A stretch of DNA of 59,837 nucleotides. Source: a virus. Made by a program: the position numbers and the translations under genes. Positions 1 through 59,837 of the stretch are shown piece after piece (position 1 is the stretch's first letter; every line of letters starts with the position of its first letter). A model generated the notes under the pieces. It was not told the origin of the DNA. It was given only the letters and a program-made list of their open reading frames with translations, and made no database searches. The DNA is taken from positions 1 to 59,837 of IMG/VR virus record IMGVR_UViG_3300035071_000150, one strand, 5' to 3'.

Positions 1-342
1 TCACGGCGGCGGTCGCGGACTCATGATGATTAGGCCTGGCAGCCCGCTCGCGTCTCGCACAGGGCGTTTCTCCGGCGGGAAGTGGCCGCCAGGGTCGTTA
101 ATCCAAACGCGGGCAATCCCGACTCGCTCCGCATAAGCGAGCGCTTGAAGAAGGGCGTCGGCGGCCGACAACGGTCGCGGAAAAGCCTCGGGATCGGGCG
201 TCGCGCCGAATGTGCTGACGCTGACCGTGGCAAGAACCGGCGTTTCGGCGTCCGGGTCATAGCGCACATGCACCTCAACCACGGGCCCGAACGGCAAGGC
301 GCTGCGATGCTCGACGATTCGCGGTATGAGGAAACACCCCAC
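1..342 (-). CDS. Hypothetical protein, 113 aa
   Basis: An intact frame whose TGA stop is the first three bases of the window. It encodes a soluble alpha/beta-type protein without signal peptide or membrane segment, and I recognise no family. It is transcribed away from the plus-strand gene at 326, and the two 5' ends overlap by 17 bases, so one of the two start choices may be too long. It may be the last phage gene or a flanking host gene. The sequence does not decide this. Confidence 0.5.
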   Translation of the reverse strand: MGCFLIPRIVEHRSALPFGPVVEVHVRYDPDAETPVLATVSVSTFGATPDPEAFPRPLSAADALLQALAYAERVGIARVWINDPGGHFPPEKRPVRDASGLPGLIIMSPRPPP

Positions 343-1069
343 AGGCCGCCGTTGGTTCGATTGCCCGTCGTTTCTTCGAATTTCTGCTTACCGAGTGCTG
401 ACCGGAGCCCGGCATTTACTGAGGCGTCTCTCAAGCCTCGCGTCTATGTGTTTGAAATCCCTGGCTCCCCGAGTAGGTTTGAAACAACGCTTTAAAAGCG
501 CGGCGGACACGGAAGGTGCGGGATCGTCAAGCCCCATTGAGCGCAAACGGCCTTCTTCAGCGGTCCCCGCACCTTTCGATGCGGAGCCGCCCCTGACGGA
601 GCGGGAGATTCTTGCTATTGACCTCATTGACCCGTTCCGGGCTCCAGCGGGGTTCCCCGATGTTGCTCATTGTCGGCTGGCGCTTTCGAGGCTTGGACGA
701 TGGCCACTTGATGGATCCTCGATCAGAGAACTCCGCGCATGGTTGCGCGGCGTCCCTATGTCGGATCCAGAGCGCGTCCGATCGCGGGATGGCGTCATCT
801 ATTTTGTGGGATACGACAACTACGTCAAAATCGGGTTTTCAACGAACCCAAAAACGCGAGTTGATGACCTCCAAACTGGAGCGCCGAAGCCGCTCAAGAC
901 CTATCTGATTTTGAAGGGAACGCTTGAGGATGAGCGCCGCCACCACGAGATGTTTGCGGCGCATCGGCTTAACGGTGAGTGGTTCCGCTACTCTGACGAG
1001 ATCAAGAAATTCGTGTGGGACAATCGGCCCCGCTCTCCGAGTCGGCCGCCTCGTCGCCTCTCGGTGTAA
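326..1069 (+). CDS. T5orf172/GIY-YIG-type nuclease domain protein
   Basis: The C-terminal third (about residues 150-235) has the layout of the T5orf172 branch of the GIY-YIG nuclease superfamily: VIYFVGYD strand, KIGFSTNP, conserved Arg, LQTGAP, a Glu-His helix and a GEWF motif near the end. Members occur in phages as nucleases or as DNA-binding parts of larger proteins; the target is unknown. The N-terminal half is Arg-rich and low in recognisable structure. No clear ribosome-binding site precedes any of the ATGs at 326, 446 or 759, so the start is uncertain. The domain itself lies wholly after the ATG at 759. Confidence 0.6.
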   Translation: MRKHPTGRRWFDCPSFLRISAYRVLTGARHLLRRLSSLASMCLKSLAPRVGLKQRFKSAADTEGAGSSSPIERKRPSSAVPAPFDAEPPLTEREILAIDLIDPFRAPAGFPDVAHCRLALSRLGRWPLDGSSIRELRAWLRGVPMSDPERVRSRDGVIYFVGYDNYVKIGFSTNPKTRVDDLQTGAPKPLKTYLILKGTLEDERRHHEMFAAHRLNGEWFRYSDEIKKFVWDNRPRSPSRPPRRLSV

Positions 1070-1079
1070 ACGAGTTTAC
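1066..1079. promoter_or_regulatory. Inverted repeat after GIY-YIG gene
   Basis: GTAAAC-GA-GTTTAC is a perfect 6-base inverted repeat that begins at the stop codon of the upstream gene. The next 130 bases up to the gene at 1212 are non-coding. The repeat could be an operator or part of a weak terminator. There is no T-run after it, so an operator is somewhat more likely. I could not identify a convincing promoter here. Confidence 0.3.
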
Positions 1080-1211
1080 CATACACAAAGCTCGTTTAAA
1101 ATCAGGCAAGAACGCTACGTTTGGAACAGGAACATACCGGCGACATCCGCACATTAAAGCACCAAGCGCGCACCAACATGGCCAAGACTCAACCAACTAG
1201 GAGGACTGAAA

Positions 1212-1556
1212 ATGGCTTACGAAAATATGAAAGCTGGGCTTGGTGCAAGCTTTCAAGGAATGGCGTGCCAGAACGAAGCATCCGCCCAAAAGCGCAACAC
1301 CATCGAAGACCAGATGCGGAATTTGAACGAGCTAGTTCAACGCATTGACCGCATTAAGGCGAACGTGCGCGGCGTTTCGGACATTATCTGCGGAGTATCT
1401 AGCACGCCTCCAGAAGGCAAGATGGAAAATGCGGCAGTCGCGCCGGGGCATATCCTCTATCGGCTTTCCGACACGATCAAGGACGGCATGATGGTGGTTG
1501 ATGGGATCGACCGGGAGCTTGCGCACATTCGTTCCGCGCTCTCTGACGACGCCTAA
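1212..1556 (+). CDS. Hypothetical protein, 114 aa, helical
   Basis: The start is set by a perfect AGGAGG ribosome-binding site at 1199-1204. The product is mostly helical, with a central run of heptad-like Leu/Ile positions (LNELVQRIDRIKANV), so it may oligomerise by a coiled coil. No catalytic motif or membrane segment is visible. It opens the plus-strand operon that runs to 4804. Phages carry many such small proteins that bind single partners, but no partner can be named here. Confidence 0.7.
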   Translation: MAYENMKAGLGASFQGMACQNEASAQKRNTIEDQMRNLNELVQRIDRIKANVRGVSDIICGVSSTPPEGKMENAAVAPGHILYRLSDTIKDGMMVVDGIDRELAHIRSALSDDA

Positions 1557-1587
1557 CCGCCCCAACCCGTCCACCACACCAAGGAAC

Positions 1588-1824
1588 ATGTCCATGACTA
1601 ATCCCGCGACACAGCGACCCGCGCCTTTGGCGGTTGGGGAATGGCATTGCTACATCTGCCCTAAATGCGGCGCCGGCATTACCGCGGAAGGCGACAGCAA
1701 AACTTGCATCGCCGTCCAGCGCGACGGAGCAACTTGCGGAGCGACCCTCAGCAAAAGCGCTCCAACCCTGATTGAAGCTTTAGCGAAGAACAGACGCCAT
1801 GTCGCCATTAAAGGAGATTGTTGA
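1588..1824 (+). CDS. Small zinc-ribbon protein, 78 aa
   Basis: An AAGGA site lies just before ATG 1588; the frame is open further upstream, but that part overlaps the preceding gene. The protein has CYICPKCG (three Cys in a tight knuckle) and two later Cys (CIAV, TCGA), a typical zinc-ribbon arrangement. It probably binds zinc and may contact nucleic acid or protein. The stop codon overlaps the ATG of the next, interrupted, gene (TGATG-type coupling). Confidence 0.65.
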   Translation: MSMTNPATQRPAPLAVGEWHCYICPKCGAGITAEGDSKTCIAVQRDGATCGATLSKSAPTLIEALAKNRRHVAIKGDC

Positions 1825-2045
1825 TGCGGAATCCTAACAAGGTGAAAGTGGAAGGGCTATCCGCTTGTTGATGTTGCGAGGGCACGGGAAAAGCCTTCAA
1901 CGCGATCGACGCCGAGTGGTCGTGTTGCCTGTATTGTAATGGTTCCGGCCAAAAACGCGAGGCCACCGTTGCCGAACGACAAGAGACCGCTCTCGCCGCT
2001 CTTGGCGTCAAGCCGGAACCGCGCCCCGCCGACGATCAACCATAG
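1824..2045 (+). pseudogene. DnaJ-type zinc-finger gene broken by in-frame TGA
   Basis: ATG 1824 follows a GGAG site and is coupled to the previous stop. The frame reads 15 codons to a TGA at 1869-1871, then continues open for 57 codons to TAG 2043-2045. The two halves join to a protein with paired knuckles, C-C-C-E-GTG and CCLYCNGSG, the pattern of the DnaJ cysteine-rich zinc-finger domain. There is no alternative ATG, GTG or TTG after the TGA that would keep the first knuckle. Either this is a point-mutated gene or the TGA is read through. The next gene but one carries a J domain, so the pair may have been functionally linked. Confidence 0.6.
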
Positions 2046-2053
2046 GAAATGGG

Positions 2054-2284
2054 ATGATGGATGTCGAATCTGTCGAGAAGCTCGCAACCGCCGTGTGGCA
2101 AGTTCTCGACGACATGGGTAAGGATGGACAGTCGTGCTGCTTGGGCGCCAAGGCGCAACTCCGCGTGGCGTTCGAACCGTTCATGCAAGCTGGGATTAGC
2201 GCCGACCCGAGTTTAGCTGATGGCTGGCCACCAGACTACACATTTGAGGAAGCAGCCGCGCTGTTGAAGGAGATTGAAAGATGA
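2054..2284 (+). CDS. Hypothetical protein, 76 aa
   Basis: A short acidic, helical protein (pattern VEKLATAVWQVLDDM near the N-terminus) without recognised domain. AGGAAATGGG precedes the start at good distance. It overlaps the following J-domain gene by ATGA, which suggests translational coupling. The function is unknown. Confidence 0.65.
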   Translation: MMDVESVEKLATAVWQVLDDMGKDGQSCCLGAKAQLRVAFEPFMQAGISADPSLADGWPPDYTFEEAAALLKEIER

Positions 2285-2874
2285 CCGCAGCCTACCCGCT
2301 CGCTTGGCCAGAAGGTTGGCCCCGCACGTCTTGGGACAGGCGCCAGAATGGCTCGCGGTTCCAGACGACCTTTGATCGCGCTCGGCGGGAATTGCTTGCC
2401 GAGTTGCAACGGCTCGGCGCCCGCAACGTCGTCATTTCCTCGTGGCTCCCCTTGCGCGCCGATGGAGCCCCGCGCGCCGATGCCGCCAGGAGGGTTATAG
2501 AAGACCCTGGCGTCGCCGTCTATTTCACCCGCGGGGATCGGCAGATCGTCATGGCGCGGGACGCCTATACGAGCATTCACGACAACCTCCGCTCGATTGG
2601 CTTGGCCGTCCAGCATTTGCGCGGGTTGGAGCGTCACGGCGGCGCGGCGATGATGGACCGGGCGTTCTCTGGGTTCGCGGCGCTTGAGGCGCCAAAGCGC
2701 GAGCGCCATTGGTCCGAGGTTCTTGGGGTCGACCTAGATAGCGAGGATTGGATGATCGACGCCGCCTATCGACACCGCGCGAAGACGGCGCATCCTGACG
2801 CGGGCGGCTCGGTTGAGTTGATGGCCGAACTGAACGCCGCGCGCGAGCAAGCGATGAAGGGATTGAACCGATGA
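2281..2874 (+). CDS. J-domain protein
   Basis: Residues 143-195 form a C-terminal J domain: WSEVLGVDLDS, a helix with AYRHRAKTAHPDAGG containing the HPD triplet (171-173) needed to stimulate DnaK ATPase, and a last helix ELNAAREQAM. The first 140 residues are unique and carry a DnaK-independent part of unknown role. It probably recruits the host DnaK chaperone, as many phages do for replication or assembly. Placement at the C-terminus is unlike classical DnaJ. It lies downstream of the interrupted DnaJ-type zinc-finger gene at 1824. Confidence 0.8.
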   Translation: MTAAYPLAWPEGWPRTSWDRRQNGSRFQTTFDRARRELLAELQRLGARNVVISSWLPLRADGAPRADAARRVIEDPGVAVYFTRGDRQIVMARDAYTSIHDNLRSIGLAVQHLRGLERHGGAAMMDRAFSGFAALEAPKRERHWSEVLGVDLDSEDWMIDAAYRHRAKTAHPDAGGSVELMAELNAAREQAMKGLNR

Positions 2875-3581
2875 CCGATGAACAAACGAAAGACGCCGAG
2901 GCGATCGCGGCGCTTGATGCGTTCTATGCCCCATCGGAAACGCACAAGGGCAGGCCGCTTCTTGTTAAATTCATGCGCAAGGCGATCGACGCCGCATCCG
3001 CATTCCGCCGCGCGCAACCCGCATCCGGGCTCGCCGATGACGCGAGGAAGATCGCGGAGGTGTTGAAGGTCTATTCAGAGAATTATTGTGAGGGCTGGTG
3101 CGGCCATGGTGGAAACTTTGACGATTGTGGAGGGTGCAATGCCCGCGCCGCTCTTCCCCTCGCCGAATCCCTGCCGGGGAAGATCGCGGCGCTGGAGGGG
3201 GCTGCATTCCCTCCCGATATGTTCGATCCGGCGAAGCGCGCCAAGGAGTCCTACAAGGATTTGTGGGAAGCCGCGACAGAACTAGCCGCCGAAGATCACA
3301 AGGAGCATTGTCGGCTGATGCGCGAAATCGAATCCCAACTCGCCGAGCGCGACGCTGTGACGACCGGCTTCCAATTAGGGTTAGAGGCTATCGCTGGCGG
3401 GGATGGCGACGCACAGGAAATCGCGCGGCAAACGCTCGACAACCCGCTGGCTGTTGGCGCCGCCCTCTCCCCGCCCATCGCCGCCAAGCAAGACGAGCCG
3501 ACAGATCACGAAGCGGCCGGGGCCATGCTCTATCGCGGTCACCATGAGGCGCGGACGAATAATGGAGGCGACGATGAGTGA
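2871..3581 (+). CDS. Hypothetical protein, 236 aa, with Cys cluster
   Basis: Starts by ATGA overlap with the J-domain gene. A central segment around residues 68-90 contains YCEGWCGHGG and DDCGGCNAR, a four-Cys cluster that could hold zinc. A helical, charged region follows (AATELAAEDHKEHCRLMREI). It resembles composite phage proteins that are passengers of early operons. No enzyme motif is seen. It overlaps the next gene by eight bases. Confidence 0.65.
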   Translation: MTDEQTKDAEAIAALDAFYAPSETHKGRPLLVKFMRKAIDAASAFRRAQPASGLADDARKIAEVLKVYSENYCEGWCGHGGNFDDCGGCNARAALPLAESLPGKIAALEGAAFPPDMFDPAKRAKESYKDLWEAATELAAEDHKEHCRLMREIESQLAERDAVTTGFQLGLEAIAGGDGDAQEIARQTLDNPLAVGAALSPPIAAKQDEPTDHEAAGAMLYRGHHEARTNNGGDDE

Positions 3582-3825
3582 CCAGTCGCCACACGAGAGG
3601 CTTGCCGAATTGGAGAGAGAGACTGCACGGCTGCGACGAGTGATCGCCTACCGCTCGTGCGCCGAGGGCCATACATGGGTCTGTGAAGGTGGTGCTAATG
3701 CGGGATGCGGTGATGATTGCGCATGCTCTGTTCCCGTCTATCGATGCAGCGTGTGCGAGGTCTACGATTACGGAGATAACCAAGAAGCCTTTGACATTCT
3801 AGCATCATGCAAGGAACAACGCTAA
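3574..3825 (+). CDS. Cysteine-rich small protein, 83 aa
   Basis: ATG 3574 overlaps the preceding stop region and is the first in-frame ATG that gives a compact protein. It has a helical N-terminus (HERLAELERETARLRRVIA) and a Cys-rich C-terminal half (CGDDCACSVPVYRCSVCEVY) that fits a zinc-binding fold. Unknown role. Confidence 0.65.
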   Translation: MSDQSPHERLAELERETARLRRVIAYRSCAEGHTWVCEGGANAGCGDDCACSVPVYRCSVCEVYDYGDNQEAFDILASCKEQR

Positions 3826-4283
3826 TGACCGCTGACACGAAACCCGTACTCGACAGGCTGCGCGACAGGCTGCGCGACAGCCTGATTTACGAAGGAAAGA
3901 TCGAAGAAGACTATATGCGCGGCCTAGAAGATGCGGTAGCGGCCGCGCTCGCCGCGCTCGCGCGTCCCCAGCCGGTCGCGGTGGAATCGGGTGAGCCGAG
4001 CGACGCGGAACTTGTCTCGAAGATCGCTGTCGTTCTAGCGCATCAAATGGGCTACACAGGCAACAATTACGATGGCCCGTTTGGGAATCGTGCCCGGCAA
4101 ATTCTAGCCGTCGTCGACCTCGCGCCCCGCGAAGCGGCGGCATATGCGCGTGGGATCGAGGATGCGGCGAAGGTCATTGACAGAGAAACGGGCATGGCGA
4201 TTTCTCCTCAAGCTGCGGCGTGGCTCATTCGCGACATGCTCCCCAAAGAGCCCGCGACCGAGAAACCCAATGCTGACCGATGA
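3825..4283 (+). CDS. Hypothetical protein, 152 aa
   Basis: I place the start at ATG 3825, nine bases after AAGGA, although the frame is open from 3807. The N-terminus contains a repeated DRLRDRLRDSL segment encoded by the tandem repeat at 3852. It is mostly helical with an Ala-rich stretch (VAAALAALA). It has the look of a modular small phage protein made of shared pieces. No function can be assigned. It overlaps the next gene by 14 bases. Confidence 0.6.
   Translation: MTADTKPVLDRLRDRLRDSLIYEGKIEEDYMRGLEDAVAAALAALARPQPVAVESGEPSDAELVSKIAVVLAHQMGYTGNNYDGPFGNRARQILAVVDLAPREAAAYARGIEDAAKVIDRETGMAISPQAAAWLIRDMLPKEPATEKPNADR
3852..3884 (+). repeat. Tandem 12-bp repeat inside a gene
   Basis: The unit GACAGGCTGCGC occurs twice in a row, followed by a partial third copy with one change. 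It stays in frame and encodes repeated D-R-L-R, so copy-number changes would not shift the reading frame. Probably slippage-derived. Confidence 0.7.
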
Positions 4284-4503
4284 GCAAATCTTAAAGAAAC
4301 TCGACGCAGAGCGCCAAGACACGATTTGTGAGAGATGCGGCCGCCCCGTTGATCGACTTACCGTTCATCGAGACGAGGAGCGCATGTCGTGGGTAACGAC
4401 AATATTTTGCCACGGGGAGAAAGAGATAGCAAATAGCGGCCGCGCATTTGCTAATTCCAGGAAGCCCGCGACCAAGGATGCGCGGGAGAAGGAGGAAGGG
4501 TGA
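4270..4503 (+). CDS. Small protein with CxxC, 77 aa
   Basis: ATG 4270 lies within the end of the previous gene. It starts MLTDEQILKKLDAE, continues with ICERCGRPVDRL (one CxxC) and a later FCHG. A single zinc knuckle is plausible. The tail is Lys/Glu-rich. Its stop overlaps the ATG of the next small gene (TGATG). Confidence 0.6.
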   Translation: MLTDEQILKKLDAERQDTICERCGRPVDRLTVHRDEERMSWVTTIFCHGEKEIANSGRAFANSRKPATKDAREKEEG

Positions 4504-4628
4504 TGGAAGGATGGACAGTATTCGGCGCTCTTTGCGTTGGCTATGGCATAGGTTTTTGGACTGGCCATATTTTCGGGCAAAGCGCGGGAATCAAATGGTG
4601 CATGGATCACGAGAATGAGGAAGAGTGA
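4503..4628 (+). CDS. Very small membrane protein, 41 aa
   Basis: ATG 4503 is coupled to the upstream stop by TGATG, and its own stop is coupled to the ATG at 4628. Residues 4-27 form one hydrophobic Gly-rich segment (TVFGALCVGYGIGFW) followed by an acidic tail, typical of a single-span inner-membrane peptide. Role unknown. Confidence 0.55.
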   Translation: MEGWTVFGALCVGYGIGFWTGHIFGQSAGIKWCMDHENEEE

Positions 4629-4804
4629 TGGGGCTGGTATTGAAAATATCTGACCATAAGCGACGGAAACGCAAGCAGCGCCACGAACGTATGTTATCGT
4701 GGGCATACTCGCTTTACCAGCGCGACCCGAAGGCATTTGAGCGTCTGATCCGCGAATTGCACGCCAAGCATAAGAAGGTCGAATCGGTCACTGACGCCTC
4801 GTGA
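4628..4804 (+). CDS. Small basic protein, 58 aa
   Basis: Coupled to the previous gene by TGATG. The N-terminal half is very basic (HKRRKRKQRHER), the rest is helical (FERLIRELHAKHKK). It may bind nucleic acid. It is the last gene of this plus-strand run and faces the end of the lysis operon, whose last stop is at 4820. The 15 bases between show no convincing terminator. Confidence 0.6.
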   Translation: MGLVLKISDHKRRKRKQRHERMLSWAYSLYQRDPKAFERLIRELHAKHKKVESVTDAS

Positions 4805-4819
4805 TTTTCTCCCAATTCA

Positions 4820-5080
4820 TCACGGGCCGGCGTCGTCACTTTCCGATAGGCGAATCCTTCGATCCCGAAGGAACCGATGGACGCTAAACGCTATCTGAAT
4901 AAGCACCCAAAGCAAGCTCGCCGTTTGCAGGATGATCGGCAAATTGCTTGTGTAATCGTTCAAGAGCGTGGACGTTATGAGTCCGAGCGTGGCGGCGACG
5001 GCGCCTACTCTTTCGGTCGTCGTATCGAGGAAGCACTGGCCAAACGCGGCCAGCGTGCTGTGACATTCGGTCGTCGGCAT
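4820..5080 (-). CDS. Holin-like membrane protein, 86 aa
   Basis: Two hydrophobic segments (about residues 25-41, AVAATLGLITSTLL, and 48-65, LPIILQTASLLWVLIQIAF) separated by a short polar turn, then a strongly charged C-terminus (RFLRDRRIRLSESDD). This is the layout of a class II holin, which would make holes in the inner membrane for the endolysin at 8340. The frame is open much further upstream, but ATG 5080 gives the compact form and follows GGGA. It is the last gene of the operon. Confidence 0.6.
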   Translation of the reverse strand: MPTTECHSTLAAFGQCFLDTTTERVGAVAATLGLITSTLLNDYTSNLPIILQTASLLWVLIQIAFSVHRFLRDRRIRLSESDDAGP

Positions 5081-5106
5081 TCCCGCGCTCCCGCCCTGTG
5101 TTGGAT

Positions 5107-5412
5107 TTAAGCCTTGGGGGCGTTCGAAGCGGAGCCGTAATTCGCCGCGATGCGATCCGCGAGCCAGCGAACCGGCGACCACGGCGAGCCCGGAGCGGCC
5201 TGCGGGATGCGGGTCAAGGCGTGCGCGAAATAGAATAGCGCCGCGACGAACGGGGCCGATGCGGCATAGGCGGCGGTAGCGGCGTTCCACGCGGCGACAA
5301 TGGCCACCCATGCGGTTTGCCATGCGGTCAGCGCGGATTGCGCCTGTGCGATGCTGGGGATGACGACGGGGGCGGCGGTAACGGCATCCGAGACGAGAGT
5401 GATCATGGTCAT
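5107..5412 (-). CDS. Membrane-associated protein, possible second holin
   Basis: AAGGAA stands directly before the first ATG (5412) and at a better distance from the second, in-frame ATG (5406), so translation may start at either, a dual-start arrangement known from holin genes. Residues 28-66 are hydrophobic and Ala/Trp-rich (AWVAIVAAWNAATAAY, FVAALFYFAHAL) and could form two spans. The tail is polar. Neighbours are a holin-like gene and a cell-wall hydrolase-like gene, so a lysis role is reasonable but unproven. Confidence 0.5.
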   Translation of the reverse strand: MTMITLVSDAVTAAPVVIPSIAQAQSALTAWQTAWVAIVAAWNAATAAYAASAPFVAALFYFAHALTRIPQAAPGSPWSPVRWLADRIAANYGSASNAPKA

Positions 5413-5927
5413 TTCCTTGTTTGCATGGGATGAACAATCGCGGCGGGATGCGCCGAAAGCATCAGGAGAAGATCGCGCGGGGTGATTTCATGGGCAGGCT
5501 CGGAAAGCCTGTATTTGAACGTCCGGCTCTCGCGAAGCGACAACGCTACGAGCATGGAGCAGATCATCCCACCGGGACGGCGCCAATTTAGATGCAGCGC
5601 CTCGCCATAGATCGCGTCCCAATCGTATGGACGGCCGACGCGGCTTCGCAAATACGCTTCCCACCGCTTGAGATCGTCCGGTGGCATCAGCACGTCGACG
5701 AAGATTTGGCTCGTCGAGGTGGTGTCGTAATCACCTGGAACATTGCGGACGCCATCGCTGAGCGCGGCGATGATCGACCCGTCCTGCAGGATGCATTCAG
5801 CGTGGCTGACCTGTCCCATGGTCCGCCATCGAATCAATCGCCCGAACAGGCTGTCGTCTTGCGTGGTGAATCGGATGCGGGCATATCCCGGCTGGGGGCA
5901 CGGAACGGGGAGGGGCGGGCTGGTCAA
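5409..5927 (-). CDS. Permuted papain-fold NlpC/P60-like hydrolase
   Basis: The start is TTG 5927, seven bases after AAGGAG. The protein (172 aa) has the YiiX/YebB-like circularly permuted NlpC/P60 layout: a His in SHAECILQDG (about residues 41-50) and a Cys in GGMICSMLVA (about 118-127) as the likely catalytic pair, with RPYDWDAIYG between. Such enzymes cut amide or ester bonds in cell-wall peptides or lipids. It has no signal peptide. In this place it may act as an auxiliary lysis enzyme or modify a substrate inside the cell. Confidence 0.6.
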   Translation of the reverse strand: MTSPPLPVPCPQPGYARIRFTTQDDSLFGRLIRWRTMGQVSHAECILQDGSIIAALSDGVRNVPGDYDTTSTSQIFVDVLMPPDDLKRWEAYLRSRVGRPYDWDAIYGEALHLNWRRPGGMICSMLVALSLRESRTFKYRLSEPAHEITPRDLLLMLSAHPAAIVHPMQTRK

Positions 5928-6045
5928 TCACCTTCTCCTTGAAAATTTCGAGGACGAAATTGAGCAGCACCGGGGCGACGGCTTGAGCCATCGGGGAAGC
6001 GGATAACCCCCCGGCGATTAATCCGACAACCGCGATGCTGCTCAT
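5797..6045 (-). CDS. Small hydrophobic protein, 82 aa, overlapping next gene
   Basis: ATG 6045 starts a frame whose first 45 residues are hydrophobic and coherent (VVGLIAGGLSASPMAQAVA, then VLLNFVLEIFKEK). The rest overlaps the NlpC/P60-like gene by 131 bases in another frame and looks like shadow coding. The N-terminal part carries the ribosome-binding site of the downstream gene. I think a membrane-associated peptide is made, but its true C-terminus adds little. Confidence 0.4.
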   Translation of the reverse strand: MSSIAVVGLIAGGLSASPMAQAVAPVLLNFVLEIFKEKVIDQPAPPRSVPPAGICPHPIHHARRQPVRAIDSMADHGTGQPR

Positions 6046-6059
6046 GATTTTAGCCCCAA

Positions 6060-6425
6060 TCAGCCGGCGACGATGGCCCAGCCCTGCGCGACATAGAGCG
6101 GCGCGACGGTCGGGTTCGCCTGATACCAGGAGACCGTCATCGTCTTGGCGACGGCGTTGAGGCCGGCGGTGGTCGAAGCCGGAGGGGTCGTCGTGGCGCC
6201 GGCCACCGGGCCGCCAGTGACGGGATGGATCAGGTTGGTGATGCCGAGCGGGTCAAGCGCTTTCAACACGTCGGGATGCTGCAACGAGGCGAGAACCGCG
6301 CTGCCCGCCGCGCCGATCGCGACGTTCTGGACGACCTGTCCGACGATAGCCGAGGCGGTCGTGGACGAATTGGCTCCAATCAAGGAGCCGATGCCGCTCG
6401 TGAGAGCGGAAACAACGTCAACCAT
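6060..6425 (-). CDS. Hypothetical protein, 121 aa, Ala/Thr-rich
   Basis: GGAG lies seven bases before ATG 6425. The product starts with a low-complexity, weakly hydrophobic stretch (SALTSGIGSLIGANSS, VVQNVAIGAAGSAVLASL) and ends with TVSWYQANPTVAPLYVAQG. No known domain. The position among small lysis and accessory genes suggests an envelope-related role, as an inference only. Confidence 0.55.
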   Translation of the reverse strand: MVDVVSALTSGIGSLIGANSSTTASAIVGQVVQNVAIGAAGSAVLASLQHPDVLKALDPLGITNLIHPVTGGPVAGATTTPPASTTAGLNAVAKTMTVSWYQANPTVAPLYVAQGWAIVAG

Positions 6426-6520
6426 TCATGTTCTCCAGTGATTGCCCGAACCGGGAGATGCGCCGCCAGTTCGGGCCTTCTGCGGCGCGCGATACCGCCG
6501 GCTTGCGCGGGCGGAATGGG

Positions 6521-6751
6521 TTACGCCGTGGGCGCGGGCGCGGCCGGAATCGCGGTCGGGACGATCCCCTTATAGGCGGAGATTTGCGCCGCGATGGTCG
6601 TGCGCTGGCCCGCGATGGTATCCTGCAAATCAGCCAGCGCGGCGTCATCCGCCTGCAAGGCGGCGAGCGTCGTGGTGGCGGTTTGCGTGTAGCCGGCGAC
6701 CGTCGAAGTTACTTCCGCCTTCAGGGCGGCTACGTCGTCTGTGAATGCCAT
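6521..6751 (-). CDS. Small coiled-coil protein, 76 aa
   Basis: ATG 6751 follows GGAG at nine bases. An Ala/Thr-rich helix runs through the first 60 residues (VAALKAEVTSTV, TLAALQADDAALADL) and the C-terminus is Pro/Ala-rich. Likely a short coiled coil that oligomerises. No family recognised. Confidence 0.55.
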   Translation of the reverse strand: MAFTDDVAALKAEVTSTVAGYTQTATTTLAALQADDAALADLQDTIAGQRTTIAAQISAYKGIVPTAIPAAPAPTA

Positions 6752-6791
6752 GTGATTTTCTCCAGTTGTGAGCCCGATGGCGATGGGTGAA

Positions 6792-7079
6792 TTATTCGAC
6801 GACAGCCCAATCTTCGGACAGCATGTCGGATTGCGAAGCGAGCCAGCCCATGAGGATCGCGCCATCGGCTGTCTTCATGGTGATAGCCGGGAGGACAACC
6901 GCTCCGCCGCCGTTCTCCTTGGCGTAAATGGCGTTGTTTTCGGACCAGAACTGATCCCACTTGATGACGCGGCCGTCCAATGGGCCGCTCAAAGACAACC
7001 ACATGCCTTTGCCGTTCCAACCGGCGCGGGCCACGCGCTTGCCGTCTTTCAACGCCCGGATTGCGTCTCCGAAGTCCAT
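6792..7079 (-). CDS. Tad2-like protein (DUF2829, Thoeris anti-defence family)
   Basis: A 95-aa protein with the DUF2829 signature: MDFGDAIRALKDGKRVARAG at the start, GWNGKGMWLSL, and the closing SEDWAVVE. In characterised members (Tad2) this fold forms a tetramer that binds and hides the cyclic ADP-ribose signal made by Thoeris ThsB, so the ThsA effector is not triggered. Many DUF2829 proteins are untested. GGAG precedes the start. The window has a second member at 49835, in the early operon. This copy sits in the lysis-proximal accessory operon. Confidence 0.75.
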   Translation of the reverse strand: MDFGDAIRALKDGKRVARAGWNGKGMWLSLSGPLDGRVIKWDQFWSENNAIYAKENGGGAVVLPAITMKTADGAILMGWLASQSDMLSEDWAVVE

Positions 7080-7119
7080 CACATATTCTCCATTTTGCCG
7101 CGAACCGCGCGGCGCGGAT

Positions 7120-7428
7120 TTAACCGGCGAGCTTGCTGCGAAGCAGATAGCCTTCGAGCGCCCAAATTTTGTTGCGGGCATTGTCGCGCGCGATCTTGCG
7201 GCCAATGCCTTCGTCGAAATTCTCGGGAGATGCGGCGGCGCTTTCTCCGGTGACGTGATAGCCGTTGCGCAGCGTGAGAGCGCAAATCGTCAGTGTCGTT
7301 CCGGGGAAAACGTGATAGACTTCGCCAACAATCGTGGCGTCGATATCGAACGGAGTCAGACGCGGGGCAGTCTTTCCCTTGTTCACGATTTCCTGTTCGA
7401 TTTCGCCTTCTGTGATCGCTCCAACCAT
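7120..7428 (-). CDS. Gp49 / phage Sf6 gp66 family protein
   Basis: A 102-aa protein that matches the small family named after N4 Gp49 and Sf6 gene 66: VYHVFPGTTLTICALTLRNG, then TGESAAASPENFDEGIGRKI and the C-terminal NKIWALEGYLLR. The family is very common in tailed phages, but its biochemical role is not known to me. A GGAAGAA stretch lies upstream of ATG 7428. The position next to the Tad2-like gene marks an accessory block. Confidence 0.8.
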   Translation of the reverse strand: MVGAITEGEIEQEIVNKGKTAPRLTPFDIDATIVGEVYHVFPGTTLTICALTLRNGYHVTGESAAASPENFDEGIGRKIARDNARNKIWALEGYLLRSKLAG

Positions 7429-7473
7429 GGTCGTTCTTCCTCTACGGGATTGCGCGGAACCGCCGCGCGCGGA

Positions 7474-7635
7474 TTAGTTCACGCCACACGCGAAATGCGA
7501 CCGCTCGCAATTGCCAGCGGCGCAGCCCGACAACACGAGGAACGCGCCGCCAATGGCCATGATCGCGATGATGGTGTAGAGAAGCGGGGTCGGGTCTCTA
7601 CTTGGCATGGAGCCGCGCCAAATCTTCGTGCGCAT
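7474..7635 (-). CDS. Small lipoprotein-like membrane peptide, 53 aa
   Basis: ATG 7635 is coupled to the upstream stop (TGATG); a second in-frame ATG at 7608 would give 44 aa. A hydrophobic segment (LLYTIIAIMAIGGAFLVL) ends in LSGC, which fits a lipobox, followed by a short tail with two more Cys. It may be an outer-membrane lipopeptide of the lysis cassette, comparable in size to an o-spanin, though it lacks the usual proline-rich tail. Confidence 0.5.
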   Translation of the reverse strand: MRTKIWRGSMPSRDPTPLLYTIIAIMAIGGAFLVLSGCAAGNCERSHFACGVN

Positions 7636-7877
7636 CAATTATCGCCCCTCGTTCCCCCGGTTGGGATGGCGCCGTTAGGCGTGATTCCGGTCGCCCCGCA
7701 TGTGTTCGGACTGCCGACGAAATATGGCGCGGGCAGAGTTTGCCAATCCGGGTAGACGGGTTGCGGCGCGGGAACATACGGAGCCGGTTTCGCCGCAACC
7801 TTCTCGCATTCAGAGCAAGAGATCACTTGCGGCGCCCAGCAGCGTCCGCATCCGGGGCATTTCCAACCTTCGCGCAT
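7635..7877 (-). CDS. Small zinc-ribbon protein with Pro-rich tail, 80 aa
   Basis: The start is taken at ATG 7877, six bases after GGGGAG. The N-terminus has CPGCGRCWAPQVISCSEC, a compact four- to five-Cys zinc ribbon. The rest is proline-rich and probably unfolded (APAPYVPAPQPVYPDW). The function is unknown, and it resembles the many minimal zinc ribbons of phage accessory regions. Confidence 0.6.
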   Translation of the reverse strand: MREGWKCPGCGRCWAPQVISCSECEKVAAKPAPYVPAPQPVYPDWQTLPAPYFVGSPNTCGATGITPNGAIPTGGTRGDN

Positions 7878-8182
7878 CATCTCCCCTCTCGCCAAGCACG
7901 AAACGTATTCGCGCGCACGTCAGGATCGACCGTTTCGAGATAGGCGTCGCGCGTCGCCGCGTTGACCGGCGCGCACGTGAACCTTTTCGATCCGTCCGTC
8001 CATGTGCGGATCGTGTCCTCACAAACGTCTTTCAGCATGAGCGCCTTCGTGGCGCATGGCGTGGACCATTCCGAGTCGCAAAAGGCGTAAAGATCACCGG
8101 CTGGTTGCGCGTGCGCCCGCGTCGAATAGATCGCTGCGAGGTAGAGGCCAATCAGCGTGGCGGCGAAAATGGCGAAACGCAT
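7877..8182 (-). CDS. Exported Cys-containing protein, 101 aa
   Basis: A clear Sec signal peptide (MRFAIFAATLIGLYLAAI, cleavage after RAHA about residue 25) is followed by a 75-residue mature part with four Cys, able to form two disulfides in the periplasm. It lies two genes from the endolysin. It could help lysis or alter the envelope of the lysogen. No family is recognised. Confidence 0.65.
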   Translation of the reverse strand: MRFAIFAATLIGLYLAAIYSTRAHAQPAGDLYAFCDSEWSTPCATKALMLKDVCEDTIRTWTDGSKRFTCAPVNAATRDAYLETVDPDVRANTFRAWREGR

Positions 8183-8185
8183 GTC

Positions 8186-8347
8186 TTAGACTCCCGTGGA
8201 TTTGATGCGCGTCTTATGCTCGCCTTGGACTTCTCCACAGACGCAGCATTTGAACCCAACCCACGGGTTGCCATCACGCCAACGGGTCTCTACCGTTCCG
8301 CAGTTCCATCCGAGCCAATGCGAAATCCTATGAATCAGCTTACGCAT
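8186..8347 (-). CDS. Small protein with Cys motif, 53 aa
   Basis: Just upstream of ATG 8347 is GGAGAAATACG. The protein begins MRKLIHRISHWLGWNCG and contains FKCCVCGEVQGEHKT, so a zinc knuckle is likely. The start lies inside the end of the endolysin gene (8-base overlap), showing translation coupling to lysis genes. Confidence 0.6.
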   Translation of the reverse strand: MRKLIHRISHWLGWNCGTVETRWRDGNPWVGFKCCVCGEVQGEHKTRIKSTGV

Positions 8348-8771
8348 CGTATTTCTCCAATCCACTTTTTCTCATGGACGCGACGAGCTTGTCGCCGTAA
8401 TGAGGATCTGTCGCGTAGACGCCGTTAAGCCGCTCCGCGAAGACCTCTGAATTACCGGCTTGCATGGCGAAGTGGTAAGCTGGGTGCGTGGCGAGCAGTT
8501 TCGCGTGCGCGTCGAATGCATCTGCCATGCTGGCGAACTTCGCGAAGTGAGCCGTGATCGCCACGTATCTGCCGTGGGTGAATTCGTGAGTGAGCGCATC
8601 GACGTGGGGCTGACCGGGAACCGCCTTGATTCCGAATGGATTGTTTGACCCCGCCGGCTCGTGCGCGCCCCAGCCGCTTTCCACGATCCATTGCGCGAGG
8701 CTGACCGACGCCGGAACCTTCCATTTATGCCAAGCGGCCTGAGCGGCGGCGATTGCTTCGTTCGGGATCAT
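8340..8771 (-). CDS. Endolysin, GH73-type glucosaminidase
   Basis: A single 143-aa catalytic domain of the FlgJ/GH73 N-acetylglucosaminidase type, which cuts the glycan strands of peptidoglycan: AQWIVESGWG contains the likely catalytic Glu, followed by the family mark SNNPFGIKA and later MADAFDAHAKLL and VFAERLNGVYATDPHYGDKL. There is no signal peptide, so release needs a holin, for which 4820 and 5107 are candidates. ATG 8771 follows an AAGGA-like site. The frame is open further upstream, but that part is low-complexity non-coding DNA. Confidence 0.85.
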   Translation of the reverse strand: MIPNEAIAAAQAAWHKWKVPASVSLAQWIVESGWGAHEPAGSNNPFGIKAVPGQPHVDALTHEFTHGRYVAITAHFAKFASMADAFDAHAKLLATHPAYHFAMQAGNSEVFAERLNGVYATDPHYGDKLVASMRKSGLEKYDA

Positions 8772-9008
8772 CTTCCCATCCTTTCGGTTGTTCTGATTTT
8801 TCCGCAAATGCTCGTTTTTGTTGTAAAACGCATTTTCTGTTGGTTTTGCGGGCGTTTCGGTTGAATTTATCGGGGAGCGTGGTAGGGTGATTGGGAGAGC
8901 GGCGGCGATGTGCTGGCAATGTCGTTTCGCGAGCGATATTGGGCGCGCCAATTTAGTTTGGAGTTGTCGGGCTGTTGTGGGCTGTGCTGCCGACCCGCCC
9001 GCTCTCAA
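8772..9008. promoter_or_regulatory. Non-coding leader of endolysin with hairpin at 8806-8835
   Basis: This 237-base gap is AT-richer near the endolysin. It contains an inverted repeat, AAATGC (8806-8811) against GCATTT (8830-8835), with an inner GTTTT/AAAAC stem, about 35 bases upstream of the endolysin start. It may be a terminator for the genes at 9009-9896 or a translation control element. I see no strong promoter. Confidence 0.35.
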
Positions 9009-9233
9009 TCACCGCATCCACTCCCGAAGATCGAAGTCAGACGATGCCGGCTCATTCCGATCTCGCTTGTCCGCATACGCTTTGATGATTTTGAGGTAGT
9101 CGCTCTTCGCGAGACGAATCCCGAGGAAAAGCCCCTGCATCTGGATTTGTTCGAAGTGGTGGTCCAGCAACCAACGCGACACGACGAACTCAACCACCCT
9201 TTTCAGTTCGGGTTCGTCCATCGGCAGGGTCAT
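9009..9233 (-). CDS. Hypothetical protein, 74 aa
   Basis: Charged, helical protein (ELKRVVEFVVSRWLLDHHFE, later KSDYLKIIKAYADKRDR). ATG 9233 and ATG 9221 are both possible starts; neither has a strong ribosome-binding site. It follows two tiny membrane-protein genes. Function unknown. Confidence 0.6.
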   Translation of the reverse strand: MTLPMDEPELKRVVEFVVSRWLLDHHFEQIQMQGLFLGIRLAKSDYLKIIKAYADKRDRNEPASSDFDLREWMR

Positions 9234-9240
9234 GCGCGCG

Positions 9241-9372
9241 TCAGCGACCAAGCATTTCCGAGAGCACAGGCCATAGATCGCGGGCGAGATTCGAGACGAA
9301 GATCGCCGCCACCAGACACCCGCCGGCGTTGATGATGAGCGCGAGCACGCGCCATTGATCGGGATTGATCAC
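9241..9372 (-). CDS. One-span membrane peptide, 43 aa
   Basis: Two adjacent GTG codons (9375, 9372) follow GGAGG; the second is at the better spacing. One hydrophobic span (VLALIINAGGCLVAAIFV) is flanked by short polar ends. It overlaps the stop of the 35-codon gene upstream. It may be a holin or antiholin-type partner, though nothing in the sequence proves this. Confidence 0.5.
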   Translation of the reverse strand: MINPDQWRVLALIINAGGCLVAAIFVSNLARDLWPVLSEMLGR

Positions 9373-9476
9373 CACATCGCCTCCAGATCGCGCATGAACC
9401 GTTCGCGCAGGAGAAGCGCCGCGAGAACCGCATAGCAATAGGCAAACGGGGCGTAGTCCACGAAGATCAAGTGCAT
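9369..9476 (-). CDS. Tiny membrane peptide, 35 aa
   Basis: A near-perfect AAGGAGA site lies six bases before ATG 9476, which is strong support for so short a gene. The product has a hydrophobic half (FAYCYAVLAALLL) and a charged tail. The TGA stop overlaps the GTG start of the next gene. Confidence 0.5.
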   Translation of the reverse strand: MHLIFVDYAPFAYCYAVLAALLLRERFMRDLEAMW

Positions 9477-9504
9477 GACAGTCTCCTTCGAGGTTTTGGC
9501 CGCG

Positions 9505-9654
9505 TTACCAGCCCATTGCGATGACGATAAGGGTGGCGGAAAGCCACAACACAGCGGCCAATTGCTCGAACTGCGTGTTGTCGTCTCTGTTTGGTTTTAG
9601 CTCAAAGAACCAAAGCCATGTCGCGCCGACTATGGCCATTGCGATGCCTCTCAT
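9505..9654 (-). CDS. Two-span small membrane protein, 49 aa
   Basis: GGAG precedes ATG 9654. There are hydrophobic segments at residues 3-17 (GIAMAIVGATWLWFF) and 31-48 (LAAVLWLSATLIVIAMGW) with a short charged loop, a hairpin topology seen in small holins and antiholins. It overlaps the upstream gene by four bases. Confidence 0.5.
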   Translation of the reverse strand: MRGIAMAIVGATWLWFFELKPNRDDNTQFEQLAAVLWLSATLIVIAMGW

Positions 9655-9896
9655 TGCTTTTCTCCGCTTTGCGGCATTTTCGGCGGATCGTAATCGACCA
9701 GAACGCAGCGATAGCCGTATTTGTTGTGGGTCGTAACGAACATTGACTGCGCGACAAGGCGCGCATCGTGTTCGCACGTCGAAAGACTGAATTGCGCCCC
9801 ATCATTAAACTTGCTTGCGGGCAAATCTTCGCCCGGCTTGCATGTCGGGCCGCTGATGCACGTCAGAATGTAGAAATAGACAGCGAGTTCCCCCAT
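9651..9896 (-). CDS. Exported or membrane-anchored Cys protein, 81 aa
   Basis: The first of the minus-strand accessory/lysis run. A short hydrophobic start (MGELAVYFYILTCI) is followed by a polar domain with several Cys. Start choice among 9908, 9899 and 9896 is set by GGAGGGG just upstream and favours 9896. It may be a short periplasmic protein. It is transcribed away from the XRE regulator at 10009. Confidence 0.5.
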   Translation of the reverse strand: MGELAVYFYILTCISGPTCKPGEDLPASKFNDGAQFSLSTCEHDARLVAQSMFVTTHNKYGYRCVLVDYDPPKMPQSGEKQ

Positions 9897-9929
9897 CATC
9901 CCCTCCATGCTCGCGCCGATTGGCGGCTT

Positions 9930-9981
9930 GCGTTAACCCGATATTGACAGTTATGATTTACCATCAAGCGGGTTGAAACGC
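9930..9981. promoter_or_regulatory. Divergent control region with inverted repeat
   Basis: GCGTTAACCCG at 9930-9940 is mirrored by CGGGTT-gaa-ACGC at 9969-9981, flanking an AT-rich stretch with TTGACA at 9944. The element lies between the minus-strand operon (9896) and the XRE gene (10009). It fits an operator pair for that regulator. The -10 boxes are weak, so promoter positions remain uncertain. Confidence 0.4.
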
Positions 9982-10008
9982 AACGCGAGATGTGAGAAAA
10001 TACCAGTC

Positions 10009-10251
10009 ATGATAACGTGCGGGGCGCAAATCACAGCGGCGCGAGGGCTTATCGGGATGTCGCGCGCCGAGCTTTCCGAGGCTTGCGGCGTCCACATGAA
10101 CACCTTGACGACGATGGAAGGCAAAGGGCTAAACCAACTCGACAGCCTCGCGAAGACCGTCGCGAAGGTGCAACAGGCATTAGAGAAGCGCGGCGTTGAA
10201 TTTCTCAACCACGGGCAACCGGGTGTTAGAATAAGGGGAAAGAACGGATGA
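10009..10251 (+). CDS. XRE-family HTH regulator, 80 aa
   Basis: A single helix-turn-helix domain of the Cro/CI (XRE) type: ITAARGLIGMSRAELSEACG forms helices 1 and 2, VHMNTLTTMEGKG the recognition region, and QQALEKRGVEFLNHG the typical C-terminal end of short XRE proteins. Start ATG 10009 is preferred over an upstream TTG. It probably controls its own island (10009-10799) and perhaps the divergent lysis-side operon through the inverted repeat at 9930-9981. Confidence 0.75.
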   Translation: MITCGAQITAARGLIGMSRAELSEACGVHMNTLTTMEGKGLNQLDSLAKTVAKVQQALEKRGVEFLNHGQPGVRIRGKNG

Positions 10252-10556
10252 GCGAGAAAATCTATCTAACGTTCCCATTCGGAGACAGTATTGAATCTGT
10301 CGTCCCGTTGGAAGACCCGAGCGAGCGGGGATGTGTCGTTTACCGGACCCCGGGGGCCATTTGCACGGCGACAGGCCAAGAAGAGGGTATCGATTGGCAT
10401 CGGACAATCGAACTTGCACGCGAGAGACATCTATACAATATCCAACGGCGCATAGACTCGTGTTTGAAAGACCTTGGGAACTTAACACGCATTCTTACTG
10501 AGGCATCCGCGCCTAACCCCGCCACCGCTGCCAAGCGAACCGAAGGAAAGGAATAG
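10248..10556 (+). CDS. Hypothetical protein, 102 aa
   Basis: ATGA overlap with the XRE gene shows they form an operon. Soluble protein with a beta-rich first half (IYLTFPFGDSIESVVPL) and a helical second half (TIELARERHLYNIQRRID). No recognised family. Being the direct partner of a regulator gene, it may modulate it, but this is speculation. Confidence 0.55.
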   Translation: MSEKIYLTFPFGDSIESVVPLEDPSERGCVVYRTPGAICTATGQEEGIDWHRTIELARERHLYNIQRRIDSCLKDLGNLTRILTEASAPNPATAAKRTEGKE

Positions 10557-10559
10557 GCG

Positions 10560-10799
10560 ATGAGCGAATGGCAATTAATCGAGACCGCTCTACGCGATAG
10601 GCCGATCATCTTGGTTAGGATGGGACCAGATGGCGAGATCGGGTTTGGACAATCTGGCCCTCACGTCATGGCCTACAATTGGCAAGCTGACATGTGGGAA
10701 GCCCCAGACGGGTCGGCGCATTGGGTGAAGGACGGCCCTACGCATTGGAAACCCTTCACAGCCTCCGCGCCTTCTTCCCGAACACCATCCGAGCCATGA
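10560..10799 (+). CDS. Small WxxxETA-type phage protein (DUF551-like), 79 aa
   Basis: Begins MSEWQLIETALRDRPIILV and contains MAYNWQADMWEAP and THWKPF, the pattern of a very common small phage family in which a short beta domain carries several Trp. The function of that family is unknown. It is the last plus-strand gene of the island and faces the 3' end of the tail fibre gene. Confidence 0.6.
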   Translation: MSEWQLIETALRDRPIILVRMGPDGEIGFGQSGPHVMAYNWQADMWEAPDGSAHWVKDGPTHWKPFTASAPSSRTPSEP

Positions 10800-10839
10800 C
10801 GATGGCGACCGAGAGAACGAACGTCACACGAAATAGCAT
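10756..10839 (-). CDS. Possible 27-aa membrane peptide
   Basis: ATG 10839 with GGAG ten bases upstream opens a short frame (VTFVLSVAIVMARMVF), overlapping the convergent gene. A hydrophobic span with a basic tail is a common small phage peptide type, but the evidence is thin. Confidence 0.2.
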   Translation of the reverse strand: MLFRVTFVLSVAIVMARMVFGKKARRL

Positions 10840-10915
10840 CGGCGCCCGCTCCATTGGTCGTGAACGGCGCGAGCGGACACGCGCCGGGATTGTTGGTCTG
10901 GCCACTGAGTACTCG

Positions 10916-13900
10916 TCAGTGATATACCTTGACCTCATACGTTCGGTCATTACTAAGAATCAAACTATAGTTCTGCACGAAGATTGAATCCGCAATACCT
11001 GCAATTTGTGGAATTATATCCGCGCAGGCAATCGCGGCGAGGGTTCCATTCCATAGAAAATAGATGAACTTCCCTCGCACCTTAGCCACTGCTACGTTTG
11101 TCTGGCCTATGGGCGTCGTATAGGTGCCCCCATAGGAGTATTTTGGATAGGGCAGCGAGCCGCCAGCGACGCCATTACCCCAATAGATCGGTGTGGCCGA
11201 TGTCGCCGTGAAATCGGTGTGAATCATCTGGCTAAATATGCTTGTAGGCGAATGACCGCCAATAGCGATGGTGATTAGGTCCCCGCCCGTCACCGAGTTT
11301 CGCGCGTAAACATCGGCCGGGGTAGGTAGCCCCGGCATGACGAAATACGAGTTCCCCGCCGATGTTGCGTAGTTTGGCGTGTCGGCGATCACGACTTCGT
11401 TCGCCGCACCGACGCCTGATGATGTCCACGTATAGCCATTGATGGTGCGGCCCGCGAATCCGCCGACTTGCGTGGACATATCGTCGTCGAAAACCAACGT
11501 TGGTGTCAGCGTCGGAAGGACTTGCCAATGCAGCGTATCAACGTCTGGGGTGCTTGCATTGGACGCAGTGAGGATGCGATTGATATTGAAATAATATGCA
11601 CCGTTGTAAGTAACAATATCACGTTGCGTGTAGAATTCAAATTCGCTAGGACTCCACGCGGACAGAGACCTTCCAATGTCCTGAACTTCCTGTGGACCGC
11701 CAGCAGTCGATCCAGTTGCGGTTCCAAGAAGCGCTGAGTTGGAAAGCGTATTAGAGAAGATGGATATGTTGACGATGTTGCCATCCATCGGTTCATCGAC
11801 GCCGCCGCGAGATCCGACCCAAATGGACGGAACGCTATCGGGGATGAATACATTACCATCCGATGTAGCAGCCTGATAGCCATAAGCTAACGCTCGGCCA
11901 CCGGACGACCATGCAATAGCGGCGGTGACAAAGTTGGGCGTAAAGGTAGCCCCAGATTGCGATAGTTCAACGGAGCCGTCATAGGTGGCTAAGGTATTGC
12001 CGTTTTTGGCATACATAATCTGCTTGGTGTTGTCGCTGCTCGCGGATAGAATGGTCCCGGCGATACCCCCTGCGCCTATGGTTTGGATTTGATAGGCATC
12101 AACAGAAACAGTGCCATCGCCATCCGCGAACAAAGCCAGCGGCGTCCCGGTCAACGTCACAACTTCCGAAGGGCGGGTGACGCTGGCGGATGTCGTGGTG
12201 ATCGCGCTGGTGCCGTGGGTTCCATTTTCCAGGTCAACTTCATCGACCGCTATTTTGTCGCCAGACGTGGCGAATTTAAAGCAGACAATAGGATTTGCGA
12301 GTGTTTGCGATGGTATGGCGACGCGGGATTCCGACAACATCGTCCCTGGACTGACCGCGGTATAGGTCGCGCCATTGTCCATGGACATGCTCACCGCGCC
12401 AGTCCCGGTGACGCGCATCACGTAGGCGGTAAGCCATCGTGCCGTGCTAGCGTTGGTGATGGTCTGGCAGGCGGTTCCGCCATTAGCGGTAGCGGTCAAG
12501 GATGAAGCGGAATTGGCAACACCATCGATCCCCGTTTGATCCTTCGCCGCCGTGACATTGCTCATCGTCCAGGCGGCGTTCGTGAGATCGCGATTCCACA
12601 AGACAATGTTGGTCCGAGCAGAGAACTCATCGACCATTCCGTAGGATACAAGGCTGGCCGGATCGGCGGCGAAGCGCGCGCCGTGGAATTGAGAACCCGC
12701 CGTGGCATTGTAGACGCTTGGCGTGGTCTGATAGGTGACGACCTCTAATTGAGCCTTGGTCACGCTCCCCGATACGGTGAGCGTCAAACTCGCCGCCGTT
12801 GGTGTGAATGCAAGGTAAACCCTATTGTTCGCTCCCGTTCCGACCAAAGGCCCAGCGGTTGACGCCCCGGATAGAGTGACGGTCCCGGTTCCTTGGAAAC
12901 TTAGGATATGATTGCGGTCGAGAACGGTAACGCTTTGCGTGGATAGCGTCGCGGAGTTGAGAAGAAGGTTGTTCGGGGAATAGGTCCATTTTCCCGTGCG
13001 ATCGAAATATTCTCGCAGCCCCGTGGTCGAGAAATTAACGCTAGGGTCTAGCGTTTGCGCTGTCATCGCATTGAAATCGAGACCATAACTAGAATTGACG
13101 AACGGTGGCGTTGAACCATAGACGACGAGATTTCTAATCCAAACATTTGTTGGCCACGAGAATGTTCCTTTTGAGTATGTCGTGGTCGTGGTCACGCCAG
13201 TGGCGAGACTCGTGTAGGTCAGGACGGTCGTATTGTTTGCCGATCCACTTGGGCCAGTAGGCACATCGGCGGATCGCGTGGCTGTTCCGCCGCCCGTGGC
13301 GACATAGGAAGATGCATACGTGCCGGTTTTGATGTCAATTCCAAATAAGAACATGCTTTGGCCGGACCCGACATAGGTCGTGTTGCTACCCGATCTTCCG
13401 GTGTCATTGCCCTTGGCGGTGAAGAAATTTAGCGCGGTTACGCTGGTGATCGCGGTATATGTTACCGAACATCGGAATGCTGAATTTTGAAGCACCTGAC
13501 AGTTGTTCGCAGATACTCCGCCGATGGTATTTCCAACAGCGCCAGTTGCCAAATTGAAATACGCGCCGCGATCCGCCGAGTCCGCGCTGATTACGGCATA
13601 GACCCAGCCTAATGTATTGGCTTTGGCATAGAACGAAAACGTATAGGTTCCCGGACCGCCTGATATGCTGCGATAGGAGATATGAATGGAATTTGAAGAA
13701 TTGTCGGCAAGGCTCTGCCCGTCGTTGGTTCCGTCTGGCGATGTCCATGCGTTTGCGGCAGTCATCGCGTTGGATTTTGTCCATTGCGTAAAATCATTTG
13801 AATATGTGATTAGATTTGTTCCAGCAGACTCAAGCAGCAAACCATTCGACATCAACGTCGAAGGGTTATAGTCAAACCTTGGAACGTTAATGCCCGCGCT

Positions 13901-14107
13901 CGTTAAAATACCCGTTGAATTGTAATAGTTCGCGGCTGAACCGCGCGATACACCGACGCCAACTGGAAGAGTTGGATTTAATGTAGCGTTCCAATTGATG
14001 CTAGTAGATGGAGTGGAAAGAAGCAGGTTCTCTTGCGCAGGCGTCATCGCAAACGTAGAAGCGGTGATAAATAAAAACACGGCCGATAAGATGAGGGACA
14101 GTTTCAT
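10916..14107 (-). CDS. Large tail fibre/spike-like protein with signal peptide, 1063 aa
   Basis: Residues 1-20 are a Sec-type signal peptide (MKLSLILSAVFLFITASTFA). The rest is Ser/Thr/Gly-rich and beta-rich, with repeated modules of the kind LLLESAGTNLITYSNDFTQW, found at about residues 93-280 and again in changed form after 480, each followed by TYTFSFYAKAN-like and ATRSADV-like segments. These match the carbohydrate-binding, concanavalin-like modules of phage tail fibres and spikes. It likely binds the cell surface. GAGG precedes ATG 14107. The signal peptide is odd for a virion protein. The alternative is an exported surface protein of the lysogen. Confidence 0.65.
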   Translation of the reverse strand: MKLSLILSAVFLFITASTFAMTPAQENLLLSTPSTSINWNATLNPTLPVGVGVSRGSAANYYNSTGILTSAGINVPRFDYNPSTLMSNGLLLESAGTNLITYSNDFTQWTKSNAMTAANAWTSPDGTNDGQSLADNSSNSIHISYRSISGGPGTYTFSFYAKANTLGWVYAVISADSADRGAYFNLATGAVGNTIGGVSANNCQVLQNSAFRCSVTYTAITSVTALNFFTAKGNDTGRSGSNTTYVGSGQSMFLFGIDIKTGTYASSYVATGGGTATRSADVPTGPSGSANNTTVLTYTSLATGVTTTTTYSKGTFSWPTNVWIRNLVVYGSTPPFVNSSYGLDFNAMTAQTLDPSVNFSTTGLREYFDRTGKWTYSPNNLLLNSATLSTQSVTVLDRNHILSFQGTGTVTLSGASTAGPLVGTGANNRVYLAFTPTAASLTLTVSGSVTKAQLEVVTYQTTPSVYNATAGSQFHGARFAADPASLVSYGMVDEFSARTNIVLWNRDLTNAAWTMSNVTAAKDQTGIDGVANSASSLTATANGGTACQTITNASTARWLTAYVMRVTGTGAVSMSMDNGATYTAVSPGTMLSESRVAIPSQTLANPIVCFKFATSGDKIAVDEVDLENGTHGTSAITTTSASVTRPSEVVTLTGTPLALFADGDGTVSVDAYQIQTIGAGGIAGTILSASSDNTKQIMYAKNGNTLATYDGSVELSQSGATFTPNFVTAAIAWSSGGRALAYGYQAATSDGNVFIPDSVPSIWVGSRGGVDEPMDGNIVNISIFSNTLSNSALLGTATGSTAGGPQEVQDIGRSLSAWSPSEFEFYTQRDIVTYNGAYYFNINRILTASNASTPDVDTLHWQVLPTLTPTLVFDDDMSTQVGGFAGRTINGYTWTSSGVGAANEVVIADTPNYATSAGNSYFVMPGLPTPADVYARNSVTGGDLITIAIGGHSPTSIFSQMIHTDFTATSATPIYWGNGVAGGSLPYPKYSYGGTYTTPIGQTNVAVAKVRGKFIYFLWNGTLAAIACADIIPQIAGIADSIFVQNYSLILSNDRTYEVKVYH

Positions 14108-14114
14108 ATCAGCC

Positions 14115-14852
14115 TCAGTTCCAGATTTCAGGGGTCAACGTGAAAGTCTGGCCACTAATTGGCGTTGGCGTTCCGCTTACCACTTGCATATCCCAATATA
14201 TCGCGGCGGCGGACGGATTAACGACGGGAGATGATCCGGTGATATTAATGGCGTCGCCCCACGCGCTGTCGCCAAACTGCGACAGCGCGACTTGATAACG
14301 AGCGATGATGTTGGCCGATCCCGTGGCGATGGCGTAGGCTCCCCCATCGCCATTGGCGTAGGTCGGAGCTGTGGTGAACAGCGTGACTTGGAGAGTGATC
14401 GAGCTCCAGCCTGTGGTCGCGTTCGTTGCCAGCCTGAGACGAGGGATGACCGCGTGACCGCCGGAGGTGGCAATATTGAACGACGGGACGACAACGGAGC
14501 CCGCCGTCACATTGCTCGCGATTAGGTTCCCGACCGCATAAGCTGTTGTATTAGCGGGGCGTGTCAGAACAGATGATGGCGTTGTTAGTGACGCCGAGGA
14601 CAAGGGGGCCACTGACAGCGGAGCAGCGGCCGAGCCGAGGCCGCCCGTTCCGATGTTGGCGGTTATCGCACCTCCAGATGCGGTCCCAACAATGCGCAGA
14701 TTGCCATTGGTGTCGCATTGAAGGATGATAAATTGCTGGTTCGGGATCGTTGGCTGCGTCGCGTTATATTGACAATCAACCGCCCAAGCCGTCGAGCCAG
14801 ATGCCGCCAAGGCGACTAGCGCGAAGACGACAAACCTTATGATGCGTTTCAT
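14115..14852 (-). CDS. Exported beta-rich protein, 245 aa, tail region
   Basis: A signal peptide (MKRIIRFVVFALVALAASGS, cut after TAWA) leads into a Ser/Thr/Ala-rich beta protein. The mature part has few charged residues, like phage fibre or capsid-decoration domains. GAGG stands before ATG 14852. It is seven bases from the fibre gene at 10916 and in the same operon. It could be a secreted partner of the fibre, or a virion protein that travels through the Sec route. Confidence 0.55.
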   Translation of the reverse strand: MKRIIRFVVFALVALAASGSTAWAVDCQYNATQPTIPNQQFIILQCDTNGNLRIVGTASGGAITANIGTGGLGSAAAPLSVAPLSSASLTTPSSVLTRPANTTAYAVGNLIASNVTAGSVVVPSFNIATSGGHAVIPRLRLATNATTGWSSITLQVTLFTTAPTYANGDGGAYAIATGSANIIARYQVALSQFGDSAWGDAINITGSSPVVNPSAAAIYWDMQVVSGTPTPISGQTFTLTPEIWN

Positions 14853-14878
14853 TTCGTGACCTCTATTTCGCGTATCCA

Positions 14879-16003
14879 TCAGTTCCACGCCTCTATCTCG
14901 ATGTATCCGCTGGTGATGTTGCCGCTGGATGAGAGGACTTGAATCCCGGTGATCGCACCAGTGCCGCCGCTATACCAGCCGGTGCCAGTGACGTATTGAT
15001 AGGTTCCAGTAGACGCCGAGCCGCCAATGGCAAATATCACGTTCTTATACGTGCTTGTCTGCGATGGTGAATCTATCCAAACCTTCCCGCTGATTCCTTG
15101 GCCAGAATTAGACCAGTAACTAGTGTAAGTACATGGTATATATGTTGTAGGATTGAAAGCCGTGTTTGTGCTGTTCAGAAGATTTGCGGTGCCGAGATAA
15201 TTAGATGTTTGAAACGTCCCGCCGGTTTGCAATTGAATTTCGCAACTTGTGGCATTCGTCGCGGCCATTAGATTTACGAACGTTATTTGGTAGTGCGCGT
15301 AAGTCGAGGTCAACGAGGTCGTATCGGACAACGACGCCGAATTGCTCGCCGCGAGCGTGTTAAGCCAGCAATGCGTCCCCTTCGGCAGATCGGCGCAAAC
15401 TTGCGCTCTAAACGTCGGCGCGGCGGCGGAGCCGGAAGTCGGCCCCCAGAATCCATAGTTCGCGGTTTGCGTCGCGAGCGTTCCCGTGAGCGTCCCCGAG
15501 GTGGTCACGGGCGATCCTGAGACTGTGATAAATGAGGGAAGGGAAAGCGCGACACTTGAAACCGTGCCAGTCGGCGGAACGCCACCATCGACAATGCCAG
15601 ATGCACTCCAAGCGAGTAAGTGCGTATTCGTAGGAAGCGTGCCAATCAGCGGGAACCCATTCACCGTATTAGGCGCTATATTGAATGGCGCCCAAAGCGA
15701 CGAATTGACCGAAACCGCTATAGGATGCGCGGATGATCCGGTATTGTTCGCGACTATGGTGTTAGCGGCTTGCGGCGCCAACGCGGACAGCGGAAGACCC
15801 GAGATCGATGGGGTCCAAACATTTGTTCCAATATTCCACGTCCCCAATTGAGCGGCGCATGTCGATGTTGGGGACATGATGCAAACCGGCGAAGGCGTGG
15901 CGCCGGTATTCACTCCAAGCGGCAACTGCGTAAAGGTCTGGGCCTGCGCGGGAGGCGCGCAAAGGCACGCCAGCGCGAGTAGCGCTAGAGTAAGTCTTTT
16001 CAT
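14879..16003 (-). CDS. Exported fibre-like protein, 374 aa
   Basis: A third consecutive product with a Sec signal peptide (MKRLTLALLALACLCAPPAQ, cut after AQA about residue 22). The mature part contains PLSALAPQAANTIVANNTGS and repeated Ser/Thr/Gly-rich beta segments typical of phage tail fibre shafts, with a C-terminal domain ending in SGYIEIEAWN. ATG 16003 is chosen because it begins the signal peptide; the open frame upstream is not. Likely works with the two preceding genes. Confidence 0.6.
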   Translation of the reverse strand: MKRLTLALLALACLCAPPAQAQTFTQLPLGVNTGATPSPVCIMSPTSTCAAQLGTWNIGTNVWTPSISGLPLSALAPQAANTIVANNTGSSAHPIAVSVNSSLWAPFNIAPNTVNGFPLIGTLPTNTHLLAWSASGIVDGGVPPTGTVSSVALSLPSFITVSGSPVTTSGTLTGTLATQTANYGFWGPTSGSAAAPTFRAQVCADLPKGTHCWLNTLAASNSASLSDTTSLTSTYAHYQITFVNLMAATNATSCEIQLQTGGTFQTSNYLGTANLLNSTNTAFNPTTYIPCTYTSYWSNSGQGISGKVWIDSPSQTSTYKNVIFAIGGSASTGTYQYVTGTGWYSGGTGAITGIQVLSSSGNITSGYIEIEAWN

Positions 16004-16031
16004 ATTGTGGGGGCCTTTATTCCGACCTGCG

Positions 16032-16382
16032 TTACGCAGGCAGCGTGGCAGCGAGGGCGAACAGCGCGGCCATGCTTGAAGCATTCAAAGAGAATGTCGT
16101 GGCGGTCAGCGTTGCAATCGCGTCATTAGGCGCGACGGTCGATCCCGCATACCACTGAATCCAAGCTGCCGAATTCGCATTCACCGCCACGGCGGCAAAC
16201 AGCGTGTTCATATTGTAGAGTTCAGCCACCGCCTCGAACCATTGCGCCTTCGTCACGGACCCCGCCGCGCCGGAACCAAGCGCGATCGTATAGGATAGAC
16301 CGTTCTTGGTGACGACAATTGGCGAAATGCCGATCAACTGCGCTGGAAGTTTCGGCGTTACGGCAAAAGTACTTCCTGACAT
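16032..16382 (-). CDS. Small virion-type protein, 116 aa
   Basis: Beta-rich start (MSGSTFAVTPKLPAQLIGIS), then VTKAQWFEAVAELYNMNTLF and an Ala/Ser-rich end. No signal peptide. The stop of the upstream small gene overlaps its ATG (TAATG). Placed between tail fibre genes and small basic proteins, it is probably a minor structural protein. Family unknown. Confidence 0.6.
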   Translation of the reverse strand: MSGSTFAVTPKLPAQLIGISPIVVTKNGLSYTIALGSGAAGSVTKAQWFEAVAELYNMNTLFAAVAVNANSAAWIQWYAGSTVAPNDAIATLTATTFSLNASSMAALFALAATLPA

Positions 16383-16507
16383 TATTTACAGTCCTTCTTC
16401 GCCGTGCCCTTTTTGGGCTTGGCGACGATGACAATGGCCATTCCCTTCTTGGGCATCCCCATCTTTTTGCCGTCATCTTTCATTTTGTCGTCGCGTATTT
16501 TAGCCAT
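16382..16507 (-). CDS. Tiny Lys-rich protein, 41 aa
   Basis: Starts [20 protein letters not shown] and ends Lys-rich, with one short hydrophobic patch (MAIVIVA). Coupled on both sides by overlapping TAATG. Similar minimal basic proteins recur in this late operon (16507, 17128, 24749, 24924) and may be packaged with DNA or act in assembly. Confidence 0.5.
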   Translation of the reverse strand: MAKIRDDKMKDDGKKMGMPKKGMAIVIVAKPKKGTAKKDCK

Positions 16508-16659
16508 TAGCGTTTGCCTTTCTTGACCTTTTTCGGAAGTTTCCCGCCTTTATCAGTGGCGATGAATTCCTTGCCGACTTTCTTGGGGATACCGAGCGTC
16601 GAATGACCACTGGCGGCGGCCCCCATGGCCGCGCGCTGGGCTTGGCTGCGAGGAGGCAT
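16507..16659 (-). CDS. Tiny basic protein, 50 aa
   Basis: [20 protein letters not shown] followed by [12 protein letters not shown] and a Lys/Gly-rich tail. This composition (PPRSxAQ...GIPKKVxxEF) is common for small phage proteins of unknown role found near tail genes. TAATG coupling to both neighbours; the upstream neighbour is the inserted endonuclease gene. Confidence 0.55.
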
Positions 16660-17138
16660 TATTGGGTTCCTTTATTGCTAAGATACGCAAATGCACGCTT
16701 CGCTATTTTTGGATCGTCACGTAATAATCCTATAGCTCTATTGCATTTACCACACAGCAATCCTCTAACGTGTCCGGCTATGTGGCAGTGGTCAACCTCT
16801 AGTAACTCATGTGCCTCTTCACATATTAAGCATCTGCCATTCTGCAATTCGAACATTGCCTCATATGTCTTATGAGATATTCCATAGTGTCTTATGAGTT
16901 GGTAATCTCGTCTTTCTAAAGGATCGCGGCTATTATACGAAATCCTTTTTCGCTCCTTGATATTGGATGAGTTGTTTTCCTGATACTGTTTTACACAGCG
17001 TAATATTTTTTCTCTGTGTTTCTCGTAATGTTTTCTTTTAACATCCTTATATTTCTCGGGATGAAGAGCGCGGTCCTTCCTCCGCCATTCGGCGCGATAT
17101 TTCCTGCGCTCTTCATCAGTCAACCTCTTATTTCCCAC
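16659..17138 (-). CDS. Endonuclease VII-like HNH (homing-type) endonuclease
   Basis: C-terminal HNH fold of the recombination endonuclease VII type: [41 protein letters not shown], giving two CxxC zinc knuckles and the catalytic His pair. The N-terminal half is Lys/Arg/Glu-rich and resembles the DNA-binding arm of free-standing homing endonucleases. GTG 17138 overlaps the upstream stop region; TTG 17123 is another option. The gene is visibly AT-richer than its neighbours, a sign of recent arrival. It sits inside a chain of overlapping small late genes, a typical place for a free-standing homing endonuclease. Confidence 0.8.
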
Positions 17139-17343
17139 GCTTAGAGCCTCGTATGACCCGGTTAGCCTTGGCGTCGATCTTTTCTTCCTCGGACTTGGAC
17201 ATGCGGCCAGAATTGACAGCCTGAGACGCGCGGCTTTTCGCGTTGGCCGCATGGGAGCGGTCATTTATTGGAAAACTCCGATCTGCCCCCGCGAATTTGC
17301 TCGCTGGTAGCGCCTTCCGCGCCTTGGTTGTCAGTTTCGCCAT
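17128..17343 (-). CDS. Small basic phage protein (MAKLTTKARKALP type), 71 aa
   Basis: Begins MAKLTTKARKALPASKFAGA and continues SFPINDRSHAANAKSRASQA, a well conserved small protein of phages and plasmids (DUF6582-like) with unknown function. AGGAG is present eight bases before ATG 17343. The 3' end overlaps the start of the endonuclease gene. Confidence 0.7.
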   Translation of the reverse strand: MAKLTTKARKALPASKFAGADRSFPINDRSHAANAKSRASQAVNSGRMSKSEEEKIDAKANRVIRGSKRGK

Positions 17344-17353
17344 TGATTTTCTC

Positions 17354-17806
17354 CTACGGGAAATGAAACGGCGGCGTGGCGCCCCAACCGGACCAGACTC
17401 CGCCGTTGACAATCGGAACGGTTCCGACGCACAACTGTTGCGTTACTTGAAGATCCGGCGTTAGGATGATCATGCCGATTTCGTAATATCCCGGCAGAAG
17501 CCGCTGCATGATCGACGCCGGAACATTCAGTTCGAGCGTCCCGTCGTATAGGGTTAGAACTCCACTGCCATCATTAGTGGCGGCAGAAAACGAAGGAACC
17601 GCGTTATACCCACCGCCATAGATGAACGGCCAGTTTCCGAAGAACTGCGATTGATCGCCAGCGCCCCGCGCCGATCTAGCCCACATCTGCATCATCACGA
17701 CGCATTGATCATTTTGGATTGGGCTGCCGTCGTCTTCCGCAACGAGGTTCCAGTCTTCGAGGAAGTTCGCGGTGTCTGATTGCTGCTCGAAGTTTGTTAT
17801 ATACAT
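17354..17806 (-). CDS. Beta-rich tail/virion protein, 150 aa
   Basis: Begins MYITNFEQQSDTANFLEDWN, has SPIQNDQCVVMMQMWARSAR and a C-terminal segment YYEIGMIILTPDLQVTQQLC. The fold appears to be a beta sandwich like the short tail-tip or assembly proteins next to fibre genes. It lies just downstream of the collar fibre gene. No enzyme motif. Confidence 0.55.
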   Translation of the reverse strand: MYITNFEQQSDTANFLEDWNLVAEDDGSPIQNDQCVVMMQMWARSARGAGDQSQFFGNWPFIYGGGYNAVPSFSAATNDGSGVLTLYDGTLELNVPASIMQRLLPGYYEIGMIILTPDLQVTQQLCVGTVPIVNGGVWSGWGATPPFHFP

Positions 17807-17830
17807 CGCTTATCCTCGCGGAACCAATAA

Positions 17831-18943
17831 TTACAGTTTCATATACCAGCCCCCAAGCCGGGTAGGTTGCAACAACGGGAACGGATTTCCGCCACCTGTG
17901 TTCGCGTTGGTTATGTTGGCCGTCCCGCTGTCGGTTATGTCCGCCTGAGACGATGATGAAACGGCGCCGCCGAGATAGCCGCCGTTCCCAGAGCTTCCGC
18001 CAAACGTCGTCGTGTGAGTGTGACCGGAATCTGTCGCGACGTGCGTATGCGATGGCATCTGGTCGGATGTTGGTTGGAAACCTTGAAACCCGGCCGCCGC
18101 GCCGATCTGTTGCGCGTCAGTGAAAAACGATGACCGCCACGATACCCCCGACCCAGCCGCGGGCGTGACTGACACCGTGACGTTCGTTCCGCTGATAGCG
18201 GTGACTTGGCCCGCCGCGACGCCATTGATGATGGCGTATTGTCCAACGGCGATGTTGGCCGCGCTGGTGACCGGCACAACGCCAGTCGACCCGTTTGGGG
18301 AGCACGTCGTGATGGCTTGTATTTTACCTGCCGCCGTCGCGCCCATGTCATCGACGCCAGCCGCCACGAGACCTTGCATCGAGGGGATGACGATGGTTTT
18401 ATTCGCGGTGAAGTCAGCGGGCGCCGAGACGCCGCGACCTCCAGAAACAGCGGCAATGCTGTTCGGCAATCCGTTCCATAAAAAGGAGAACAGATTATTG
18501 GCGTTCGCCGCCGCGTATTCGGTCGCCCCAGACGCGAGATTCCCCAGCGTGTTGCCGTTCATGCGGACGAATCCGACTATTTGGCCGCTCGTCAATCGCC
18601 AAATCGGATCGCCGGTCTGGAATATTTCATCCGCGGTGACGACGATGCCGCCGCCGCCCGATGGGGGGGGCGGGTTGTCGATTCCTTGCGCGTAGGAAAG
18701 CAGCACGCCATTCGCCGCGGCCACCTTGACGCTATAAGTGCCGTAGGGGACGTAAATCGGCGGGAATAGCCCGGTGACGCTCGCCACGACCGGCCATGGA
18801 AGCACGTAGGTTAGCGTTGGCTCGCTATAGACGATGAGCGGCGTCGTCGTGTCGCCGGCATAGAAATACGCCACGGCGCCAGCGGCGAAGGAGCCGGCGG
18901 ACGTGAAGACCGGCGTCGGGACGGGATTCCAAATAAAGGCGAT
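17831..18943 (-). CDS. Tail collar-domain fibre protein, probable ATC start
   Basis: Residues 95-200 carry a phage tail-collar domain (GDPIWRLTSGQIVGFVRMNG, then NLFSFLWNG and GGRGVSAPADF, VIPSMQGLVAAGVDDMG); the C-terminus has the MPSHTHVATDSGHTHT motif usual for such fibres. No ATG or GTG fits the N-terminus. The only GTG (18874) has no ribosome-binding site and removes 23 residues of good coding sequence (IAFIWNPVPTPVF...). A perfect AGGAGG at 18949-18954 stands five bases before ATC 18943, and a TAG lies four codons further up. I therefore place the start at ATC. The product has 370 aa. Confidence 0.7.
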   Translation of the reverse strand: MAFIWNPVPTPVFTSAGSFAAGAVAYFYAGDTTTPLIVYSEPTLTYVLPWPVVASVTGLFPPIYVPYGTYSVKVAAANGVLLSYAQGIDNPPPPSGGGGIVVTADEIFQTGDPIWRLTSGQIVGFVRMNGNTLGNLASGATEYAAANANNLFSFLWNGLPNSIAAVSGGRGVSAPADFTANKTIVIPSMQGLVAAGVDDMGATAAGKIQAITTCSPNGSTGVVPVTSAANIAVGQYAIINGVAAGQVTAISGTNVTVSVTPAAGSGVSWRSSFFTDAQQIGAAAGFQGFQPTSDQMPSHTHVATDSGHTHTTTFGGSSGNGGYLGGAVSSSSQADITDSGTANITNANTGGGNPFPLLQPTRLGGWYMKL

Positions 18944-19025
18944 CTCAGCCTCCTATTTCACTTGCTCGCGCTAGCGTGCTATTTCCCCGGCGGGGAACCG
19001 GACCAGAATAATTTTGGAGGGGTTG

Positions 19026-19412
19026 ATGCGGGCTCATTGCATATTGGCGCTGATTGGCGCGGCGTTATCCGGCTGCAGTTCGGCGGCGACCACCACTTCA
19101 TTCGTTGGGCCATCGGGCACGCAAATCCACTCCGCGAAGTGCGGGGGCTCTCCCCAGAGTTGCTACCAAGAGGCCGCGAGAATTTGCGGCGCTCCCTACC
19201 AAGTTCTCGACAGCGAAAGTCATGCGGGGGGACTGGTCGCCGATGTCATGCCGGGTCCGGTCACTTGGTATGGGATGACCTACAGTTGCGGGAAATCAGA
19301 TGGGCGCCTGCCAAATTTCCCGTTCAGAGGCCAGACCTACGTTCCAGACTCAGGCCCCACGGTCACGAACTGTAACGCTATCGGGCATTCGTTGAACTGC
19401 ACCACCTATTAG
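19026..19412 (+). CDS. Lipoprotein moron gene on opposite strand
   Basis: GGAGG lies five bases before ATG 19026. The product (128 aa) starts MRAHCILALIGAALSGCSSA, a signal peptide ending in the lipobox LSGC, followed by a domain with six further Cys (AKCGGSPQSCYQEAARICGA). It would be a lipid-anchored outer-membrane protein. The gene is on the plus strand inside the minus-strand late operon, and its stop overlaps that of the convergent gene at 19409. This is the usual layout of a moron expressed from the lysogen, possibly for surface change or exclusion of other phages. Confidence 0.7.
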   Translation: MRAHCILALIGAALSGCSSAATTTSFVGPSGTQIHSAKCGGSPQSCYQEAARICGAPYQVLDSESHAGGLVADVMPGPVTWYGMTYSCGKSDGRLPNFPFRGQTYVPDSGPTVTNCNAIGHSLNCTTY

Positions 19413-21526
19413 TGGTTGCGCTGCCCTTGCGAATGGCTTTGCCGCGCCCTCTCAGCCAGGATTTCCTTCATGAGAAGGTCAGAGACTCCTGTCTTGAACG
19501 CCTTGGCGAGTTGCGAACTGGCCTGGACCGTTCGCACCGCCCGTTCATAGACCGATGGATCGCGCGAAGTCAGTCCTTCCGCGACATGCTGCATGACGCG
19601 CTCGTCGAGGCCCTTGGCGCCATGCTGGATAAATGCACGGAGAATGCCGACGAGATGGAACGCCGATCCAAGCGCGCCGCCATGCGTGACGATATCCTTC
19701 AACTGTTGCGCCGTGGTGGAATTGCCCGTCACCGCATTGCGCAATTGGTCCATGACGGCCTCGACATGGAGATGCGCTTCGAGTTGGCGAGCGCGGTTTG
19801 GCCCGATAGCCATTTCGATGCGCTGCTTGGCGGCGGGAGAATTGAAAGCGGCGTCGATCACCGCATTGCGGTTGGCCCCTTTCTCTTTAAGGAGATCTTC
19901 CATCTTCGACATGAAGCCATGCGCGAACAATTCCCGCTCGGCGGGATTGAACGATTTAATCGCCTTGGCGAAATCGTGGTTCTCGCCCTTCGCCGTGACG
20001 AATTTCTCGCCGGCCTCCAGCGCGTCCCCCGCGCCAAAAAACTTGGCCGCCGTGCTTCTGGCGTCGGCATAGGACGGGACGGCCTCATCAAGCTCCGCGA
20101 CGATTTTCTTCTTCAACTCGGTTAGCGTCGCGGCTTCGTTCTTTTCGCCGGCCCGTTTCGCCACGTCGATTTTATCGTCTAGATTGCGTTTGACGTGATC
20201 CCAGAATTGCAACGCGGGAATTGGCGTTTCGCCATTTTCCCCAGCGCGCAATTGCATGACGCCACTTTCGCTTTCTTGGAATGGATTCTTGGTCGGCTTA
20301 AACCCGTGGGCGACATCGTAATTTCGCCCCGTCTTCGTCGCGCCCTTGATCGCGTCTTGAACGGCTGGCGCGGCGCTTAACCGCTCCAATTCCGGCGTCC
20401 AGACGCCTTTCGCGCCTTCTTCATACGCCTTTTGATATTTTGGGCGGTTCGCCGCCGCCGCTCGCTCTTTGAGTTTATCGAGCGTTTGCGACGAATTTCC
20501 GCCACCAAGTTGCGTCAATCGATCCGCGATGCGGGACTGCTGGCCTTCGAACCGCGCCGCCGTTTCGCTTTGCAGAATGTCGCGCGCCTCGGGGGATATA
20601 TTCGCCGCCGTGCGGGCGAGTCGCCGGGTCGCTTCGCCACCGAGATCGGCAATATTGACCGGCAAGCCATTATCGGCCGCCGTTCCATGCTCTTGTGGCG
20701 TCAATCCGAGGCGGTTTATTTCCGATTCCGCTGGCGTCTCGCCCAAAGCAGCGCGACGCGCGATGATCTTGGCGCGATTGGCCTTATCCCGCTCCAGCGC
20801 CTCGCCGATAAGCTTCGTCGCCGCGCCCTCGGGATCAAAAAGCGACTTGACGACTTGCGGGATGCCGGTCGCATTGGCGACGAATTTGGCGATCGGAGCC
20901 GCGACTTCCACCAGAGGGACCGCCGCGCCGCCTATCCCGCCGCCCGTTAGAGCGCCTTCCGCTGTGTTTTTGGCGACTTCCGGTAGGTTGGTAAGGTCTG
21001 GGCTCGAACCCGCGCCATAGGCCGCCCCCTGAGCCGCGCCAGTCGCGATCCCCTGGCCGATGCGGCCCGCGATGGTGGGAGCGGCGACTTCCGCCCCAAT
21101 GGGGTTGACCACCGCGCCGCCGAGCGTTCCCAAGGTCGCCGCGATGGGGTGCTGTTCATTCGCGGCCTTGGTTAGCTCCTGCTCTTTCGCGAGGTTCTTG
21201 GAATATTCGCCGAACTCGCCACCAATGCCGGTTAACGCCTCGCCGAGAGCCGCGCCGCGATCCGCGAGCCCGAACGTCGCCGCGTTGGCGACGCTGCGGC
21301 CAAGGGTGTCGACAACACCTGGAGCCTCGACATTGGCCCCCTGCGGGCCGACAATATCCGCGAACAAATTAGCCTTGGCGTGAGGCGTCACCGCGAGCGC
21401 GGGGCGCGGGCCAAAATCTGTCTGACGCGGGGCGCTGGGGGGAGCGGGTTGCGATTGCTGCGTCGGTGCTGGGACAGGCTGCGCCTCCCCCCCGGAAGAC
21501 GACAGGATGTCGTCAAACAATCCCAT
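19409..21526 (-). CDS. Ejection (internal virion) protein, 705 aa
   Basis: Very Ala/Gly-rich and helical, with an N-terminal Pro/Gln-rich stretch, amphipathic Ala/Gly segments (GIATGAAQGAAYGAG, ALTGGGIGGAAVPLVEVAA) able to enter membranes, and long charged helices from about residue 330. In P22-like phages the three ejection proteins follow the tail closure genes in this order, leave the capsid first and form a channel across the envelope. This is the third, in the place of gp16/gp20. Identification is by composition, size and order. Confidence 0.6.
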   Translation of the reverse strand: MGLFDDILSSSGGEAQPVPAPTQQSQPAPPSAPRQTDFGPRPALAVTPHAKANLFADIVGPQGANVEAPGVVDTLGRSVANAATFGLADRGAALGEALTGIGGEFGEYSKNLAKEQELTKAANEQHPIAATLGTLGGAVVNPIGAEVAAPTIAGRIGQGIATGAAQGAAYGAGSSPDLTNLPEVAKNTAEGALTGGGIGGAAVPLVEVAAPIAKFVANATGIPQVVKSLFDPEGAATKLIGEALERDKANRAKIIARRAALGETPAESEINRLGLTPQEHGTAADNGLPVNIADLGGEATRRLARTAANISPEARDILQSETAARFEGQQSRIADRLTQLGGGNSSQTLDKLKERAAAANRPKYQKAYEEGAKGVWTPELERLSAAPAVQDAIKGATKTGRNYDVAHGFKPTKNPFQESESGVMQLRAGENGETPIPALQFWDHVKRNLDDKIDVAKRAGEKNEAATLTELKKKIVAELDEAVPSYADARSTAAKFFGAGDALEAGEKFVTAKGENHDFAKAIKSFNPAERELFAHGFMSKMEDLLKEKGANRNAVIDAAFNSPAAKQRIEMAIGPNRARQLEAHLHVEAVMDQLRNAVTGNSTTAQQLKDIVTHGGALGSAFHLVGILRAFIQHGAKGLDERVMQHVAEGLTSRDPSVYERAVRTVQASSQLAKAFKTGVSDLLMKEILAERARQSHSQGQRNH

Positions 21527-23844
21527 TATTGCAGCCCGTAGAGCGACGGATTAATCCCATACCCCTGCAAGCGCTGGCCGATGGCCGCCTTTTGCGCCGG
21601 CGTGATGTTAGGCTGCGACCATGCCGACTTGGCGTCCTGAATGGCCATCGCGGGAGTGTAGCCTTGCGGAAGTGGCTGACGTGGCTCCGTCGCCGTGGCT
21701 CCAGTTTGTGGAGGCGCGGCGCCTTGTTCGTTCCCGCCAGCGGTGAATACCCCGGCCTCGGGGCTAAGTGGCTGCGCGCTGATCCCTTCCATCGCCGGCT
21801 TACCCTTGCGGATGTTTTTCAGCATCGCCTGAGCGACTTGGGGAGATTTATGCGCTAGGTCGATTTCCGCCTGCATTTGGTCCAGCGTCGCGTTATAAGC
21901 GTCTGGTCCAGTCGCCGTCGAAAGCATTTGCTGCGCGTGCTCCTTGTCCGAGACGGTTGGCGTCCCGTTCGGATTGATCGCGCGGGCATAGGTGTTGATG
22001 ATGGCGAGATTGGCCGCGCCGAATTTGGCGAGCGCCGGGTCGCTGGTCCCGGCCTGAACCGCCTGAATCGCCTTGGTGACCGGAACCCAATTGCCGCGCG
22101 GCACTTCATTCGACGCCTGCCGCCCAAGGGCGATGGCGCCCTGCGCCTCGGTCGAAGCGCTTGCCATGCGCGCGGTTTGCGTGCCGAATGTCCGCTGTTG
22201 CGCGTTTAGGCCAGCCTGTTCGGCGCTGGCCTCAAGCAAATCCTTGGCGTCGATGCCGCGCTCGGCCGCCTTTTGAGCGACCAAGCCTTGCACCTTGGAA
22301 ATATTCTCCGCGCCTTGCGCGCCGCGCCCAAGTCCGGTCATCGCCTTGGTGTCACCGGCAAGAATCCGCTCGGCGAGGAAATCCGCCGTTTGATCCGGCA
22401 TGGAGGCCGCGCCTTGGCCCTTGTAAAGCACCTTGCCATCGGGGCCGACCAATGCCGCGCCGGCGCCGACGACATGCGGCTGCAATCCCTTGACACCACC
22501 AATGGCTTCCCATTGTTCAAACGTCTTTGGCTCGCCACCGGCCTCGGTCGTCTGCTTCTTGTAATATTCGTAATTCTTTTGTTCGTTGGTTTGCGTGTCC
22601 TTGTCGGACGCGATGGCTTCAGGCTTTCCGGTTTGGGTGTTTATCGTCCAGACGCGGGTATCTTCGGCTGGAATGCCAAACGCCGTTTTCTGTTGCGGCG
22701 TCATCGGCGCGACTTGGCCAGTCTGCTCGCCAAACCGCTTGATCAACGCCTCGCCGATCGGCTTCATCGTCGGGCTCTGCAGCATCGCATAGGCTTGGCC
22801 TAGCGTGTAGTTGCGGCCTCCAAACGAGACGGTTCCGGCTGGCGCGGCGGCGGTCGCCACGGCTGGGGCGGACGTGTCCGGTGTCGGCGTGATTTGTGGC
22901 GTGGGTTGGCCGCTCGCGACATTATCGGGCGAGACCGACGAAGCCACGCCGGGGCCAGCGACAAGATTAGCGGGGGCGCGCGTCGCGGGATTCCCCAGAA
23001 CACCGGCAGGCTGCTCTTGACCGCCATTCAGCGAAGCGACGGCGCTCAAATACGGCATTCTCGCCGCAATGGCCCCGGCCTTGTCCTTCGGGTTCTCATA
23101 TTGATTGACGAACGCCGTCAGATTGTCTTGGGGCGACGAATTCGGGTCATTCAACTGCTGCCACAATTGAGGATAATTATGCTGCAAATCCCATTGCACG
23201 AACGCCGTTTGCGTGGCGCGCGACGTTGGGTCGCCGCCAGTCTGGCGCGCGTAATTGAGCAATTGCGCTTGGCGCGGACCGTTCCAATTGGCGATGCCAA
23301 ACGCGCCTTTTGGATTGATGACGCCGCCGGCGTCCGTTCCGGTATTGTTTTGGCTGTTCGGATCGAGAGACGCGCCGGACTCTCCAGAAAGTCCAGCCAC
23401 AACCGCGCTAGCGCCAGCATGGGGGAGACCCCACGCGCGCGCGTTGCCATAGGTCGATGACTGTTCCGGCGTGACGCCTTTCGCTGATCCCGGCGCGGTC
23501 GGCAATACGCCTTGCATGGACGGCGACGACGAAGGCGACGCGGCAGGCGGATTATACGCCACGGGCGCGGCCGCAGGCGCATTGGCCGGCGCGGGCTGCT
23601 CGCCATTCAACCCGCTAAACAGCCGATGCAGGAAGCTCTGCGGGACCGGAGGAGGCCCAATCGGCGCGGGATTGTAAGGCTGTCCGTTGAACGCGGCGGT
23701 CGCGGCGTTGGCCTGCTGTAGTTGCAACGCCTGCTGATACGTCTGCAACGCTTGCTGATTGGCTTGGTCGTTCCCGGAGTTGAGCGTGTCGCCGATGCCG
23801 GAAAGCATCTGGTAGAATGGGACTGCCGGGACAGTATAACCCAT
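21526..23844 (-). CDS. Ejection protein with tail-lysozyme domain, 772 aa
   Basis: Residues about 130-275 form a phage tail lysozyme (Phage_lysozyme2-type) domain: ASAVVAGLSGESGASLDPNS with the likely catalytic Glu, GVINPKGAFGIANWNGPRQ and FVQWDLQHNYPQLW. It would open peptidoglycan locally during DNA entry. Before it is a Gln/Pro-rich spacer, after it a long Ala/Gln-rich helical region. Overlap with 19409 gene at stop/start supports joint translation. Position matches the second P22 ejection protein. Confidence 0.7.
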   Translation of the reverse strand: MGYTVPAVPFYQMLSGIGDTLNSGNDQANQQALQTYQQALQLQQANAATAAFNGQPYNPAPIGPPPVPQSFLHRLFSGLNGEQPAPANAPAAAPVAYNPPAASPSSSPSMQGVLPTAPGSAKGVTPEQSSTYGNARAWGLPHAGASAVVAGLSGESGASLDPNSQNNTGTDAGGVINPKGAFGIANWNGPRQAQLLNYARQTGGDPTSRATQTAFVQWDLQHNYPQLWQQLNDPNSSPQDNLTAFVNQYENPKDKAGAIAARMPYLSAVASLNGGQEQPAGVLGNPATRAPANLVAGPGVASSVSPDNVASGQPTPQITPTPDTSAPAVATAAAPAGTVSFGGRNYTLGQAYAMLQSPTMKPIGEALIKRFGEQTGQVAPMTPQQKTAFGIPAEDTRVWTINTQTGKPEAIASDKDTQTNEQKNYEYYKKQTTEAGGEPKTFEQWEAIGGVKGLQPHVVGAGAALVGPDGKVLYKGQGAASMPDQTADFLAERILAGDTKAMTGLGRGAQGAENISKVQGLVAQKAAERGIDAKDLLEASAEQAGLNAQQRTFGTQTARMASASTEAQGAIALGRQASNEVPRGNWVPVTKAIQAVQAGTSDPALAKFGAANLAIINTYARAINPNGTPTVSDKEHAQQMLSTATGPDAYNATLDQMQAEIDLAHKSPQVAQAMLKNIRKGKPAMEGISAQPLSPEAGVFTAGGNEQGAAPPQTGATATEPRQPLPQGYTPAMAIQDAKSAWSQPNITPAQKAAIGQRLQGYGINPSLYGLQ

Positions 23845-23845
23845 G

Positions 23846-24727
23846 TTAGGCGGCCTTCTTGTTCAGAGCGGCATGATACATGGCGTGAGCATCTACAACT
23901 TTGTGCTTACCGATCTTCTTGACGGCGGCGGGATTTTTCTTCTCGATGTCCTGCGCCATTGGACCGACAACCTTCGGATAGCTCTTGGGGTCTCCCCTAT
24001 AGCGATAGGCATAAAGCGTCTGACCGTTCTCGTCCTCGCCAAGCTTGGTTATGTCTGTCTTATCATTTTCATCCGACGAATACAGCTTCGCGCCCAAGTT
24101 CGCCCCGCCAGCCAACGCGGAGAAGAGATTGGCTTGCGCTTGGTTGTTCGCCGTCATGTCGGCGTTGGCGCCAGCGGTGAGCCCTTGCGCCGCGTTGTTC
24201 GCCGCGCCGGTGATCACGTTCGCCTGATTTTGACCAAGGCCGGTCTGGATATTCGCCAGCGATTGCTCGACGCCGGTTTGACCAGCGGCTGCCTGCAAGC
24301 CTTGCGAGTTGAGGCCATTCAGATTATTGAGCCAATTGCTGTATTGCTGCTGCGCCTGCCCTTGGCCATAATTCTGGAGCGCGATGGCCGCGTTGCCGGA
24401 GCCGAATGCGCCGCCCTGCGCCGCCGAGCGATCGACGGCTTGCGTTCCTTGCTGCAATTGGAAATTATAGCCCGGCGATGTTTCGAAAGCGTTATTCGCC
24501 GCCGTGTTGCCAGACGCGCCGTTGAGCCCCAAGGCGTTGGCATACATCGTATTGGCGTTGTTGCCGGTCGCCGTGTAAGGGTTGAAATAATTGGTCGAGA
24601 AGTCGGCGGTGGCGTTATTGGCGGCGGTTTGAAGGTCGCCGTTAGCCTGCGTCGCCGCGATCTGTTGCAGGAGCGCGGCCTGAGTGGCGGCCTGCGATCC
24701 GCCTGTATTTCCGCCAAATAAGCCCAT
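23846..24727 (-). CDS. P22 gp7-like DNA transfer protein with S74-like tail
   Basis: The first ejection protein by order. Residues 1-215 are Ala/Gln/Asn-rich (SQAATQAALLQQIAATQANG) as in gp7-type DNA transfer proteins. The C-terminus (about 217-293) resembles a peptidase S74 intramolecular chaperone segment: LYSSDENDKTDITKLG, YAYRYRGDPKSYPKVVG, PMAQDIEKKNP. In S74 proteins this part can cut itself off after folding. Whether it does so here is open, since only part of the domain is present. Confidence 0.65.
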   Translation of the reverse strand: MGLFGGNTGGSQAATQAALLQQIAATQANGDLQTAANNATADFSTNYFNPYTATGNNANTMYANALGLNGASGNTAANNAFETSPGYNFQLQQGTQAVDRSAAQGGAFGSGNAAIALQNYGQGQAQQQYSNWLNNLNGLNSQGLQAAAGQTGVEQSLANIQTGLGQNQANVITGAANNAAQGLTAGANADMTANNQAQANLFSALAGGANLGAKLYSSDENDKTDITKLGEDENGQTLYAYRYRGDPKSYPKVVGPMAQDIEKKNPAAVKKIGKHKVVDAHAMYHAALNKKAA

Positions 24728-24748
24728 ATTTCAATACCTTATGCTGTA

Positions 24749-24916
24749 TTATCGCTTGCTCTTGGCCTTCGCGTCAAGGCGGTTTTGCCCCTTGGCGTCG
24801 GCTTTCTTGTCGGCGGCGCTACGCTCGTATTTCGCGAGCGGCATCCCCATTTTCTTGGCGTTTCTCTTGTCTTCGGCCTTGTCGGCGGGGGAGTTCTCGA
24901 AGCGCTTCGCTTTCAT
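24749..24916 (-). CDS. Tiny Lys/Asp-rich protein, 55 aa
   Basis: MKAKRFENSPADKAEDKRNA followed by KKMGMPLAKYERSAADKKAD; one third of residues are Lys or Arg. Predicted disordered or helical on binding. One of a pair of small basic genes beside the ejection genes; perhaps packaged with DNA. Confidence 0.5.
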   Translation of the reverse strand: MKAKRFENSPADKAEDKRNAKKMGMPLAKYERSAADKKADAKGQNRLDAKAKSKR

Positions 24917-24923
24917 CTCAACC

Positions 24924-25127
24924 TCACGGCTTGCCGGATTTATAGCTGTCGGTCTTGCCGCCGGCGGAGCCAGACGCCCAACGGTCTTTCTCGCCCCCGG
25001 CCTTTCCGCTCGCCCACCGGTCATTGCTGTTGCGCGACGCGCCCTTGGCCGCGCGATCCTGCGCCGCGACGGTATCCTTCGTCGGACGGTCGAAGTCCTT
25101 GTCGAGTTTCTTGTCCATGTTCGCCAT
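24924..25127 (-). CDS. Small charged protein with internal repeat, 67 aa
   Basis: Contains the motif DRWASGxAGG twice in tandem (NDRWASGKAGGEKDRWASGS), then a Lys/Ser/Gly tail. The repeats suggest two copies of one binding element. It begins MANMDKKLDKDFDRPTKDTV. It probably acts with the gene at 24749. No family known to me. Confidence 0.5.
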   Translation of the reverse strand: MANMDKKLDKDFDRPTKDTVAAQDRAAKGASRNSNDRWASGKAGGEKDRWASGSAGGKTDSYKSGKP

Positions 25128-25370
25128 TTAGCTGATCCTAAGTTGAATTACCGAACCGTTTCGATACCACCCGCCGATAGGAACGCCGCCGGCCGCGGCC
25201 GCTGTATCATTCGCGTAGCTCGTCGACGCGGCGAGATTGGCCCCGTTTGGCGTTCCAGCGACATAGAGGAGGAGATTGAGCCAGAATTGCCGCCACGTCG
25301 GCCCCATCGTCGCGCCGTCCATCATTGGGACGCGCGGGTCAGGAAGGGGTGGGATAGAGCGAGCGGTCAT
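25128..25370 (-). CDS. Small late protein, 80 aa
   Basis: Begins MTARSIPPLPDPRVPMMDGA, has a Trp-rich helix GPTWRQFWLNLLLYVAG and a beta-rich end, the style of short virion-associated proteins. TAATG coupling links it to the HNH gene upstream. It probably followed the gp10-like gene directly before the HNH gene arrived. Confidence 0.55.
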   Translation of the reverse strand: MTARSIPPLPDPRVPMMDGATMGPTWRQFWLNLLLYVAGTPNGANLAASTSYANDTAAAAGGVPIGGWYRNGSVIQLRIS

Positions 25371-25876
25371 TATTTAACTCTCGCGAATTCTTTATGAATT
25401 TTATCGGCAGCAATTTGGTAGGCAAACGAAGCGGCGGCGGGGCAGTCAAATGTCCCTATAGTGTATCGTTTACCATCAATCATTATTTTTGGGCGCCATC
25501 TATAAATAGATTTGTCATAATATACTCCCTTTAGACCAGTCGAACTGTCTGATCTAACAGAAACGTTCATTTGGTTTTGGCTTCTTGACACATGACGTAA
25601 ATTTCCCCATCTGTTGTCATGTTTTATCATATTTATATGATCTATCTCATTTTCCGGCCATTCCCCTGTCATCCAAAGCCACGCCAGACGGTGAGCAGCA
25701 TATATTTTTTTATCAATGGCGACCCGTATATAGCCCATAGGGCCGCGCGTTCCGGCTGCTTTGCCACAATTTTTCGTATTTTCCTCTTTGCGTAACTCGG
25801 GGCGAAATTTCCAAATCAGAAGTCCGGTATCTTCATTATAATCAATAACTTCTCTTAACCTGTCCTGCGTTAGCAT
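25370..25876 (-). CDS. HNH endonuclease with AP2 domain (homing type)
   Basis: The N-terminal half has the HNH fold in NUMOD-like context: FDYNEDTG-type start, AHRLAWLWMTGEWPENEIDH, HINMIKHDNRWGNLRHV with His/Asn residues. Residues 110-165 form an AP2-type DNA-binding domain: GLKGVYYDKSIYRWRPKI, YTIGTFDCPAAASFAYQIAA. AP2-HNH proteins are free-standing homing endonucleases common in phages. AGGAG precedes ATG 25876. The gene is much AT-richer than its neighbours and is wedged between two structural genes. Confidence 0.85.
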   Translation of the reverse strand: MLTQDRLREVIDYNEDTGLLIWKFRPELRKEENTKNCGKAAGTRGPMGYIRVAIDKKIYAAHRLAWLWMTGEWPENEIDHINMIKHDNRWGNLRHVSRSQNQMNVSVRSDSSTGLKGVYYDKSIYRWRPKIMIDGKRYTIGTFDCPAAASFAYQIAADKIHKEFARVK

Positions 25877-25897
25877 GGTTTATATCTCCTAAGTGGA

Positions 25898-27352
25898 TTA
25901 TATAGATTCCATATACCCACTTATAAGCCCAACATAAACCGGATCACTCACCGTCAGCCGCCACACGCGCCCATAGCGCGAGGTCTGCCCGGATCGAAGG
26001 ACCGAGATGACCTGATAGCCGCGCCCGATCTTTCCTAATTTGCGCTCAAGCGGCATCGTGAATCTATTGCCGCCATCGTCCGACCATGAAACGCGAACGG
26101 TTGGGTTCGCCATGTTGTCGATGGTTGTATCGCTAACGGCCCCTTGCGTGACCAAGGTGTAATCATCATCCGATGGCGGCAGGCCGGTTCCAGGGACGAA
26201 GTTGAAATCCGCCCGCTTCACTATTTGGCGCATCGGGAAATTGGCGCATGGGAGTGAATAAAAATCATATATGAGCGCGCCGCCATACTCGGTAAAGGTG
26301 TTGGCCGATATTTGCCCCAGCTTCCCCGTGGCGTAGTCGCCGACGATCCAACCGCCGAACGCGAAGCACCCGCATTCGATGCGAGAGAAATTCATCCCCT
26401 CGCTCAACCGTTCCTGCCAAACCGAATTGGTGATGTCATAGGTCAGCGTGAAGTCGCTGCTGGTCAACTGCCAAATCGCATGGCCTTCGCTGACGTAAAC
26501 ACACGCCCGCAATGTCGTCTTGTCGGAGACATTCGAGATGCGGCGTTCCTGATCGCTCGTCGAGATGCGGACAGGCGCATACCCTTGCATCAAATAGACG
26601 ATGTTGTCATTGCCGACGAAGATCAGCGTCGCGGTGAAATTGCTCTCGAACCCGGCGACGGCGTTCGCGCTGATCAGCCCGCGCGGAATAACCGCCGCCC
26701 TGGAAAACGGGAAGCCTGCCGGATTGGCGGTATCGGTCCACGCCTCGATTGTCGCCTCGGTGAACAGGAACAATGTCTGCGCATAATAGACGCCGCGGAG
26801 AAGCGTCGTCGGCGACGAATTGACCGTGATTTGGTCCAAGAGATTGATGGTCGTCGCATACAGGCCAGAAGCCTGACAAACGCCGTTCCCATAGGTAAAA
26901 AAGAAATATCCATCGCCGTAACAAACCGAGTTCGGAACGCCGATGTTCGAATCGGGATATGGCGCCGGAGCCGATCCAACCGAAAGAAGATAGGTGGTAT
27001 TTGAGCCGACGCAAACGATGTCTGGACTTGAAATGTTATTGCGCGCCAAGCTCACAATGGCCGTCCCTATGAGCGGGCCAAGAGGGATTGAATTTCCCCC
27101 GGCGACGACAAGTTCGGCGAACCCATTATAGACGACGATGAGTTCGCCATCGTTTACCGAGATCATCCCGCGACAATGGACGGCGCCGCTCGCGCTTTGC
27201 GAGAAAGGCGCGATGCCGGGAGCGCGCTTGTAATTCACCTGCCCGTCTGGCATTTGCTCCATCAGCACATTGACCATGCGGCCAACGCCGGCTCTAGCCG
27301 GAACATCCTTCGCCGATGTGACCGGGAACGGGATTTTAATGGGGCGAGACAT
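25898..27352 (-). CDS. P22 gp10-like packaged-DNA stabilisation protein
   Basis: A 484-aa beta-propeller-like protein beginning MSRPIKIPFPVTSAKDVPAR, then NVLMEQMPDGQVNYKRAPGI, a pattern shared with the gp10 tail hub family of P22-like phages. It would close the portal after packaging and hold the tail needle and spikes. The C-terminus (RVSWSDDGGNRFTMPLERKL, GRVWRLTVSDPVYVGLIS) is characteristic of the family. Next to it is the gp4-like gene, as in P22. Confidence 0.8.
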   Translation of the reverse strand: MSRPIKIPFPVTSAKDVPARAGVGRMVNVLMEQMPDGQVNYKRAPGIAPFSQSASGAVHCRGMISVNDGELIVVYNGFAELVVAGGNSIPLGPLIGTAIVSLARNNISSPDIVCVGSNTTYLLSVGSAPAPYPDSNIGVPNSVCYGDGYFFFTYGNGVCQASGLYATTINLLDQITVNSSPTTLLRGVYYAQTLFLFTEATIEAWTDTANPAGFPFSRAAVIPRGLISANAVAGFESNFTATLIFVGNDNIVYLMQGYAPVRISTSDQERRISNVSDKTTLRACVYVSEGHAIWQLTSSDFTLTYDITNSVWQERLSEGMNFSRIECGCFAFGGWIVGDYATGKLGQISANTFTEYGGALIYDFYSLPCANFPMRQIVKRADFNFVPGTGLPPSDDDYTLVTQGAVSDTTIDNMANPTVRVSWSDDGGNRFTMPLERKLGKIGRGYQVISVLRSGQTSRYGRVWRLTVSDPVYVGLISGYMESI

Positions 27353-27753
27353 CAGTAGCTAGTGCTGCCGTAACGCCCGTTGCGGTAGCCGGAAAACTGC
27401 TCAACCCGCATGGTTTGCCGCGGCGTTCTCAGTCGCTTGATGTCCTTCAACGTCCGTTCCGCCTCGCCGTTCTTGCCGCCAACTTGCGTCATCACGGCGA
27501 TCTTCGCCGGGTCGGTTATCGCGAAGGCGTTATAGCTGGCGTTGGCGAGAATTTGCGCCAAGGGCAAAAGATCGGCGACCTCGATATTGCGCGGATCGAA
27601 CACGCCAACATCGCGCGCGTTCAAATCGGCGAACAAACTCGGGATGCGTTCCTCAAGCAGTTCCGCGTCTTCGGCCGCGATGGGCTGTCCCGGCTCCAAC
27701 ACGCCAAGCTCTTGCAATGTGAGCTTGATGAGTTGGTTTACGTTATAGGACAT
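27352..27753 (-). CDS. P22 gp4-like head-tail adaptor
   Basis: A 133-aa helical protein (MSYNVNQLIKLTLQELGVLE, LEERIPSLFADLNARDVGVF, LPLAQILANASYNAFAI) with size and layout of the gp4 family, which forms the first ring under the portal. It overlaps the gp10-like start by one base. Order and partner support the call. Confidence 0.7.
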   Translation of the reverse strand: MSYNVNQLIKLTLQELGVLEPGQPIAAEDAELLEERIPSLFADLNARDVGVFDPRNIEVADLLPLAQILANASYNAFAITDPAKIAVMTQVGGKNGEAERTLKDIKRLRTPRQTMRVEQFSGYRNGRYGSTSY

Positions 27754-28072
27754 TGCGCGACCCCGGCGGACGACCGCGACGTTTCATCGGAAGAACCTGA
27801 TTGAGGTCTTGGTCGTAACGCAACGGCTCCTGGTCGACAGCATCTTCGGGTTCGTCAAGCCATGGTCCACGCTTTACGTCGCCGACGCGAACAGGGAACT
27901 TGACGCTTTCCCGCGCCGCGAATGTGATGGCTTCGCCCGTCCGCTTCTCGGGGTCTTCGATGGTCAATATGTCGGAAGACCACTCCGGCGGCAACTCGTC
28001 GCCGGGGGCCAATTCGAACAGACAAGCCGAGCCATTGCGCTTGTAGCCGAACATTTTGATGCTGAGGGTCAT
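27743..28072 (-). CDS. Small head-associated protein, 109 aa
   Basis: The start at ATG 28072 (after AAGG) yields a protein with LFELAPGDELPPEWSSDILT and a very basic C-terminus (KRRGRPPGSRN, AT-hook-like) that could touch packaged DNA. It lies between the decoration-like gene and gp4-like gene. No family name. Confidence 0.55.
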   Translation of the reverse strand: MTLSIKMFGYKRNGSACLFELAPGDELPPEWSSDILTIEDPEKRTGEAITFAARESVKFPVRVGDVKRGPWLDEPEDAVDQEPLRYDQDLNQVLPMKRRGRPPGSRNVL

Positions 28073-28082
28073 CGCGGGAACC

Positions 28083-28706
28083 TTAGTTATAGCCCCAAAT
28101 CTCGAAGAGATCGACGACGATATCCGTGGCGGTCGTCGCCGCGTTGCCCGTAACGGCGATATTGATCGCCGCGTTTTCGACGGCGGCAACGTAGGATGGC
28201 GCCGGAAGCGTGATCAGCGTCGTGCCATTATAGGCGATGTATTGCCCGGCGACTTGCGTGTTCGAATTCGGAGCGCCGTATTTGGCGATCCAGCCTTCCA
28301 GAATAAACCCGCCGCCGCTGGTCGTGAGGGTGCTCGTGGTGATCAGCGTCGTGCCGCCAGTGCCGACCGTCGACCCAACAGTGGCCGTTGCCGGATTATA
28401 GATTAGCTTGACGGTCTTGGTGTTGCCGTTGGCCGCGAAATGGCCGATGATGCGAACGCGAAGGCCCGCCGTCGCGACATTGACGAGCGGGAGCGCGTTG
28501 CCCTGCGGAGCATAGTTAAACGTGTTCGCCGGCAGAGCGTAGCTTGCGATCACATTGTCCGCGCCGGTGGCGCCGGGGGAAAGTCCAGCGCTCGACGTTC
28601 CGGTCTGGCGCGTCAGAATGGTTCCGAAGGCGCCGGCGCTGCGGCCGAGGCCATCGAAATTCGGAAGGCCTTCTTCACTTACGGAGAGAGTAGCCGTGGC
28701 TGTCAT
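28083..28706 (-). CDS. Virion protein, 207 aa, likely capsid decoration
   Basis: A Thr/Ala/Gly-rich beta protein (MTATATLSVSEEGLPNFDGL, later VRIIGHFAANGNTKTVKLIY and FEIWGYN end). Composition and place right after the coat gene cluster suggest a capsid accessory or decoration protein. A similar beta-rich product is encoded by the next gene. Confidence 0.55.
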   Translation of the reverse strand: MTATATLSVSEEGLPNFDGLGRSAGAFGTILTRQTGTSSAGLSPGATGADNVIASYALPANTFNYAPQGNALPLVNVATAGLRVRIIGHFAANGNTKTVKLIYNPATATVGSTVGTGGTTLITTSTLTTSGGGFILEGWIAKYGAPNSNTQVAGQYIAYNGTTLITLPAPSYVAAVENAAINIAVTGNAATTATDIVVDLFEIWGYN

Positions 28707-28708
28707 TG

Positions 28709-29302
28709 TTACGATCCTTTGATGAGGCCGAGATTAACCAAGGCCGTGCGAAGGGCGTTGGCTTCGGCGATTTGCGTGGCCGCCGCGTTGGCGAGGCTGG
28801 TGTTGATGATGGTGAACTCTATGTGCGCGGTGCCTTCGATGAAGGTCGTGACGCTGGTCGCCGCCACCTCCAATGTCGCGCCAGCCGCACCCGTCACCGC
28901 GCCAGAGATGGCCGTCGCCGCCTGCGTCGCGCCCGTGGCGTAAGCCCCGGAAACCGAGATGACGCCGCCCGTCGCCGCCGTGCCGCTGATTTGAGCGGTG
29001 AGCGTAACGGCCTTGCCACTGGTCGTAATCGGATTGTCAGCCCGGAAGAGCACGCTAACAATCGAGAACGCGAACGGCATCGCGATCTTATAGACCTGAC
29101 TATTCGCCACGGCGGCCATCGATCCGAGAGGCAAAAGAATGGTCTGTTCGAACGCGACAGCCGCGACACCCGTGGTGGGAGCCGCGGTTCCACCGCTGTT
29201 GTCGGTGACGGCGGCTTGCGCCGCCGCCGTGGGCTGAGAGATCGGTGTCGCGCCATAGAACGCGAGCAGTTCCGTCGCTGTGTTTGGGATGAGATACGTC
29301 AC
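28709..29302 (-). CDS. Virion protein, 197 aa, GTG start
   Basis: GTG 29302 stands seven bases after AAGGAG and gives a compact protein; the upstream open frame is not coding-like. The product is Ala/Thr-rich with beta strands (TILLPLGSMAAVANSQVYKI, FSIVSVLFRADNPITTSG) and an Ala-rich helix at the end. It directly follows the coat gene. Probably a capsid-surface or fibre-like accessory protein. Confidence 0.55.
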   Translation of the reverse strand: MTYLIPNTATELLAFYGATPISQPTAAAQAAVTDNSGGTAAPTTGVAAVAFEQTILLPLGSMAAVANSQVYKIAMPFAFSIVSVLFRADNPITTSGKAVTLTAQISGTAATGGVISVSGAYATGATQAATAISGAVTGAAGATLEVAATSVTTFIEGTAHIEFTIINTSLANAAATQIAEANALRTALVNLGLIKGS

Positions 29303-29313
29303 GCGCGCTCTCC

Positions 29314-30567
29314 TTACGTGCCAGAGAGGCGAACGGCTTGGCGGGGGTCGATGGTCTGGAGGCCATAGAGCACGTCGAAACGCCAAATGTTATTGTCGTT
29401 CTTGCCATCCCAGAACGAGCACAGCCGAACGTTGATGCCCTTGTGCGACATGCGCGAGACCGTCGCATTGCCGCCCTGCGGACGTTCCAACGGAACCATG
29501 ACCATCGCGAATGCGTTCTTGTTGAACACGACGTTGTTGATGTAGGACGTGCTCGCCGTGCCTACCCAAGTCACTACGGCGTTGGTCGCCGGGCCAGCGC
29601 TGGCGTTCTGCCACGCGCTATTGGTGATGACCGGAGGCGATGCGGTGACGACTAGAGCGCCGCCGCTGTCCGCCGTGAACACTTGGCCAGGGTTGCCCGC
29701 GACGACGAACTGCTTGAGATAGGGCAGCGCGACCTTGTTTCTCGGGTTAACATCATAGACGCCGGCCAGCGTGAACACCTCGCCCGCGTTGACCGTTCCG
29801 CCGTTGCCGAGGCCGGTCATCGTGAAACTCTGCTGATTGGTGTCCTTGGTCGCGGCCCAAGTCTGCGTCAGCGTGCCGCCGTTGAGCGTCCCGTTGGTGC
29901 GCGTTCCGCAGGTCTGGGTATAATAGTTCTGCGTCTTGAACAGCTCAACGCCGTCGATCGGAGGAAGCTTGCCATTCTGGTAAACGTCCTTGACGAGATC
30001 GGTCGCGAAGATCGAGGTCGGACCAGTCAGGTTGGCCTGCAAGCCGCGCGCGTCGGCCGGCGAGACAATGCCGGTGCGCGGCGAAGTGCCGATCGACGTA
30101 TCGTCGAGACGCTGCGTCGCGGCGGCGAACGAATTGAAGTTCGACAGGACGTTGCCCGGAGTGCCGACCCAATTGGGGATATTGCCGACGAGCTGCGACA
30201 CATCCTGATCGACGCCTTGGGCAATGGTGATCATCGCCGGCTCGATAAATCGCTCCGAGAACTCGGTGATATCGAGCGTCATGTCCTTCGATGTGAAGTT
30301 CATGTCGGCGCCGCCCTGCATATTGACGTTGATCTGCACCGAGCCTTCCTGAACGTCCTGCACCGAGGCGACCGGGCCACGACGGTAGGTGAATTCAGTC
30401 GGGCGCCGAACGGTGATAACCGAGCCGGGGCGATAGCCATTGAGGTTCTTGGAGTATTCCTCCTCGTATCCCCTGTAGACTTGGTTCGCGAACACGAGAT
30501 TGTTTTCGAGAACCTCGACCGCGCGCTTGGCGATCAAACCGTAAGTTAAGACATTCTGCTGTACCAT
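29314..30567 (-). CDS. Major capsid protein, P22 gp5-like
   Basis: 417 aa. The N-terminus (LTYGLIAKRAVEVLENNLVF, NQVYRGYEEEYSKNLNGYRP, GSVITVRRPTEF) is the mark of the P22 coat family, followed by DVQEGSVQINVNMQGGADMN and the HK97-fold core. A telokin-like insertion domain is expected in the middle. It ends LYGLQTIDPRQAVRLSG. It is preceded by scaffold and portal genes in the P22 order. Confidence 0.85.
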   Translation of the reverse strand: MVQQNVLTYGLIAKRAVEVLENNLVFANQVYRGYEEEYSKNLNGYRPGSVITVRRPTEFTYRRGPVASVQDVQEGSVQINVNMQGGADMNFTSKDMTLDITEFSERFIEPAMITIAQGVDQDVSQLVGNIPNWVGTPGNVLSNFNSFAAATQRLDDTSIGTSPRTGIVSPADARGLQANLTGPTSIFATDLVKDVYQNGKLPPIDGVELFKTQNYYTQTCGTRTNGTLNGGTLTQTWAATKDTNQQSFTMTGLGNGGTVNAGEVFTLAGVYDVNPRNKVALPYLKQFVVAGNPGQVFTADSGGALVVTASPPVITNSAWQNASAGPATNAVVTWVGTASTSYINNVVFNKNAFAMVMVPLERPQGGNATVSRMSHKGINVRLCSFWDGKNDNNIWRFDVLYGLQTIDPRQAVRLSGT

Positions 30568-30589
30568 TGGATTTAAGCCCTATGATTTG

Positions 30590-31588
30590 TCACTCACGCG
30601 CGGCTTTTCTCGCGGCAAACCATTTCTTGAACTCGCCCGGAGATAGTTTTTCAACCTGATCGGCGGTGAGGTCTTTTTTCTCCATCGCTGGAGCGGGGTT
30701 TGTCACAGGCGCTACGGGCGCGGGTGCTTTGCTGATCTTCTTTGGCTCGGGTTTCGACAGACGAGATTCCAGCCTGCCAATCTCGGCGTGCTGCCGATGG
30801 ATGGGCATGTCGTTGAGTTCGTGAACCTTGTCGGGATGCTTGGCGAGGTAGTAGGCTAGCTGCGGCCCCTTATCGCTTTCCAAGATCAGAGTTATCGTGC
30901 TCGGATGGCTTGGCGACACGCTCGCGGACTGCGTGACCTTATCGAAGTCCTTGACGAACTTTCGAACATCGTTCGCGCGGTCCTTGAACGTCTCGACGAT
31001 AGTGTTGTTTCGCAATTCCGTTTCGACCTTGGCGCGCTCCGCGTTCTTTTTAAGTTCGCGGGAGACCATCATCTTCATGGTCTCGTAAGCCGTCTCGGCC
31101 TTGGAGAATTGCAAATAATCGGGGTAATCAGCTTCTTTTGGCGCGGGGCCGATCTCGCGCTCAACCGCGTCGGCGAGCGCCTTGGATTCCTCGACCTTCG
31201 GAACGGCTTGACGTAGACGCTCAATCTCAGCCTGCGCTTCCGCCAGCTTCGCCTTGAGACGCGCGCTTCCCGAGAGCTTGCCGGGTTTTTCCGGCTCGCC
31301 TCGTAGCGCCGCTAGTTCCGTTTCCTCGTCGTCATGATCTTCCTCGCCGTCTTCTACCTCGGGTTCGTCATCCTTCTCAGGCTCCGCCTCTTGCGTGGCG
31401 GGAACCTCCTTGCTTGGTTCATCGTCGTGCGACCCGATGTCTCTGCCGTCATCCGGGGATGAATCGAGAAGGCTATCTTCCGTGCCGGCATCAAGATCGA
31501 TGATGCCGTCATGATCATTGTTGGCTTCATGGGTTGATGGCGTCGCCAGCGTAGGAGCCTGCTCGACCACCAATGCATTATTGGCCAT
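30590..31588 (-). CDS. Scaffolding protein, 332 aa
   Basis: A highly charged, mostly unstructured and helical protein. Residues 20-95 are very acidic (DDEPEVEDGEEDHDDEETEL). A coiled-coil region follows (LKAKLAEAQAEIERLRQAV), and the C-terminus is Lys-rich (LTADQVEKLSPGEFKKWFAA). The basic end typically binds coat protein in P22 scaffolds. Position between portal and coat supports the role. Confidence 0.8.
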   Translation of the reverse strand: MANNALVVEQAPTLATPSTHEANNDHDGIIDLDAGTEDSLLDSSPDDGRDIGSHDDEPSKEVPATQEAEPEKDDEPEVEDGEEDHDDEETELAALRGEPEKPGKLSGSARLKAKLAEAQAEIERLRQAVPKVEESKALADAVEREIGPAPKEADYPDYLQFSKAETAYETMKMMVSRELKKNAERAKVETELRNNTIVETFKDRANDVRKFVKDFDKVTQSASVSPSHPSTITLILESDKGPQLAYYLAKHPDKVHELNDMPIHRQHAEIGRLESRLSKPEPKKISKAPAPVAPVTNPAPAMEKKDLTADQVEKLSPGEFKKWFAARKAARE

Positions 31589-31681
31589 TAGTCACACCTT
31601 CTCTATGCCAGCGTCGCCGCCAGCTCGTTTCGCTTCCCGCGATTTGCGGAGGGGTATCCGGCGCGTTAACGCCAAATTTCG

Positions 31682-33985
31682 TTATTGAGCCTCGGACGGC
31701 GCGGCCTCTTGCGGCGCACCCTGTTCTGGCGGCTCTGAAGGGGGCGCTGGGTTGGTTTGCGCTTGTCCTAGCCCCTGTGATGGCTGCGATGCTGCTTGCT
31801 GCGCCTGCGGGGCCTCCGCCGCGATTTGAGCCGCGACGTGCGCGCCAAGGAACCGCAGCATCTCGTCGGTCTTGTTCACGAAGTCATGTAGCTTGGCTTG
31901 GTCGATCGGAGGGCCGTTCTGGCCCATCGTCGATTGCAGCGCGACAAGTTCCATTTCAGCCTTCATGTTCAAAAGGCTTTGGTGAACAAGCTCCATTTCC
32001 TTCTTCTTGACATCAAGGCCGGAAATTTCGCTTTGCGCCTGCGACTTGGTGACATCGGCTTGCGACCGCGCCATCTCCCCATGTGACTTGGCGACCAAGG
32101 CTTGCGCTTCGGCCATTTTCACCGGATCAGGGGGAGGAGGAGCCGGCGGCGGCTTATTGTCCTGCTTGGCGATTTGCGCTTGTATCGCCGGGGGCAATAA
32201 TGTTTGCAACCGCTCGGCGACATCATCCTTTTCCGGCCAGTCCTGCGCCTTGGCGATCTTGTCGGCGATCAGTGGCGCGGCTTGGGGGAACGCCTTGATG
32301 AAATCAGTCATGCCATTGCGGGCTTCTTCCCGCTGCGTCTGATAGCTCGGCCCCATTTCCATCTGAATATCGTAAATGCCGACTGTGATATCGTTTTCCA
32401 TCGCGACGGGAGCACCGTCGATCTGAATCCCGTCCTTCGGCTGATTGATCGCGACTTGGCGCGATTTCCCATCTGGCCCCAGAATATGGATCGTGCGCGC
32501 CGTGTCATAGAAATAGGGGATTAGATCATTGATGACGCGGGCGGTTTGCGTGATCGACAGCGCGAAATTCGCCATGTAAACGAATGTTCCGGTGTCTCCC
32601 TGCTGTTCGCGTGAATTGATCGCGACGCCGCTGGTCTCGTTCGATTGCGCGCCGAGCGACGCATTGTAAATTCCGACAACCGCCTGCATGTCAGCCGCGG
32701 CGTCGGCGATGCACTCGGTTAGGCCCGGCGAAGTCGTCGGCGGGGCCTGCCGTTGCGGCGCGGCGCTGCCATTCTTTGGATCAGGCGTGTAACGCAGATA
32801 CGGCCAGTTCTTGACGTTGGCGGTGTCCCATTCCTCGGAATAGTCCTTGAAATTTTCCTCGGTTCCGACGAATGGTGATTTTGGTTGCAACCCGACGAAT
32901 TCGGTTTGCGTCGACCGAGCGTAGTTGTAGGCCCGCTGCGGATCGGCGGCGAAGCGCACGATCCCATGTCGCTCCCGGCGCGAACCGACCTTGATTTCCT
33001 CGCCAATAATCGGAATGACCGGGATGTAGCGGCCGGACCATTTTTTCGGCGCCGTCAAGAACTCGACGCAATTCATCATCCGATGCCAGATCTCGAAGCC
33101 GTCCACCTCGAATTCTTCGCCGCCGATCGGCGGGGTCGCTTGGTCGTCGGCGGTCGGTTCGGTGATGTTCTGAATGGTGCCATCCGGCATCCGCATCATC
33201 TTGATTTTTGTCTTGATCTTATACCAATATCGGGCGACGCGAATTCTGTCGTCGTCATACCAATTATCAATCTGGTAGCCGCTTTCCGTTCCGATGTCGT
33301 CGATGGCGTGGTCGGGATAGGTATCCTTATACGCCTCGCGCGTCATATCGACCGGAACGAAGCAAAACACCGCGTCGCTGCGATCTTTCTTCCTGGCGTC
33401 AGGGTCCCAAATCACCGCGACTTGATCGTCCAGCGTGCGGAGGATTAAATCCTGCTCGCCGACGAGATTATATTCCCCAGCGACCTCCCAATGACCTATG
33501 CCGCTGGCGACCTGGCTATCCGCGCCATCGACATAGACATCGAGCGCGGCGTCGCTGGCATTCTCGATATGCCGAATTAGCCCCTCGCGGATTTCCGCGA
33601 TCGCCTCGTCGGCGCCGGCGTGCGTCGGAACCACCTTGATCGCCGGCCGCATCTTGCGCATGTTGCCAGTGACCTGGCGGACGAACTGGCCCATGCGGTT
33701 GAAGGTGAGAACCGGGCGGCCATCGTCGATGCGCTGGGTTGCTAAGGTGGAATCCCATTGAACCCCGGCGAGGAAGTTTAGGTCTTCATATGCGTGCTCG
33801 ATATTGTATCGGTCTTTAGTCCAACCCCGATGGTAACGCGCCAACGCCTGGACGTGATCAACCTCGATCCGCGCGACATGCGGGTTCTGGGTCGTCAGCG
33901 CGCCCTGCTTGGCGTCGGACGTGACTATGCGCTCGCTCGCCTCGTCACTTTCGGGGCGGTCGATGTCGCCGTCAAGATCAGCCAT
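31682..33985 (-). CDS. Portal protein, P22 gp1-like
   Basis: 767 aa, close to the P22 portal length. The start and core (RYNIEHAYEDLNFLAGVQWD, RPVLTFNRMGQFVRQVTGNM) are characteristic, as is PGLTECIADAAADMQAVVGI before the C-terminal helical barrel. The end is Gln/Pro/Ala-rich (QAQQAASQPSQGLGQAQ). Twelve copies form the DNA channel and docking point for terminase. Overlaps the small gene upstream by eight bases. Confidence 0.9.
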   Translation of the reverse strand: MADLDGDIDRPESDEASERIVTSDAKQGALTTQNPHVARIEVDHVQALARYHRGWTKDRYNIEHAYEDLNFLAGVQWDSTLATQRIDDGRPVLTFNRMGQFVRQVTGNMRKMRPAIKVVPTHAGADEAIAEIREGLIRHIENASDAALDVYVDGADSQVASGIGHWEVAGEYNLVGEQDLILRTLDDQVAVIWDPDARKKDRSDAVFCFVPVDMTREAYKDTYPDHAIDDIGTESGYQIDNWYDDDRIRVARYWYKIKTKIKMMRMPDGTIQNITEPTADDQATPPIGGEEFEVDGFEIWHRMMNCVEFLTAPKKWSGRYIPVIPIIGEEIKVGSRRERHGIVRFAADPQRAYNYARSTQTEFVGLQPKSPFVGTEENFKDYSEEWDTANVKNWPYLRYTPDPKNGSAAPQRQAPPTTSPGLTECIADAAADMQAVVGIYNASLGAQSNETSGVAINSREQQGDTGTFVYMANFALSITQTARVINDLIPYFYDTARTIHILGPDGKSRQVAINQPKDGIQIDGAPVAMENDITVGIYDIQMEMGPSYQTQREEARNGMTDFIKAFPQAAPLIADKIAKAQDWPEKDDVAERLQTLLPPAIQAQIAKQDNKPPPAPPPPDPVKMAEAQALVAKSHGEMARSQADVTKSQAQSEISGLDVKKKEMELVHQSLLNMKAEMELVALQSTMGQNGPPIDQAKLHDFVNKTDEMLRFLGAHVAAQIAAEAPQAQQAASQPSQGLGQAQTNPAPPSEPPEQGAPQEAAPSEAQ

Positions 33986-34196
33986 TCGTGGGCGTTACCT
34001 TTGTCTCGTCAAGCTGATTTTCTGGCCACTTGGATAGCTCAAGTGGGCGAATTGGAATATGAGGCAAAGCCGTTTCGGTGACTTTGAACCCGCGTCTGCG
34101 ACAGGCTTCCGCCGCGCGCTGCCCTACGTCATCGTCCGGCAATTCCATCTGGGCTTCGATGCCATGCGTGAAGGCGTCAACTTGCACGTATGGCAT
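33978..34196 (-). CDS. Small protein between TerL and portal, 72 aa
   Basis: Begins MPYVQVDAFTHGIEAQMELP and has DDDVGQRAAEACRRRGFKVT. The gene fits tightly between large terminase and portal. It is soluble and has no known motif. The spacing suggests co-translation with portal. Confidence 0.6.
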   Translation of the reverse strand: MPYVQVDAFTHGIEAQMELPDDDVGQRAAEACRRRGFKVTETALPHIPIRPLELSKWPENQLDETKVTPTNG

Positions 34197-34199
34197 TCG

Positions 34200-35504
34200 C
34201 TACCCCATGAAACTGTATCGAGATCCACCGCCAACCGCGCTAGACCTCACGCGCGGCTTGCCGGTCTTCGGCTCTTCGTATGCGACGCACATAAGCCCAA
34301 AGGCGTCGGCCGCATGGCTTGACCAGTCGTGATCTGGTCCAAGGTCAGCGCCACGATGCTCGTCTATCTTGGCATGGTAGGAACCTAGAGCATCCATGCC
34401 GTCGCGCGTCGTCGCCTCGTTTATCCAGATAGACGGGAACAACCGCCGCGTCGCCTCGACACGAGCCATCGCCGCGCCCGTCCCTTGGTTCTTTATTGAG
34501 GTGGCCTCGAACCCGGCTTGAATAAGCCCGCTCTCATAACTGACGTGGTAAACCCTATCGTTCGTCACGCCGTCATGCGGGAGAATACAAAACGCATCGC
34601 CATAGCCGTTTTGCCGCAACCAAGCCACATGTGCAGCGAGCGGCTGGCCCTGCGCCTCGTAATAATCCAATATCCTGATTTCACGGCCAACGAATTGGCA
34701 AATCCATATCGCGCAAGCGTCCGACTTCGCGCCAGTCCCGCCGATGTCCCAAACCGCCCGGATCGTCATGAGCGGGTCGCGCGCCACGCGGCCCAAGCGT
34801 CCCTCGCCCTTCATCGTGGCGATTTGTTGGGCGTAATAGGCGCCGGTCATGACCGTCGCGTAGCCGCCTTCCCATATGTGATCGTATTGGTCTGGGGCGG
34901 TGCGCAAGCAATCGAGGCGTTCTGCCTCCAGAACCTTCGGGAACCAAGGATTATCCCGCCAGTTCGATTTAACGACGACCGCGCCGGTAGGCAGGCTGTC
35001 GCCGCGAAACATAGCGTCTACAGGGTCTTTCTTTCGGCGCGGGTTCCAACTAAACCAAAGTTGAGAACCATCGGCGCGGATCGTGGGGCGAAGAATTTGC
35101 AGCGACCTCGCCGAGCAAGACTGGCCTTCCTCGAACCAAGCCCGCTTCGCCCCCTCAAGTGACTTAGCACTTTCCGCTGTATGATCCTGCATCCCTTGAA
35201 AGACGATAGCGCCGTCGCCCGGTGTCTTTATGCGATCTTCGTAAACCTTGAACCCGTCAGCCTCGCCAAGCCCAAAATCAACGAGCTTCGCTTCGATCAA
35301 CCGTTTGGCCGAATCCTTTAGGCTCTTTTGAACCTCGCGGAGACAGACCGAAAACAGCCCTTTCTCGGCTAGGCTATCCTCGATAAGAAGACCGGCGAAG
35401 AAATGGCTCTTGGCTCCCCCGCGTCCGCCAAAGCTGGCCTTGTATCTCGCCGGCTCCAGCAGAGGCGCGAAGACCTCCGCCGTGGGGATTTCAAGAGAGC
35501 GCAA
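34200..35504 (-). CDS. Terminase large subunit
   Basis: 434 aa of the PBSX/P22-like type. Residues 25-33 (FGGRGGAKS) are the Walker A motif, and AWFEEG at 122-127 the Walker B with catalytic Glu. The C-terminal nuclease starts with AVWDIGGTGAKSDACAIW (Asp about 253) and has further Asp residues in HDWSSHAADAFG. It powers DNA packaging and cuts the concatemer. The small subunit lies 2 kb away, separated by seven small genes. Confidence 0.92.
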   Translation of the reverse strand: MRSLEIPTAEVFAPLLEPARYKASFGGRGGAKSHFFAGLLIEDSLAEKGLFSVCLREVQKSLKDSAKRLIEAKLVDFGLGEADGFKVYEDRIKTPGDGAIVFQGMQDHTAESAKSLEGAKRAWFEEGQSCSARSLQILRPTIRADGSQLWFSWNPRRKKDPVDAMFRGDSLPTGAVVVKSNWRDNPWFPKVLEAERLDCLRTAPDQYDHIWEGGYATVMTGAYYAQQIATMKGEGRLGRVARDPLMTIRAVWDIGGTGAKSDACAIWICQFVGREIRILDYYEAQGQPLAAHVAWLRQNGYGDAFCILPHDGVTNDRVYHVSYESGLIQAGFEATSIKNQGTGAAMARVEATRRLFPSIWINEATTRDGMDALGSYHAKIDEHRGADLGPDHDWSSHAADAFGLMCVAYEEPKTGKPRVRSSAVGGGSRYSFMG

Positions 35505-35735
35505 TCAGTTGACAGTCCCGCTCGCGGCTTCGTCGATCATGGCTCGCCAATTATTCGCGCCCCAATCGTAAATGTCGTATTGAACCTTGTCGAGCATCGC
35601 GACGGTCGGCTCACGCATCTCGGCCAACACCAAATCAGCGGCACTCGTCGCCCTTTCCCAGCTATTCGGCGTGTCATCCTTCGAGACATAGCCGTCGTAA
35701 TAATCACCGATGACCTTGGCGATGCGGTCGCGCAT
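35505..35735 (-). CDS. Small phage protein, 76 aa
   Basis: MRDRIAKVIGDYYDGYVSKD then ADLVLAEMREPTVAMLDKVQ: a family of short proteins often found near terminase or in early regions, of unknown function. It begins just inside the stop region of the preceding gene. Confidence 0.6.
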   Translation of the reverse strand: MRDRIAKVIGDYYDGYVSKDDTPNSWERATSAADLVLAEMREPTVAMLDKVQYDIYDWGANNWRAMIDEAASGTVN

Positions 35736-35740
35736 ATCGC

Positions 35741-35962
35741 TCACGCCGCGACATCCTTGAACTTGGCGAACTCCGGCGCATACCACTCGCCGCTCTGCGC
35801 CCAACGCTCCCAAATCGTCTCGCCGTGATGCACGACCCTCGCCGGCAATCTCGCCGATCGGATCGCCTCGCGCTTCGCCGCCTCGAACGAAGTCTCATTC
35901 GCCACGACGCGCCAGTCGCGGTTCATCATGGCTTGGGCGGTGAATGGATAGTCTTCGATCAT
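35741..35962 (-). CDS. Hypothetical protein, 73 aa
   Basis: A soluble protein (MIEDYPFTAQAMMNRDWRVV, then FEAAKREAIRSARLPARVV) with no recognised domain. Its ATG overlaps the previous stop by ATGA. Part of the chain of small genes between terminase subunits. Confidence 0.6.
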   Translation of the reverse strand: MIEDYPFTAQAMMNRDWRVVANETSFEAAKREAIRSARLPARVVHHGETIWERWAQSGEWYAPEFAKFKDVAA

Positions 35963-36255
35963 GGCTTATCCTCAGGCGCATCTTCTAGGTCTCGCCCACC
36001 TAACTGATCTCTAGCCACAAACTTTGAACACCAATCAGATTCACGAAATGTAATTGGCCACGCAACATATAAGCCAACGTCTCCGATCGCGCTTAGACCG
36101 CTACTGCTAATATCTTTCGATGGGATCGGCGACGGCGCATGGTAGCGACAAATTCCTTCGTCCTGGTAACCATCTGCGCTTTTACCTTCAGTGAGTTCCC
36201 AGAAGGTGCACACCCCACACTCCCCCCGCTCGCGCCGGCGCCGTTTATTACTCAT
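35959..36255 (-). CDS. Cys-containing small protein, 98 aa
   Basis: Start ATG 36255, coupled by TGATG to the upstream gene. The N-terminus is basic (SNKRRRRERGECGVCTFW), with CGVC, later GICRYHAP and WCSKFV: a likely zinc site or small metal-binding fold of a type common in phages. Unknown role. Confidence 0.6.
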   Translation of the reverse strand: MSNKRRRRERGECGVCTFWELTEGKSADGYQDEGICRYHAPSPIPSKDISSSGLSAIGDVGLYVAWPITFRESDWCSKFVARDQLGGRDLEDAPEDKP

Positions 36256-36725
36256 CACTCACCATCCGCCTCGGTCGCCATCGTCTTCTCGAAATCATAA
36301 GCCAGCGCCGCCATGCCGGCGTAAACCGTCCAAAGCGGGACGCCCGCTTGAACGATATGCCCGTCGCGCACGCGATAAGGAGCGCCTGCCACGAACTTCG
36401 CATCCGGCGGCACGTTTGGATTTTCCGCCTCGCACATCTTCCGCGCCAGCTTTTCAATGTCGCTGTTGCGCGCTAGAGTTCGCGGGTCAATCTCTGCCGC
36501 CAGCGCTTCGCTGGCAGCGCTCTTATCGGGACGCGGCGGAACGAATTGCGTTAGCTTCTTGTCTGGGCGCCCCTTCGCCAAGGCTCTGGCGTTGCGCGGA
36601 ACCCATTTCCAGCCCTTGGCGGAAATTGACCGATCGCAGGCTTCAGCCACGAAACACGCTTGATCCTCGTCCCAATGCGGACCTTGGGGGATATCGGGCT
36701 TGCTCGGCTCGATACGAACATCCAT
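36255..36725 (-). CDS. Hypothetical protein, 156 aa
   Basis: Start ATG 36725 overlaps the stop of the gene upstream. Contains PHWDEDQACFVAEACDRSIS and, later, DIEKLARKMCEAENPNVPPD and a last Ala-rich helix. Soluble. It is an accessory late gene, and no family is recognised. Confidence 0.55.
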   Translation of the reverse strand: MDVRIEPSKPDIPQGPHWDEDQACFVAEACDRSISAKGWKWVPRNARALAKGRPDKKLTQFVPPRPDKSAASEALAAEIDPRTLARNSDIEKLARKMCEAENPNVPPDAKFVAGAPYRVRDGHIVQAGVPLWTVYAGMAALAYDFEKTMATEADGE

Positions 36726-36904
36726 CACTTGGCCTCACACTTCTTCTTCGGGCCAACAAATTCGCGCTCGCAAGTGGAGCAATAAAAATAATCCCCTGCG
36801 GTAACAGGATGGCAATAGAACTTGGCTCGTTTCTCTTTGACTAGAAAGAGAGTGAAGCAATAGCAATGCGGACATTGTTCTCCGCCAATAGGAGTAGTGC
36901 TCAT
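36725..36904 (-). CDS. Zinc-ribbon protein, 59 aa
   Basis: Two Cys pairs, CPHCYCF and CSTCER, spaced by about 30 residues form a classical zinc ribbon. The C-terminus is Lys-rich (GPKKKCEAK). Likely nucleic-acid or protein binding. ATG 36904 is used rather than the upstream GTG. Non-coding spacer upstream up to 36944 holds nothing certain. Confidence 0.65.
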   Translation of the reverse strand: MSTTPIGGEQCPHCYCFTLFLVKEKRAKFYCHPVTAGDYFYCSTCEREFVGPKKKCEAK

Positions 36905-36944
36905 CACTTACCCTCGCGCTGGCGGCGAAACCATGTCCGCCGGC

Positions 36945-37280
36945 TCACGCCGCGATCCTATATTTCACACGCCGCCGAGTTGGCTCAACATCTCGATTGA
37001 CCAAGTTTGGCAAAAACGCGATCAAAGTCTCCTCCGTGCGGCGAGCCTGCTTGAGCGTATAGAACAGCCCTATTGAGACCATGTTTGGCCTTCGGCCAGA
37101 CGCCACCATCCATTGATAAACGGCGCTGTCCTGCATCGAGAAGTGCGCTTGGCGCCTTGTATGGAAATCCCTAGTCAGACCTACATAGATCGGCGCATCC
37201 GTCGCCGGATCGACCATCAGATAGACGTGCCACTTGGGCTGCCATCTTTCTTCTTCTTTTTCGGGTTCCGCTTGCGCCAT
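36945..37280 (-). CDS. GIY-YIG domain protein, 111 aa
   Basis: The GIY-YIG nuclease fold is recognisable: HVYLMVDPATDAPIYVGLT (VYL and YVG as the two motif halves), RDFHTRRQAHF with conserved Arg and His, and EETLIAFLPNLVNRD with a Glu. ATG 37280 is the first start that leaves the fold intact; it overlaps the next gene upstream by 64 bases. It could be a free-standing endonuclease or a DNA-repair-like nuclease. The target is unknown. Confidence 0.65.
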   Translation of the reverse strand: MAQAEPEKEEERWQPKWHVYLMVDPATDAPIYVGLTRDFHTRRQAHFSMQDSAVYQWMVASGRRPNMVSIGLFYTLKQARRTEETLIAFLPNLVNRDVEPTRRRVKYRIAA

Positions 37281-37477
37281 TCCCGCATGTAGCCCTTCAT
37301 GTATTCCTTCATGTAGGCTTTGTGAGCGGCGTTCCGGTCGTATTTCGGTTTCTTCTTCTCGATATCCACACTCTTGGCATGATCTTGAGGAGGCGTCGGC
37401 GACTGCGGCTCCGCACTCGGAGCAGGCGAAACGAGTTTGCATGATTTACCCTTTTTGGGGGCGAATTTGATAACCAT
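37217..37477 (-). CDS. Basic protein, 86 aa
   Basis: A very Lys-rich protein (MVIKFAPKKGKSCKLVSPAP ... KAYMKEYMKGYMREWRKRNP ... KKKKKDG). The repeated YMKEYM pattern is frequent in small phage proteins beside HNH or GIY-YIG genes and looks like a DNA-binding arm. Its frame overlaps the 5' end of the GIY-YIG gene. Confidence 0.6.
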   Translation of the reverse strand: MVIKFAPKKGKSCKLVSPAPSAEPQSPTPPQDHAKSVDIEKKKPKYDRNAAHKAYMKEYMKGYMREWRKRNPKKKKKDGSPSGTSI

Positions 37478-37491
37478 GCCGTCTCTTATCA

Positions 37492-37528
37492 GTTAAGGCC
37501 CTTAACGTCAAACCTAAAGCCCTTAACG
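37492..37528 (-). promoter_or_regulatory. Palindrome and direct repeat, possible operator-promoter
   Basis: GTTAAGG-C-CCTTAAC (37492-37506) is a perfect palindrome. CCCTTAACG recurs at 37520-37528, 21 bases away. Read on the minus strand, TTGACG abuts the palindrome, with ATAAGA about 16 bases on, a possible weak promoter with its operator in the spacer. It lies between small terminase and the basic gene. Confidence 0.35.
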
Positions 37529-37538
37529 CCGCCCGCTA

Positions 37539-38036
37539 TCAACCCTTCTCTTCGCCCTTCTCCGCCCGCACGATCACCCGCCGTATTTCCTGAATGATCG
37601 CGCCGCCGTCCTTGCCGGCAAGCTCATGGTCGATCTTGTCGCGCCATTCGGCCTTGCGGCGGTTTTTCAGCCAAAAAATCATCGCGCTTGTGTCTGGCGG
37701 GACATGTTCGCGGAAAGGCGCATAGACGGGCTCTTGCGCGCCCGAAGGCATGAAAATCTTAACTGAATCGAATGTATAGCCGTTTGCCCGATGGAACAGG
37801 CTTCGCTCAACTCTGTCGTCCGCTGGCTCTTTCCCGATCTTTATGGCCTGACAAAACTCAGGGTAGGAGACTGACCACCGAGCTATTGTTCTAACTGAAA
37901 CATCAAAGAAATCAGCGAGATCGTCGTCTGTCGCGCCCAACAAACATAGCTTTTTGGCTTGCTGAGGGTATTCCGGCTTGTAAGAGGCGCGGCGGCCAAC
38001 TTTTTGCTTCTCGTCAGGGGGTTTTTTCTTTGTCAT
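37539..38036 (-). CDS. Terminase small subunit
   Basis: 165 aa. An N-terminal HTH: GRRASYKPEYPQQAKKLCLL, GATDDDLADFFDVSVRTIAR, then a helical oligomerisation part and SAMIFWLKNRRKAEWRDKID, the typical end motif of phage small terminases. It would recognise the packaging start site. First clear packaging gene after the promoter at 38618-38646. Confidence 0.85.
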   Translation of the reverse strand: MTKKKPPDEKQKVGRRASYKPEYPQQAKKLCLLGATDDDLADFFDVSVRTIARWSVSYPEFCQAIKIGKEPADDRVERSLFHRANGYTFDSVKIFMPSGAQEPVYAPFREHVPPDTSAMIFWLKNRRKAEWRDKIDHELAGKDGGAIIQEIRRVIVRAEKGEEKG

Positions 38037-38284
38037 TCATCAATCGTTGAAAATTGGCGACGTTGGCACTCGATGCTCATTCTGGTTTCCGCTCTCACTC
38101 CGCGCTCGGCTTCCAATTGCTGGACGCGCCGGCGCAAATCGGAGATGGCCTCGTCCTGGCTCAACTGCCCCTTGCATATCTCGGCGAGGGCGGTGGAAAG
38201 ATCGGTGATTTGGCGGGACATTGTATCGATGCGTCCCGTTCCACGCTCTAGGACCTTGAGGCGGTGTTGCGTGCCTTCGGTCAT
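38033..38284 (-). CDS. Short coiled-coil protein, 83 aa
   Basis: Heptads through most of the length (DTMSRQITDLSTALAEICKG, ISDLRRRVQQLEAERG). GAGG precedes ATG 38284. It overlaps small terminase by ATGA. First gene of the late operon; it may be an assembly or regulatory helper. Not recognised further. Confidence 0.65.
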   Translation of the reverse strand: MTEGTQHRLKVLERGTGRIDTMSRQITDLSTALAEICKGQLSQDEAISDLRRRVQQLEAERGVRAETRMSIECQRRQFSTIDE

Positions 38285-38611
38285 GTCGCCTCGCGGGGAA
38301 TTGGTCGGGTTGGTTTGAGACGCTAACCCGCATTTCGTCTGATCCCGGTCGCTATCCGGTCACGCCTAAAGCTACTCGCGCATTTCTGTCCAGCGCGATA
38401 GGACTAAGCTTTCGAGCGGGCTACGAAGCCTTGATCACTCAAGGCTCACACTCACCGTAATGAGATGCCGCCGCTGGAACCAGCTCGAAACTGTCTCCGC
38501 CCTTTCCGCGTCGTCTCCCGATAGGCGGCTTAAACCATCGGGATGACGAGCGGGAGGGCGAAACGCGAAACGCCCGCAGCACTTAGCGCGGGCGAAATTC
38601 CTCTTATCTCA
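38285..38611 (-). ncRNA. Predicted structured leader of late operon
   Basis: This 330-base stretch has no plausible gene. Minus-strand RNA would hold: a GC hairpin at 38571-38594, a 7-bp hairpin at 38516-38543, an 8-bp hairpin with a GUGA (GNRA) tetraloop at 38427-38446, and a possible H-type pseudoknot at 38306-38340 (AGACG with CGTCT, CGGGTT with AACCCG) shortly before the first start codon. The GNRA loop appears only on the minus-strand RNA, the one made from the promoter at 38618. It may be a 5' leader or a separate small RNA. Sequence only; no homolog known to me. Confidence 0.45.
38571..38594 (-). terminator. Early hairpin, possible attenuator
   Basis: CGCCCGC (38594-38588) and GCGGGCG (38577-38571) form a 7-bp GC stem with a 10-base loop, starting about 17 bases after the predicted transcript start. 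TTTCGCGTTTCG follows, only moderately U-rich. It could be a terminator that a late antiterminator overrides. Confidence 0.4.
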
Positions 38612-38617
38612 AATCGC

Positions 38618-38646
38618 ACGATAAATCCCCGCGAAATACTTGTCAA
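38618..38646 (-). promoter_or_regulatory. Strong sigma70-type late promoter
   Basis: Minus strand TTGACA (38646-38641), a 17-base spacer, then TATCGT (38623-38618). This is the best promoter match seen in the window. It lies 31 bases after the stop of the gene at 38677 and points into the late operon. Layout resembles lambda Q followed by PR'. Confidence 0.65.
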
Positions 38647-38676
38647 GCCTGCGTTTTCGATTTTGCGCTAAATTCG

Positions 38677-39330
38677 TCACGCGCTCAACCGAACCGGCTC
38701 CACAAGGGCTTCCTCGCCTGGGAGTCTCCTTTGCCGTGCGCTCATGTCGATTGCCTTCTCGTCATGCCCCTGCAACTTGAATTCGATGACGAGCGCCGAT
38801 AACCCCTGATAGATTAGCTCGGCTTGGTATAAGCTCGTTATTTCCTTGCCTCGCAACGCCTCTTTCGTGGCGCTGGATACGCCGGGCGTTTTGCACTGGC
38901 CCAACACGCTTTCCAACCGCATCAACTTCTCGGTCGCGCGTCCAACCGTTTCGTCGTCTGGATCATCCGCGAGGGATTTTCCGTGAGTCTCGCCAATGAC
39001 TATACCTTGCGGATTTCGTTGGACATTTAACACGATTCTGTCGTATCCTTCAAGAATATTCAACGCGCGAAACGCCGCCTCCCACATGATGGCGGAAATG
39101 GCGCGGGGCTCACCGAGCGCGAACATGCGACCGATCGGAGATTCGAGTTTCGGTTCCTTGACGAGCGTCTGTATCACGAGTTTTGCCCTTTGCCAGTGCG
39201 CGATGCGTTCGAAGTCTCGATTCCGCTCTTCCGTCCGAGCGCGACGCCCAGCGGAATACTCGGAAGACATGATCTTGCCGTTCTCGTCTCGAATCGCCCC
39301 ATCTTTCCTGGGGCGCCCACGTTTAGCCAT
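38677..39330 (-). CDS. Last early gene, candidate late regulator, 217 aa
   Basis: N-terminus MAKRGRPRKDGAIRDENGKI contains an AT-hook-like RGRPRK, good for minor-groove binding. The rest is helical with no known enzyme motif. It is the last gene of the early operon, ending directly upstream of the late promoter. In lambdoid phages this place is held by the late antiterminator (Q or gp23). By position it is my first candidate for that job. No sequence similarity to Q is claimed. Confidence 0.5.
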   Translation of the reverse strand: MAKRGRPRKDGAIRDENGKIMSSEYSAGRRARTEERNRDFERIAHWQRAKLVIQTLVKEPKLESPIGRMFALGEPRAISAIMWEAAFRALNILEGYDRIVLNVQRNPQGIVIGETHGKSLADDPDDETVGRATEKLMRLESVLGQCKTPGVSSATKEALRGKEITSLYQAELIYQGLSALVIEFKLQGHDEKAIDMSARQRRLPGEEALVEPVRLSA

Positions 39331-39384
39331 GTGATCTTTCCTTGCATTCGAGCGGGGAGACGCGGCGGGGTTACGCGGGGGGAA

Positions 39385-39567
39385 TTAACGTAGCTTGTCA
39401 GGGAAACTCAGAGGCGAGCCGTAGAGCGCTTTGGCCACCTCGGTTGCTAGCGGGCCGCTTACGCGCCTGTCGCCCCGCTTTGCGCTCGATGGCGGGGCCT
39501 TGCGTTCTCGCCTGCCCGGTTCGATCTTGGCGTGCGTGACCGTGAAGCTCGGCGGCTTCCGTTTCAT
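39385..39567 (-). CDS. Small basic protein, 60 aa
   Basis: ATG 39567 overlaps the upstream stop by ATGA. It is basic and Pro/Ser-rich (MKRKPPSFTVTHAKIEPGRR), with a C-terminal GPLATEVAKALYGSPLSFP. Unknown. It may bind nucleic acid. Confidence 0.55.
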   Translation of the reverse strand: MKRKPPSFTVTHAKIEPGRRERKAPPSSAKRGDRRVSGPLATEVAKALYGSPLSFPDKLR

Positions 39568-39917
39568 TCGTGGTCTTCGCGTTCCGGCGCCAAGTATCCG
39601 ACTATCGAACAAATCGCCTCAATGAATTCGTAGGCGTTCTCGATAACTCGGTCGGTTTGGTAAATCGTCTCCGAGCATCTGATCCGCTGCTTTGCGACAA
39701 ACAACCGACACACACTCCAAAGATTTTCCTTCGCCTCATTGATCGGCTCTCGCGGCACGATCACGAACCCCGCTTCGTTGAGAGCGGCGATATGCGCGGC
39801 GATGGCCGCGCGGGCGTATTTGCGCTTCGCCTCGATATGGCTTTCGTGGTAGCCTTCAACGCTTGGATCGGCGTCGATTAGCGCCAGAGCCACGCGCTCG
39901 ATCATCTCGTTGCTCAT
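39564..39917 (-). CDS. Hypothetical protein, 117 aa
   Basis: GAGGGG precedes ATG 39917. It starts MSNEMIERVALALIDADPSV, a very common phage N-terminus followed by KRKYARAAIAAHIAALNEAG. The C-terminal half is acidic and helical. These proteins have no known function; the N-terminal module is found attached to many unrelated tails. Confidence 0.6.
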   Translation of the reverse strand: MSNEMIERVALALIDADPSVEGYHESHIEAKRKYARAAIAAHIAALNEAGFVIVPREPINEAKENLWSVCRLFVAKQRIRCSETIYQTDRVIENAYEFIEAICSIVGYLAPEREDHE

Positions 39918-39928
39918 GGTCACGCCCC

Positions 39929-40459
39929 TCATTGATGGTAGTCTTCCGCGACGACCTCGCGTGCCTCGCGCTCTCGTTTCACAATCCAATAATTGCACTT
40001 GTCGCGAAACTCTTGCGCGCTACTCATCGCGGCGCCACACGTGATTGCATCGTCTATCTTGCGCCGCCAGTAGCCGCGCTCGGCGTATAATTGATCGAGC
40101 GTTTGGTCGCCCCAAGGAATGTTTGGCTTGACCGCCAAGGAAGGGGGAAGATCGCTAGCTACCTTTTTCGTGGCGTCGGGAATATGGTTGTCAACTGGAC
40201 AATATTGCGCCACAACTGTATGATAATTCTCAGGGTTAACCCCTGGCGCTGCGTCAGGCGCAGGATTTTTCCAACCCAAGGATTCGGCTTGTTTTGCGGG
40301 CTCATCACCGAGCCTGATTTCCAACCCGGCCCGAATGTCCTTCACCATTTGCGGAATGTCGGAATCGTAAATCACCCCGATGATCTTGGCTTTGTCAGGA
40401 CGATAACCGATTAGATTGGATAGGGCGGTGAGTAAGCTGCGCTCGATTAGGTCGGTCAT
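39929..40459 (-). CDS. Hypothetical protein, 176 aa
   Basis: N-terminal MTDLIERSLLTALSNLIGYR; a Pro/Asn-rich middle; and a C-terminal charged helix EFRDKCNYWIVKREREAREV. Soluble with no motif that I recognise. ATGA overlap with upstream gene. Part of the early operon. Confidence 0.55.
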   Translation of the reverse strand: MTDLIERSLLTALSNLIGYRPDKAKIIGVIYDSDIPQMVKDIRAGLEIRLGDEPAKQAESLGWKNPAPDAAPGVNPENYHTVVAQYCPVDNHIPDATKKVASDLPPSLAVKPNIPWGDQTLDQLYAERGYWRRKIDDAITCGAAMSSAQEFRDKCNYWIVKREREAREVVAEDYHQ

Positions 40460-40614
40460 GGGGTTTCCTCTCGTTCTCTCGGGAGATTGACCGGCGCTAG
40501 GCTCACCGGCTTGTCACGCTTCGCCGCCGACATTCGACCAGTGGCGACGGCCTGCTTGCGGGTGCCGGCCACGAGTTTCGTTAATCGGTCTTTTTTTGGC
40601 TTCTCGACTAGCAT
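40456..40614 (-). CDS. Small basic protein, 52 aa
   Basis: ATG 40614 gives MLVEKPKKDRLTKLVAGTRK, continuing QAVATGRMSAAKRDKPVSLA. Highly basic; probably disordered. It overlaps the next gene by ATGA. Included because of coupling and coherent composition. Confidence 0.45.
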   Translation of the reverse strand: MLVEKPKKDRLTKLVAGTRKQAVATGRMSAAKRDKPVSLAPVNLPREREETP

Positions 40615-40634
40615 TGTCTAGTTCCCGATCTTTT

Positions 40635-40895
40635 TCAGGCTATTCCGCCAGATTTATCTAATTGAGCCAAGACCTGCCTGTTCCCATATTCTATATTCTC
40701 TGAGACAACTTTCATTGCCATTTCTGGCGTCACACGGCGCTGGTCCTGCATTGCAACTATCTTCCCGACCATGTTGCTGGCGATAGCAAGCATTTCGAGT
40801 GCGTTCATTTTTCCAGCGTGTTTGTCCAGCAGCGCACAAAGGTCTTGGTATGCGATCTCATGTTCTGGCCAAGCCGATTGAACTTTCGTCTTCAT
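40635..40895 (-). CDS. Small helical protein, 86 aa
   Basis: MKTKVQSAWPEHEIAYQDLC, then HAGKMNALEMLAIASNMVGK and a C-terminal helix ENIEYGNRQVLAQLDKSGG. It resembles phage proteins with short helical bundles. GAGAAGG upstream of ATG 40895. Unknown function. Confidence 0.6.
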   Translation of the reverse strand: MKTKVQSAWPEHEIAYQDLCALLDKHAGKMNALEMLAIASNMVGKIVAMQDQRRVTPEMAMKVVSENIEYGNRQVLAQLDKSGGIA

Positions 40896-41218
40896 GTCCC
40901 GACCTTCTCTTTCGTCCCGGCCCATACGAACTCTCCATCTTCGCCGACGGGGAAATGCGTTCCACAATGGCAGCAAAATGTCCCGCTGTAGAAGTCAGGT
41001 TGGCGCGCGTATGTTTCTGCGAGCGTTTGACCCATGGTGGTCACGCCTCGGCATTTCAGGTGCACGTAGGAGCGCCGCACGGGACGCACGAAGCCCTTGG
41101 CGCGCTCTTCCTCGGCGAGAACGACATAGCCTTCTTGCTGGCCGTTTTCTTTCAGAGTGGTATGCCCAGGATAAATTTGCGTCCCGTCAGAGAGTGTCTT
41201 GCGTGGTTCATTGTCCAT
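40892..41218 (-). CDS. Hypothetical protein with CCxCG, 108 aa
   Basis: Contains FCCHCGTHFPVGEDGEFVW near the C-terminus, a likely single zinc knuckle, and a beta-rich N-terminal part (GTQIYPGHTTLKENGQQEGY). Early-operon position; overlaps next gene by ATGA. Confidence 0.6.
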   Translation of the reverse strand: MDNEPRKTLSDGTQIYPGHTTLKENGQQEGYVVLAEEERAKGFVRPVRRSYVHLKCRGVTTMGQTLAETYARQPDFYSGTFCCHCGTHFPVGEDGEFVWAGTKEKVGT

Positions 41219-41236
41219 TGTTTCTCTCCATTACGA

Positions 41237-41908
41237 TCATCGTCCCCACCTGACGGCCTCTTCTCGGTAATTGTAGAACCGCTCCGCCCTAAGCTCCCGC
41301 GCCGCCGTGCGGGGCTTCTCAATCGCCGCCCGCTGCGCCGCCTCCTTGGCCTTCTTCTCGCGTTCCTTGCGCATCTCCCAACCGCCTTGATCAAGGTATC
41401 GCTGGTTGTCGCGCTGTCGATATTCGGCGTAGCCCGGATCGATATGCCTTCGGATCGTATGGACCGCGACGCCAAACTCTCTCTCGATTGCTCGCCACGA
41501 TGCGCCATCGGCCTTCATGGCCTTCGCCTTTTCAGCCCAAGCCGGCGGCTCCTTGTGGGTGAAATTGATCGATCGAATGTCAACCCGGATTTTGTTGCGA
41601 GCGAGCCATTTCGCCACCGTGGTTTCACCAACGCCGATGGCGCGGGCGATTATCTCGATCGTGGCGCCATCCTTGCGCAGTTCGATGGCGCGGGGAATCC
41701 AGTCTGGGCCAACGAATGTCATGGTCTGTCTTTTCTCGCATTCGATTGGCGGCGTCGGTCCAGGCGGATACCTATCAAGCCAGCGTTTAACGCCCTCTTG
41801 GCCGGCGCCAACCGCCGCCGCGATCTTCCGCTGCGAGACGCCAGCGGCTTTCATCGCTTGGGCGCGGGGGAGCCATTCTGGAGGGTTGCGAGGCGGGGTG
41901 ATGGTCAT
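41237..41908 (-). CDS. Triple helix-turn-helix protein, 223 aa
   Basis: Three related HTH units in a row: residues 8-45 (EWLPRAQAMKAAGVSQRKIA, GVKRWLD), 65-105 (DWIPRAIELRKDGATIEIIA, TTVAKWLARN) and 120-160 (WAEKAKAMKADGASWRAIER, HTIRRHID). Each is like the small HTH of resolvases or sigma region 4. A basic helical C-terminus follows. It looks like an internal-duplication DNA-binding protein, perhaps an origin or operator binder. It sits just downstream of the replication initiator gene. Confidence 0.65.
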   Translation of the reverse strand: MTITPPRNPPEWLPRAQAMKAAGVSQRKIAAAVGAGQEGVKRWLDRYPPGPTPPIECEKRQTMTFVGPDWIPRAIELRKDGATIEIIARAIGVGETTVAKWLARNKIRVDIRSINFTHKEPPAWAEKAKAMKADGASWRAIEREFGVAVHTIRRHIDPGYAEYRQRDNQRYLDQGGWEMRKEREKKAKEAAQRAAIEKPRTAARELRAERFYNYREEAVRWGR

Positions 41909-42822
41909 GCAACCTCCAATTTTTTGCCGGCGTTCTCGGCCAGCCAGCGTTTAATTTTCGGATTCTCGTCAGGCGGATCGCCCCATTGCGGCGCCCACGA
42001 TTGCGGGTTTTCGCGCCACTTCTCGACGGCTCGGCGAAGGTTGTCTTCTGGCATCGGATACATGCTGCCAATGTCGATTTTCCGCCCCACATCGGGAGGT
42101 TTTTGCGGACATTTTGCAAACGCTTCGGCGATCGCTTTATCGAACCAGCGCAGGCCCTTATCCTTCGCCGCCGGCAGTTTTGATCGAATGACCGAAAGGC
42201 ACAGATCGGCGGGGAACCCTTGGGCCAGCCAGACAGCAACCTCGCCGGTTGCGGGCGGGACACCGGCGCCGGCAGCGCGATAGGCGTCGCAAATAGCGAC
42301 CCGAAGTTTCATTTCCTCGGTTTCAGCCTTCGGAGCGCGCGCGGGTTCAACAACGCTCGCTGGAAGGTTATCTCCTATATCCCTCCTTCCTCCTTCCTCC
42401 TTCCTCTGCGACTCTTTTTCCGTAGGGCCAGGGGACGGCTGGGGGACGGCTGGGGTAGCAATGGCGGAATGGCGCTCTTTTGATCCAGTGAATTTCGCCA
42501 TTGCTGGGGAAATGTCAAAGCGGAACGACGGGTTTTTTGGTCGCTGATAACGTCCAAAGTTGCGGATATACCCGTAGGGCTTCCCCTCTACTTCCTCAAT
42601 CCTCACGCAGTCTAGCTTGACAAACTCCGCGAGGATTTCCGCGAAGTCGAGATTGTCTGCGGGGAAAATGCGCGCCTTCAAAACGATTGGCTTCCACTCG
42701 AAAGCGCCGCTGTCGTCGCATTCCGTCCACAACAACGGCCACGCGGCCTTTGCCGCCATGCTCATTGACATATAAATCTCATCCGACGCGAGGCCGGGAT
42801 GGATTGATCGGATACGCGCCAT
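41905..42822 (-). CDS. Replication initiator-like protein, 305 aa
   Basis: N-terminus MARIRSIHPGLASDEIYMSM and MAAKAAWPLLWTECDDSGAF, VKLDCVRIEEVEGKPYGYIR are characteristic of phage replication proteins with a winged-helix start (O-protein or DnaD-like role). The C-terminal half (LCLSVIRSKLPAAKDKGLRW) is helical and may touch the helicase. Start codon overlaps the DnaB stop (TAATG). It would load the helicase encoded immediately upstream, or mark the origin. Confidence 0.65.
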   Translation of the reverse strand: MARIRSIHPGLASDEIYMSMSMAAKAAWPLLWTECDDSGAFEWKPIVLKARIFPADNLDFAEILAEFVKLDCVRIEEVEGKPYGYIRNFGRYQRPKNPSFRFDISPAMAKFTGSKERHSAIATPAVPQPSPGPTEKESQRKEEGGRRDIGDNLPASVVEPARAPKAETEEMKLRVAICDAYRAAGAGVPPATGEVAVWLAQGFPADLCLSVIRSKLPAAKDKGLRWFDKAIAEAFAKCPQKPPDVGRKIDIGSMYPMPEDNLRRAVEKWRENPQSWAPQWGDPPDENPKIKRWLAENAGKKLEVA

Positions 42823-45269
42823 TACCGCTCCCGTCCTGAAATGAAGCTCGCCGCCGGGTCGCAAAACAGCTTGACCATCTTCGTCGGCCCCGTCCGCACC
42901 TTGGCGCAAATCACGTCAAGGTCGTTCTTGATCGTCTCGAAATGGTCGATCGCCACGGGATCGTTCGCGATGTATTCCGGCGAGCGCACGGCGTAATAGG
43001 CTTCCCGGTAGAGGAAGTTCACCACGTCGGCGCATTGCTCGATGTCGCCGCTGTTGCGGAGGTCTTGCAGCTGCGGGCGCCGGTCATTGGCGGCGCGGCC
43101 CTCGACCTGTCGGTTGAGTTGGCAAAACAGGTGAATTTGCACCTTCTCGCGCCGCGCCAGCGCCTTCAACCCGGTCATGATCTCGAAAATCTCTTGCACG
43201 CGGTTGCCGGAATAGCGGTCGGTCGCGTCGAGATAGTCGAGATGGTCGATCATCACCACGGCGAGGCGAATGTCGCGCGCCGCGAGGCGGGACTTGACCT
43301 GTTTGATGCGGGCTCCGAGCCGCGCCAAGGTGATGCGTTCGGAATCGTCGATCACGAGCGGAAGATCGCGCAACCGCTGCCATGCCTTCGCGACGCGGGC
43401 GCGGTCGGTTTCGTGCGGCAAATCCCGGTCAAGAATGCGCGAGAAGAAAATCGCGTTCGACGACGAATAGGCCAAGTCCGCCAGATGGCGCGAGACCGCC
43501 TGATCCTTTCCGTTCTCTAATGGGAACTCCAGAACGCCAAGGCCGGTTTGCGCGATGCGCCGAGCGGCAGACGTGGCGAATATGCTGTTGTGCGTAACAA
43601 TATAATCATCGGTGACGTAAAGCCGTGACGGATGAGAAACCGAAATGCAGACGCACTCTTCCTCTTCGTGAGGTGTGATGGACTCGATAGTTGTCACTCT
43701 GAACCAAGAGCGGTCGGCAACGCGCTCCTTTTTCCGCGCCAGATGGAACGCATCCTCAATTCCGGCGCCAGAAATACAAATCTGATGGCAGTCTAATTTC
43801 TGTTCGCGCCCACCATTACCATCATGCACGAATGAAGGTTTTACAATTCTGCTTGTCCAATATCCGAGCGACCACGCAAGCTGGCAAACATCGTCTGCCA
43901 ATCCGCTCGAAGCTGTCGCATAATATGCCGAGCCGTTCTTTTCCGCCCACCCGTCTGTGTCCATCAGTCCACGAAGAAGTTCGACGCGCGAGCGGCGGCT
44001 AGCGGATAGATAAACATCCGGGATTCTTTTTTCTTCGGCTCTCTTGCCCGTCATGCCAAGTTCGCGGAGCGCCGACATAAATACGTTCTCGCCATTGCCA
44101 GCCGCGCCGCTAATTCTGTAACAAAAGTCGCCGCATTTCTTTGATGTTACTCTGACCGGCAAAAGGCTATTGAGCCGATCAATTGTCTCATCGTCAGCAG
44201 TGGAGAATAAAGGTGTGGCGTGCATCGTGCTGCCGTTACCTATCATCGCCCCCACCAGCCATGGGTCGATTGACAAAAATTCATCATGCCCGAAATTACC
44301 GGAAACGCGCCGAACGGCCAAGCGGCTCTGATACCGCTTGCGAGTGAGCATCACTATTAGTTTCGCGGTGCTGACAACGCGCGGCGAATCCCAGTCTCTA
44401 TATTTTACTTCCCAGAGATGGTCGGAACAACAAAACGTCTCGCGTCCGTCGGATAGCCTGACGCGATAGGTCAGAAGGCGACCGCGAGGATAGACCGCCG
44501 TAACGATGTTTTCGGTCCCATCTATCGAGGCGAGGCGGTCTCCGACTTTGACAGAGGAGAAATCAGTCCATCCCGTCTTCGTCTTTATCTTGCAATGGAG
44601 CGGTTGAGCCTTTCCCGCGCCTGGGCGACCAGCGGTAACGACAACTTCGCCAGGACGGTATCGCGTAACTTTATCGAGCGGATCAAACCCCGTCGTGAAT
44701 GTCTCGAAACGAAGCTCTCCCGCTTGAACCCTGTCGATTTCATCAATAATCCCTCCCGCTATGTCTCCAGCCCACGCCACGGACGATCGGTCGTCGGCGT
44801 CGAGTATCGGGCGCGTCGTCTCGGAAAACCAATCCAGCGCCTTCGCTGGGCTTTCCGTCACCGGCATGTTGCGGGCGGACGCGCACAATTCAGCCGACGC
44901 AGCGATAATGGCGCGACGATGGGCTAGGTCACGCACGACGGTCGCGTAATCCGGCGCGTTGATGATCGGGGGCGCCTCAGCGCAAAGATGCGCGAGATAT
45001 GCGCGCATGTTCTGGCCTTCCGGCATTTGGACATGCGCGAATGCGTCCTTCAACGTGACGACGTTCGCGACCTTGCCGGCGCCGACAGCTTCGGTTATCG
45101 CTTGATAGACCGCGCCGTGGACCGGATCGGCGAAATGCTCGACTTGCAGAATGCCTATGACGTGCGCGACAGCTTCGTTCCGCATGAGACACGCGCCCAA
45201 GACGGCTTGCTCGGCTTCGAGATTGCAAGGGCCTAGATCGGTCGGTGGGACGCTATTTTGTGCGGTCAT
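42822..45269 (-). CDS. dnaB: Replicative DnaB helicase containing an intein
   Basis: The precursor has 815 aa when started at ATG 45269, where the upstream gene's stop overlaps; a longer start at 45317 lies in another gene. The DnaB N-domain (LEAEQAVLGACLMRNEAVAH) and linker are followed by Walker A GRPGAGK-S, split by an intein of 341 residues (43587-44609). The C-extein has the RecA-like core: EFPLENGKDQAVSRHLADLA, Walker B-like LAVVMIDHLDYL and QLNRQVEGRA with arginine finger region. The spliced helicase has about 474 aa, a normal DnaB length. Without splicing the ATP site would be broken. Confidence 0.93.
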   Translation of the reverse strand: MTAQNSVPPTDLGPCNLEAEQAVLGACLMRNEAVAHVIGILQVEHFADPVHGAVYQAITEAVGAGKVANVVTLKDAFAHVQMPEGQNMRAYLAHLCAEAPPIINAPDYATVVRDLAHRRAIIAASAELCASARNMPVTESPAKALDWFSETTRPILDADDRSSVAWAGDIAGGIIDEIDRVQAGELRFETFTTGFDPLDKVTRYRPGEVVVTAGRPGAGKAQPLHCKIKTKTGWTDFSSVKVGDRLASIDGTENIVTAVYPRGRLLTYRVRLSDGRETFCCSDHLWEVKYRDWDSPRVVSTAKLIVMLTRKRYQSRLAVRRVSGNFGHDEFLSIDPWLVGAMIGNGSTMHATPLFSTADDETIDRLNSLLPVRVTSKKCGDFCYRISGAAGNGENVFMSALRELGMTGKRAEEKRIPDVYLSASRRSRVELLRGLMDTDGWAEKNGSAYYATASSGLADDVCQLAWSLGYWTSRIVKPSFVHDGNGGREQKLDCHQICISGAGIEDAFHLARKKERVADRSWFRVTTIESITPHEEEECVCISVSHPSRLYVTDDYIVTHNSIFATSAARRIAQTGLGVLEFPLENGKDQAVSRHLADLAYSSSNAIFFSRILDRDLPHETDRARVAKAWQRLRDLPLVIDDSERITLARLGARIKQVKSRLAARDIRLAVVMIDHLDYLDATDRYSGNRVQEIFEIMTGLKALARREKVQIHLFCQLNRQVEGRAANDRRPQLQDLRNSGDIEQCADVVNFLYREAYYAVRSPEYIANDPVAIDHFETIKNDLDVICAKVRTGPTKMVKLFCDPAASFISGRER
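43587..44609 (-). other. Class 3-type intein with LAGLIDADG domain
   Basis: Intein of 341 aa between GAGK and S in the Walker A loop. Position 1 is Ala, so the usual Ser/Cys1 nucleophile is missing. Block B reads SDHLW (His64, Trp66), block F CVCISV (Cys321), block G TH-N (Thr339, His340, Asn341), then Ser+1. Trp/Cys/Thr is the WCT triplet of class 3 inteins, where the block F Cys starts splicing. A LAGLIDADG domain is present: LVGAMIGNG (118-126) and LLRGLMDTDG (211-220). In the first motif Asn125 stands where an acidic residue is normal, so cutting activity is doubtful. Confidence 0.9.
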
Positions 45270-45426
45270 CGTTCCCCGCGCTGGGCTTGAGGTTGGCCAG
45301 AACGCGGGCGGCAACACAGTCTAAACGATCGAACGTATCGGGCGCTTCGTCTTCGGGCGCGACTTCCTTCAACGCCAAATCGTCGAGGATCGCTTGCTGT
45401 TCGTAAAAGCGCATGAGATCGTTCAT
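45253..45426 (-). CDS. Small acidic protein upstream of dnaB, 57 aa
   Basis: MNDLMRFYEQQAILDDLALK, then an acidic linker and FDRLDCVAARVLANLKPSAG. Its stop overlaps the DnaB start region (it ends 15 bases after ATG 45269), so translation is coupled. It may help helicase loading, judged only by place. Confidence 0.55.
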   Translation of the reverse strand: MNDLMRFYEQQAILDDLALKEVAPEDEAPDTFDRLDCVAARVLANLKPSAGNDDRTK

Positions 45427-45827
45427 TCTGCCGCTCCATTGTTGAGAGCGGACAGGGGCGTTCTATGCGCGAACAGGACTTGTGTTGGCGTCTCGGCTAT
45501 AATCTCGTCAGGAACGAATTTAACAACGGAGAAACCGAACTTGAACAGCCGGCGCAGTTCCGTCCGAGAGAACCATGATCGAAGCTGTTGCTCGGAAACG
45601 CATCCAACCCCGGCGTGCATTCCCTCAGGGATAAGTTCGCCTAATCGTCTCGGATCAATTCCAAGTTCCCAGTAGATCGGCGGATGCGTTCCAACATCGA
45701 CGCCAGTGTCTTCTATCCATTGTTTGGTGAAGCCTGGGCGAAACGGGCCGCGCCCCTCCGAATCTTGGACCCGGAAAACATGCTTTACACGAGATAAATT
45801 TTGGGCTTTGTTTGAATCGGTCTTCAT
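45423..45827 (-). CDS. Hypothetical protein, 134 aa
   Basis: Begins MKTDSNKAQNLSRVKHVFRV and has GRGPFRPGFTKQWIEDTGVD, GELIPEGMHAGVGCVSEQQL. A coherent globular protein. I recognise no domain, but such proteins occur near replication genes in phages. ATGA overlap with the next gene. Confidence 0.6.
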   Translation of the reverse strand: MKTDSNKAQNLSRVKHVFRVQDSEGRGPFRPGFTKQWIEDTGVDVGTHPPIYWELGIDPRRLGELIPEGMHAGVGCVSEQQLRSWFSRTELRRLFKFGFSVVKFVPDEIIAETPTQVLFAHRTPLSALNNGAAE

Positions 45828-45865
45828 CGAACTACCTCACTCGTTGTTCGGTGGTGGCAAGTCGG

Positions 45866-45888
45866 CGCGAGGGATTCCAGCCCTCGCG
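45866..45888. repeat. Perfect 8-bp inverted repeat in the 45828-45972 gap
   Basis: CGCGAGGG (45866-45873) and CCCTCGCG (45881-45888) with a 7-base spacer. It lies in a 145-base non-coding gap within the early operon. No T-run follows on either strand, so an RNA hairpin in the leader of the 45423 gene or a protein site is more likely than a terminator. Confidence 0.45.
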
Positions 45889-45972
45889 TTCGGCGCGTTT
45901 CAAGATAGCACAAATGACGAACGCCGCGAAGTGTTTTCGCCGCGAACTCGCATGAATTTCCGGAGATTGCGG

Positions 45973-46299
45973 TCATTCCGCTGTCCTCCGGGTATCCCAA
46001 TACGTCAGGCTTGGCGTGACAATCGAATATGAGTTTTGCGCCAATGCGTCGCGGAGCTTGTCCGCGAGGGCGACCGCCTTTTCAAACACCTCCTCATCCA
46101 TCGCCGGGAATCTCGGATAGTTGATAAGACCAACGCGGAAACCGGCTTCTTCGCCGCCAGTGTAAATAAAATCGACAGGCTCTATTGTCACGCAAAGGCC
46201 GATATCAAGAACATAGGAGCGGATGATCTGCTTGGCGTGCGCGATGTCGCCGGCCATGTAGATTTGCGCGGTGAATGTTTTCGTGGTCGCTTTAGGCAT
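45973..46299 (-). CDS. Hypothetical protein, 108 aa
   Basis: MPKATTKTFTAQIYMAGDIA, AKQIIRSYVLDIGLCVTIEP, EVFEKAVALADKLRDALAQN. A small alpha/beta protein similar in style to short phage ligand-binding domains. Its ATG lies in the end of the PAPS-reductase-like gene, 8 bases overlap. Function unknown; possibly a partner of that enzyme. Confidence 0.6.
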   Translation of the reverse strand: MPKATTKTFTAQIYMAGDIAHAKQIIRSYVLDIGLCVTIEPVDFIYTGGEEAGFRVGLINYPRFPAMDEEVFEKAVALADKLRDALAQNSYSIVTPSLTYWDTRRTAE

Positions 46300-47071
46300 C
46301 CATGGCCTCCAATTCCTGTTCCGCCATGAAGCAGAGCAGCGAGCATTCGCCTTTCGGCTCGTCTTCGAATTTCCCTCGCTTAGGGTCGAGCGCGTCAAGC
46401 GTGATGGGGGTTCCGTCATCTTCCCGCCAAAGCGCGCTTCCTTCACCAAGTCTGCGCTGGAGTGACGCCATCCGCTCGAATACGTCAGGAAAATCGACGC
46501 GGATCTTGTTCCAATATCCCATTCCGGCCTTGCAACAGCCGATGCAATTATTGTTATGATAACCAAGCCGATACATCTCCGGGACAGCTATTCCGGCGCG
46601 CTCTATCATCGCCAGGCAATCTGATTTCGTTAGCCCCGCATCGATCAGCGGAGTTTCGATGGAGATTTCAAAGTTCTGCTCTCTCAGTCGCGCGGCGCGC
46701 GCCACGTCAGGACCATCGGCGGTATATCCAAATACCGTGATATCGTCTGGCCTCGCGAATGCCATTGCTGGCTGTCTTTTAAGAAATCCCGTGCAAGGAG
46801 CTCCGGCGTGCGAGGTAATAAACCGCTCGCCCTCCCAAACAGCCCATGTGTCGGCATACTTGCCCTTCGGGAGGGTAATGATCTTAACGCCGAACCACCG
46901 CTCGCAGTCCATCAAGAACCGCGCGTTGTCGTGGCTCTCCGACCCGGGATCGCTATAAGTCACGACAACACGTTCTTTGCCGTATTTACGCAGGGTCAAT
47001 TTCGTTGCGACCGCGCTTGCGGCCCCGCAGGAGAATCGGCAAACGACGCGATGCCCAGGGATTAGGCTCAT
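46292..47071 (-). CDS. PAPS reductase/adenine nucleotide alpha-hydrolase-like enzyme
   Basis: 259 aa. N-terminal PP-loop in changed form (VVCRFSCGAASAVATKL, normal motif SGGxDS), VVTYSDPGSESHDNARFLMD, then GAPCTGFLKRQ and a C-terminal Cys set, NNCIGCCKAGMGYWNKI and CSLLCF, that could hold a metal or Fe-S centre. Phage members of this superfamily are proposed to work in nucleotide or DNA modification; reactions are mostly untested. The PP-loop Gly-Gly to Cys-Gly change should be noted. A cytosine-methyltransferase remnant lies directly upstream. Confidence 0.7.
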   Translation of the reverse strand: MSLIPGHRVVCRFSCGAASAVATKLTLRKYGKERVVVTYSDPGSESHDNARFLMDCERWFGVKIITLPKGKYADTWAVWEGERFITSHAGAPCTGFLKRQPAMAFARPDDITVFGYTADGPDVARAARLREQNFEISIETPLIDAGLTKSDCLAMIERAGIAVPEMYRLGYHNNNCIGCCKAGMGYWNKIRVDFPDVFERMASLQRRLGEGSALWREDDGTPITLDALDPKRGKFEDEPKGECSLLCFMAEQELEAMDA

Positions 47072-47145
47072 TCCGCGTCTTCCTTCCGTGAGAGGCCGGC
47101 GGCGAGGGCGGCGCCTGAGAACAGATCGAGCGCGAGCGGCTTCAT
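47068..47145 (-). pseudogene. Remnant N-terminus of DNA cytosine methyltransferase
   Basis: The 25-codon frame reads MKPLALDLFSGAALAAGLSR and then stops. LDLFSGAxxxxxGL is motif I, the S-adenosylmethionine loop, of C5-cytosine methyltransferases, normally at the very N-terminus. All later motifs (PC, ENV, recognition domain) are missing. It overlaps both neighbours (ATGA to the next gene), so an in-frame deletion could have left it. It might still be translated. Confidence 0.5.
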
Positions 47146-47330
47146 TGCGCTTCCTTCCCCGCCGCGACCCTGCGCCGCTCCGCGTCTTCGATCCGATCGC
47201 GGATGTAAGCCAGACGCGCGGCGTGTTCGGATTTCTCGGCTGTCGTGATATGCTTCGCCGTGTGGAGAAGGCGCGCGAGGGCGTCGCATGTTTCGAGTTG
47301 CGCGGGGGCGCTAAATTGGCGCTTCGTCAT
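47142..47330 (-). CDS. Small helical protein, 62 aa
   Basis: Charged helices throughout (DALARLLHTAKHITTAEKSE, RLAYIRDRIEDAERRRVAAG). ATGA overlap with GcrA upstream and with the remnant downstream. It could bind DNA or another protein. Not recognised. Confidence 0.6.
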   Translation of the reverse strand: MTKRQFSAPAQLETCDALARLLHTAKHITTAEKSEHAARLAYIRDRIEDAERRRVAAGKEAQ

Positions 47331-47932
47331 GCCGTCACCACGCCTGACGTGAACGGCGTTCCCGCGCGAGAGTTATTGCGCCTCGTCGCGCGTATCCTCG
47401 CCATCCGCGCCAACATCTCGGGATCGGGGCGCGATGACGCTCTCGCCATATGTTCGTCGCAGTAGACGCGCCCTTCAAATGTCTTGCCGCAACAGAAGTG
47501 GAAGCTCTCAGACAGGACCTCGCCAATCGGCCACTTGCACTCGCCATGCTTCAACGCGAGAACGGCGGCTCCCGCGCCAGTCGGCGCGTCAACCTTCGGC
47601 ATGGGCGCAAACAGCATCTCGACTGGCTCTAAAGCGGGCTGGATCATCGGGGCGACCTCCGGCGCTGGAGTGGTGGCGGGGTTCGGGTTCGGCGCTTCCT
47701 TTGGCTTCTTTGGCGTCTTTGGGGCCTTGTGCGGTCCAGCGGTCGCCATCAACGGGCGTCTCTTGCCGGGCTGGCATTGTGTCAGTTCGATATGGAGCCG
47801 ATGACGACGACCGATAACCATGTTTTTCGTGCATGACGCGCCAAGAACTGCCGCGATTTCTGGGTCGCCGCATCCCTGCTTGGCCAATCTCCGTAGCTCC
47901 GCGTCGCGGTCATCGTTCCAAAAACGGCTCAT
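47327..47932 (-). CDS. GcrA-family cell-cycle regulator
   Basis: The N-terminal HTH is clear (MSRFWNDDRDAELRRLAKQG, DPEIAAVLGASCTKNMVIGR, HRLHI), and the C-terminus has the GcrA mark CKWPIGEVLSESFHFCCGKT with VYCDEHMARA. A Pro/Ala/Lys linker joins them. In Caulobacter GcrA binds sigma70 and activates promoters that carry methylated GANTC sites. A phage version could redirect host cell-cycle transcription or use adenine methylation to time its genes. Length 201 aa fits the family. Confidence 0.85.
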   Translation of the reverse strand: MSRFWNDDRDAELRRLAKQGCGDPEIAAVLGASCTKNMVIGRRHRLHIELTQCQPGKRRPLMATAGPHKAPKTPKKPKEAPNPNPATTPAPEVAPMIQPALEPVEMLFAPMPKVDAPTGAGAAVLALKHGECKWPIGEVLSESFHFCCGKTFEGRVYCDEHMARASSRPDPEMLARMARIRATRRNNSRAGTPFTSGVVTA

Positions 47933-48309
47933 GGCGTGGCCTCGCGGGTTGACGCCACCATGATCGACATGCCTTCGACCGCCGCGCGTTCGATTGTTAT
48001 TTTCTGAGCGAATTTGTCGTTCTCAATCACGCCGTGCGCTTGCAAAAGGTCGGAAACCGATTTCTCGACATTGCCCAAATCGATCTTCGACGCTCCCGTA
48101 ACTTTGATCGTCAGCGCGTAGGGGCCTTCAACCATTCCGGGGCGCTGGCTGTTGAGCATGTAGCCGGCCTCCGTGAGCCATGAGAGATATTGCGGACTGC
48201 GAACCATGCTCGCGTGGGCGCCGCGCTTCACGGGCTTCCACAGGTCGTTTACCGACACTGGAGGCGGAAGATTGAGCGCGACGAACTGGCATGAGGAGCG
48301 GCCTAGCAT
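47929..48309 (-). CDS. RusA-like Holliday junction resolvase
   Basis: 126 aa with the RusA pattern: LNLPPPVSVNDLWKPV at the start, then KIDLGNVEKSVSDLLQAHGV and ENDKFAQKITIERA; the Asp residues of the IDLGN and IEND segments are the likely metal ligands. The dimer resolves branched DNA before packaging. Start of frame at 48309; ATGA overlap with GcrA. Confidence 0.8.
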   Translation of the reverse strand: MLGRSSCQFVALNLPPPVSVNDLWKPVKRGAHASMVRSPQYLSWLTEAGYMLNSQRPGMVEGPYALTIKVTGASKIDLGNVEKSVSDLLQAHGVIENDKFAQKITIERAAVEGMSIMVASTREATP

Positions 48310-48313
48310 CGCG

Positions 48314-48610
48314 TCACCGTCCGAACGCGCGAGAGACAGCGGCTTGGCCGAGCGGAGTGTCTTTCAAATCTCCAAGGGCGCCGAGATAGAGGTCGATCAA
48401 CGCTTCCTCTTCCTCGCGCTTGGCCTTATCCTGCTTGCGGATGGCGATGACCTTGCGCATGACCTTCGGGTCATATCCGCTGGACTTTGCCTCGTCGAAA
48501 ACGCTTTTGATATCGTCGGCGAGCGCGGCCTTCTCTTCGGACAATTTCTCGATGCGCTCGATAAACGCTCTTAGCTGGCCGGCTTCGGGAGTATTTGATC
48601 CTCCGCTCAT
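48314..48610 (-). CDS. GapR-like nucleoid protein (DUF2312)
   Basis: 98 aa: [60 protein letters not shown]. This is the conserved core of GapR/DUF2312, an alphaproteobacterial protein that clamps overtwisted DNA ahead of replication forks. The phage copy has an extra C-terminal tail of about 20 residues. It could help phage replication or disturb the host copy. ATGA overlap with the gene upstream. Confidence 0.85.
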
Positions 48611-48846
48611 AGATTTGCTCCCGGCTTCACGGGAATCTGCATCACGCGCGTTTGTCCGGGGCAGATCCATTCCTCGGGGTTTTTGCCGTCGATGCACAAC
48701 TGGCGCATATCGTCGAGCGTCCGGGTCGTGATCGGCTTGATCGCGTTGTCTGGCGAGCGGGGAGGATCGATGTAATATGCCGCCGCCATGAGCGCCGAGA
48801 TGATGACCGCGCCAGCGAAATCGACGTGCCACAACTTGAGTTTCAT
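48607..48846 (-). CDS. Small membrane-anchored protein, 79 aa
   Basis: GGAGAGG precedes ATG 48846. One hydrophobic stretch near the N-terminus ([20 protein letters not shown]), then a polar part with two Cys ([20 protein letters not shown]). Probably inserted in the inner membrane with its tail in the periplasm. Role unknown. Confidence 0.55.
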
Positions 48847-48857
48847 CACCCTCTCCA

Positions 48858-49010
48858 TCATCCCCGGCGCCGCGCGAATTGCGCGAGCATCTGTATCCAC
48901 ATCATCAAGTCGATAAGCTTGCCAGCGGTCCAAGAAACGCCCTTCGCTAGCCAGTTCAAAACAGTCGCCGCGACACGCCAGAAAACGCGCGCCCATCCGC
49001 CCTTGAGCAT
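48858..49010 (-). CDS. Small amphipathic protein, 50 aa
   Basis: [20 protein letters not shown] and [19 protein letters not shown], Trp-rich and basic, likely membrane-surface helix or short span. ATG 49010. In the early operon such peptides can inhibit host functions or act on the membrane; nothing more can be said. Confidence 0.5.
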
Positions 49011-49076
49011 GTTTTTCTTTCTTGCTTTTTGGAGTTGAACGCGGGGGAACCGATGCACGCTTGGAACGCGGGACGC

Positions 49077-49406
49077 TCACAAATTGGCGCGCAATTGATC
49101 GAGGCGCTTGCGCTTCGCGGCTATGTCGGCCTCAAGCGCGGCTTCCTCGCGGGCCTGCACGGCGGCGTCGAGCCAGTCGAAACGATTCGGCATGACGGCG
49201 GCGAGAAATTCCGGGCCATAGGTGGCGATAAGAGCCACCCACGCTTCGCTGTTGGGCGTCGCGGCCCCTTCGAGCCATCGCTTGACTTGATGCAGCCCAC
49301 ACCCGGTTTCCGCCGCGACATTCGCCGCTGTCTTGATCGGGTGGCGCGAGCGTAAAAACTCTTGGACACGACCGCCCAAATCCTTGGACCCATCGACACA
49401 CGACAT
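49077..49406 (-). CDS. HTH protein, 109 aa
   Basis: GGGAG six bases before ATG 49406 sets the start. RVQEFLRSRHPIKTAANVAA, ETGCGLHQVKRWLEGAATPN is a HTH of the small YdaS/Cro-like type, followed by VALIATYGPEFLAAVMPNRF and a basic coiled tail. Likely a DNA-binding control protein of the early operon. A plus-strand gene starts 55 bases away in the opposite direction. Confidence 0.65.
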   Translation of the reverse strand: MSCVDGSKDLGGRVQEFLRSRHPIKTAANVAAETGCGLHQVKRWLEGAATPNSEAWVALIATYGPEFLAAVMPNRFDWLDAAVQAREEAALEADIAAKRKRLDQLRANL

Positions 49407-49460
49407 GCTCGGACTCCCATGCGAATTTCTCGGCATGGGTTGGTCGAGAAGAAAGCCGCT

Positions 49461-49751
49461 ATGCAGAACAGCCGTCATGTCGTCGCCTTTTCAACCTTTG
49501 AACCGCTTGGCGTGCAGGCCGCGCGGATCGTCGAAACTCTTTCCCGAAAGTCCCCCGAGGCGAAGCGTTGGGACGCCTCAAGCCTCGGGGTAGTCGGAGC
49601 CAGGGAGGAACTGGCCCTCCGCGCGCCAAGGGAAGCGCGCGAAGCTTTGTTGCGCAACGTGCGCGAAACCATCCGCGCCCAAACCACAGAGGCCAATCCG
49701 GGGTCTATGAGCGCGGCGTCTTTGCGCCGTCATTGGCGCGAAGCTGATTGA
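49461..49751 (+). CDS. Possible plus-strand protein, 96 aa
   Basis: On the plus strand inside the minus-strand early operon, the frame MQNSRHVVAFSTFEPLGVQA continues with an Arg/Ala-rich helical protein (AREELALRAPREAREALLRN). Both strands are open here; the minus frames are Ser/Arg-rich and look like shadows, so the plus frame is favoured. The ribosome-binding site is weak. The remaining 83 bases up to 49834 show nothing certain. Confidence 0.4.
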   Translation: MQNSRHVVAFSTFEPLGVQAARIVETLSRKSPEAKRWDASSLGVVGAREELALRAPREAREALLRNVRETIRAQTTEANPGSMSAASLRRHWREAD

Positions 49752-49834
49752 ACTCGTGAACTGGGAGAACGTTTGGCGGGAACCGGCGGCGGTGGGTATC
49801 GAGTCCGTCGCCGGGAACTGTTTGACGCGGGACG

Positions 49835-50089
49835 CTACAAATTCGAAAGACGCACGGCTCCTGGTTCTGGCTTGCTCGTGTTCACAACAATTCCCCAATC
49901 TCTCGCAAGCATGTCGCATTGGCTTGGCGTATAGGCATTCAGGGAACCGTCGTTCATGACCATCACGACGGCGGTGATGCGCCCATGAATTTGGATTTCG
50001 ATATAGGCTGGCCTATGCCAATCGGATCGGCGCATACGACCACCATGCAAAACCGAGAACATCGCGCGCGAGAAATTGTAATCGCTCAT
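49835..50089 (-). CDS. Second Tad2-like (DUF2829) protein
   Basis: GGAGGCGAG before ATG 50089. 84 aa: MSDYNFSRAMFSVLHGGRMR, RSDWHRPAYIEIQIHGRI and the closing YTPSQCDMLARDWGIVV, the DUF2829 layout (start helix LxxGxxxRRxxW, end DWxxV). Less close to the classical members than the copy at 6792 but clearly of the fold type. Tad2 proteins bind Thoeris signal molecules; early expression would suit an anti-defence role. The ligand may differ from that of the first copy. Confidence 0.65.
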   Translation of the reverse strand: MSDYNFSRAMFSVLHGGRMRRSDWHRPAYIEIQIHGRITAVVMVMNDGSLNAYTPSQCDMLARDWGIVVNTSKPEPGAVRLSNL

Positions 50090-50223
50090 CTCGCCTCCGA
50101 ATGGTGAAGAAAGAACCCAACCAGCCCCACCACGCACACGACGAGCGCGGCGACGGACTGAATGAAGCGGGATGTGGAGGCGGGGAGGTTGCGGAGATGC
50201 GGGGTCAAATTCAGATCGTTCAC
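50086..50223 (-). CDS. Small membrane peptide, 45 aa
   Basis: GTG 50223 overlaps the upstream stop (GTGA), and its stop overlaps the Tad2-like ATG (ATGA), so it is firmly embedded. A polar start (NDLNLTPHLRNLPASTSRF) precedes one membrane span (AALVVCVVGLVGFFL). Unknown; may partner with the Tad2-like protein. Confidence 0.5.
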   Translation of the reverse strand: MNDLNLTPHLRNLPASTSRFIQSVAALVVCVVGLVGFFLHHSEAR

Positions 50224-50459
50224 GCGGCCTCCTGCATCTTCAAACACCAGCGTCTTGTGCGCTCCAGGTCCGCCGCCTTGCCGTCATAGACCGCGTATTG
50301 CTCGCGCGTGAACCGGCGCAGCAGCGGGAGAAATCCCGCGTCGTCATAGGCCCCAGCGCGGGCTTGCGTCTTGCCGAGATCGGCGTCGGGGATGTCGCGG
50401 AGAGCGAGCATCAGTCGATGCGTGAATTGAAGCTGTTCGATGGAAAGGGCGTCGGTCAT
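50220..50459 (-). CDS. Hypothetical protein, 79 aa
   Basis: MTDALSIEQLQFTHRLMLAL, then KTQARAGAYDDAGFLPLLRR and a basic helical end. Soluble. It overlaps the following and preceding genes by four bases each. No recognised domain. Confidence 0.55.
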   Translation of the reverse strand: MTDALSIEQLQFTHRLMLALRDIPDADLGKTQARAGAYDDAGFLPLLRRFTREQYAVYDGKAADLERTRRWCLKMQEAA

Positions 50460-51499
50460 GTCCGCTCTCCGGTCGGGGCGCGCTCGTCATAAGAAAGGTA
50501 AGCTGCATGAGCCAAGTCGGGAGACGAATAGTTGCCCAAGTTTAGCGTCTTGCCTTCGATCATTCGCATGGCGAAAAACGGCTTGGACTTGTAACGAGGG
50601 TTCATTCTAACCCCCATCGGAAGATCGGACTTCTTATGCTTCGCGGTCGAAGAGTTCTCGCGCGCCGTCGCGATGAAAACATTGCCGAGCGCGTAGGGGC
50701 CAACGTCGCCAGTGCGACACATCACGTAACCCTGTCCACGTCCACGGTCCGCGAATTTCCCGGACTGCTCCCAGACTTTCCACCATTCCCAGACCGTCAG
50801 TCGCCACTCTATTCCGCGCCTGACGGCATTGCTTTTTTGTGTGACAAACGCGCGGAGCGGGGTCCGCCATTGCGGCAATCCATTGGCCGCCATCTCCCGC
50901 GAGATCGCCCTAAGCTCTCTGTATTGGTCGACGGTGCAGCCCTTCTCGGCGAGGCATCGCTGCATCTTCGCGGAAAGAGCCTGCGAGCGGCGCACGGCGG
51001 ACGTGAACTTCTGGCCACCGTCCTTGCCGGTCATGTCGCGGAGTTTCAGGAGTTGACGAACGCGCTCGCGGGAGACCCCATACGCGTCGCCAATCTCTTG
51101 CAGCGTCTTCCCGCTTCGATAGAGAGCGGCCATCGCGACCACGCGCGCGCTATCAGCGGCCCGAGGTCGTCCATCTCGGAAACGACAGCGCCTAACGAAT
51201 TTTATCCCGTTCGCCTTAGCGTGTCTGTAGAGCGTGCCAATATGGATTCCGACTTGCCTCGCAGCCTCTTGCGGGGTCAGCCTATCCTTCGCGGCCTGCG
51301 TCAGCGCGTCCAGCATGGAATTACTGCATTCCGCCTTGTCTTCAACCGGAAACACAAGACCGTTCTTCCTCGCGAGGGCGCGAACATAAGCGATGCAAAT
51401 ATTTGCTTCCGCTGCTATTTCTTTGATGGACAACCCGCGTTCAACGCCATGCTTGACGATGGAGAGGGTTCTGATCGATCTAGGCTGAATCCCGGTCAT
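50456..51499 (-). CDS. Multi-HTH regulator with AP2/HNH-like C-terminus
   Basis: 347 aa. At least two HTH units near the N-terminus (GLSIKEIAAEANICIAYVRA; LTPQEAARQVGIHIGTLYRH) and a third sigma-like one (SGKTLQEIGDAYGVSRERVR). The C-terminal third resembles the degenerate HNH/AP2 modules of phages: GYVMCRTGDVGPYALGNVFI, then LPMGVRMNPRYKSKPFFAMR and NYSSPDLAHAAYLSY. I see no complete HNH catalytic set, so it may be a regulator made from an endonuclease. It is the second gene after the Cro-like gene, the usual place of an early activator. Confidence 0.6.
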   Translation of the reverse strand: MTGIQPRSIRTLSIVKHGVERGLSIKEIAAEANICIAYVRALARKNGLVFPVEDKAECSNSMLDALTQAAKDRLTPQEAARQVGIHIGTLYRHAKANGIKFVRRCRFRDGRPRAADSARVVAMAALYRSGKTLQEIGDAYGVSRERVRQLLKLRDMTGKDGGQKFTSAVRRSQALSAKMQRCLAEKGCTVDQYRELRAISREMAANGLPQWRTPLRAFVTQKSNAVRRGIEWRLTVWEWWKVWEQSGKFADRGRGQGYVMCRTGDVGPYALGNVFIATARENSSTAKHKKSDLPMGVRMNPRYKSKPFFAMRMIEGKTLNLGNYSSPDLAHAAYLSYDERAPTGERT

Positions 51500-51789
51500 C
51501 GCGCGACCCTCTCTATCGTTTGTCCTTTAGGGACTTCGACGAGAGCCGGCGCTTGCGGCGCTTCGATTTCCCCCGCGCCGCGAAAGGGCGCGGCGTGAAG
51601 CCGCAGCAGTTCGTCAGAGGTAAGACCGATCTCCCGACCGCGAGGGCTCGCAATCAGCGCTGGCCAATGAGCGACAGGAACCGACTTGCGCCGCTTCATT
51701 TCGGAGGCCGTGGAATAGTTACAGCCGATCGCCGCCGCTACGCCGCCAATTCCACCGAACTTCTCGAAGAGGTCGCTTACATTGTTCAT
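51496..51789 (-). CDS. Cro-like HTH protein
   Basis: 97 aa from ATG 51789; an upstream ATG at 51819 would overlap the -35 box. FEKFGGIGGVAAAIGCNYSTASEMKR is a small HTH, then the YdaS/Cro-like body and a Pro/Ala tail. It is transcribed away from the CI-like repressor and starts the early operon. The predicted promoter TTGACA (51824-51819), 16 bases, TGTAAA (51802-51797) would give a start at or next to the ATG, so the mRNA may be leaderless. Confidence 0.7.
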   Translation of the reverse strand: MNNVSDLFEKFGGIGGVAAAIGCNYSTASEMKRRKSVPVAHWPALIASPRGREIGLTSDELLRLHAAPFRGAGEIEAPQAPALVEVPKGQTIERVAR

Positions 51790-51793
51790 GCCC

Positions 51794-51855
51794 CTTTTTA
51801 CATCCGACGTGTTGGGCATGTCAACATTATTTATGTAAAAAGTTCAGGCATGACA
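51794..51855. promoter_or_regulatory. Immunity switch: divergent promoters and operators
   Basis: CTTTTTACAT (51794-51803) and ATGTAAAAAG (51833-51842) are a perfect 10-base inverted pair. GGCATGTCA (51815-51823) and GGCATGACA (51847-51855) form a near-direct repeat. The minus promoter for the Cro-like gene lies inside. On the plus strand a weak promoter (TTGGGC to TGTAAA) would serve the repressor at 51861. Very likely the operator set for CI/Cro-type competition. Confidence 0.65.
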
Positions 51856-51860
51856 TTCTC

Positions 51861-52577
51861 ATGAGCCAGACAATGAACGACCGCCTTAAAGAAGCCCGCG
51901 AAGAGTTCGGCCATAAGTCCGCTAGCGACGCGATACGCGCCCATGGCTGGGTCGGGTCGACCTACCGGGCGCATGAAAATAAGCAGAACAAATTTGATGT
52001 CGCGACGGCTGAGGCGTATGGGCGCGCATATAAGGTGAATGCGGCGTGGTTATTGACAGGCGAGGGCGAAAAATACATGATTGCTCATCCGAACATGCCG
52101 GGAAAGTTATTGCATGGCAGCAATTTACGCCTACCGCACATCCCAATTTTAGGCCGCGTCGCAGCGGCGTCCTGGACGGAAATTATGCAGTCGCAAGCAG
52201 TCGCCAGCGCACCGGCGTCAAGCCCGTTCCCGCCTGATCCCCGTTACCCTTTAGATGCACAATTCGACATGATCGTTGACGGGACCTCGATCAATCGGTT
52301 CGCGCAGCCGGGCGAGGCGTTGCGGTGCATCAACATCGTAAGATCAGGGGTCTTCGTTAATGACGGCGACTTGGTGATCGTCGAGCGCACGCGCGCCGGC
52401 ATTCTCCGCGAGACCTCCGCCAAGCGGTTAAGGCGGAAGGGGCGTACGGTTGAGCTTTGGCCAGATTCCGACGATCCGCTTTGGCAAGAGCCCATTATTG
52501 TGAATAGCGACGGCCTTTCTGGCTCTGACGAGGTGGCCATAATCGCGAAGGTTCTCTGGAAATATCGGGAAGCCTAA
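51861..52577 (+). CDS. CI-like repressor with S24/LexA domain
   Basis: 238 aa. HTH in residues 5-65 (NDRLKEAREEFGHKSASDAI, TYRAHENKQNKFDVATAEAY). Linker, then a LexA/S24-type domain: IPILGRVAAASW (possible cleavage region), FDMIVDGTSINRF with Ser143 as nucleophile and Lys188 in SAKRLRR as general base. It would keep the prophage silent and cut itself when RecA is active. Ala-Ala instead of Ala-Gly near residue 101 could change the cutting rate. Two close ATGs (51861, 51873) are possible starts. Confidence 0.85.
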   Translation: MSQTMNDRLKEAREEFGHKSASDAIRAHGWVGSTYRAHENKQNKFDVATAEAYGRAYKVNAAWLLTGEGEKYMIAHPNMPGKLLHGSNLRLPHIPILGRVAAASWTEIMQSQAVASAPASSPFPPDPRYPLDAQFDMIVDGTSINRFAQPGEALRCINIVRSGVFVNDGDLVIVERTRAGILRETSAKRLRRKGRTVELWPDSDDPLWQEPIIVNSDGLSGSDEVAIIAKVLWKYREA

Positions 52578-52586
52578 AAAATTTCG

Positions 52587-52635
52587 ACATAAATTACATT
52601 ATATGTGTTGACCTCCAACATGCTCCATGTAATAA
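52587..52635 (+). promoter_or_regulatory. Promoter with operator-like element for plus operon
   Basis: TTGACC (52608-52613), 16 bases, TAATAA (52630-52635) is a good sigma70-type promoter. Just upstream, ACATAAAT (52587-52594) and a partial dyad ACATA...TATGT repeat the element that precedes the Cro-like promoter on the other strand (51836-51829). The shared block suggests control by the same repressor. Confidence 0.6.
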
Positions 52636-52669
52636 CGGTTCCATCGCAGCCCGCCGATGGGAGCCCGCC

Positions 52670-53014
52670 ATGACCAGCCAAGCCGACAACCGCACCTCCC
52701 TGCAAAAGAGCATCGACGATCAAATCGCCGCGCTTGTCGTTCTTCGCAAGCACGACGCGGCGCTGCCGCTCGCCTCGCACGCCGAGAACCCGGCGCTGCA
52801 TTTTGAACGCCTCGCGGACTTCGCGAAGAAGGCCGGCGCGATTTCCGACCCCGTGTTGCTGACCGTCGCCTATGAGGCCGGGTTCGTCGGCCATGACCTG
52901 GACCGCGATATCCGCGCGCACTCGCATCTGGCGAGCGATTCCGACGCGCTGTGCGATTTCATTTACGAGCTTGAGCAACGCGCGGAACGCCGCCGCGACC
53001 AGCGCGCCGCCTAA
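52670..53014 (+). CDS. Hypothetical protein, 114 aa
   Basis: First gene of the plus operon. Helical (SLQKSIDDQIAALVVLRKHD, LHFERLADFAKKAGAISDPV, DALCDFIYELEQRAERRRD). No motif recognised. It may be a small early regulator or inhibitor, judged by place only. Confidence 0.6.
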   Translation: MTSQADNRTSLQKSIDDQIAALVVLRKHDAALPLASHAENPALHFERLADFAKKAGAISDPVLLTVAYEAGFVGHDLDRDIRAHSHLASDSDALCDFIYELEQRAERRRDQRAA

Positions 53015-53062
53015 CCCCGCGCGGCTCACGGGCAGATTTGATCCACAATAGAGGAAACCGAG

Positions 53063-53503
53063 ATGGGTTGCGACATTCACTTAGTTCTCGAGAAGCGCAT
53101 TGAAGAGGGCCGTTGGGTCGCCGTCGATACGTTCAACGGACACCATCCCGCCCACCGCGAAAAAGGGCGTTCCATTAACTGGTCCTCTCCGGCGGCGCGC
53201 TCGCGCAACTATCGGCGCTTCGCCAAGCTGGCTGGCGTGCGTGGGGATGGCCCGGCGCCTCGCGGTCTTCCCGATGATCTATCGCAAACCGCGCGCTTCC
53301 TGTCGGACGACTACGGCGTAGACGGCCATTCGCATAGCTGGCTCGCGATTTCGGATGCGATCCCAATCTTCGACGAGACGGAATACTGGCTCGATTCCGA
53401 GACACCGGACACGTTCGCCCGCAAATTTCCGGCGGACTTCTTCTTCGGGATCGAGAGCGAACACATCGACAGCTATCGCCTCGTGTTCTGGTTCGACAAC
53501 TAA
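53063..53503 (+). CDS. Conserved phage protein, MGCDIH family, 146 aa
   Basis: Begins MGCDIHLVLEKRIEEGRWVA and has SRNYRRFAKLAGVRGDGPAP and DDYGVDGHSHSWLAISDAIP, a pattern I know from many phage and some bacterial proteins without assigned function. Cys3, Asp4, His6 and later His residues could bind a metal. GAGGAAACC leads into ATG 53063. Confidence 0.7.
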   Translation: MGCDIHLVLEKRIEEGRWVAVDTFNGHHPAHREKGRSINWSSPAARSRNYRRFAKLAGVRGDGPAPRGLPDDLSQTARFLSDDYGVDGHSHSWLAISDAIPIFDETEYWLDSETPDTFARKFPADFFFGIESEHIDSYRLVFWFDN

Positions 53504-53553
53504 ACCCACCCGCGCGGCTCACGGGCCGCGCCAGTCCAACAAGGAACGACGAT

Positions 53554-53775
53554 ATGCCATCCATCGTCACTGGAAAACTTCCGGCCAAACTCGGCAATGA
53601 AATATCCGACGCAATACGCCGAGCTTTGGAAGCGGGGATGCAAACCGACGAAGCAGTCTGTGTCGTTGTATCTGTCGCCGCCGACTATGCGCGCGCTGAA
53701 TACGGTAACGGTTACTTGCGGGATTTAGCAGGTGTCGTCACCGGGCGATCTGCGCAGCCTCTTCCTTCAAACTAA
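53554..53775 (+). CDS. Small protein, 73 aa
   Basis: MPSIVTGKLPAKLGNEISDA, then MQTDEAVCVVVSVAADYARA. Looks like a compact alpha/beta protein; GGAACGACG precedes the start. Unknown function. Confidence 0.6.
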   Translation: MPSIVTGKLPAKLGNEISDAIRRALEAGMQTDEAVCVVVSVAADYARAEYGNGYLRDLAGVVTGRSAQPLPSN

Positions 53776-53788
53776 CGGAACCCCCGCC

Positions 53789-53947
53789 ATGCACCCCCAG
53801 CGATATGATCGCGCCGCGATATGCCGCCGCGCCCGGCGCGAGTTTCAGCAACGGCGCGGGTTCGGTCGTCCGATCTCATGGGCCGAAGCCATGCGCGTGG
53901 CGTGGAGAGTGGCGAAACACATTCGCAATTTGAAACTCGCAGCGTGA
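53789..53947 (+). CDS. Small Arg-rich protein, 52 aa
   Basis: MHPQRYDRAAICRRARREFQ and PISWAEAMRVAWRVAKHIRN. Very basic helices, likely nucleic-acid binding. Start chosen as ATG 53789 because the upstream frame overlaps the previous gene. Confidence 0.55.
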   Translation: MHPQRYDRAAICRRARREFQQRRGFGRPISWAEAMRVAWRVAKHIRNLKLAA

Positions 53948-53954
53948 GGACGCC

Positions 53955-54080
53955 ATGCAATACGCAATCCAATATTTGATCGAAGACATGTCCGACGCGC
54001 AACTCGGCACGCTCGCCTTCGCGGCGCCGTTTCTCGCGCTCTCGTTTCTTGGCCTTGGCGCCAAGATTTTGGGGGAATGA
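53955..54080 (+). CDS. Tiny membrane protein, 41 aa
   Basis: An N-terminal polar helix (YAIQYLIEDMSDAQL) and a hydrophobic span (LAFAAPFLALSFLGLGA). GAGGA precedes ATG 53955. Its stop overlaps the next start region (TGATG). Confidence 0.5.
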   Translation: MQYAIQYLIEDMSDAQLGTLAFAAPFLALSFLGLGAKILGE

Positions 54081-54493
54081 TGAGCGCGAACGAACCTAAA
54101 TGGACACCTGGTCCGTGGACGAACAGCGATGGCCTTGTGAACGGCATCGAAACGCGGGCCGGGTTTGGTCCGTCCAACAGAACGAGCTTGGATATTTTCG
54201 ATGCGGCGGAATGGCCTCTCTCATTAGATCAAGAGGCGCAAGCGAACGCGCATCTAATCGCCGCCGCGCCGGAACTTTACGAGGCGCTTGAGTTGGCCAT
54301 TTTCTGCATGGTCGCGAACGAAAAGATCAAGAACCCTGAATGGGACGAAAGGGCGACGCCGACGAGCGCAATCGGAAAGGCTCGCGCCATTCTTGCCAAA
54401 GCCAGAGGCGAACAAGCCGCGGCGTCGACCGTCTTCGACGAGATGATCGAGAACCCGCCATTCAATCCTACCGAGCACGAGCAGACGAAATAG
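54080..54493 (+). CDS. Conserved phage protein (PGPW...NAHLIAAAPELYEAL), 137 aa
   Basis: EPKWTPGPWTNSDGLVNGIE and QANAHLIAAAPELYEALELA are the hallmark of a very widespread phage protein type with unknown function. The C-terminus varies between phages; here it is acidic. ATG 54080 preferred for ribosome-site spacing (GGGGG). Confidence 0.7.
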   Translation: MSANEPKWTPGPWTNSDGLVNGIETRAGFGPSNRTSLDIFDAAEWPLSLDQEAQANAHLIAAAPELYEALELAIFCMVANEKIKNPEWDERATPTSAIGKARAILAKARGEQAAASTVFDEMIENPPFNPTEHEQTK

Positions 54494-54566
54494 GAGCGGG
54501 TGACGCCCCGCATCACCAGCGAGCGCGAGAAGATCGCGGCTTAACCACATGCAACAGGAGTGAGAG

Positions 54567-54902
54567 ATGGCGACGGTAAGCACCCGGTTTTACGAGTTCG
54601 ATCAGAACAACTCTGGGGGCTCGTTTGTGTTCGACGACTCGCGCGGCTTAGGCCCTGGAGTTTGGATCGAGGCGTTGGATAGCGATCATGCCAACACGCG
54701 CGCCGAGAGCATCGGGATCTATTTCGATGGAGTGCTAAGTGGTCAGGATTGCGGATGCTGCGGCGACCGTTGGGATCCGGCGCATGGGGGCGGCATCGAA
54801 GAGCCGATGATCGACGGCCCCTACACATTCATGTGGACCGATACGGTTTACGTCCACCGGATTGACGGGACGGTTGAGCGCGTGAAGAAGCCCGACGCCT
54901 AA
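54567..54902 (+). CDS. Hypothetical protein, 111 aa
   Basis: MATVSTRFYEFDQNNSGGSF, FDDSRGLGPGVWIEALDSDH, then CGCCGDRWDPA with three Cys and a beta-rich end. This FxFDxxxxGG type is a recurring phage protein; role unknown, maybe metal-binding. GGAGTGAGAG precedes the start. Confidence 0.65.
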   Translation: MATVSTRFYEFDQNNSGGSFVFDDSRGLGPGVWIEALDSDHANTRAESIGIYFDGVLSGQDCGCCGDRWDPAHGGGIEEPMIDGPYTFMWTDTVYVHRIDGTVERVKKPDA

Positions 54903-54957
54903 CCCCTCCGCTCCCCCAAGCGCCGCCCCGCGCGGCGTTTCAGAGAGTCGAGACGCA

Positions 54958-55212
54958 ATGGAGAGAACCGTGTTTTCCAACCCCAATATCTTCGATGGCG
55001 TCGAGCCCAACGGACGCCTCACGCGCGGCACGGTCGCGGCGATGGTGGCCGCGATACCGCCCGGCACGCCATTGACCCGCGAGGCGGTGTCGGAAGCGCT
55101 GCGGCGGGACAGCTATTACCAAGTTCTGATCGACGCGCGGATTGATGAAGTCATGGCGCTGATCGCGGAGAAGACGGCGCATGTCGCGCACATGCGGAGG
55201 GCGGTGGGATGA
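54958..55212 (+). CDS. Hypothetical protein, 84 aa
   Basis: FDGVEPNGRLTRGTVAAMVA, LTREAVSEALRRDSYYQVLI, helical with a basic end. Could be a small DNA-binding or chaperone-like protein. ATGA overlap with the following gene. Confidence 0.55.
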   Translation: MERTVFSNPNIFDGVEPNGRLTRGTVAAMVAAIPPGTPLTREAVSEALRRDSYYQVLIDARIDEVMALIAEKTAHVAHMRRAVG

Positions 55213-55505
55213 CGAAGATTCCTGAGGCGATGATCGAGCGCGCGGCGATAACCGAAACCGAACGCGAACTGGCGCGACACGCCCTCGGTTTGAAGGATGG
55301 GCGCAAGCAGTCCTATCGCAACCGTTATGTCGTCGACGCCGGGGAAGACCACGCGGCGTGGTGCGGTTTAGTCGAAAGGGGGTTGGCGCGCCGACGCGCC
55401 GGCAATCAGATAACCGGCGGGATGGATTGCTTCTGGCTCACGCGCGCCGGCGCCGAATCCGCCCTTAACCCCGGCGAGAAATTAGACCCGGAGGATTTCC
55501 CATGA
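55209..55505 (+). CDS. Hypothetical protein, 98 aa
   Basis: MTKIPEAMIERAAITETERE, ARHALGLKDGRKQSYRNRYV, HAAWCGLVERGLARRRAGNQ, CFWLTRAGAESAL. It is a known type of small phage protein with a winged-helix-like body (LTRxGxxxAL), so weak DNA binding is possible. ATGA overlaps on both sides. Confidence 0.65.
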   Translation: MTKIPEAMIERAAITETERELARHALGLKDGRKQSYRNRYVVDAGEDHAAWCGLVERGLARRRAGNQITGGMDCFWLTRAGAESALNPGEKLDPEDFP

Positions 55506-55621
55506 TCGCCTTCGTTCTCGCTCACCCGTGGCTATCCATCGGCGTCTGGCTCGTCTCGATGGGCGTGGCGTATCTGTTTGTGTTCGGCGCGTCGAAGGAC
55601 AGCGGGAGGGACGGGGAATGA
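55502..55621 (+). CDS. Tiny membrane protein, 39 aa
   Basis: One span (FVLAHPWLSIGVWLVSMGVA) and a charged tail (SKDSGRDGE). It is joined to both neighbours by ATGA overlaps, which supports that it is translated. Confidence 0.55.
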   Translation: MIAFVLAHPWLSIGVWLVSMGVAYLFVFGASKDSGRDGE

Positions 55622-55812
55622 CGACGTTCTACGAGTTCGCTAGCAGCAGCCCATTTCTGACATTCTTTCTAGCTGTCGGAATTGTTGAACTAATCAAATA
55701 CTTCGCTCGCGCAATCCTCCGCGGCGTTCTAGTGAGCGTTCGGGGATGGCCTCCCGCGCATCTGGACGCTGACGGTGATTGGAAGCCAGAGCCGAAGAAA
55801 GACGACGAATGA
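55618..55812 (+). CDS. Small membrane protein, 64 aa
   Basis: ATG 55618 overlaps the previous stop. A hydrophobic part (FLTFFLAVGIVELIKYFARA) precedes a polar C-terminus with WPPAHLDADGDWKPEPKKDD, a tail seen on several small phage membrane proteins. Unknown. Confidence 0.55.
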   Translation: MTTFYEFASSSPFLTFFLAVGIVELIKYFARAILRGVLVSVRGWPPAHLDADGDWKPEPKKDDE

Positions 55813-56099
55813 CCAGCAAACAATCCATACCGCCAGACCGCGCCACGCACGCCGCCTATGTCGACGCTGGGATGGCCCCGCTCGACGGCTATATCGACCG
55901 ATGGGAAAAGCCGCGACCCAAAAATATCAAGATAGACCCGCCGCTTGAAGCCATCAAGGCGATTTGCACGTTCGGGCGGATCGTCGAGGGAATCGGGCTC
56001 GTGCTGTGCGCTCCGGGTCTCGTGTTGATGATCGCCGGCATGTGGATTGGGATGGGCGGCGGCGCGCTGTGGAACCGAGCGAAGGGGAGAGCGAAGTGA
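55809..56099 (+). CDS. Small membrane protein, 96 aa
   Basis: Polar first half (PPDRATHAAYVDAGMAPLDG), then a strongly hydrophobic stretch (GIGLVLCAPGLVLMIAGMWI) and a basic end. One or two spans. ATGA overlap with previous, GTGA with next gene. Confidence 0.55.
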   Translation: MTSKQSIPPDRATHAAYVDAGMAPLDGYIDRWEKPRPKNIKIDPPLEAIKAICTFGRIVEGIGLVLCAPGLVLMIAGMWIGMGGGALWNRAKGRAK

Positions 56100-56257
56100 G
56101 CCTAATGACTGATCTTCTCAATGACGCCAAGGTCTATCGCGGACGGGCTCACAAGCTCATGCGGCAAGGGTATGTCGCTAACGCCAAGTCTTATCTTAGA
56201 TCGGCACTGTATTGCGTCACTCAGGCGAAGCGTTTGCTAGGAAGGACGAACAAATGA
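56096..56257 (+). CDS. Small basic protein, 50-53 aa
   Basis: GTG 56096 overlaps the upstream stop; ATG 56105 is the alternative. KVYRGRAHKLMRQGYVANAK and YLRSALYCVTQAKRLLGR form basic helices. Possibly nucleic-acid binding. ATGA overlap with the Gp157-family gene. Confidence 0.5.
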   Translation: MSLMTDLLNDAKVYRGRAHKLMRQGYVANAKSYLRSALYCVTQAKRLLGRTNK

Positions 56258-56775
56258 CCACGATGCTCGAAGCCGCTGTCGCGACGCACCTAGCACTTCG
56301 CGAACAATTGAAGGCGGAATATGCGCTTGACGACGACGATCAAGCGCTGATCGACACGCTTGATGGAATCTCCGATCTCAAGGAACTAATTTCCTATGCC
56401 GCCCGTCAGGCGCGTTACGAGGAAGCGCAATGCGAGGCGTGTAAGTCGCTTATTGCCGCGATGCAGGAGCGGATGCGGCGCCGAGGAGAGAAGGCCGAGA
56501 AGTTGCGGGCAGCGATCATCGCGGCGATGGAATCCGCTAGCGAGCGCAAAGTCGATGCTCCAGATTGCACGATCAGCATTAGCGCCGGTAAAGCCAAGGT
56601 GGTTGTCGTTAGAGAAGCCTCGGAATCCTGCCCGAAGCGCTACGTGCGCGTGAAGCAGACCTATTCATGGGACCGCGACGCACTGGCGATCGGTCTCGAT
56701 CAATTCGACCAAGACGCCATGGCGCTTGCTCATTGGTCTAACCCGGAGCCCGTCCTAACCTTGCGAGGCAAATAG
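56254..56775 (+). CDS. Gp157-family protein
   Basis: 173 aa with the siphovirus Gp157 layout: a helical N-terminal half (LKAEYALDDDDQALIDTLDG, ACKSLIAAMQERMRRRGEKA), then beta strands DAPDCTISISAGKAKVVVVR and SCPKRYVRVKQTYSWDRDAL. The family was linked to phage resistance in Streptococcus and is often next to recombination genes, as here. Start ATG 56254. Confidence 0.8.
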   Translation: MTTMLEAAVATHLALREQLKAEYALDDDDQALIDTLDGISDLKELISYAARQARYEEAQCEACKSLIAAMQERMRRRGEKAEKLRAAIIAAMESASERKVDAPDCTISISAGKAKVVVVREASESCPKRYVRVKQTYSWDRDALAIGLDQFDQDAMALAHWSNPEPVLTLRGK

Positions 56776-56777
56776 CC

Positions 56778-57479
56778 ATGACGGACCATCTGGAACTTTG
56801 GCGCTCGGTCGAGAAAACCGACCCCGCGCATGTCAAGGAAATCACCGGCAAGCAATACAAGGGAAACTCCCCGAAGCCTCATTACATCATCATGAAGGCG
56901 ACGGAGACGTTCGGCCCGTGCGGCATCGGATGGGGCTTCACCATAGAAGAGCGCGTCGAAGATGGCGCCATGATCGTCCCTGGATTTCACGAGCGCATGA
57001 GCATCGCTAAGGTGAAGGTCTGGTATAAATGGAACGGCGAGCGCGGCGAGGTCGAGCATATCGGCGGCACGCCATTTTCTGGACAGCGCAGCAACGGCAA
57101 GCCGTTCACTGACGAAGACGCCGTGAAGAAATCCGTTACCGACGCGCTGGTGAAGGCGCTCTCAATGCTCGGGTTCGCTGGCGATATTTTCATGGGCCGT
57201 TACGACGACTCGAAATACGTCAATGAACTGCGGATCGAAGAGCGCGAGAAAGAGCGCGAGGCGAAGCGCGCCGACGATCCCGCCATCGCCTATGTCTGCA
57301 AGGCCAAGAGCGACATTCAATGCTACGCGACGCCCGGAGAATTGAAGGCTTATTGGGAAGCCGAAACCAAGGAGCGCGAGCGGCAGGGCGTCGTCAAAGG
57401 GACGAAGGCATACGAAGAACTTTGGGATTTGTTCTGTGCCACGGGCAAGAGACTGGCAAGCAGGAAAGAGGCGGCGTGA
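56778..57479 (+). CDS. Candidate single-strand annealing protein (ERF/Rad52-like)
   Basis: 233 aa. YIIMKATETFGPCGIGWGFT in the first third and DAVKKSVTDALVKALSMLGF, AGDIFMGRYDDSKYVNEL in the second look like the core strand and helix of ERF/Rad52-type annealing proteins, where KxAxTDALKRALxxLG is shared. A charged C-terminal tail follows. Gp157-family gene before and a small OB-like gene after make a recombination cassette. Not a firm family assignment. Confidence 0.6.
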   Translation: MTDHLELWRSVEKTDPAHVKEITGKQYKGNSPKPHYIIMKATETFGPCGIGWGFTIEERVEDGAMIVPGFHERMSIAKVKVWYKWNGERGEVEHIGGTPFSGQRSNGKPFTDEDAVKKSVTDALVKALSMLGFAGDIFMGRYDDSKYVNELRIEEREKEREAKRADDPAIAYVCKAKSDIQCYATPGELKAYWEAETKERERQGVVKGTKAYEELWDLFCATGKRLASRKEAA

Positions 57480-57697
57480 TGGCTTTCGAGATTCGTGAAA
57501 ATAGTGGTTCCCTGTTCAAGAACGACAAGAAGGAAAAGCCGTCGCATCCCAATGCGCGAGGGCGAGCCAAGATCGGCGGAGTTGAGTATTTCGTGGATGC
57601 GTGGACCAAGGAAGACAAGAACGGGAACAAGTTCCAGTCGCTCGCTTTCAAGCCTGTCGAGGCGAAGCGTGATCAAGCAGAGGATAATCCGTTTTGA
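57479..57697 (+). CDS. Small protein, possible ssDNA-binding OB fold, 72 aa
   Basis: MAFEIRENSGSLFKNDKKEK, GRAKIGGVEYFVDAWTKEDK, KFQSLAFKPVEAKRDQAEDN. Beta-rich with an acidic end, size and style of minimal ssDNA-binding proteins or DUF736-like proteins. Its ATG overlaps the stop of the annealing-like gene (GTGATGG). Confidence 0.55.
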   Translation: MAFEIRENSGSLFKNDKKEKPSHPNARGRAKIGGVEYFVDAWTKEDKNGNKFQSLAFKPVEAKRDQAEDNPF

Positions 57698-58167
57698 GCA
57701 AGCCGGCCGCCATTCAAGCCGCGTTCGCGGACTTCAAACTCGTTCGCGGGCGAAAGGTCGCGCAACTCGTCTTCGAAGTTCCGATAGAGCAAGCCGACGC
57801 GGCGCTGGCGGCGTTGGGCGGTCTGCCAAGTTCGATTGACGAGCGATGGTGCGGGATAGCGCGCCTTGATCTTTCCAAGGCGAGCGCGCCAGCATCAAAC
57901 ATCGCCATTCCGAAAGAAAAGCGCCGTTTTGCTGAACTGCCGATAGCAACACAAGCCGCGCTGCTATGCGGACGTGAAGCGTTTTGGCGATTCATGCGGG
58001 AAGTGATGGACTACCAATCCGCGCGCGACGAAGCTTCCACAGCGAGCGCGCTTCGGACTTGGTGCGGTGTTTCTTCGCGATCTGATTTAGCAAATAATTC
58101 TGAGGCGGCGGCTGTGTTCGTTGAATTAAGCCTCCAGTTCGAGGCTTGGCTTGCGGAGCCGATATGA
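57694..58167 (+). CDS. Hypothetical protein, 157 aa
   Basis: AFADFKLVRGRKVAQLVFEV and ALAALGGLPSSIDERWCGIA form an N-terminal module found in several alphaproteobacterial phages; the C-terminal part (CGREAFWRFMREVMDYQSAR, TWCGVSSRSDL) is another shared module. Probably part of the recombination cassette. No known activity. Confidence 0.65.
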   Translation: MSKPAAIQAAFADFKLVRGRKVAQLVFEVPIEQADAALAALGGLPSSIDERWCGIARLDLSKASAPASNIAIPKEKRRFAELPIATQAALLCGREAFWRFMREVMDYQSARDEASTASALRTWCGVSSRSDLANNSEAAAVFVELSLQFEAWLAEPI

Positions 58168-58580
58168 GCAAGCGGAGAGAATTTTCGAAGTCGGACAAAG
58201 CCGAGATCATGGCGCGCTGCCGCGTCCCGACCGGATGGGCCTGCGAGGAATGCGGCTTGATCGTCCAGAGTGGGGAAGTGGATCATACAATCGCGGAAGC
58301 TCTGGTCATCGACAAGACGAAGAAACTGACGGCGAAGGACGGAAAATTCCTATGCCGCCCCTGCCATCAAGGCCCGGAAGGCAAGACGCCAAAGGACAAG
58401 GGAATTATCGCCAAGGCGAAGCGGGTTGAATCGAAGTATCTCGGAACCGAGCGCGAGAAGCCGAAGATAAAATCCGCGCCGCTCCAGTCCGGCAAGCGCG
58501 AGCCGGCGATAGTGAAGCGCCCGGCTAATGAAACCGGTCTGACGCGATTGCAGCGATGGGCTCTAGGAGAAGCGCAATGA
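58164..58580 (+). CDS. HNH-type nuclease-like protein
   Basis: 138 aa: WACEECGLIVQSGEVDHTIA, EALVIDKTKKLTAKDGKFLC, RPCHQGP. CxxC and CxxCH clamp a zinc, DH in EVDHT is the HNH start, so a nuclease core is present. The basic C-terminal part may bind DNA. In phages such genes often lie near integrase or recombination genes. Start ATG 58164 overlaps the previous stop. Confidence 0.75.
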   Translation: MSKRREFSKSDKAEIMARCRVPTGWACEECGLIVQSGEVDHTIAEALVIDKTKKLTAKDGKFLCRPCHQGPEGKTPKDKGIIAKAKRVESKYLGTEREKPKIKSAPLQSGKREPAIVKRPANETGLTRLQRWALGEAQ

Positions 58581-58620
58581 CCACCCGCCACCCCCGCGCG
58601 CATCAGGGAGATCGCGAGAG

Positions 58621-58815
58621 ATGAGCCGCCGAGCCGCGAGATGCACCCAAGCCGACATCGCCCGCGCCCTTCGAGCGGCGAAGCAGGAAAATTCGCCCGT
58701 CGCCGTCGAGATCACGCCGGATGGGACGATCAGGCTTGTCCCGGTCCAGCCCGCGCCGGCGCATCACAAGGCCAAGGGCACGCCTATTGAGCCAGAACGG
58801 ATAATCAGGCTGTAA
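58621..58815 (+). CDS. Small protein beside integrase, possible excisionase-type
   Basis: 64 aa: CTQADIARALRAAKQENSPV, AVEITPDGTIRLVPVQPAPA. A short N-terminal helix pair then a beta hairpin (VEITPDGTIRL). This type is often found just before integrase in rhizobial-type prophages. A role in directing recombination is possible. Its last base is shared with the integrase ATG. A 15-codon frame lies upstream at 58577-58624 and is not called. Confidence 0.6.
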   Translation: MSRRAARCTQADIARALRAAKQENSPVAVEITPDGTIRLVPVQPAPAHHKAKGTPIEPERIIRL

Positions 58816-59837
58816 TGAACGCCATGCCTCGCCGTCGCCCCCCGAACCTCCATAAAGAGACCACGCGCCACGGCCTGACGGTCTGGTATGTCCGCAAGGG
58901 CAGGGGGCCGCGCATCCGCATACGGGCGGCGTTCGGGACGAAGGAATTTTCCCAGCAATACGAGGCCGCGATGCGCGGGGAGATCGCCCCAAGGCGCGCG
59001 GCAGACAGAGCCGGCGCCCTCGCGTGGCTGATAGCGCGTTATCGCGAGTCCCGCGCTTGGACGAAGTTGGCGCCGGCGACGCGCGACCAGCGCGAGAATA
59101 TCTTGGTTCACGTCGAAAGGGGCGCCGGGCATGAGTCGTTCGCCGCGATTGGGCGGAAGTCCATCACGAAGGGCATGGACGACCGACAAGCGACGCCGCA
59201 CCAAGCCAACAATTTCCTGAAAACGATGCGCGGCCTTTTTAGATGGGCCGTCAAGGAAGAATATCTGGTGGCGGATCCAACGGAAGGCGTCCCGCTTCTT
59301 ACTGTCAAATCGGACGGTTTTCATACTTGGTCTGACGCGGAAATCGACAAATTCGAGGCGCGTTGGGAGATCGGGACGCGGGAACGGCTAGCGATGACCA
59401 TTCTGCTTTACACCGGCTTGAGGCGTGGCGATGCGTCACAGCTAGGCCCGCAGCATGTCCGCGATGGCGTGATCCATCTGAAAACCGAGAAAACCGGATC
59501 CGAGGTCTCAATACCGATCTTGCCGGAATTGCAAACGATCATCGACGCGACGCCGCATAGCCCTCGCGCCTTTATCGCAACCCCTAGGGGAGGGCCGATG
59601 GTCAAGGAGGCGTTTGGGGGGTGGTTCAAGCTGGCCTGCATCGCCGCTGGCGTTCCGGGCACGGCTCACGGCCTCCGCAAGGCCGGCGCCACGCGCGCGG
59701 CGGAGAACGGCGCGACCGTGGCCGAGCTGGAGGCCATTTTCGGTTGGCACGGCGGCGGCATGGCGGCGCTCTACACCCGCAAGGCGAATCGGAAGAAATT
59801 GGCCGGCGGCGCGATCGGGAAGCTGTCGAAAAAGTGA
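58815..59837 (+). CDS. int: Tyrosine-family integrase
   Basis: 340 aa. N-terminal arm, core-binding domain (about 65-155, WLIARYRESRAWTKLAPATR) and catalytic domain with the full set: Arg203 (TGLRRGD), Lys226 (TEKTG), His285 and Arg288 (AHGLRKAG), His312 (FGWHGGG) and Tyr320 (ALYTRKA). It inserts the phage genome at a host attachment site. The stop is the last base of the window, so the attachment site lies just outside or across the ends. Start ATG 58815; a later Met at residue 4 is also possible. Confidence 0.93.
   Translation: MNAMPRRRPPNLHKETTRHGLTVWYVRKGRGPRIRIRAAFGTKEFSQQYEAAMRGEIAPRRAADRAGALAWLIARYRESRAWTKLAPATRDQRENILVHVERGAGHESFAAIGRKSITKGMDDRQATPHQANNFLKTMRGLFRWAVKEEYLVADPTEGVPLLTVKSDGFHTWSDAEIDKFEARWEIGTRERLAMTILLYTGLRRGDASQLGPQHVRDGVIHLKTEKTGSEVSIPILPELQTIIDATPHSPRAFIATPRGGPMVKEAFGGWFKLACIAAGVPGTAHGLRKAGATRAAENGATVAELEAIFGWHGGGMAALYTRKANRKKLAGGAIGKLSKK

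Follow-up and report, generated by a model that had tools for sequence, protein, structure and literature searches.

What is the insert that splits the Walker A motif of a phage dnaB gene, and how could an active helicase be made from such a gene? The gene comes from the IMG/VR virus record IMGVR_UViG_3300035071_000150, and the whole stretch analysed, 59,837 nucleotides long, is referred to here as the window. The insert is in frame, comprises residues 237-577 of the ORF translation, and occupies DnaB site b (the P-loop), where it separates the Walker A Lys from the Ser that follows (GRPGAGK/S). We have very little doubt that a full-length class 3 intein has been inserted at this site; we infer that it splices, and its endonuclease is probably inactive now. 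The features of the gene are listed in Table 1. The ORF is listed from a GTG at 45317; the true start is likely the ATG at 45269 (MTAQNS...), which both intein-free relatives considered below also have.

Table 1. Layout of the interrupted dnaB gene and its insert (positions in the window)
Feature	Position	Strand	Evidence
dnaB-like replicative helicase gene, intein-interrupted	42822..45317	-	Pfam DnaB_C 2.6e-45, DnaB N 4.5e-22; PHROG 19
N-extein, ending ...GRPGAGK	44610..45317	-	translation and intein-free alleles
intein, 341 aa, Ala1 to Asn341	43587..44609	-	missing from the L097 and L098 alleles, otherwise 93-94% identical (amino acids)
HINT (splicing) domain, N-terminal half: blocks A and B, His64 (B:10), Trp66 (B:12)	44403..44609	-	
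LAGLIDADG endonuclease core, residues ~115-250: block C GAMIGN(125)GS, block E GLMDTD(219)G	43860..44265	-	
splicing domain, C-terminal part: blocks F and G, Cys321 (F:4), Thr339 (G:5), His340, Asn341	43587..43691	-	
C-extein from Ser+1 (SIFAT...), completing Walker A GAGKS	42822..43586	-	

L097 and L098, two phage contigs from IMG/VR that were retrieved with the C-extein, have dnaB genes without an insert. Both genes read as unbroken GRPGAGKSIFAT, straight through GAGKS, and thus make both intein junctions exact to the codon. The residue in intein position 1 is Ala, and there is no nucleophile in this position; Ser+1 completes GAGKS both in the translation and by comparison with the intein-free alleles. 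The initial annotation had described both features in the same way. In the DNA available for comparison, the match of L097 and L098 to the window is confined to the replication module and its surroundings, and the capsid-portal-terminase DNA of the window is absent from both contigs. Thus dnaB seems to move between mosaic phages. The GC content of the intein is 52.7% (GC3 0.56) versus approximately 61% (GC3 0.735) in the extein, which fits a later arrival of the intein. No near-identical intein was found among the relatives searched.

Trp66, Cys321 and Thr339, proposed earlier to form the class 3 WCT triplet, are all in place (motifs CCSDHLWEV and EECVCISV), and the alignment has Cys at F:4 and Trp in block B. 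The intein also carries His64, two positions before Trp66, and the terminal His340 and Asn341. All these residues are invariant in alignment A3 (56 sequences). Among 88 related inteins, Trp B:12 is found in 86, Thr G:5 in 87, and Cys F:4, His B:10 and the terminal His-Asn in all 88. Of 13 additional relatives, drawn from named phages and genomes, 12 keep the WCT residues and one, from phiCbK, does not. The best E-value in the tblastn comparison of the intein with its relatives was 1e-67; given this value and the invariance of the signature residues in A3, the insert is not a product of chance. Cys319 was also considered as the nucleophile, but in the F:4 alignment the invariant Cys falls at 321, and Cys at 319 occurs in just 17 of the 88 relatives; Cys319 was therefore rejected.

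At B:12, Phe was observed in L075 (3001-4134) and His in L040 (242-1273), and Ala is at G:5 in L062 (2980-4014); all three inteins keep Cys at F:4. Such class 3-like inteins that break WCT would test the strictness of the signature. The +1 residue of class 3 inteins is Ser or Thr and rarely Cys. WCT inteins with Cys in position +1 were observed in Mycobacterium phage Phrappuccino (L147) and in L081 (2818-3918). In a 2016 paper, the Bvi IcmO intein was described as the sole class 3 case with Cys+1 (PMC5222942).

Among PDB sequences, the first half of the intein is matched best by 6riz, a version of gp41-1 into which the class 3 triplet was engineered (PMC7664689). The class 1 parent of 6riz, 6qaz, comes next, and then 6rix, the Mycobacterium chimaera class 3 DnaB intein. 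Trp66 and Cys321 align, respectively, with F65W and D107C of gp41-1_WCT. The AlphaFold model of the intein (pLDDT 95.2, pTM 0.93) matches the folds of the full-length, endonuclease-bearing inteins PI-SceI and TliVMA, and then those of the class 3 DnaB inteins 6bs8 and 6rix. The quick tree, which contains almost no class 1 inteins, places the window intein among WCT inteins. Sequence and structure prediction support the class 3 assignment and the mechanism proposed initially, and the tree is consistent with them.

Splicing would follow the mechanism described for class 3 inteins (PMC5222942, PMC3196547, PMC7664689). In the precursor, the Walker A Lys and Ser would be held apart by the intein. 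Cys321 would attack the peptide bond before Ala1, yielding a block F branched thioester, and the N-extein would be transferred to Ser+1. Cyclisation of Asn341 would free the intein, with an O-N shift restoring GAGKS and the active helicase.

The extein dN/dS is 0.063 and 0.069 in comparisons of the window with each of the intein-free alleles, and 0.064 between L097 and L098. These values, about 0.065, indicate strong purifying selection on the dnaB extein of the window. The helicase is thus under the same constraint with and without the insert, implying that splicing takes place. Set against this constraint and the wholeness of the extein, it is highly improbable that a class 3-descended intein has ceased splicing here and that the phage uses the host DnaB, even though such a non-splicing case, the Arth_1007 pseudogene of Arthrobacter FB24, has been published (PMC3196547). 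The Hyphomicrobiales-type genomes searched do encode a DnaB of their own, and the endonuclease of the window intein already looks damaged. However, Arth_1007 lacks the B:10 His and the F:4 Cys, whereas every splicing residue of the window intein is intact.

Another reading is an intein of class 1 or 2 with a chance Cys at F:4, in which Ser+1 attacks directly or splicing proceeds in some other way. Cys at F:4 is known from class 1 inteins (PMC3196547), and the intein of Caulobacter phage phiCbK has this Cys without Trp B:12 or Thr G:5. On the other hand, the window intein has Trp, Thr and Ala1 as well, and in its family, whose members often start with AQPL, WCT is nearly universal by the counts given above; we regard this reading as extremely improbable. 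The preferred explanation is a class 3 intein that would be initiated by Cys321.

Class 3 inteins in phage DnaB and a proposed phage origin of the class have already been published (PMC3196547, PMC5050341), and DnaB site b is occupied by the class 3 intein DnaBi1 of Mycobacterium smegmatis (PMC6195587). DnaBi1 and MchDnaB1 of M. chimaera share with the window intein the insertion point between Lys and Ser of the P-loop (PMC6195587, PMC7664689), the WCT triplet and Ser+1. Both are structural matches to the model of the window intein, and MchDnaB1 also has Ala1. However, both are mini-inteins without an endonuclease, whereas the window intein is full-length, and M. smegmatis Cys48, which forms a redox disulfide with Cys118, is apparently not conserved in it by the 6rix alignment. 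Mycobacteriophage Bethlehem, the founding case of class 3, is similar in its host protein, a phage DnaB, and in the class 3 signature, as described in the literature (PMC3196547).

Full-length inteins with an endonuclease and WCT, 36-43% identical to the window intein, are found at the same site in the DnaB of L006 and L109 (both from IMG/VR), Escherichia phage TL-2011a (L118), and Rokubacteria L087. In the quick tree of 88 inteins, these four and the window intein are on one side of one branch, the group of five being defined as the inteins in genes that match the DnaB extein of the window. Grouping by site takes 1 change versus a shuffled mean of 4.9, as expected from site-specific homing, although the SH-aLRT support of the branch is only 80%. 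The DnaB of L087 (1281 aa) contains, besides its P-loop class 3 intein, a second, intein-like insert in the C-terminal half, with CVTGDT at the start and VSHN at the end.

The LAGLIDADG endonuclease embedded in the window intein would formerly have driven homing into empty dnaB genes. PI-SceI, the best fold family, also combines a splicing domain and a LAGLIDADG endonuclease in one chain, but it is a class 1 intein and has both catalytic Asp residues (218 and 326). In an active homing endonuclease, each of the two LAGLIDADG helices is expected to end in an acidic residue. In the window intein, block E (GLMDTDG) is intact, with Asp219, and block C (GAMIGNGS) has Asn125, aligned with the catalytic Asp218 of PI-SceI. 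This block C position is Asp in 84 of the 88 relatives and lacks it in four. Since Asn125 stands where most relatives have the catalytic Asp, homing of the window intein appears to be impaired and is probably lost, the endonuclease being probably inactive now. Besides these four, L109, with Asn like the window intein, and Acidovorax phage L150 have no block C Asp; thus Asn in this position may not always abolish activity. The change from Asp to Asn may have arisen more than once, as Asp is kept in the rows nearest to L109 (L087 and L006) and in L118, the tree row nearest to the window.

The empty site itself lies in an unusual context. L097 and L098 are nearly identical elsewhere, but close to the homing site the majority of their synonymous sites differ: the frequency of synonymous codon differences is 72% in the 20 codons on either side versus 23% in the remainder (Fisher p = 4e-9). 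The divergent block begins approximately 60 codons ahead of the site and ends approximately 100 codons past it (dnaB around locus position 4000). Pairs including the window allele have a weaker version of the peak, and the rest of the gene has few segments of equal divergence (rank fraction 0.02 to 0.11, depending on segment size). In a control, the small set of intein-free dnaB genes L111-L114, the three pairs that exclude L113 had no P-loop excess, and the three that include it had a slight one (21-22/80 versus 16-23% in the flanks). That the peak coincides with the insertion site is no more than suggestive; the peak could stem from co-conversion in the past, from selection to escape cutting or from ordinary mosaic recombination. 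From the pattern in L097 and L098, one could suppose that the dnaB P-loop is a gene-conversion hot spot formed by repeated intein invasion and loss, with the window copy being a splicing-competent, endonuclease-dead late stage; we consider this rather unlikely.

The window had been assigned to an alphaproteobacterial P22-like phage. The P22-like part is supported by PHROG matches of the portal, head-closure, scaffold and coat proteins, and by the portal's own matches. The alphaproteobacterial part depends on relatives of the portal: those in genomes of the Cohaesibacter order are 43-47% identical, whereas identity does not exceed 36% among the phage records listed; this suggests that the phage probably comes from a relative of that order. 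The window also contains a MUG113/T5orf172 (GIY-YIG type) nuclease-like gene at 326-1069 (+ strand) and, at 36945-37442 (- strand), a gene with a weak GIY-YIG match and a zinc ribbon. These are possibly other selfish nucleases.

It had further been suggested that the window intein widens the host range of class 3. This is not so, as WCT inteins already occur in an Erythrobacter phage, in a Cohaesibacter prophage and in many other hosts. The intein is matched by 779 INPHARED records, 706 of them over at least 80% of its length, and a scan of IMG/VR gave at least 600 matches. WCT was read directly in viruses of Erythrobacter, E. coli, Proteus, Xanthomonas, Acidovorax, Mycobacterium, Eggerthella, Enterococcus, Bacteroides, Microcystis and Methanosarcina. 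Cohaesibacter marisflavi has a WCT intein in a prophage terminase. Among 385 genomes of the class to which Cohaesibacter belongs, there were seven matches at 1e-20, and the full WCT was confirmed in the Cohaesibacter one and in L101. Caulobacter phage phiCbK was rejected as a further precedent, since its intein is not WCT. No class 3 intein was found in 16 genomes sharing the P22-like portal.

The known range of class 3 inteins, which already includes phages of several phyla and an archaeal virus, is unchanged. What the window adds is a class 3 intein with well-defined boundaries, in a phage gene for which natural alleles exist both with and without the intein; such a pair is useful for testing the need for splicing, homing and loss.
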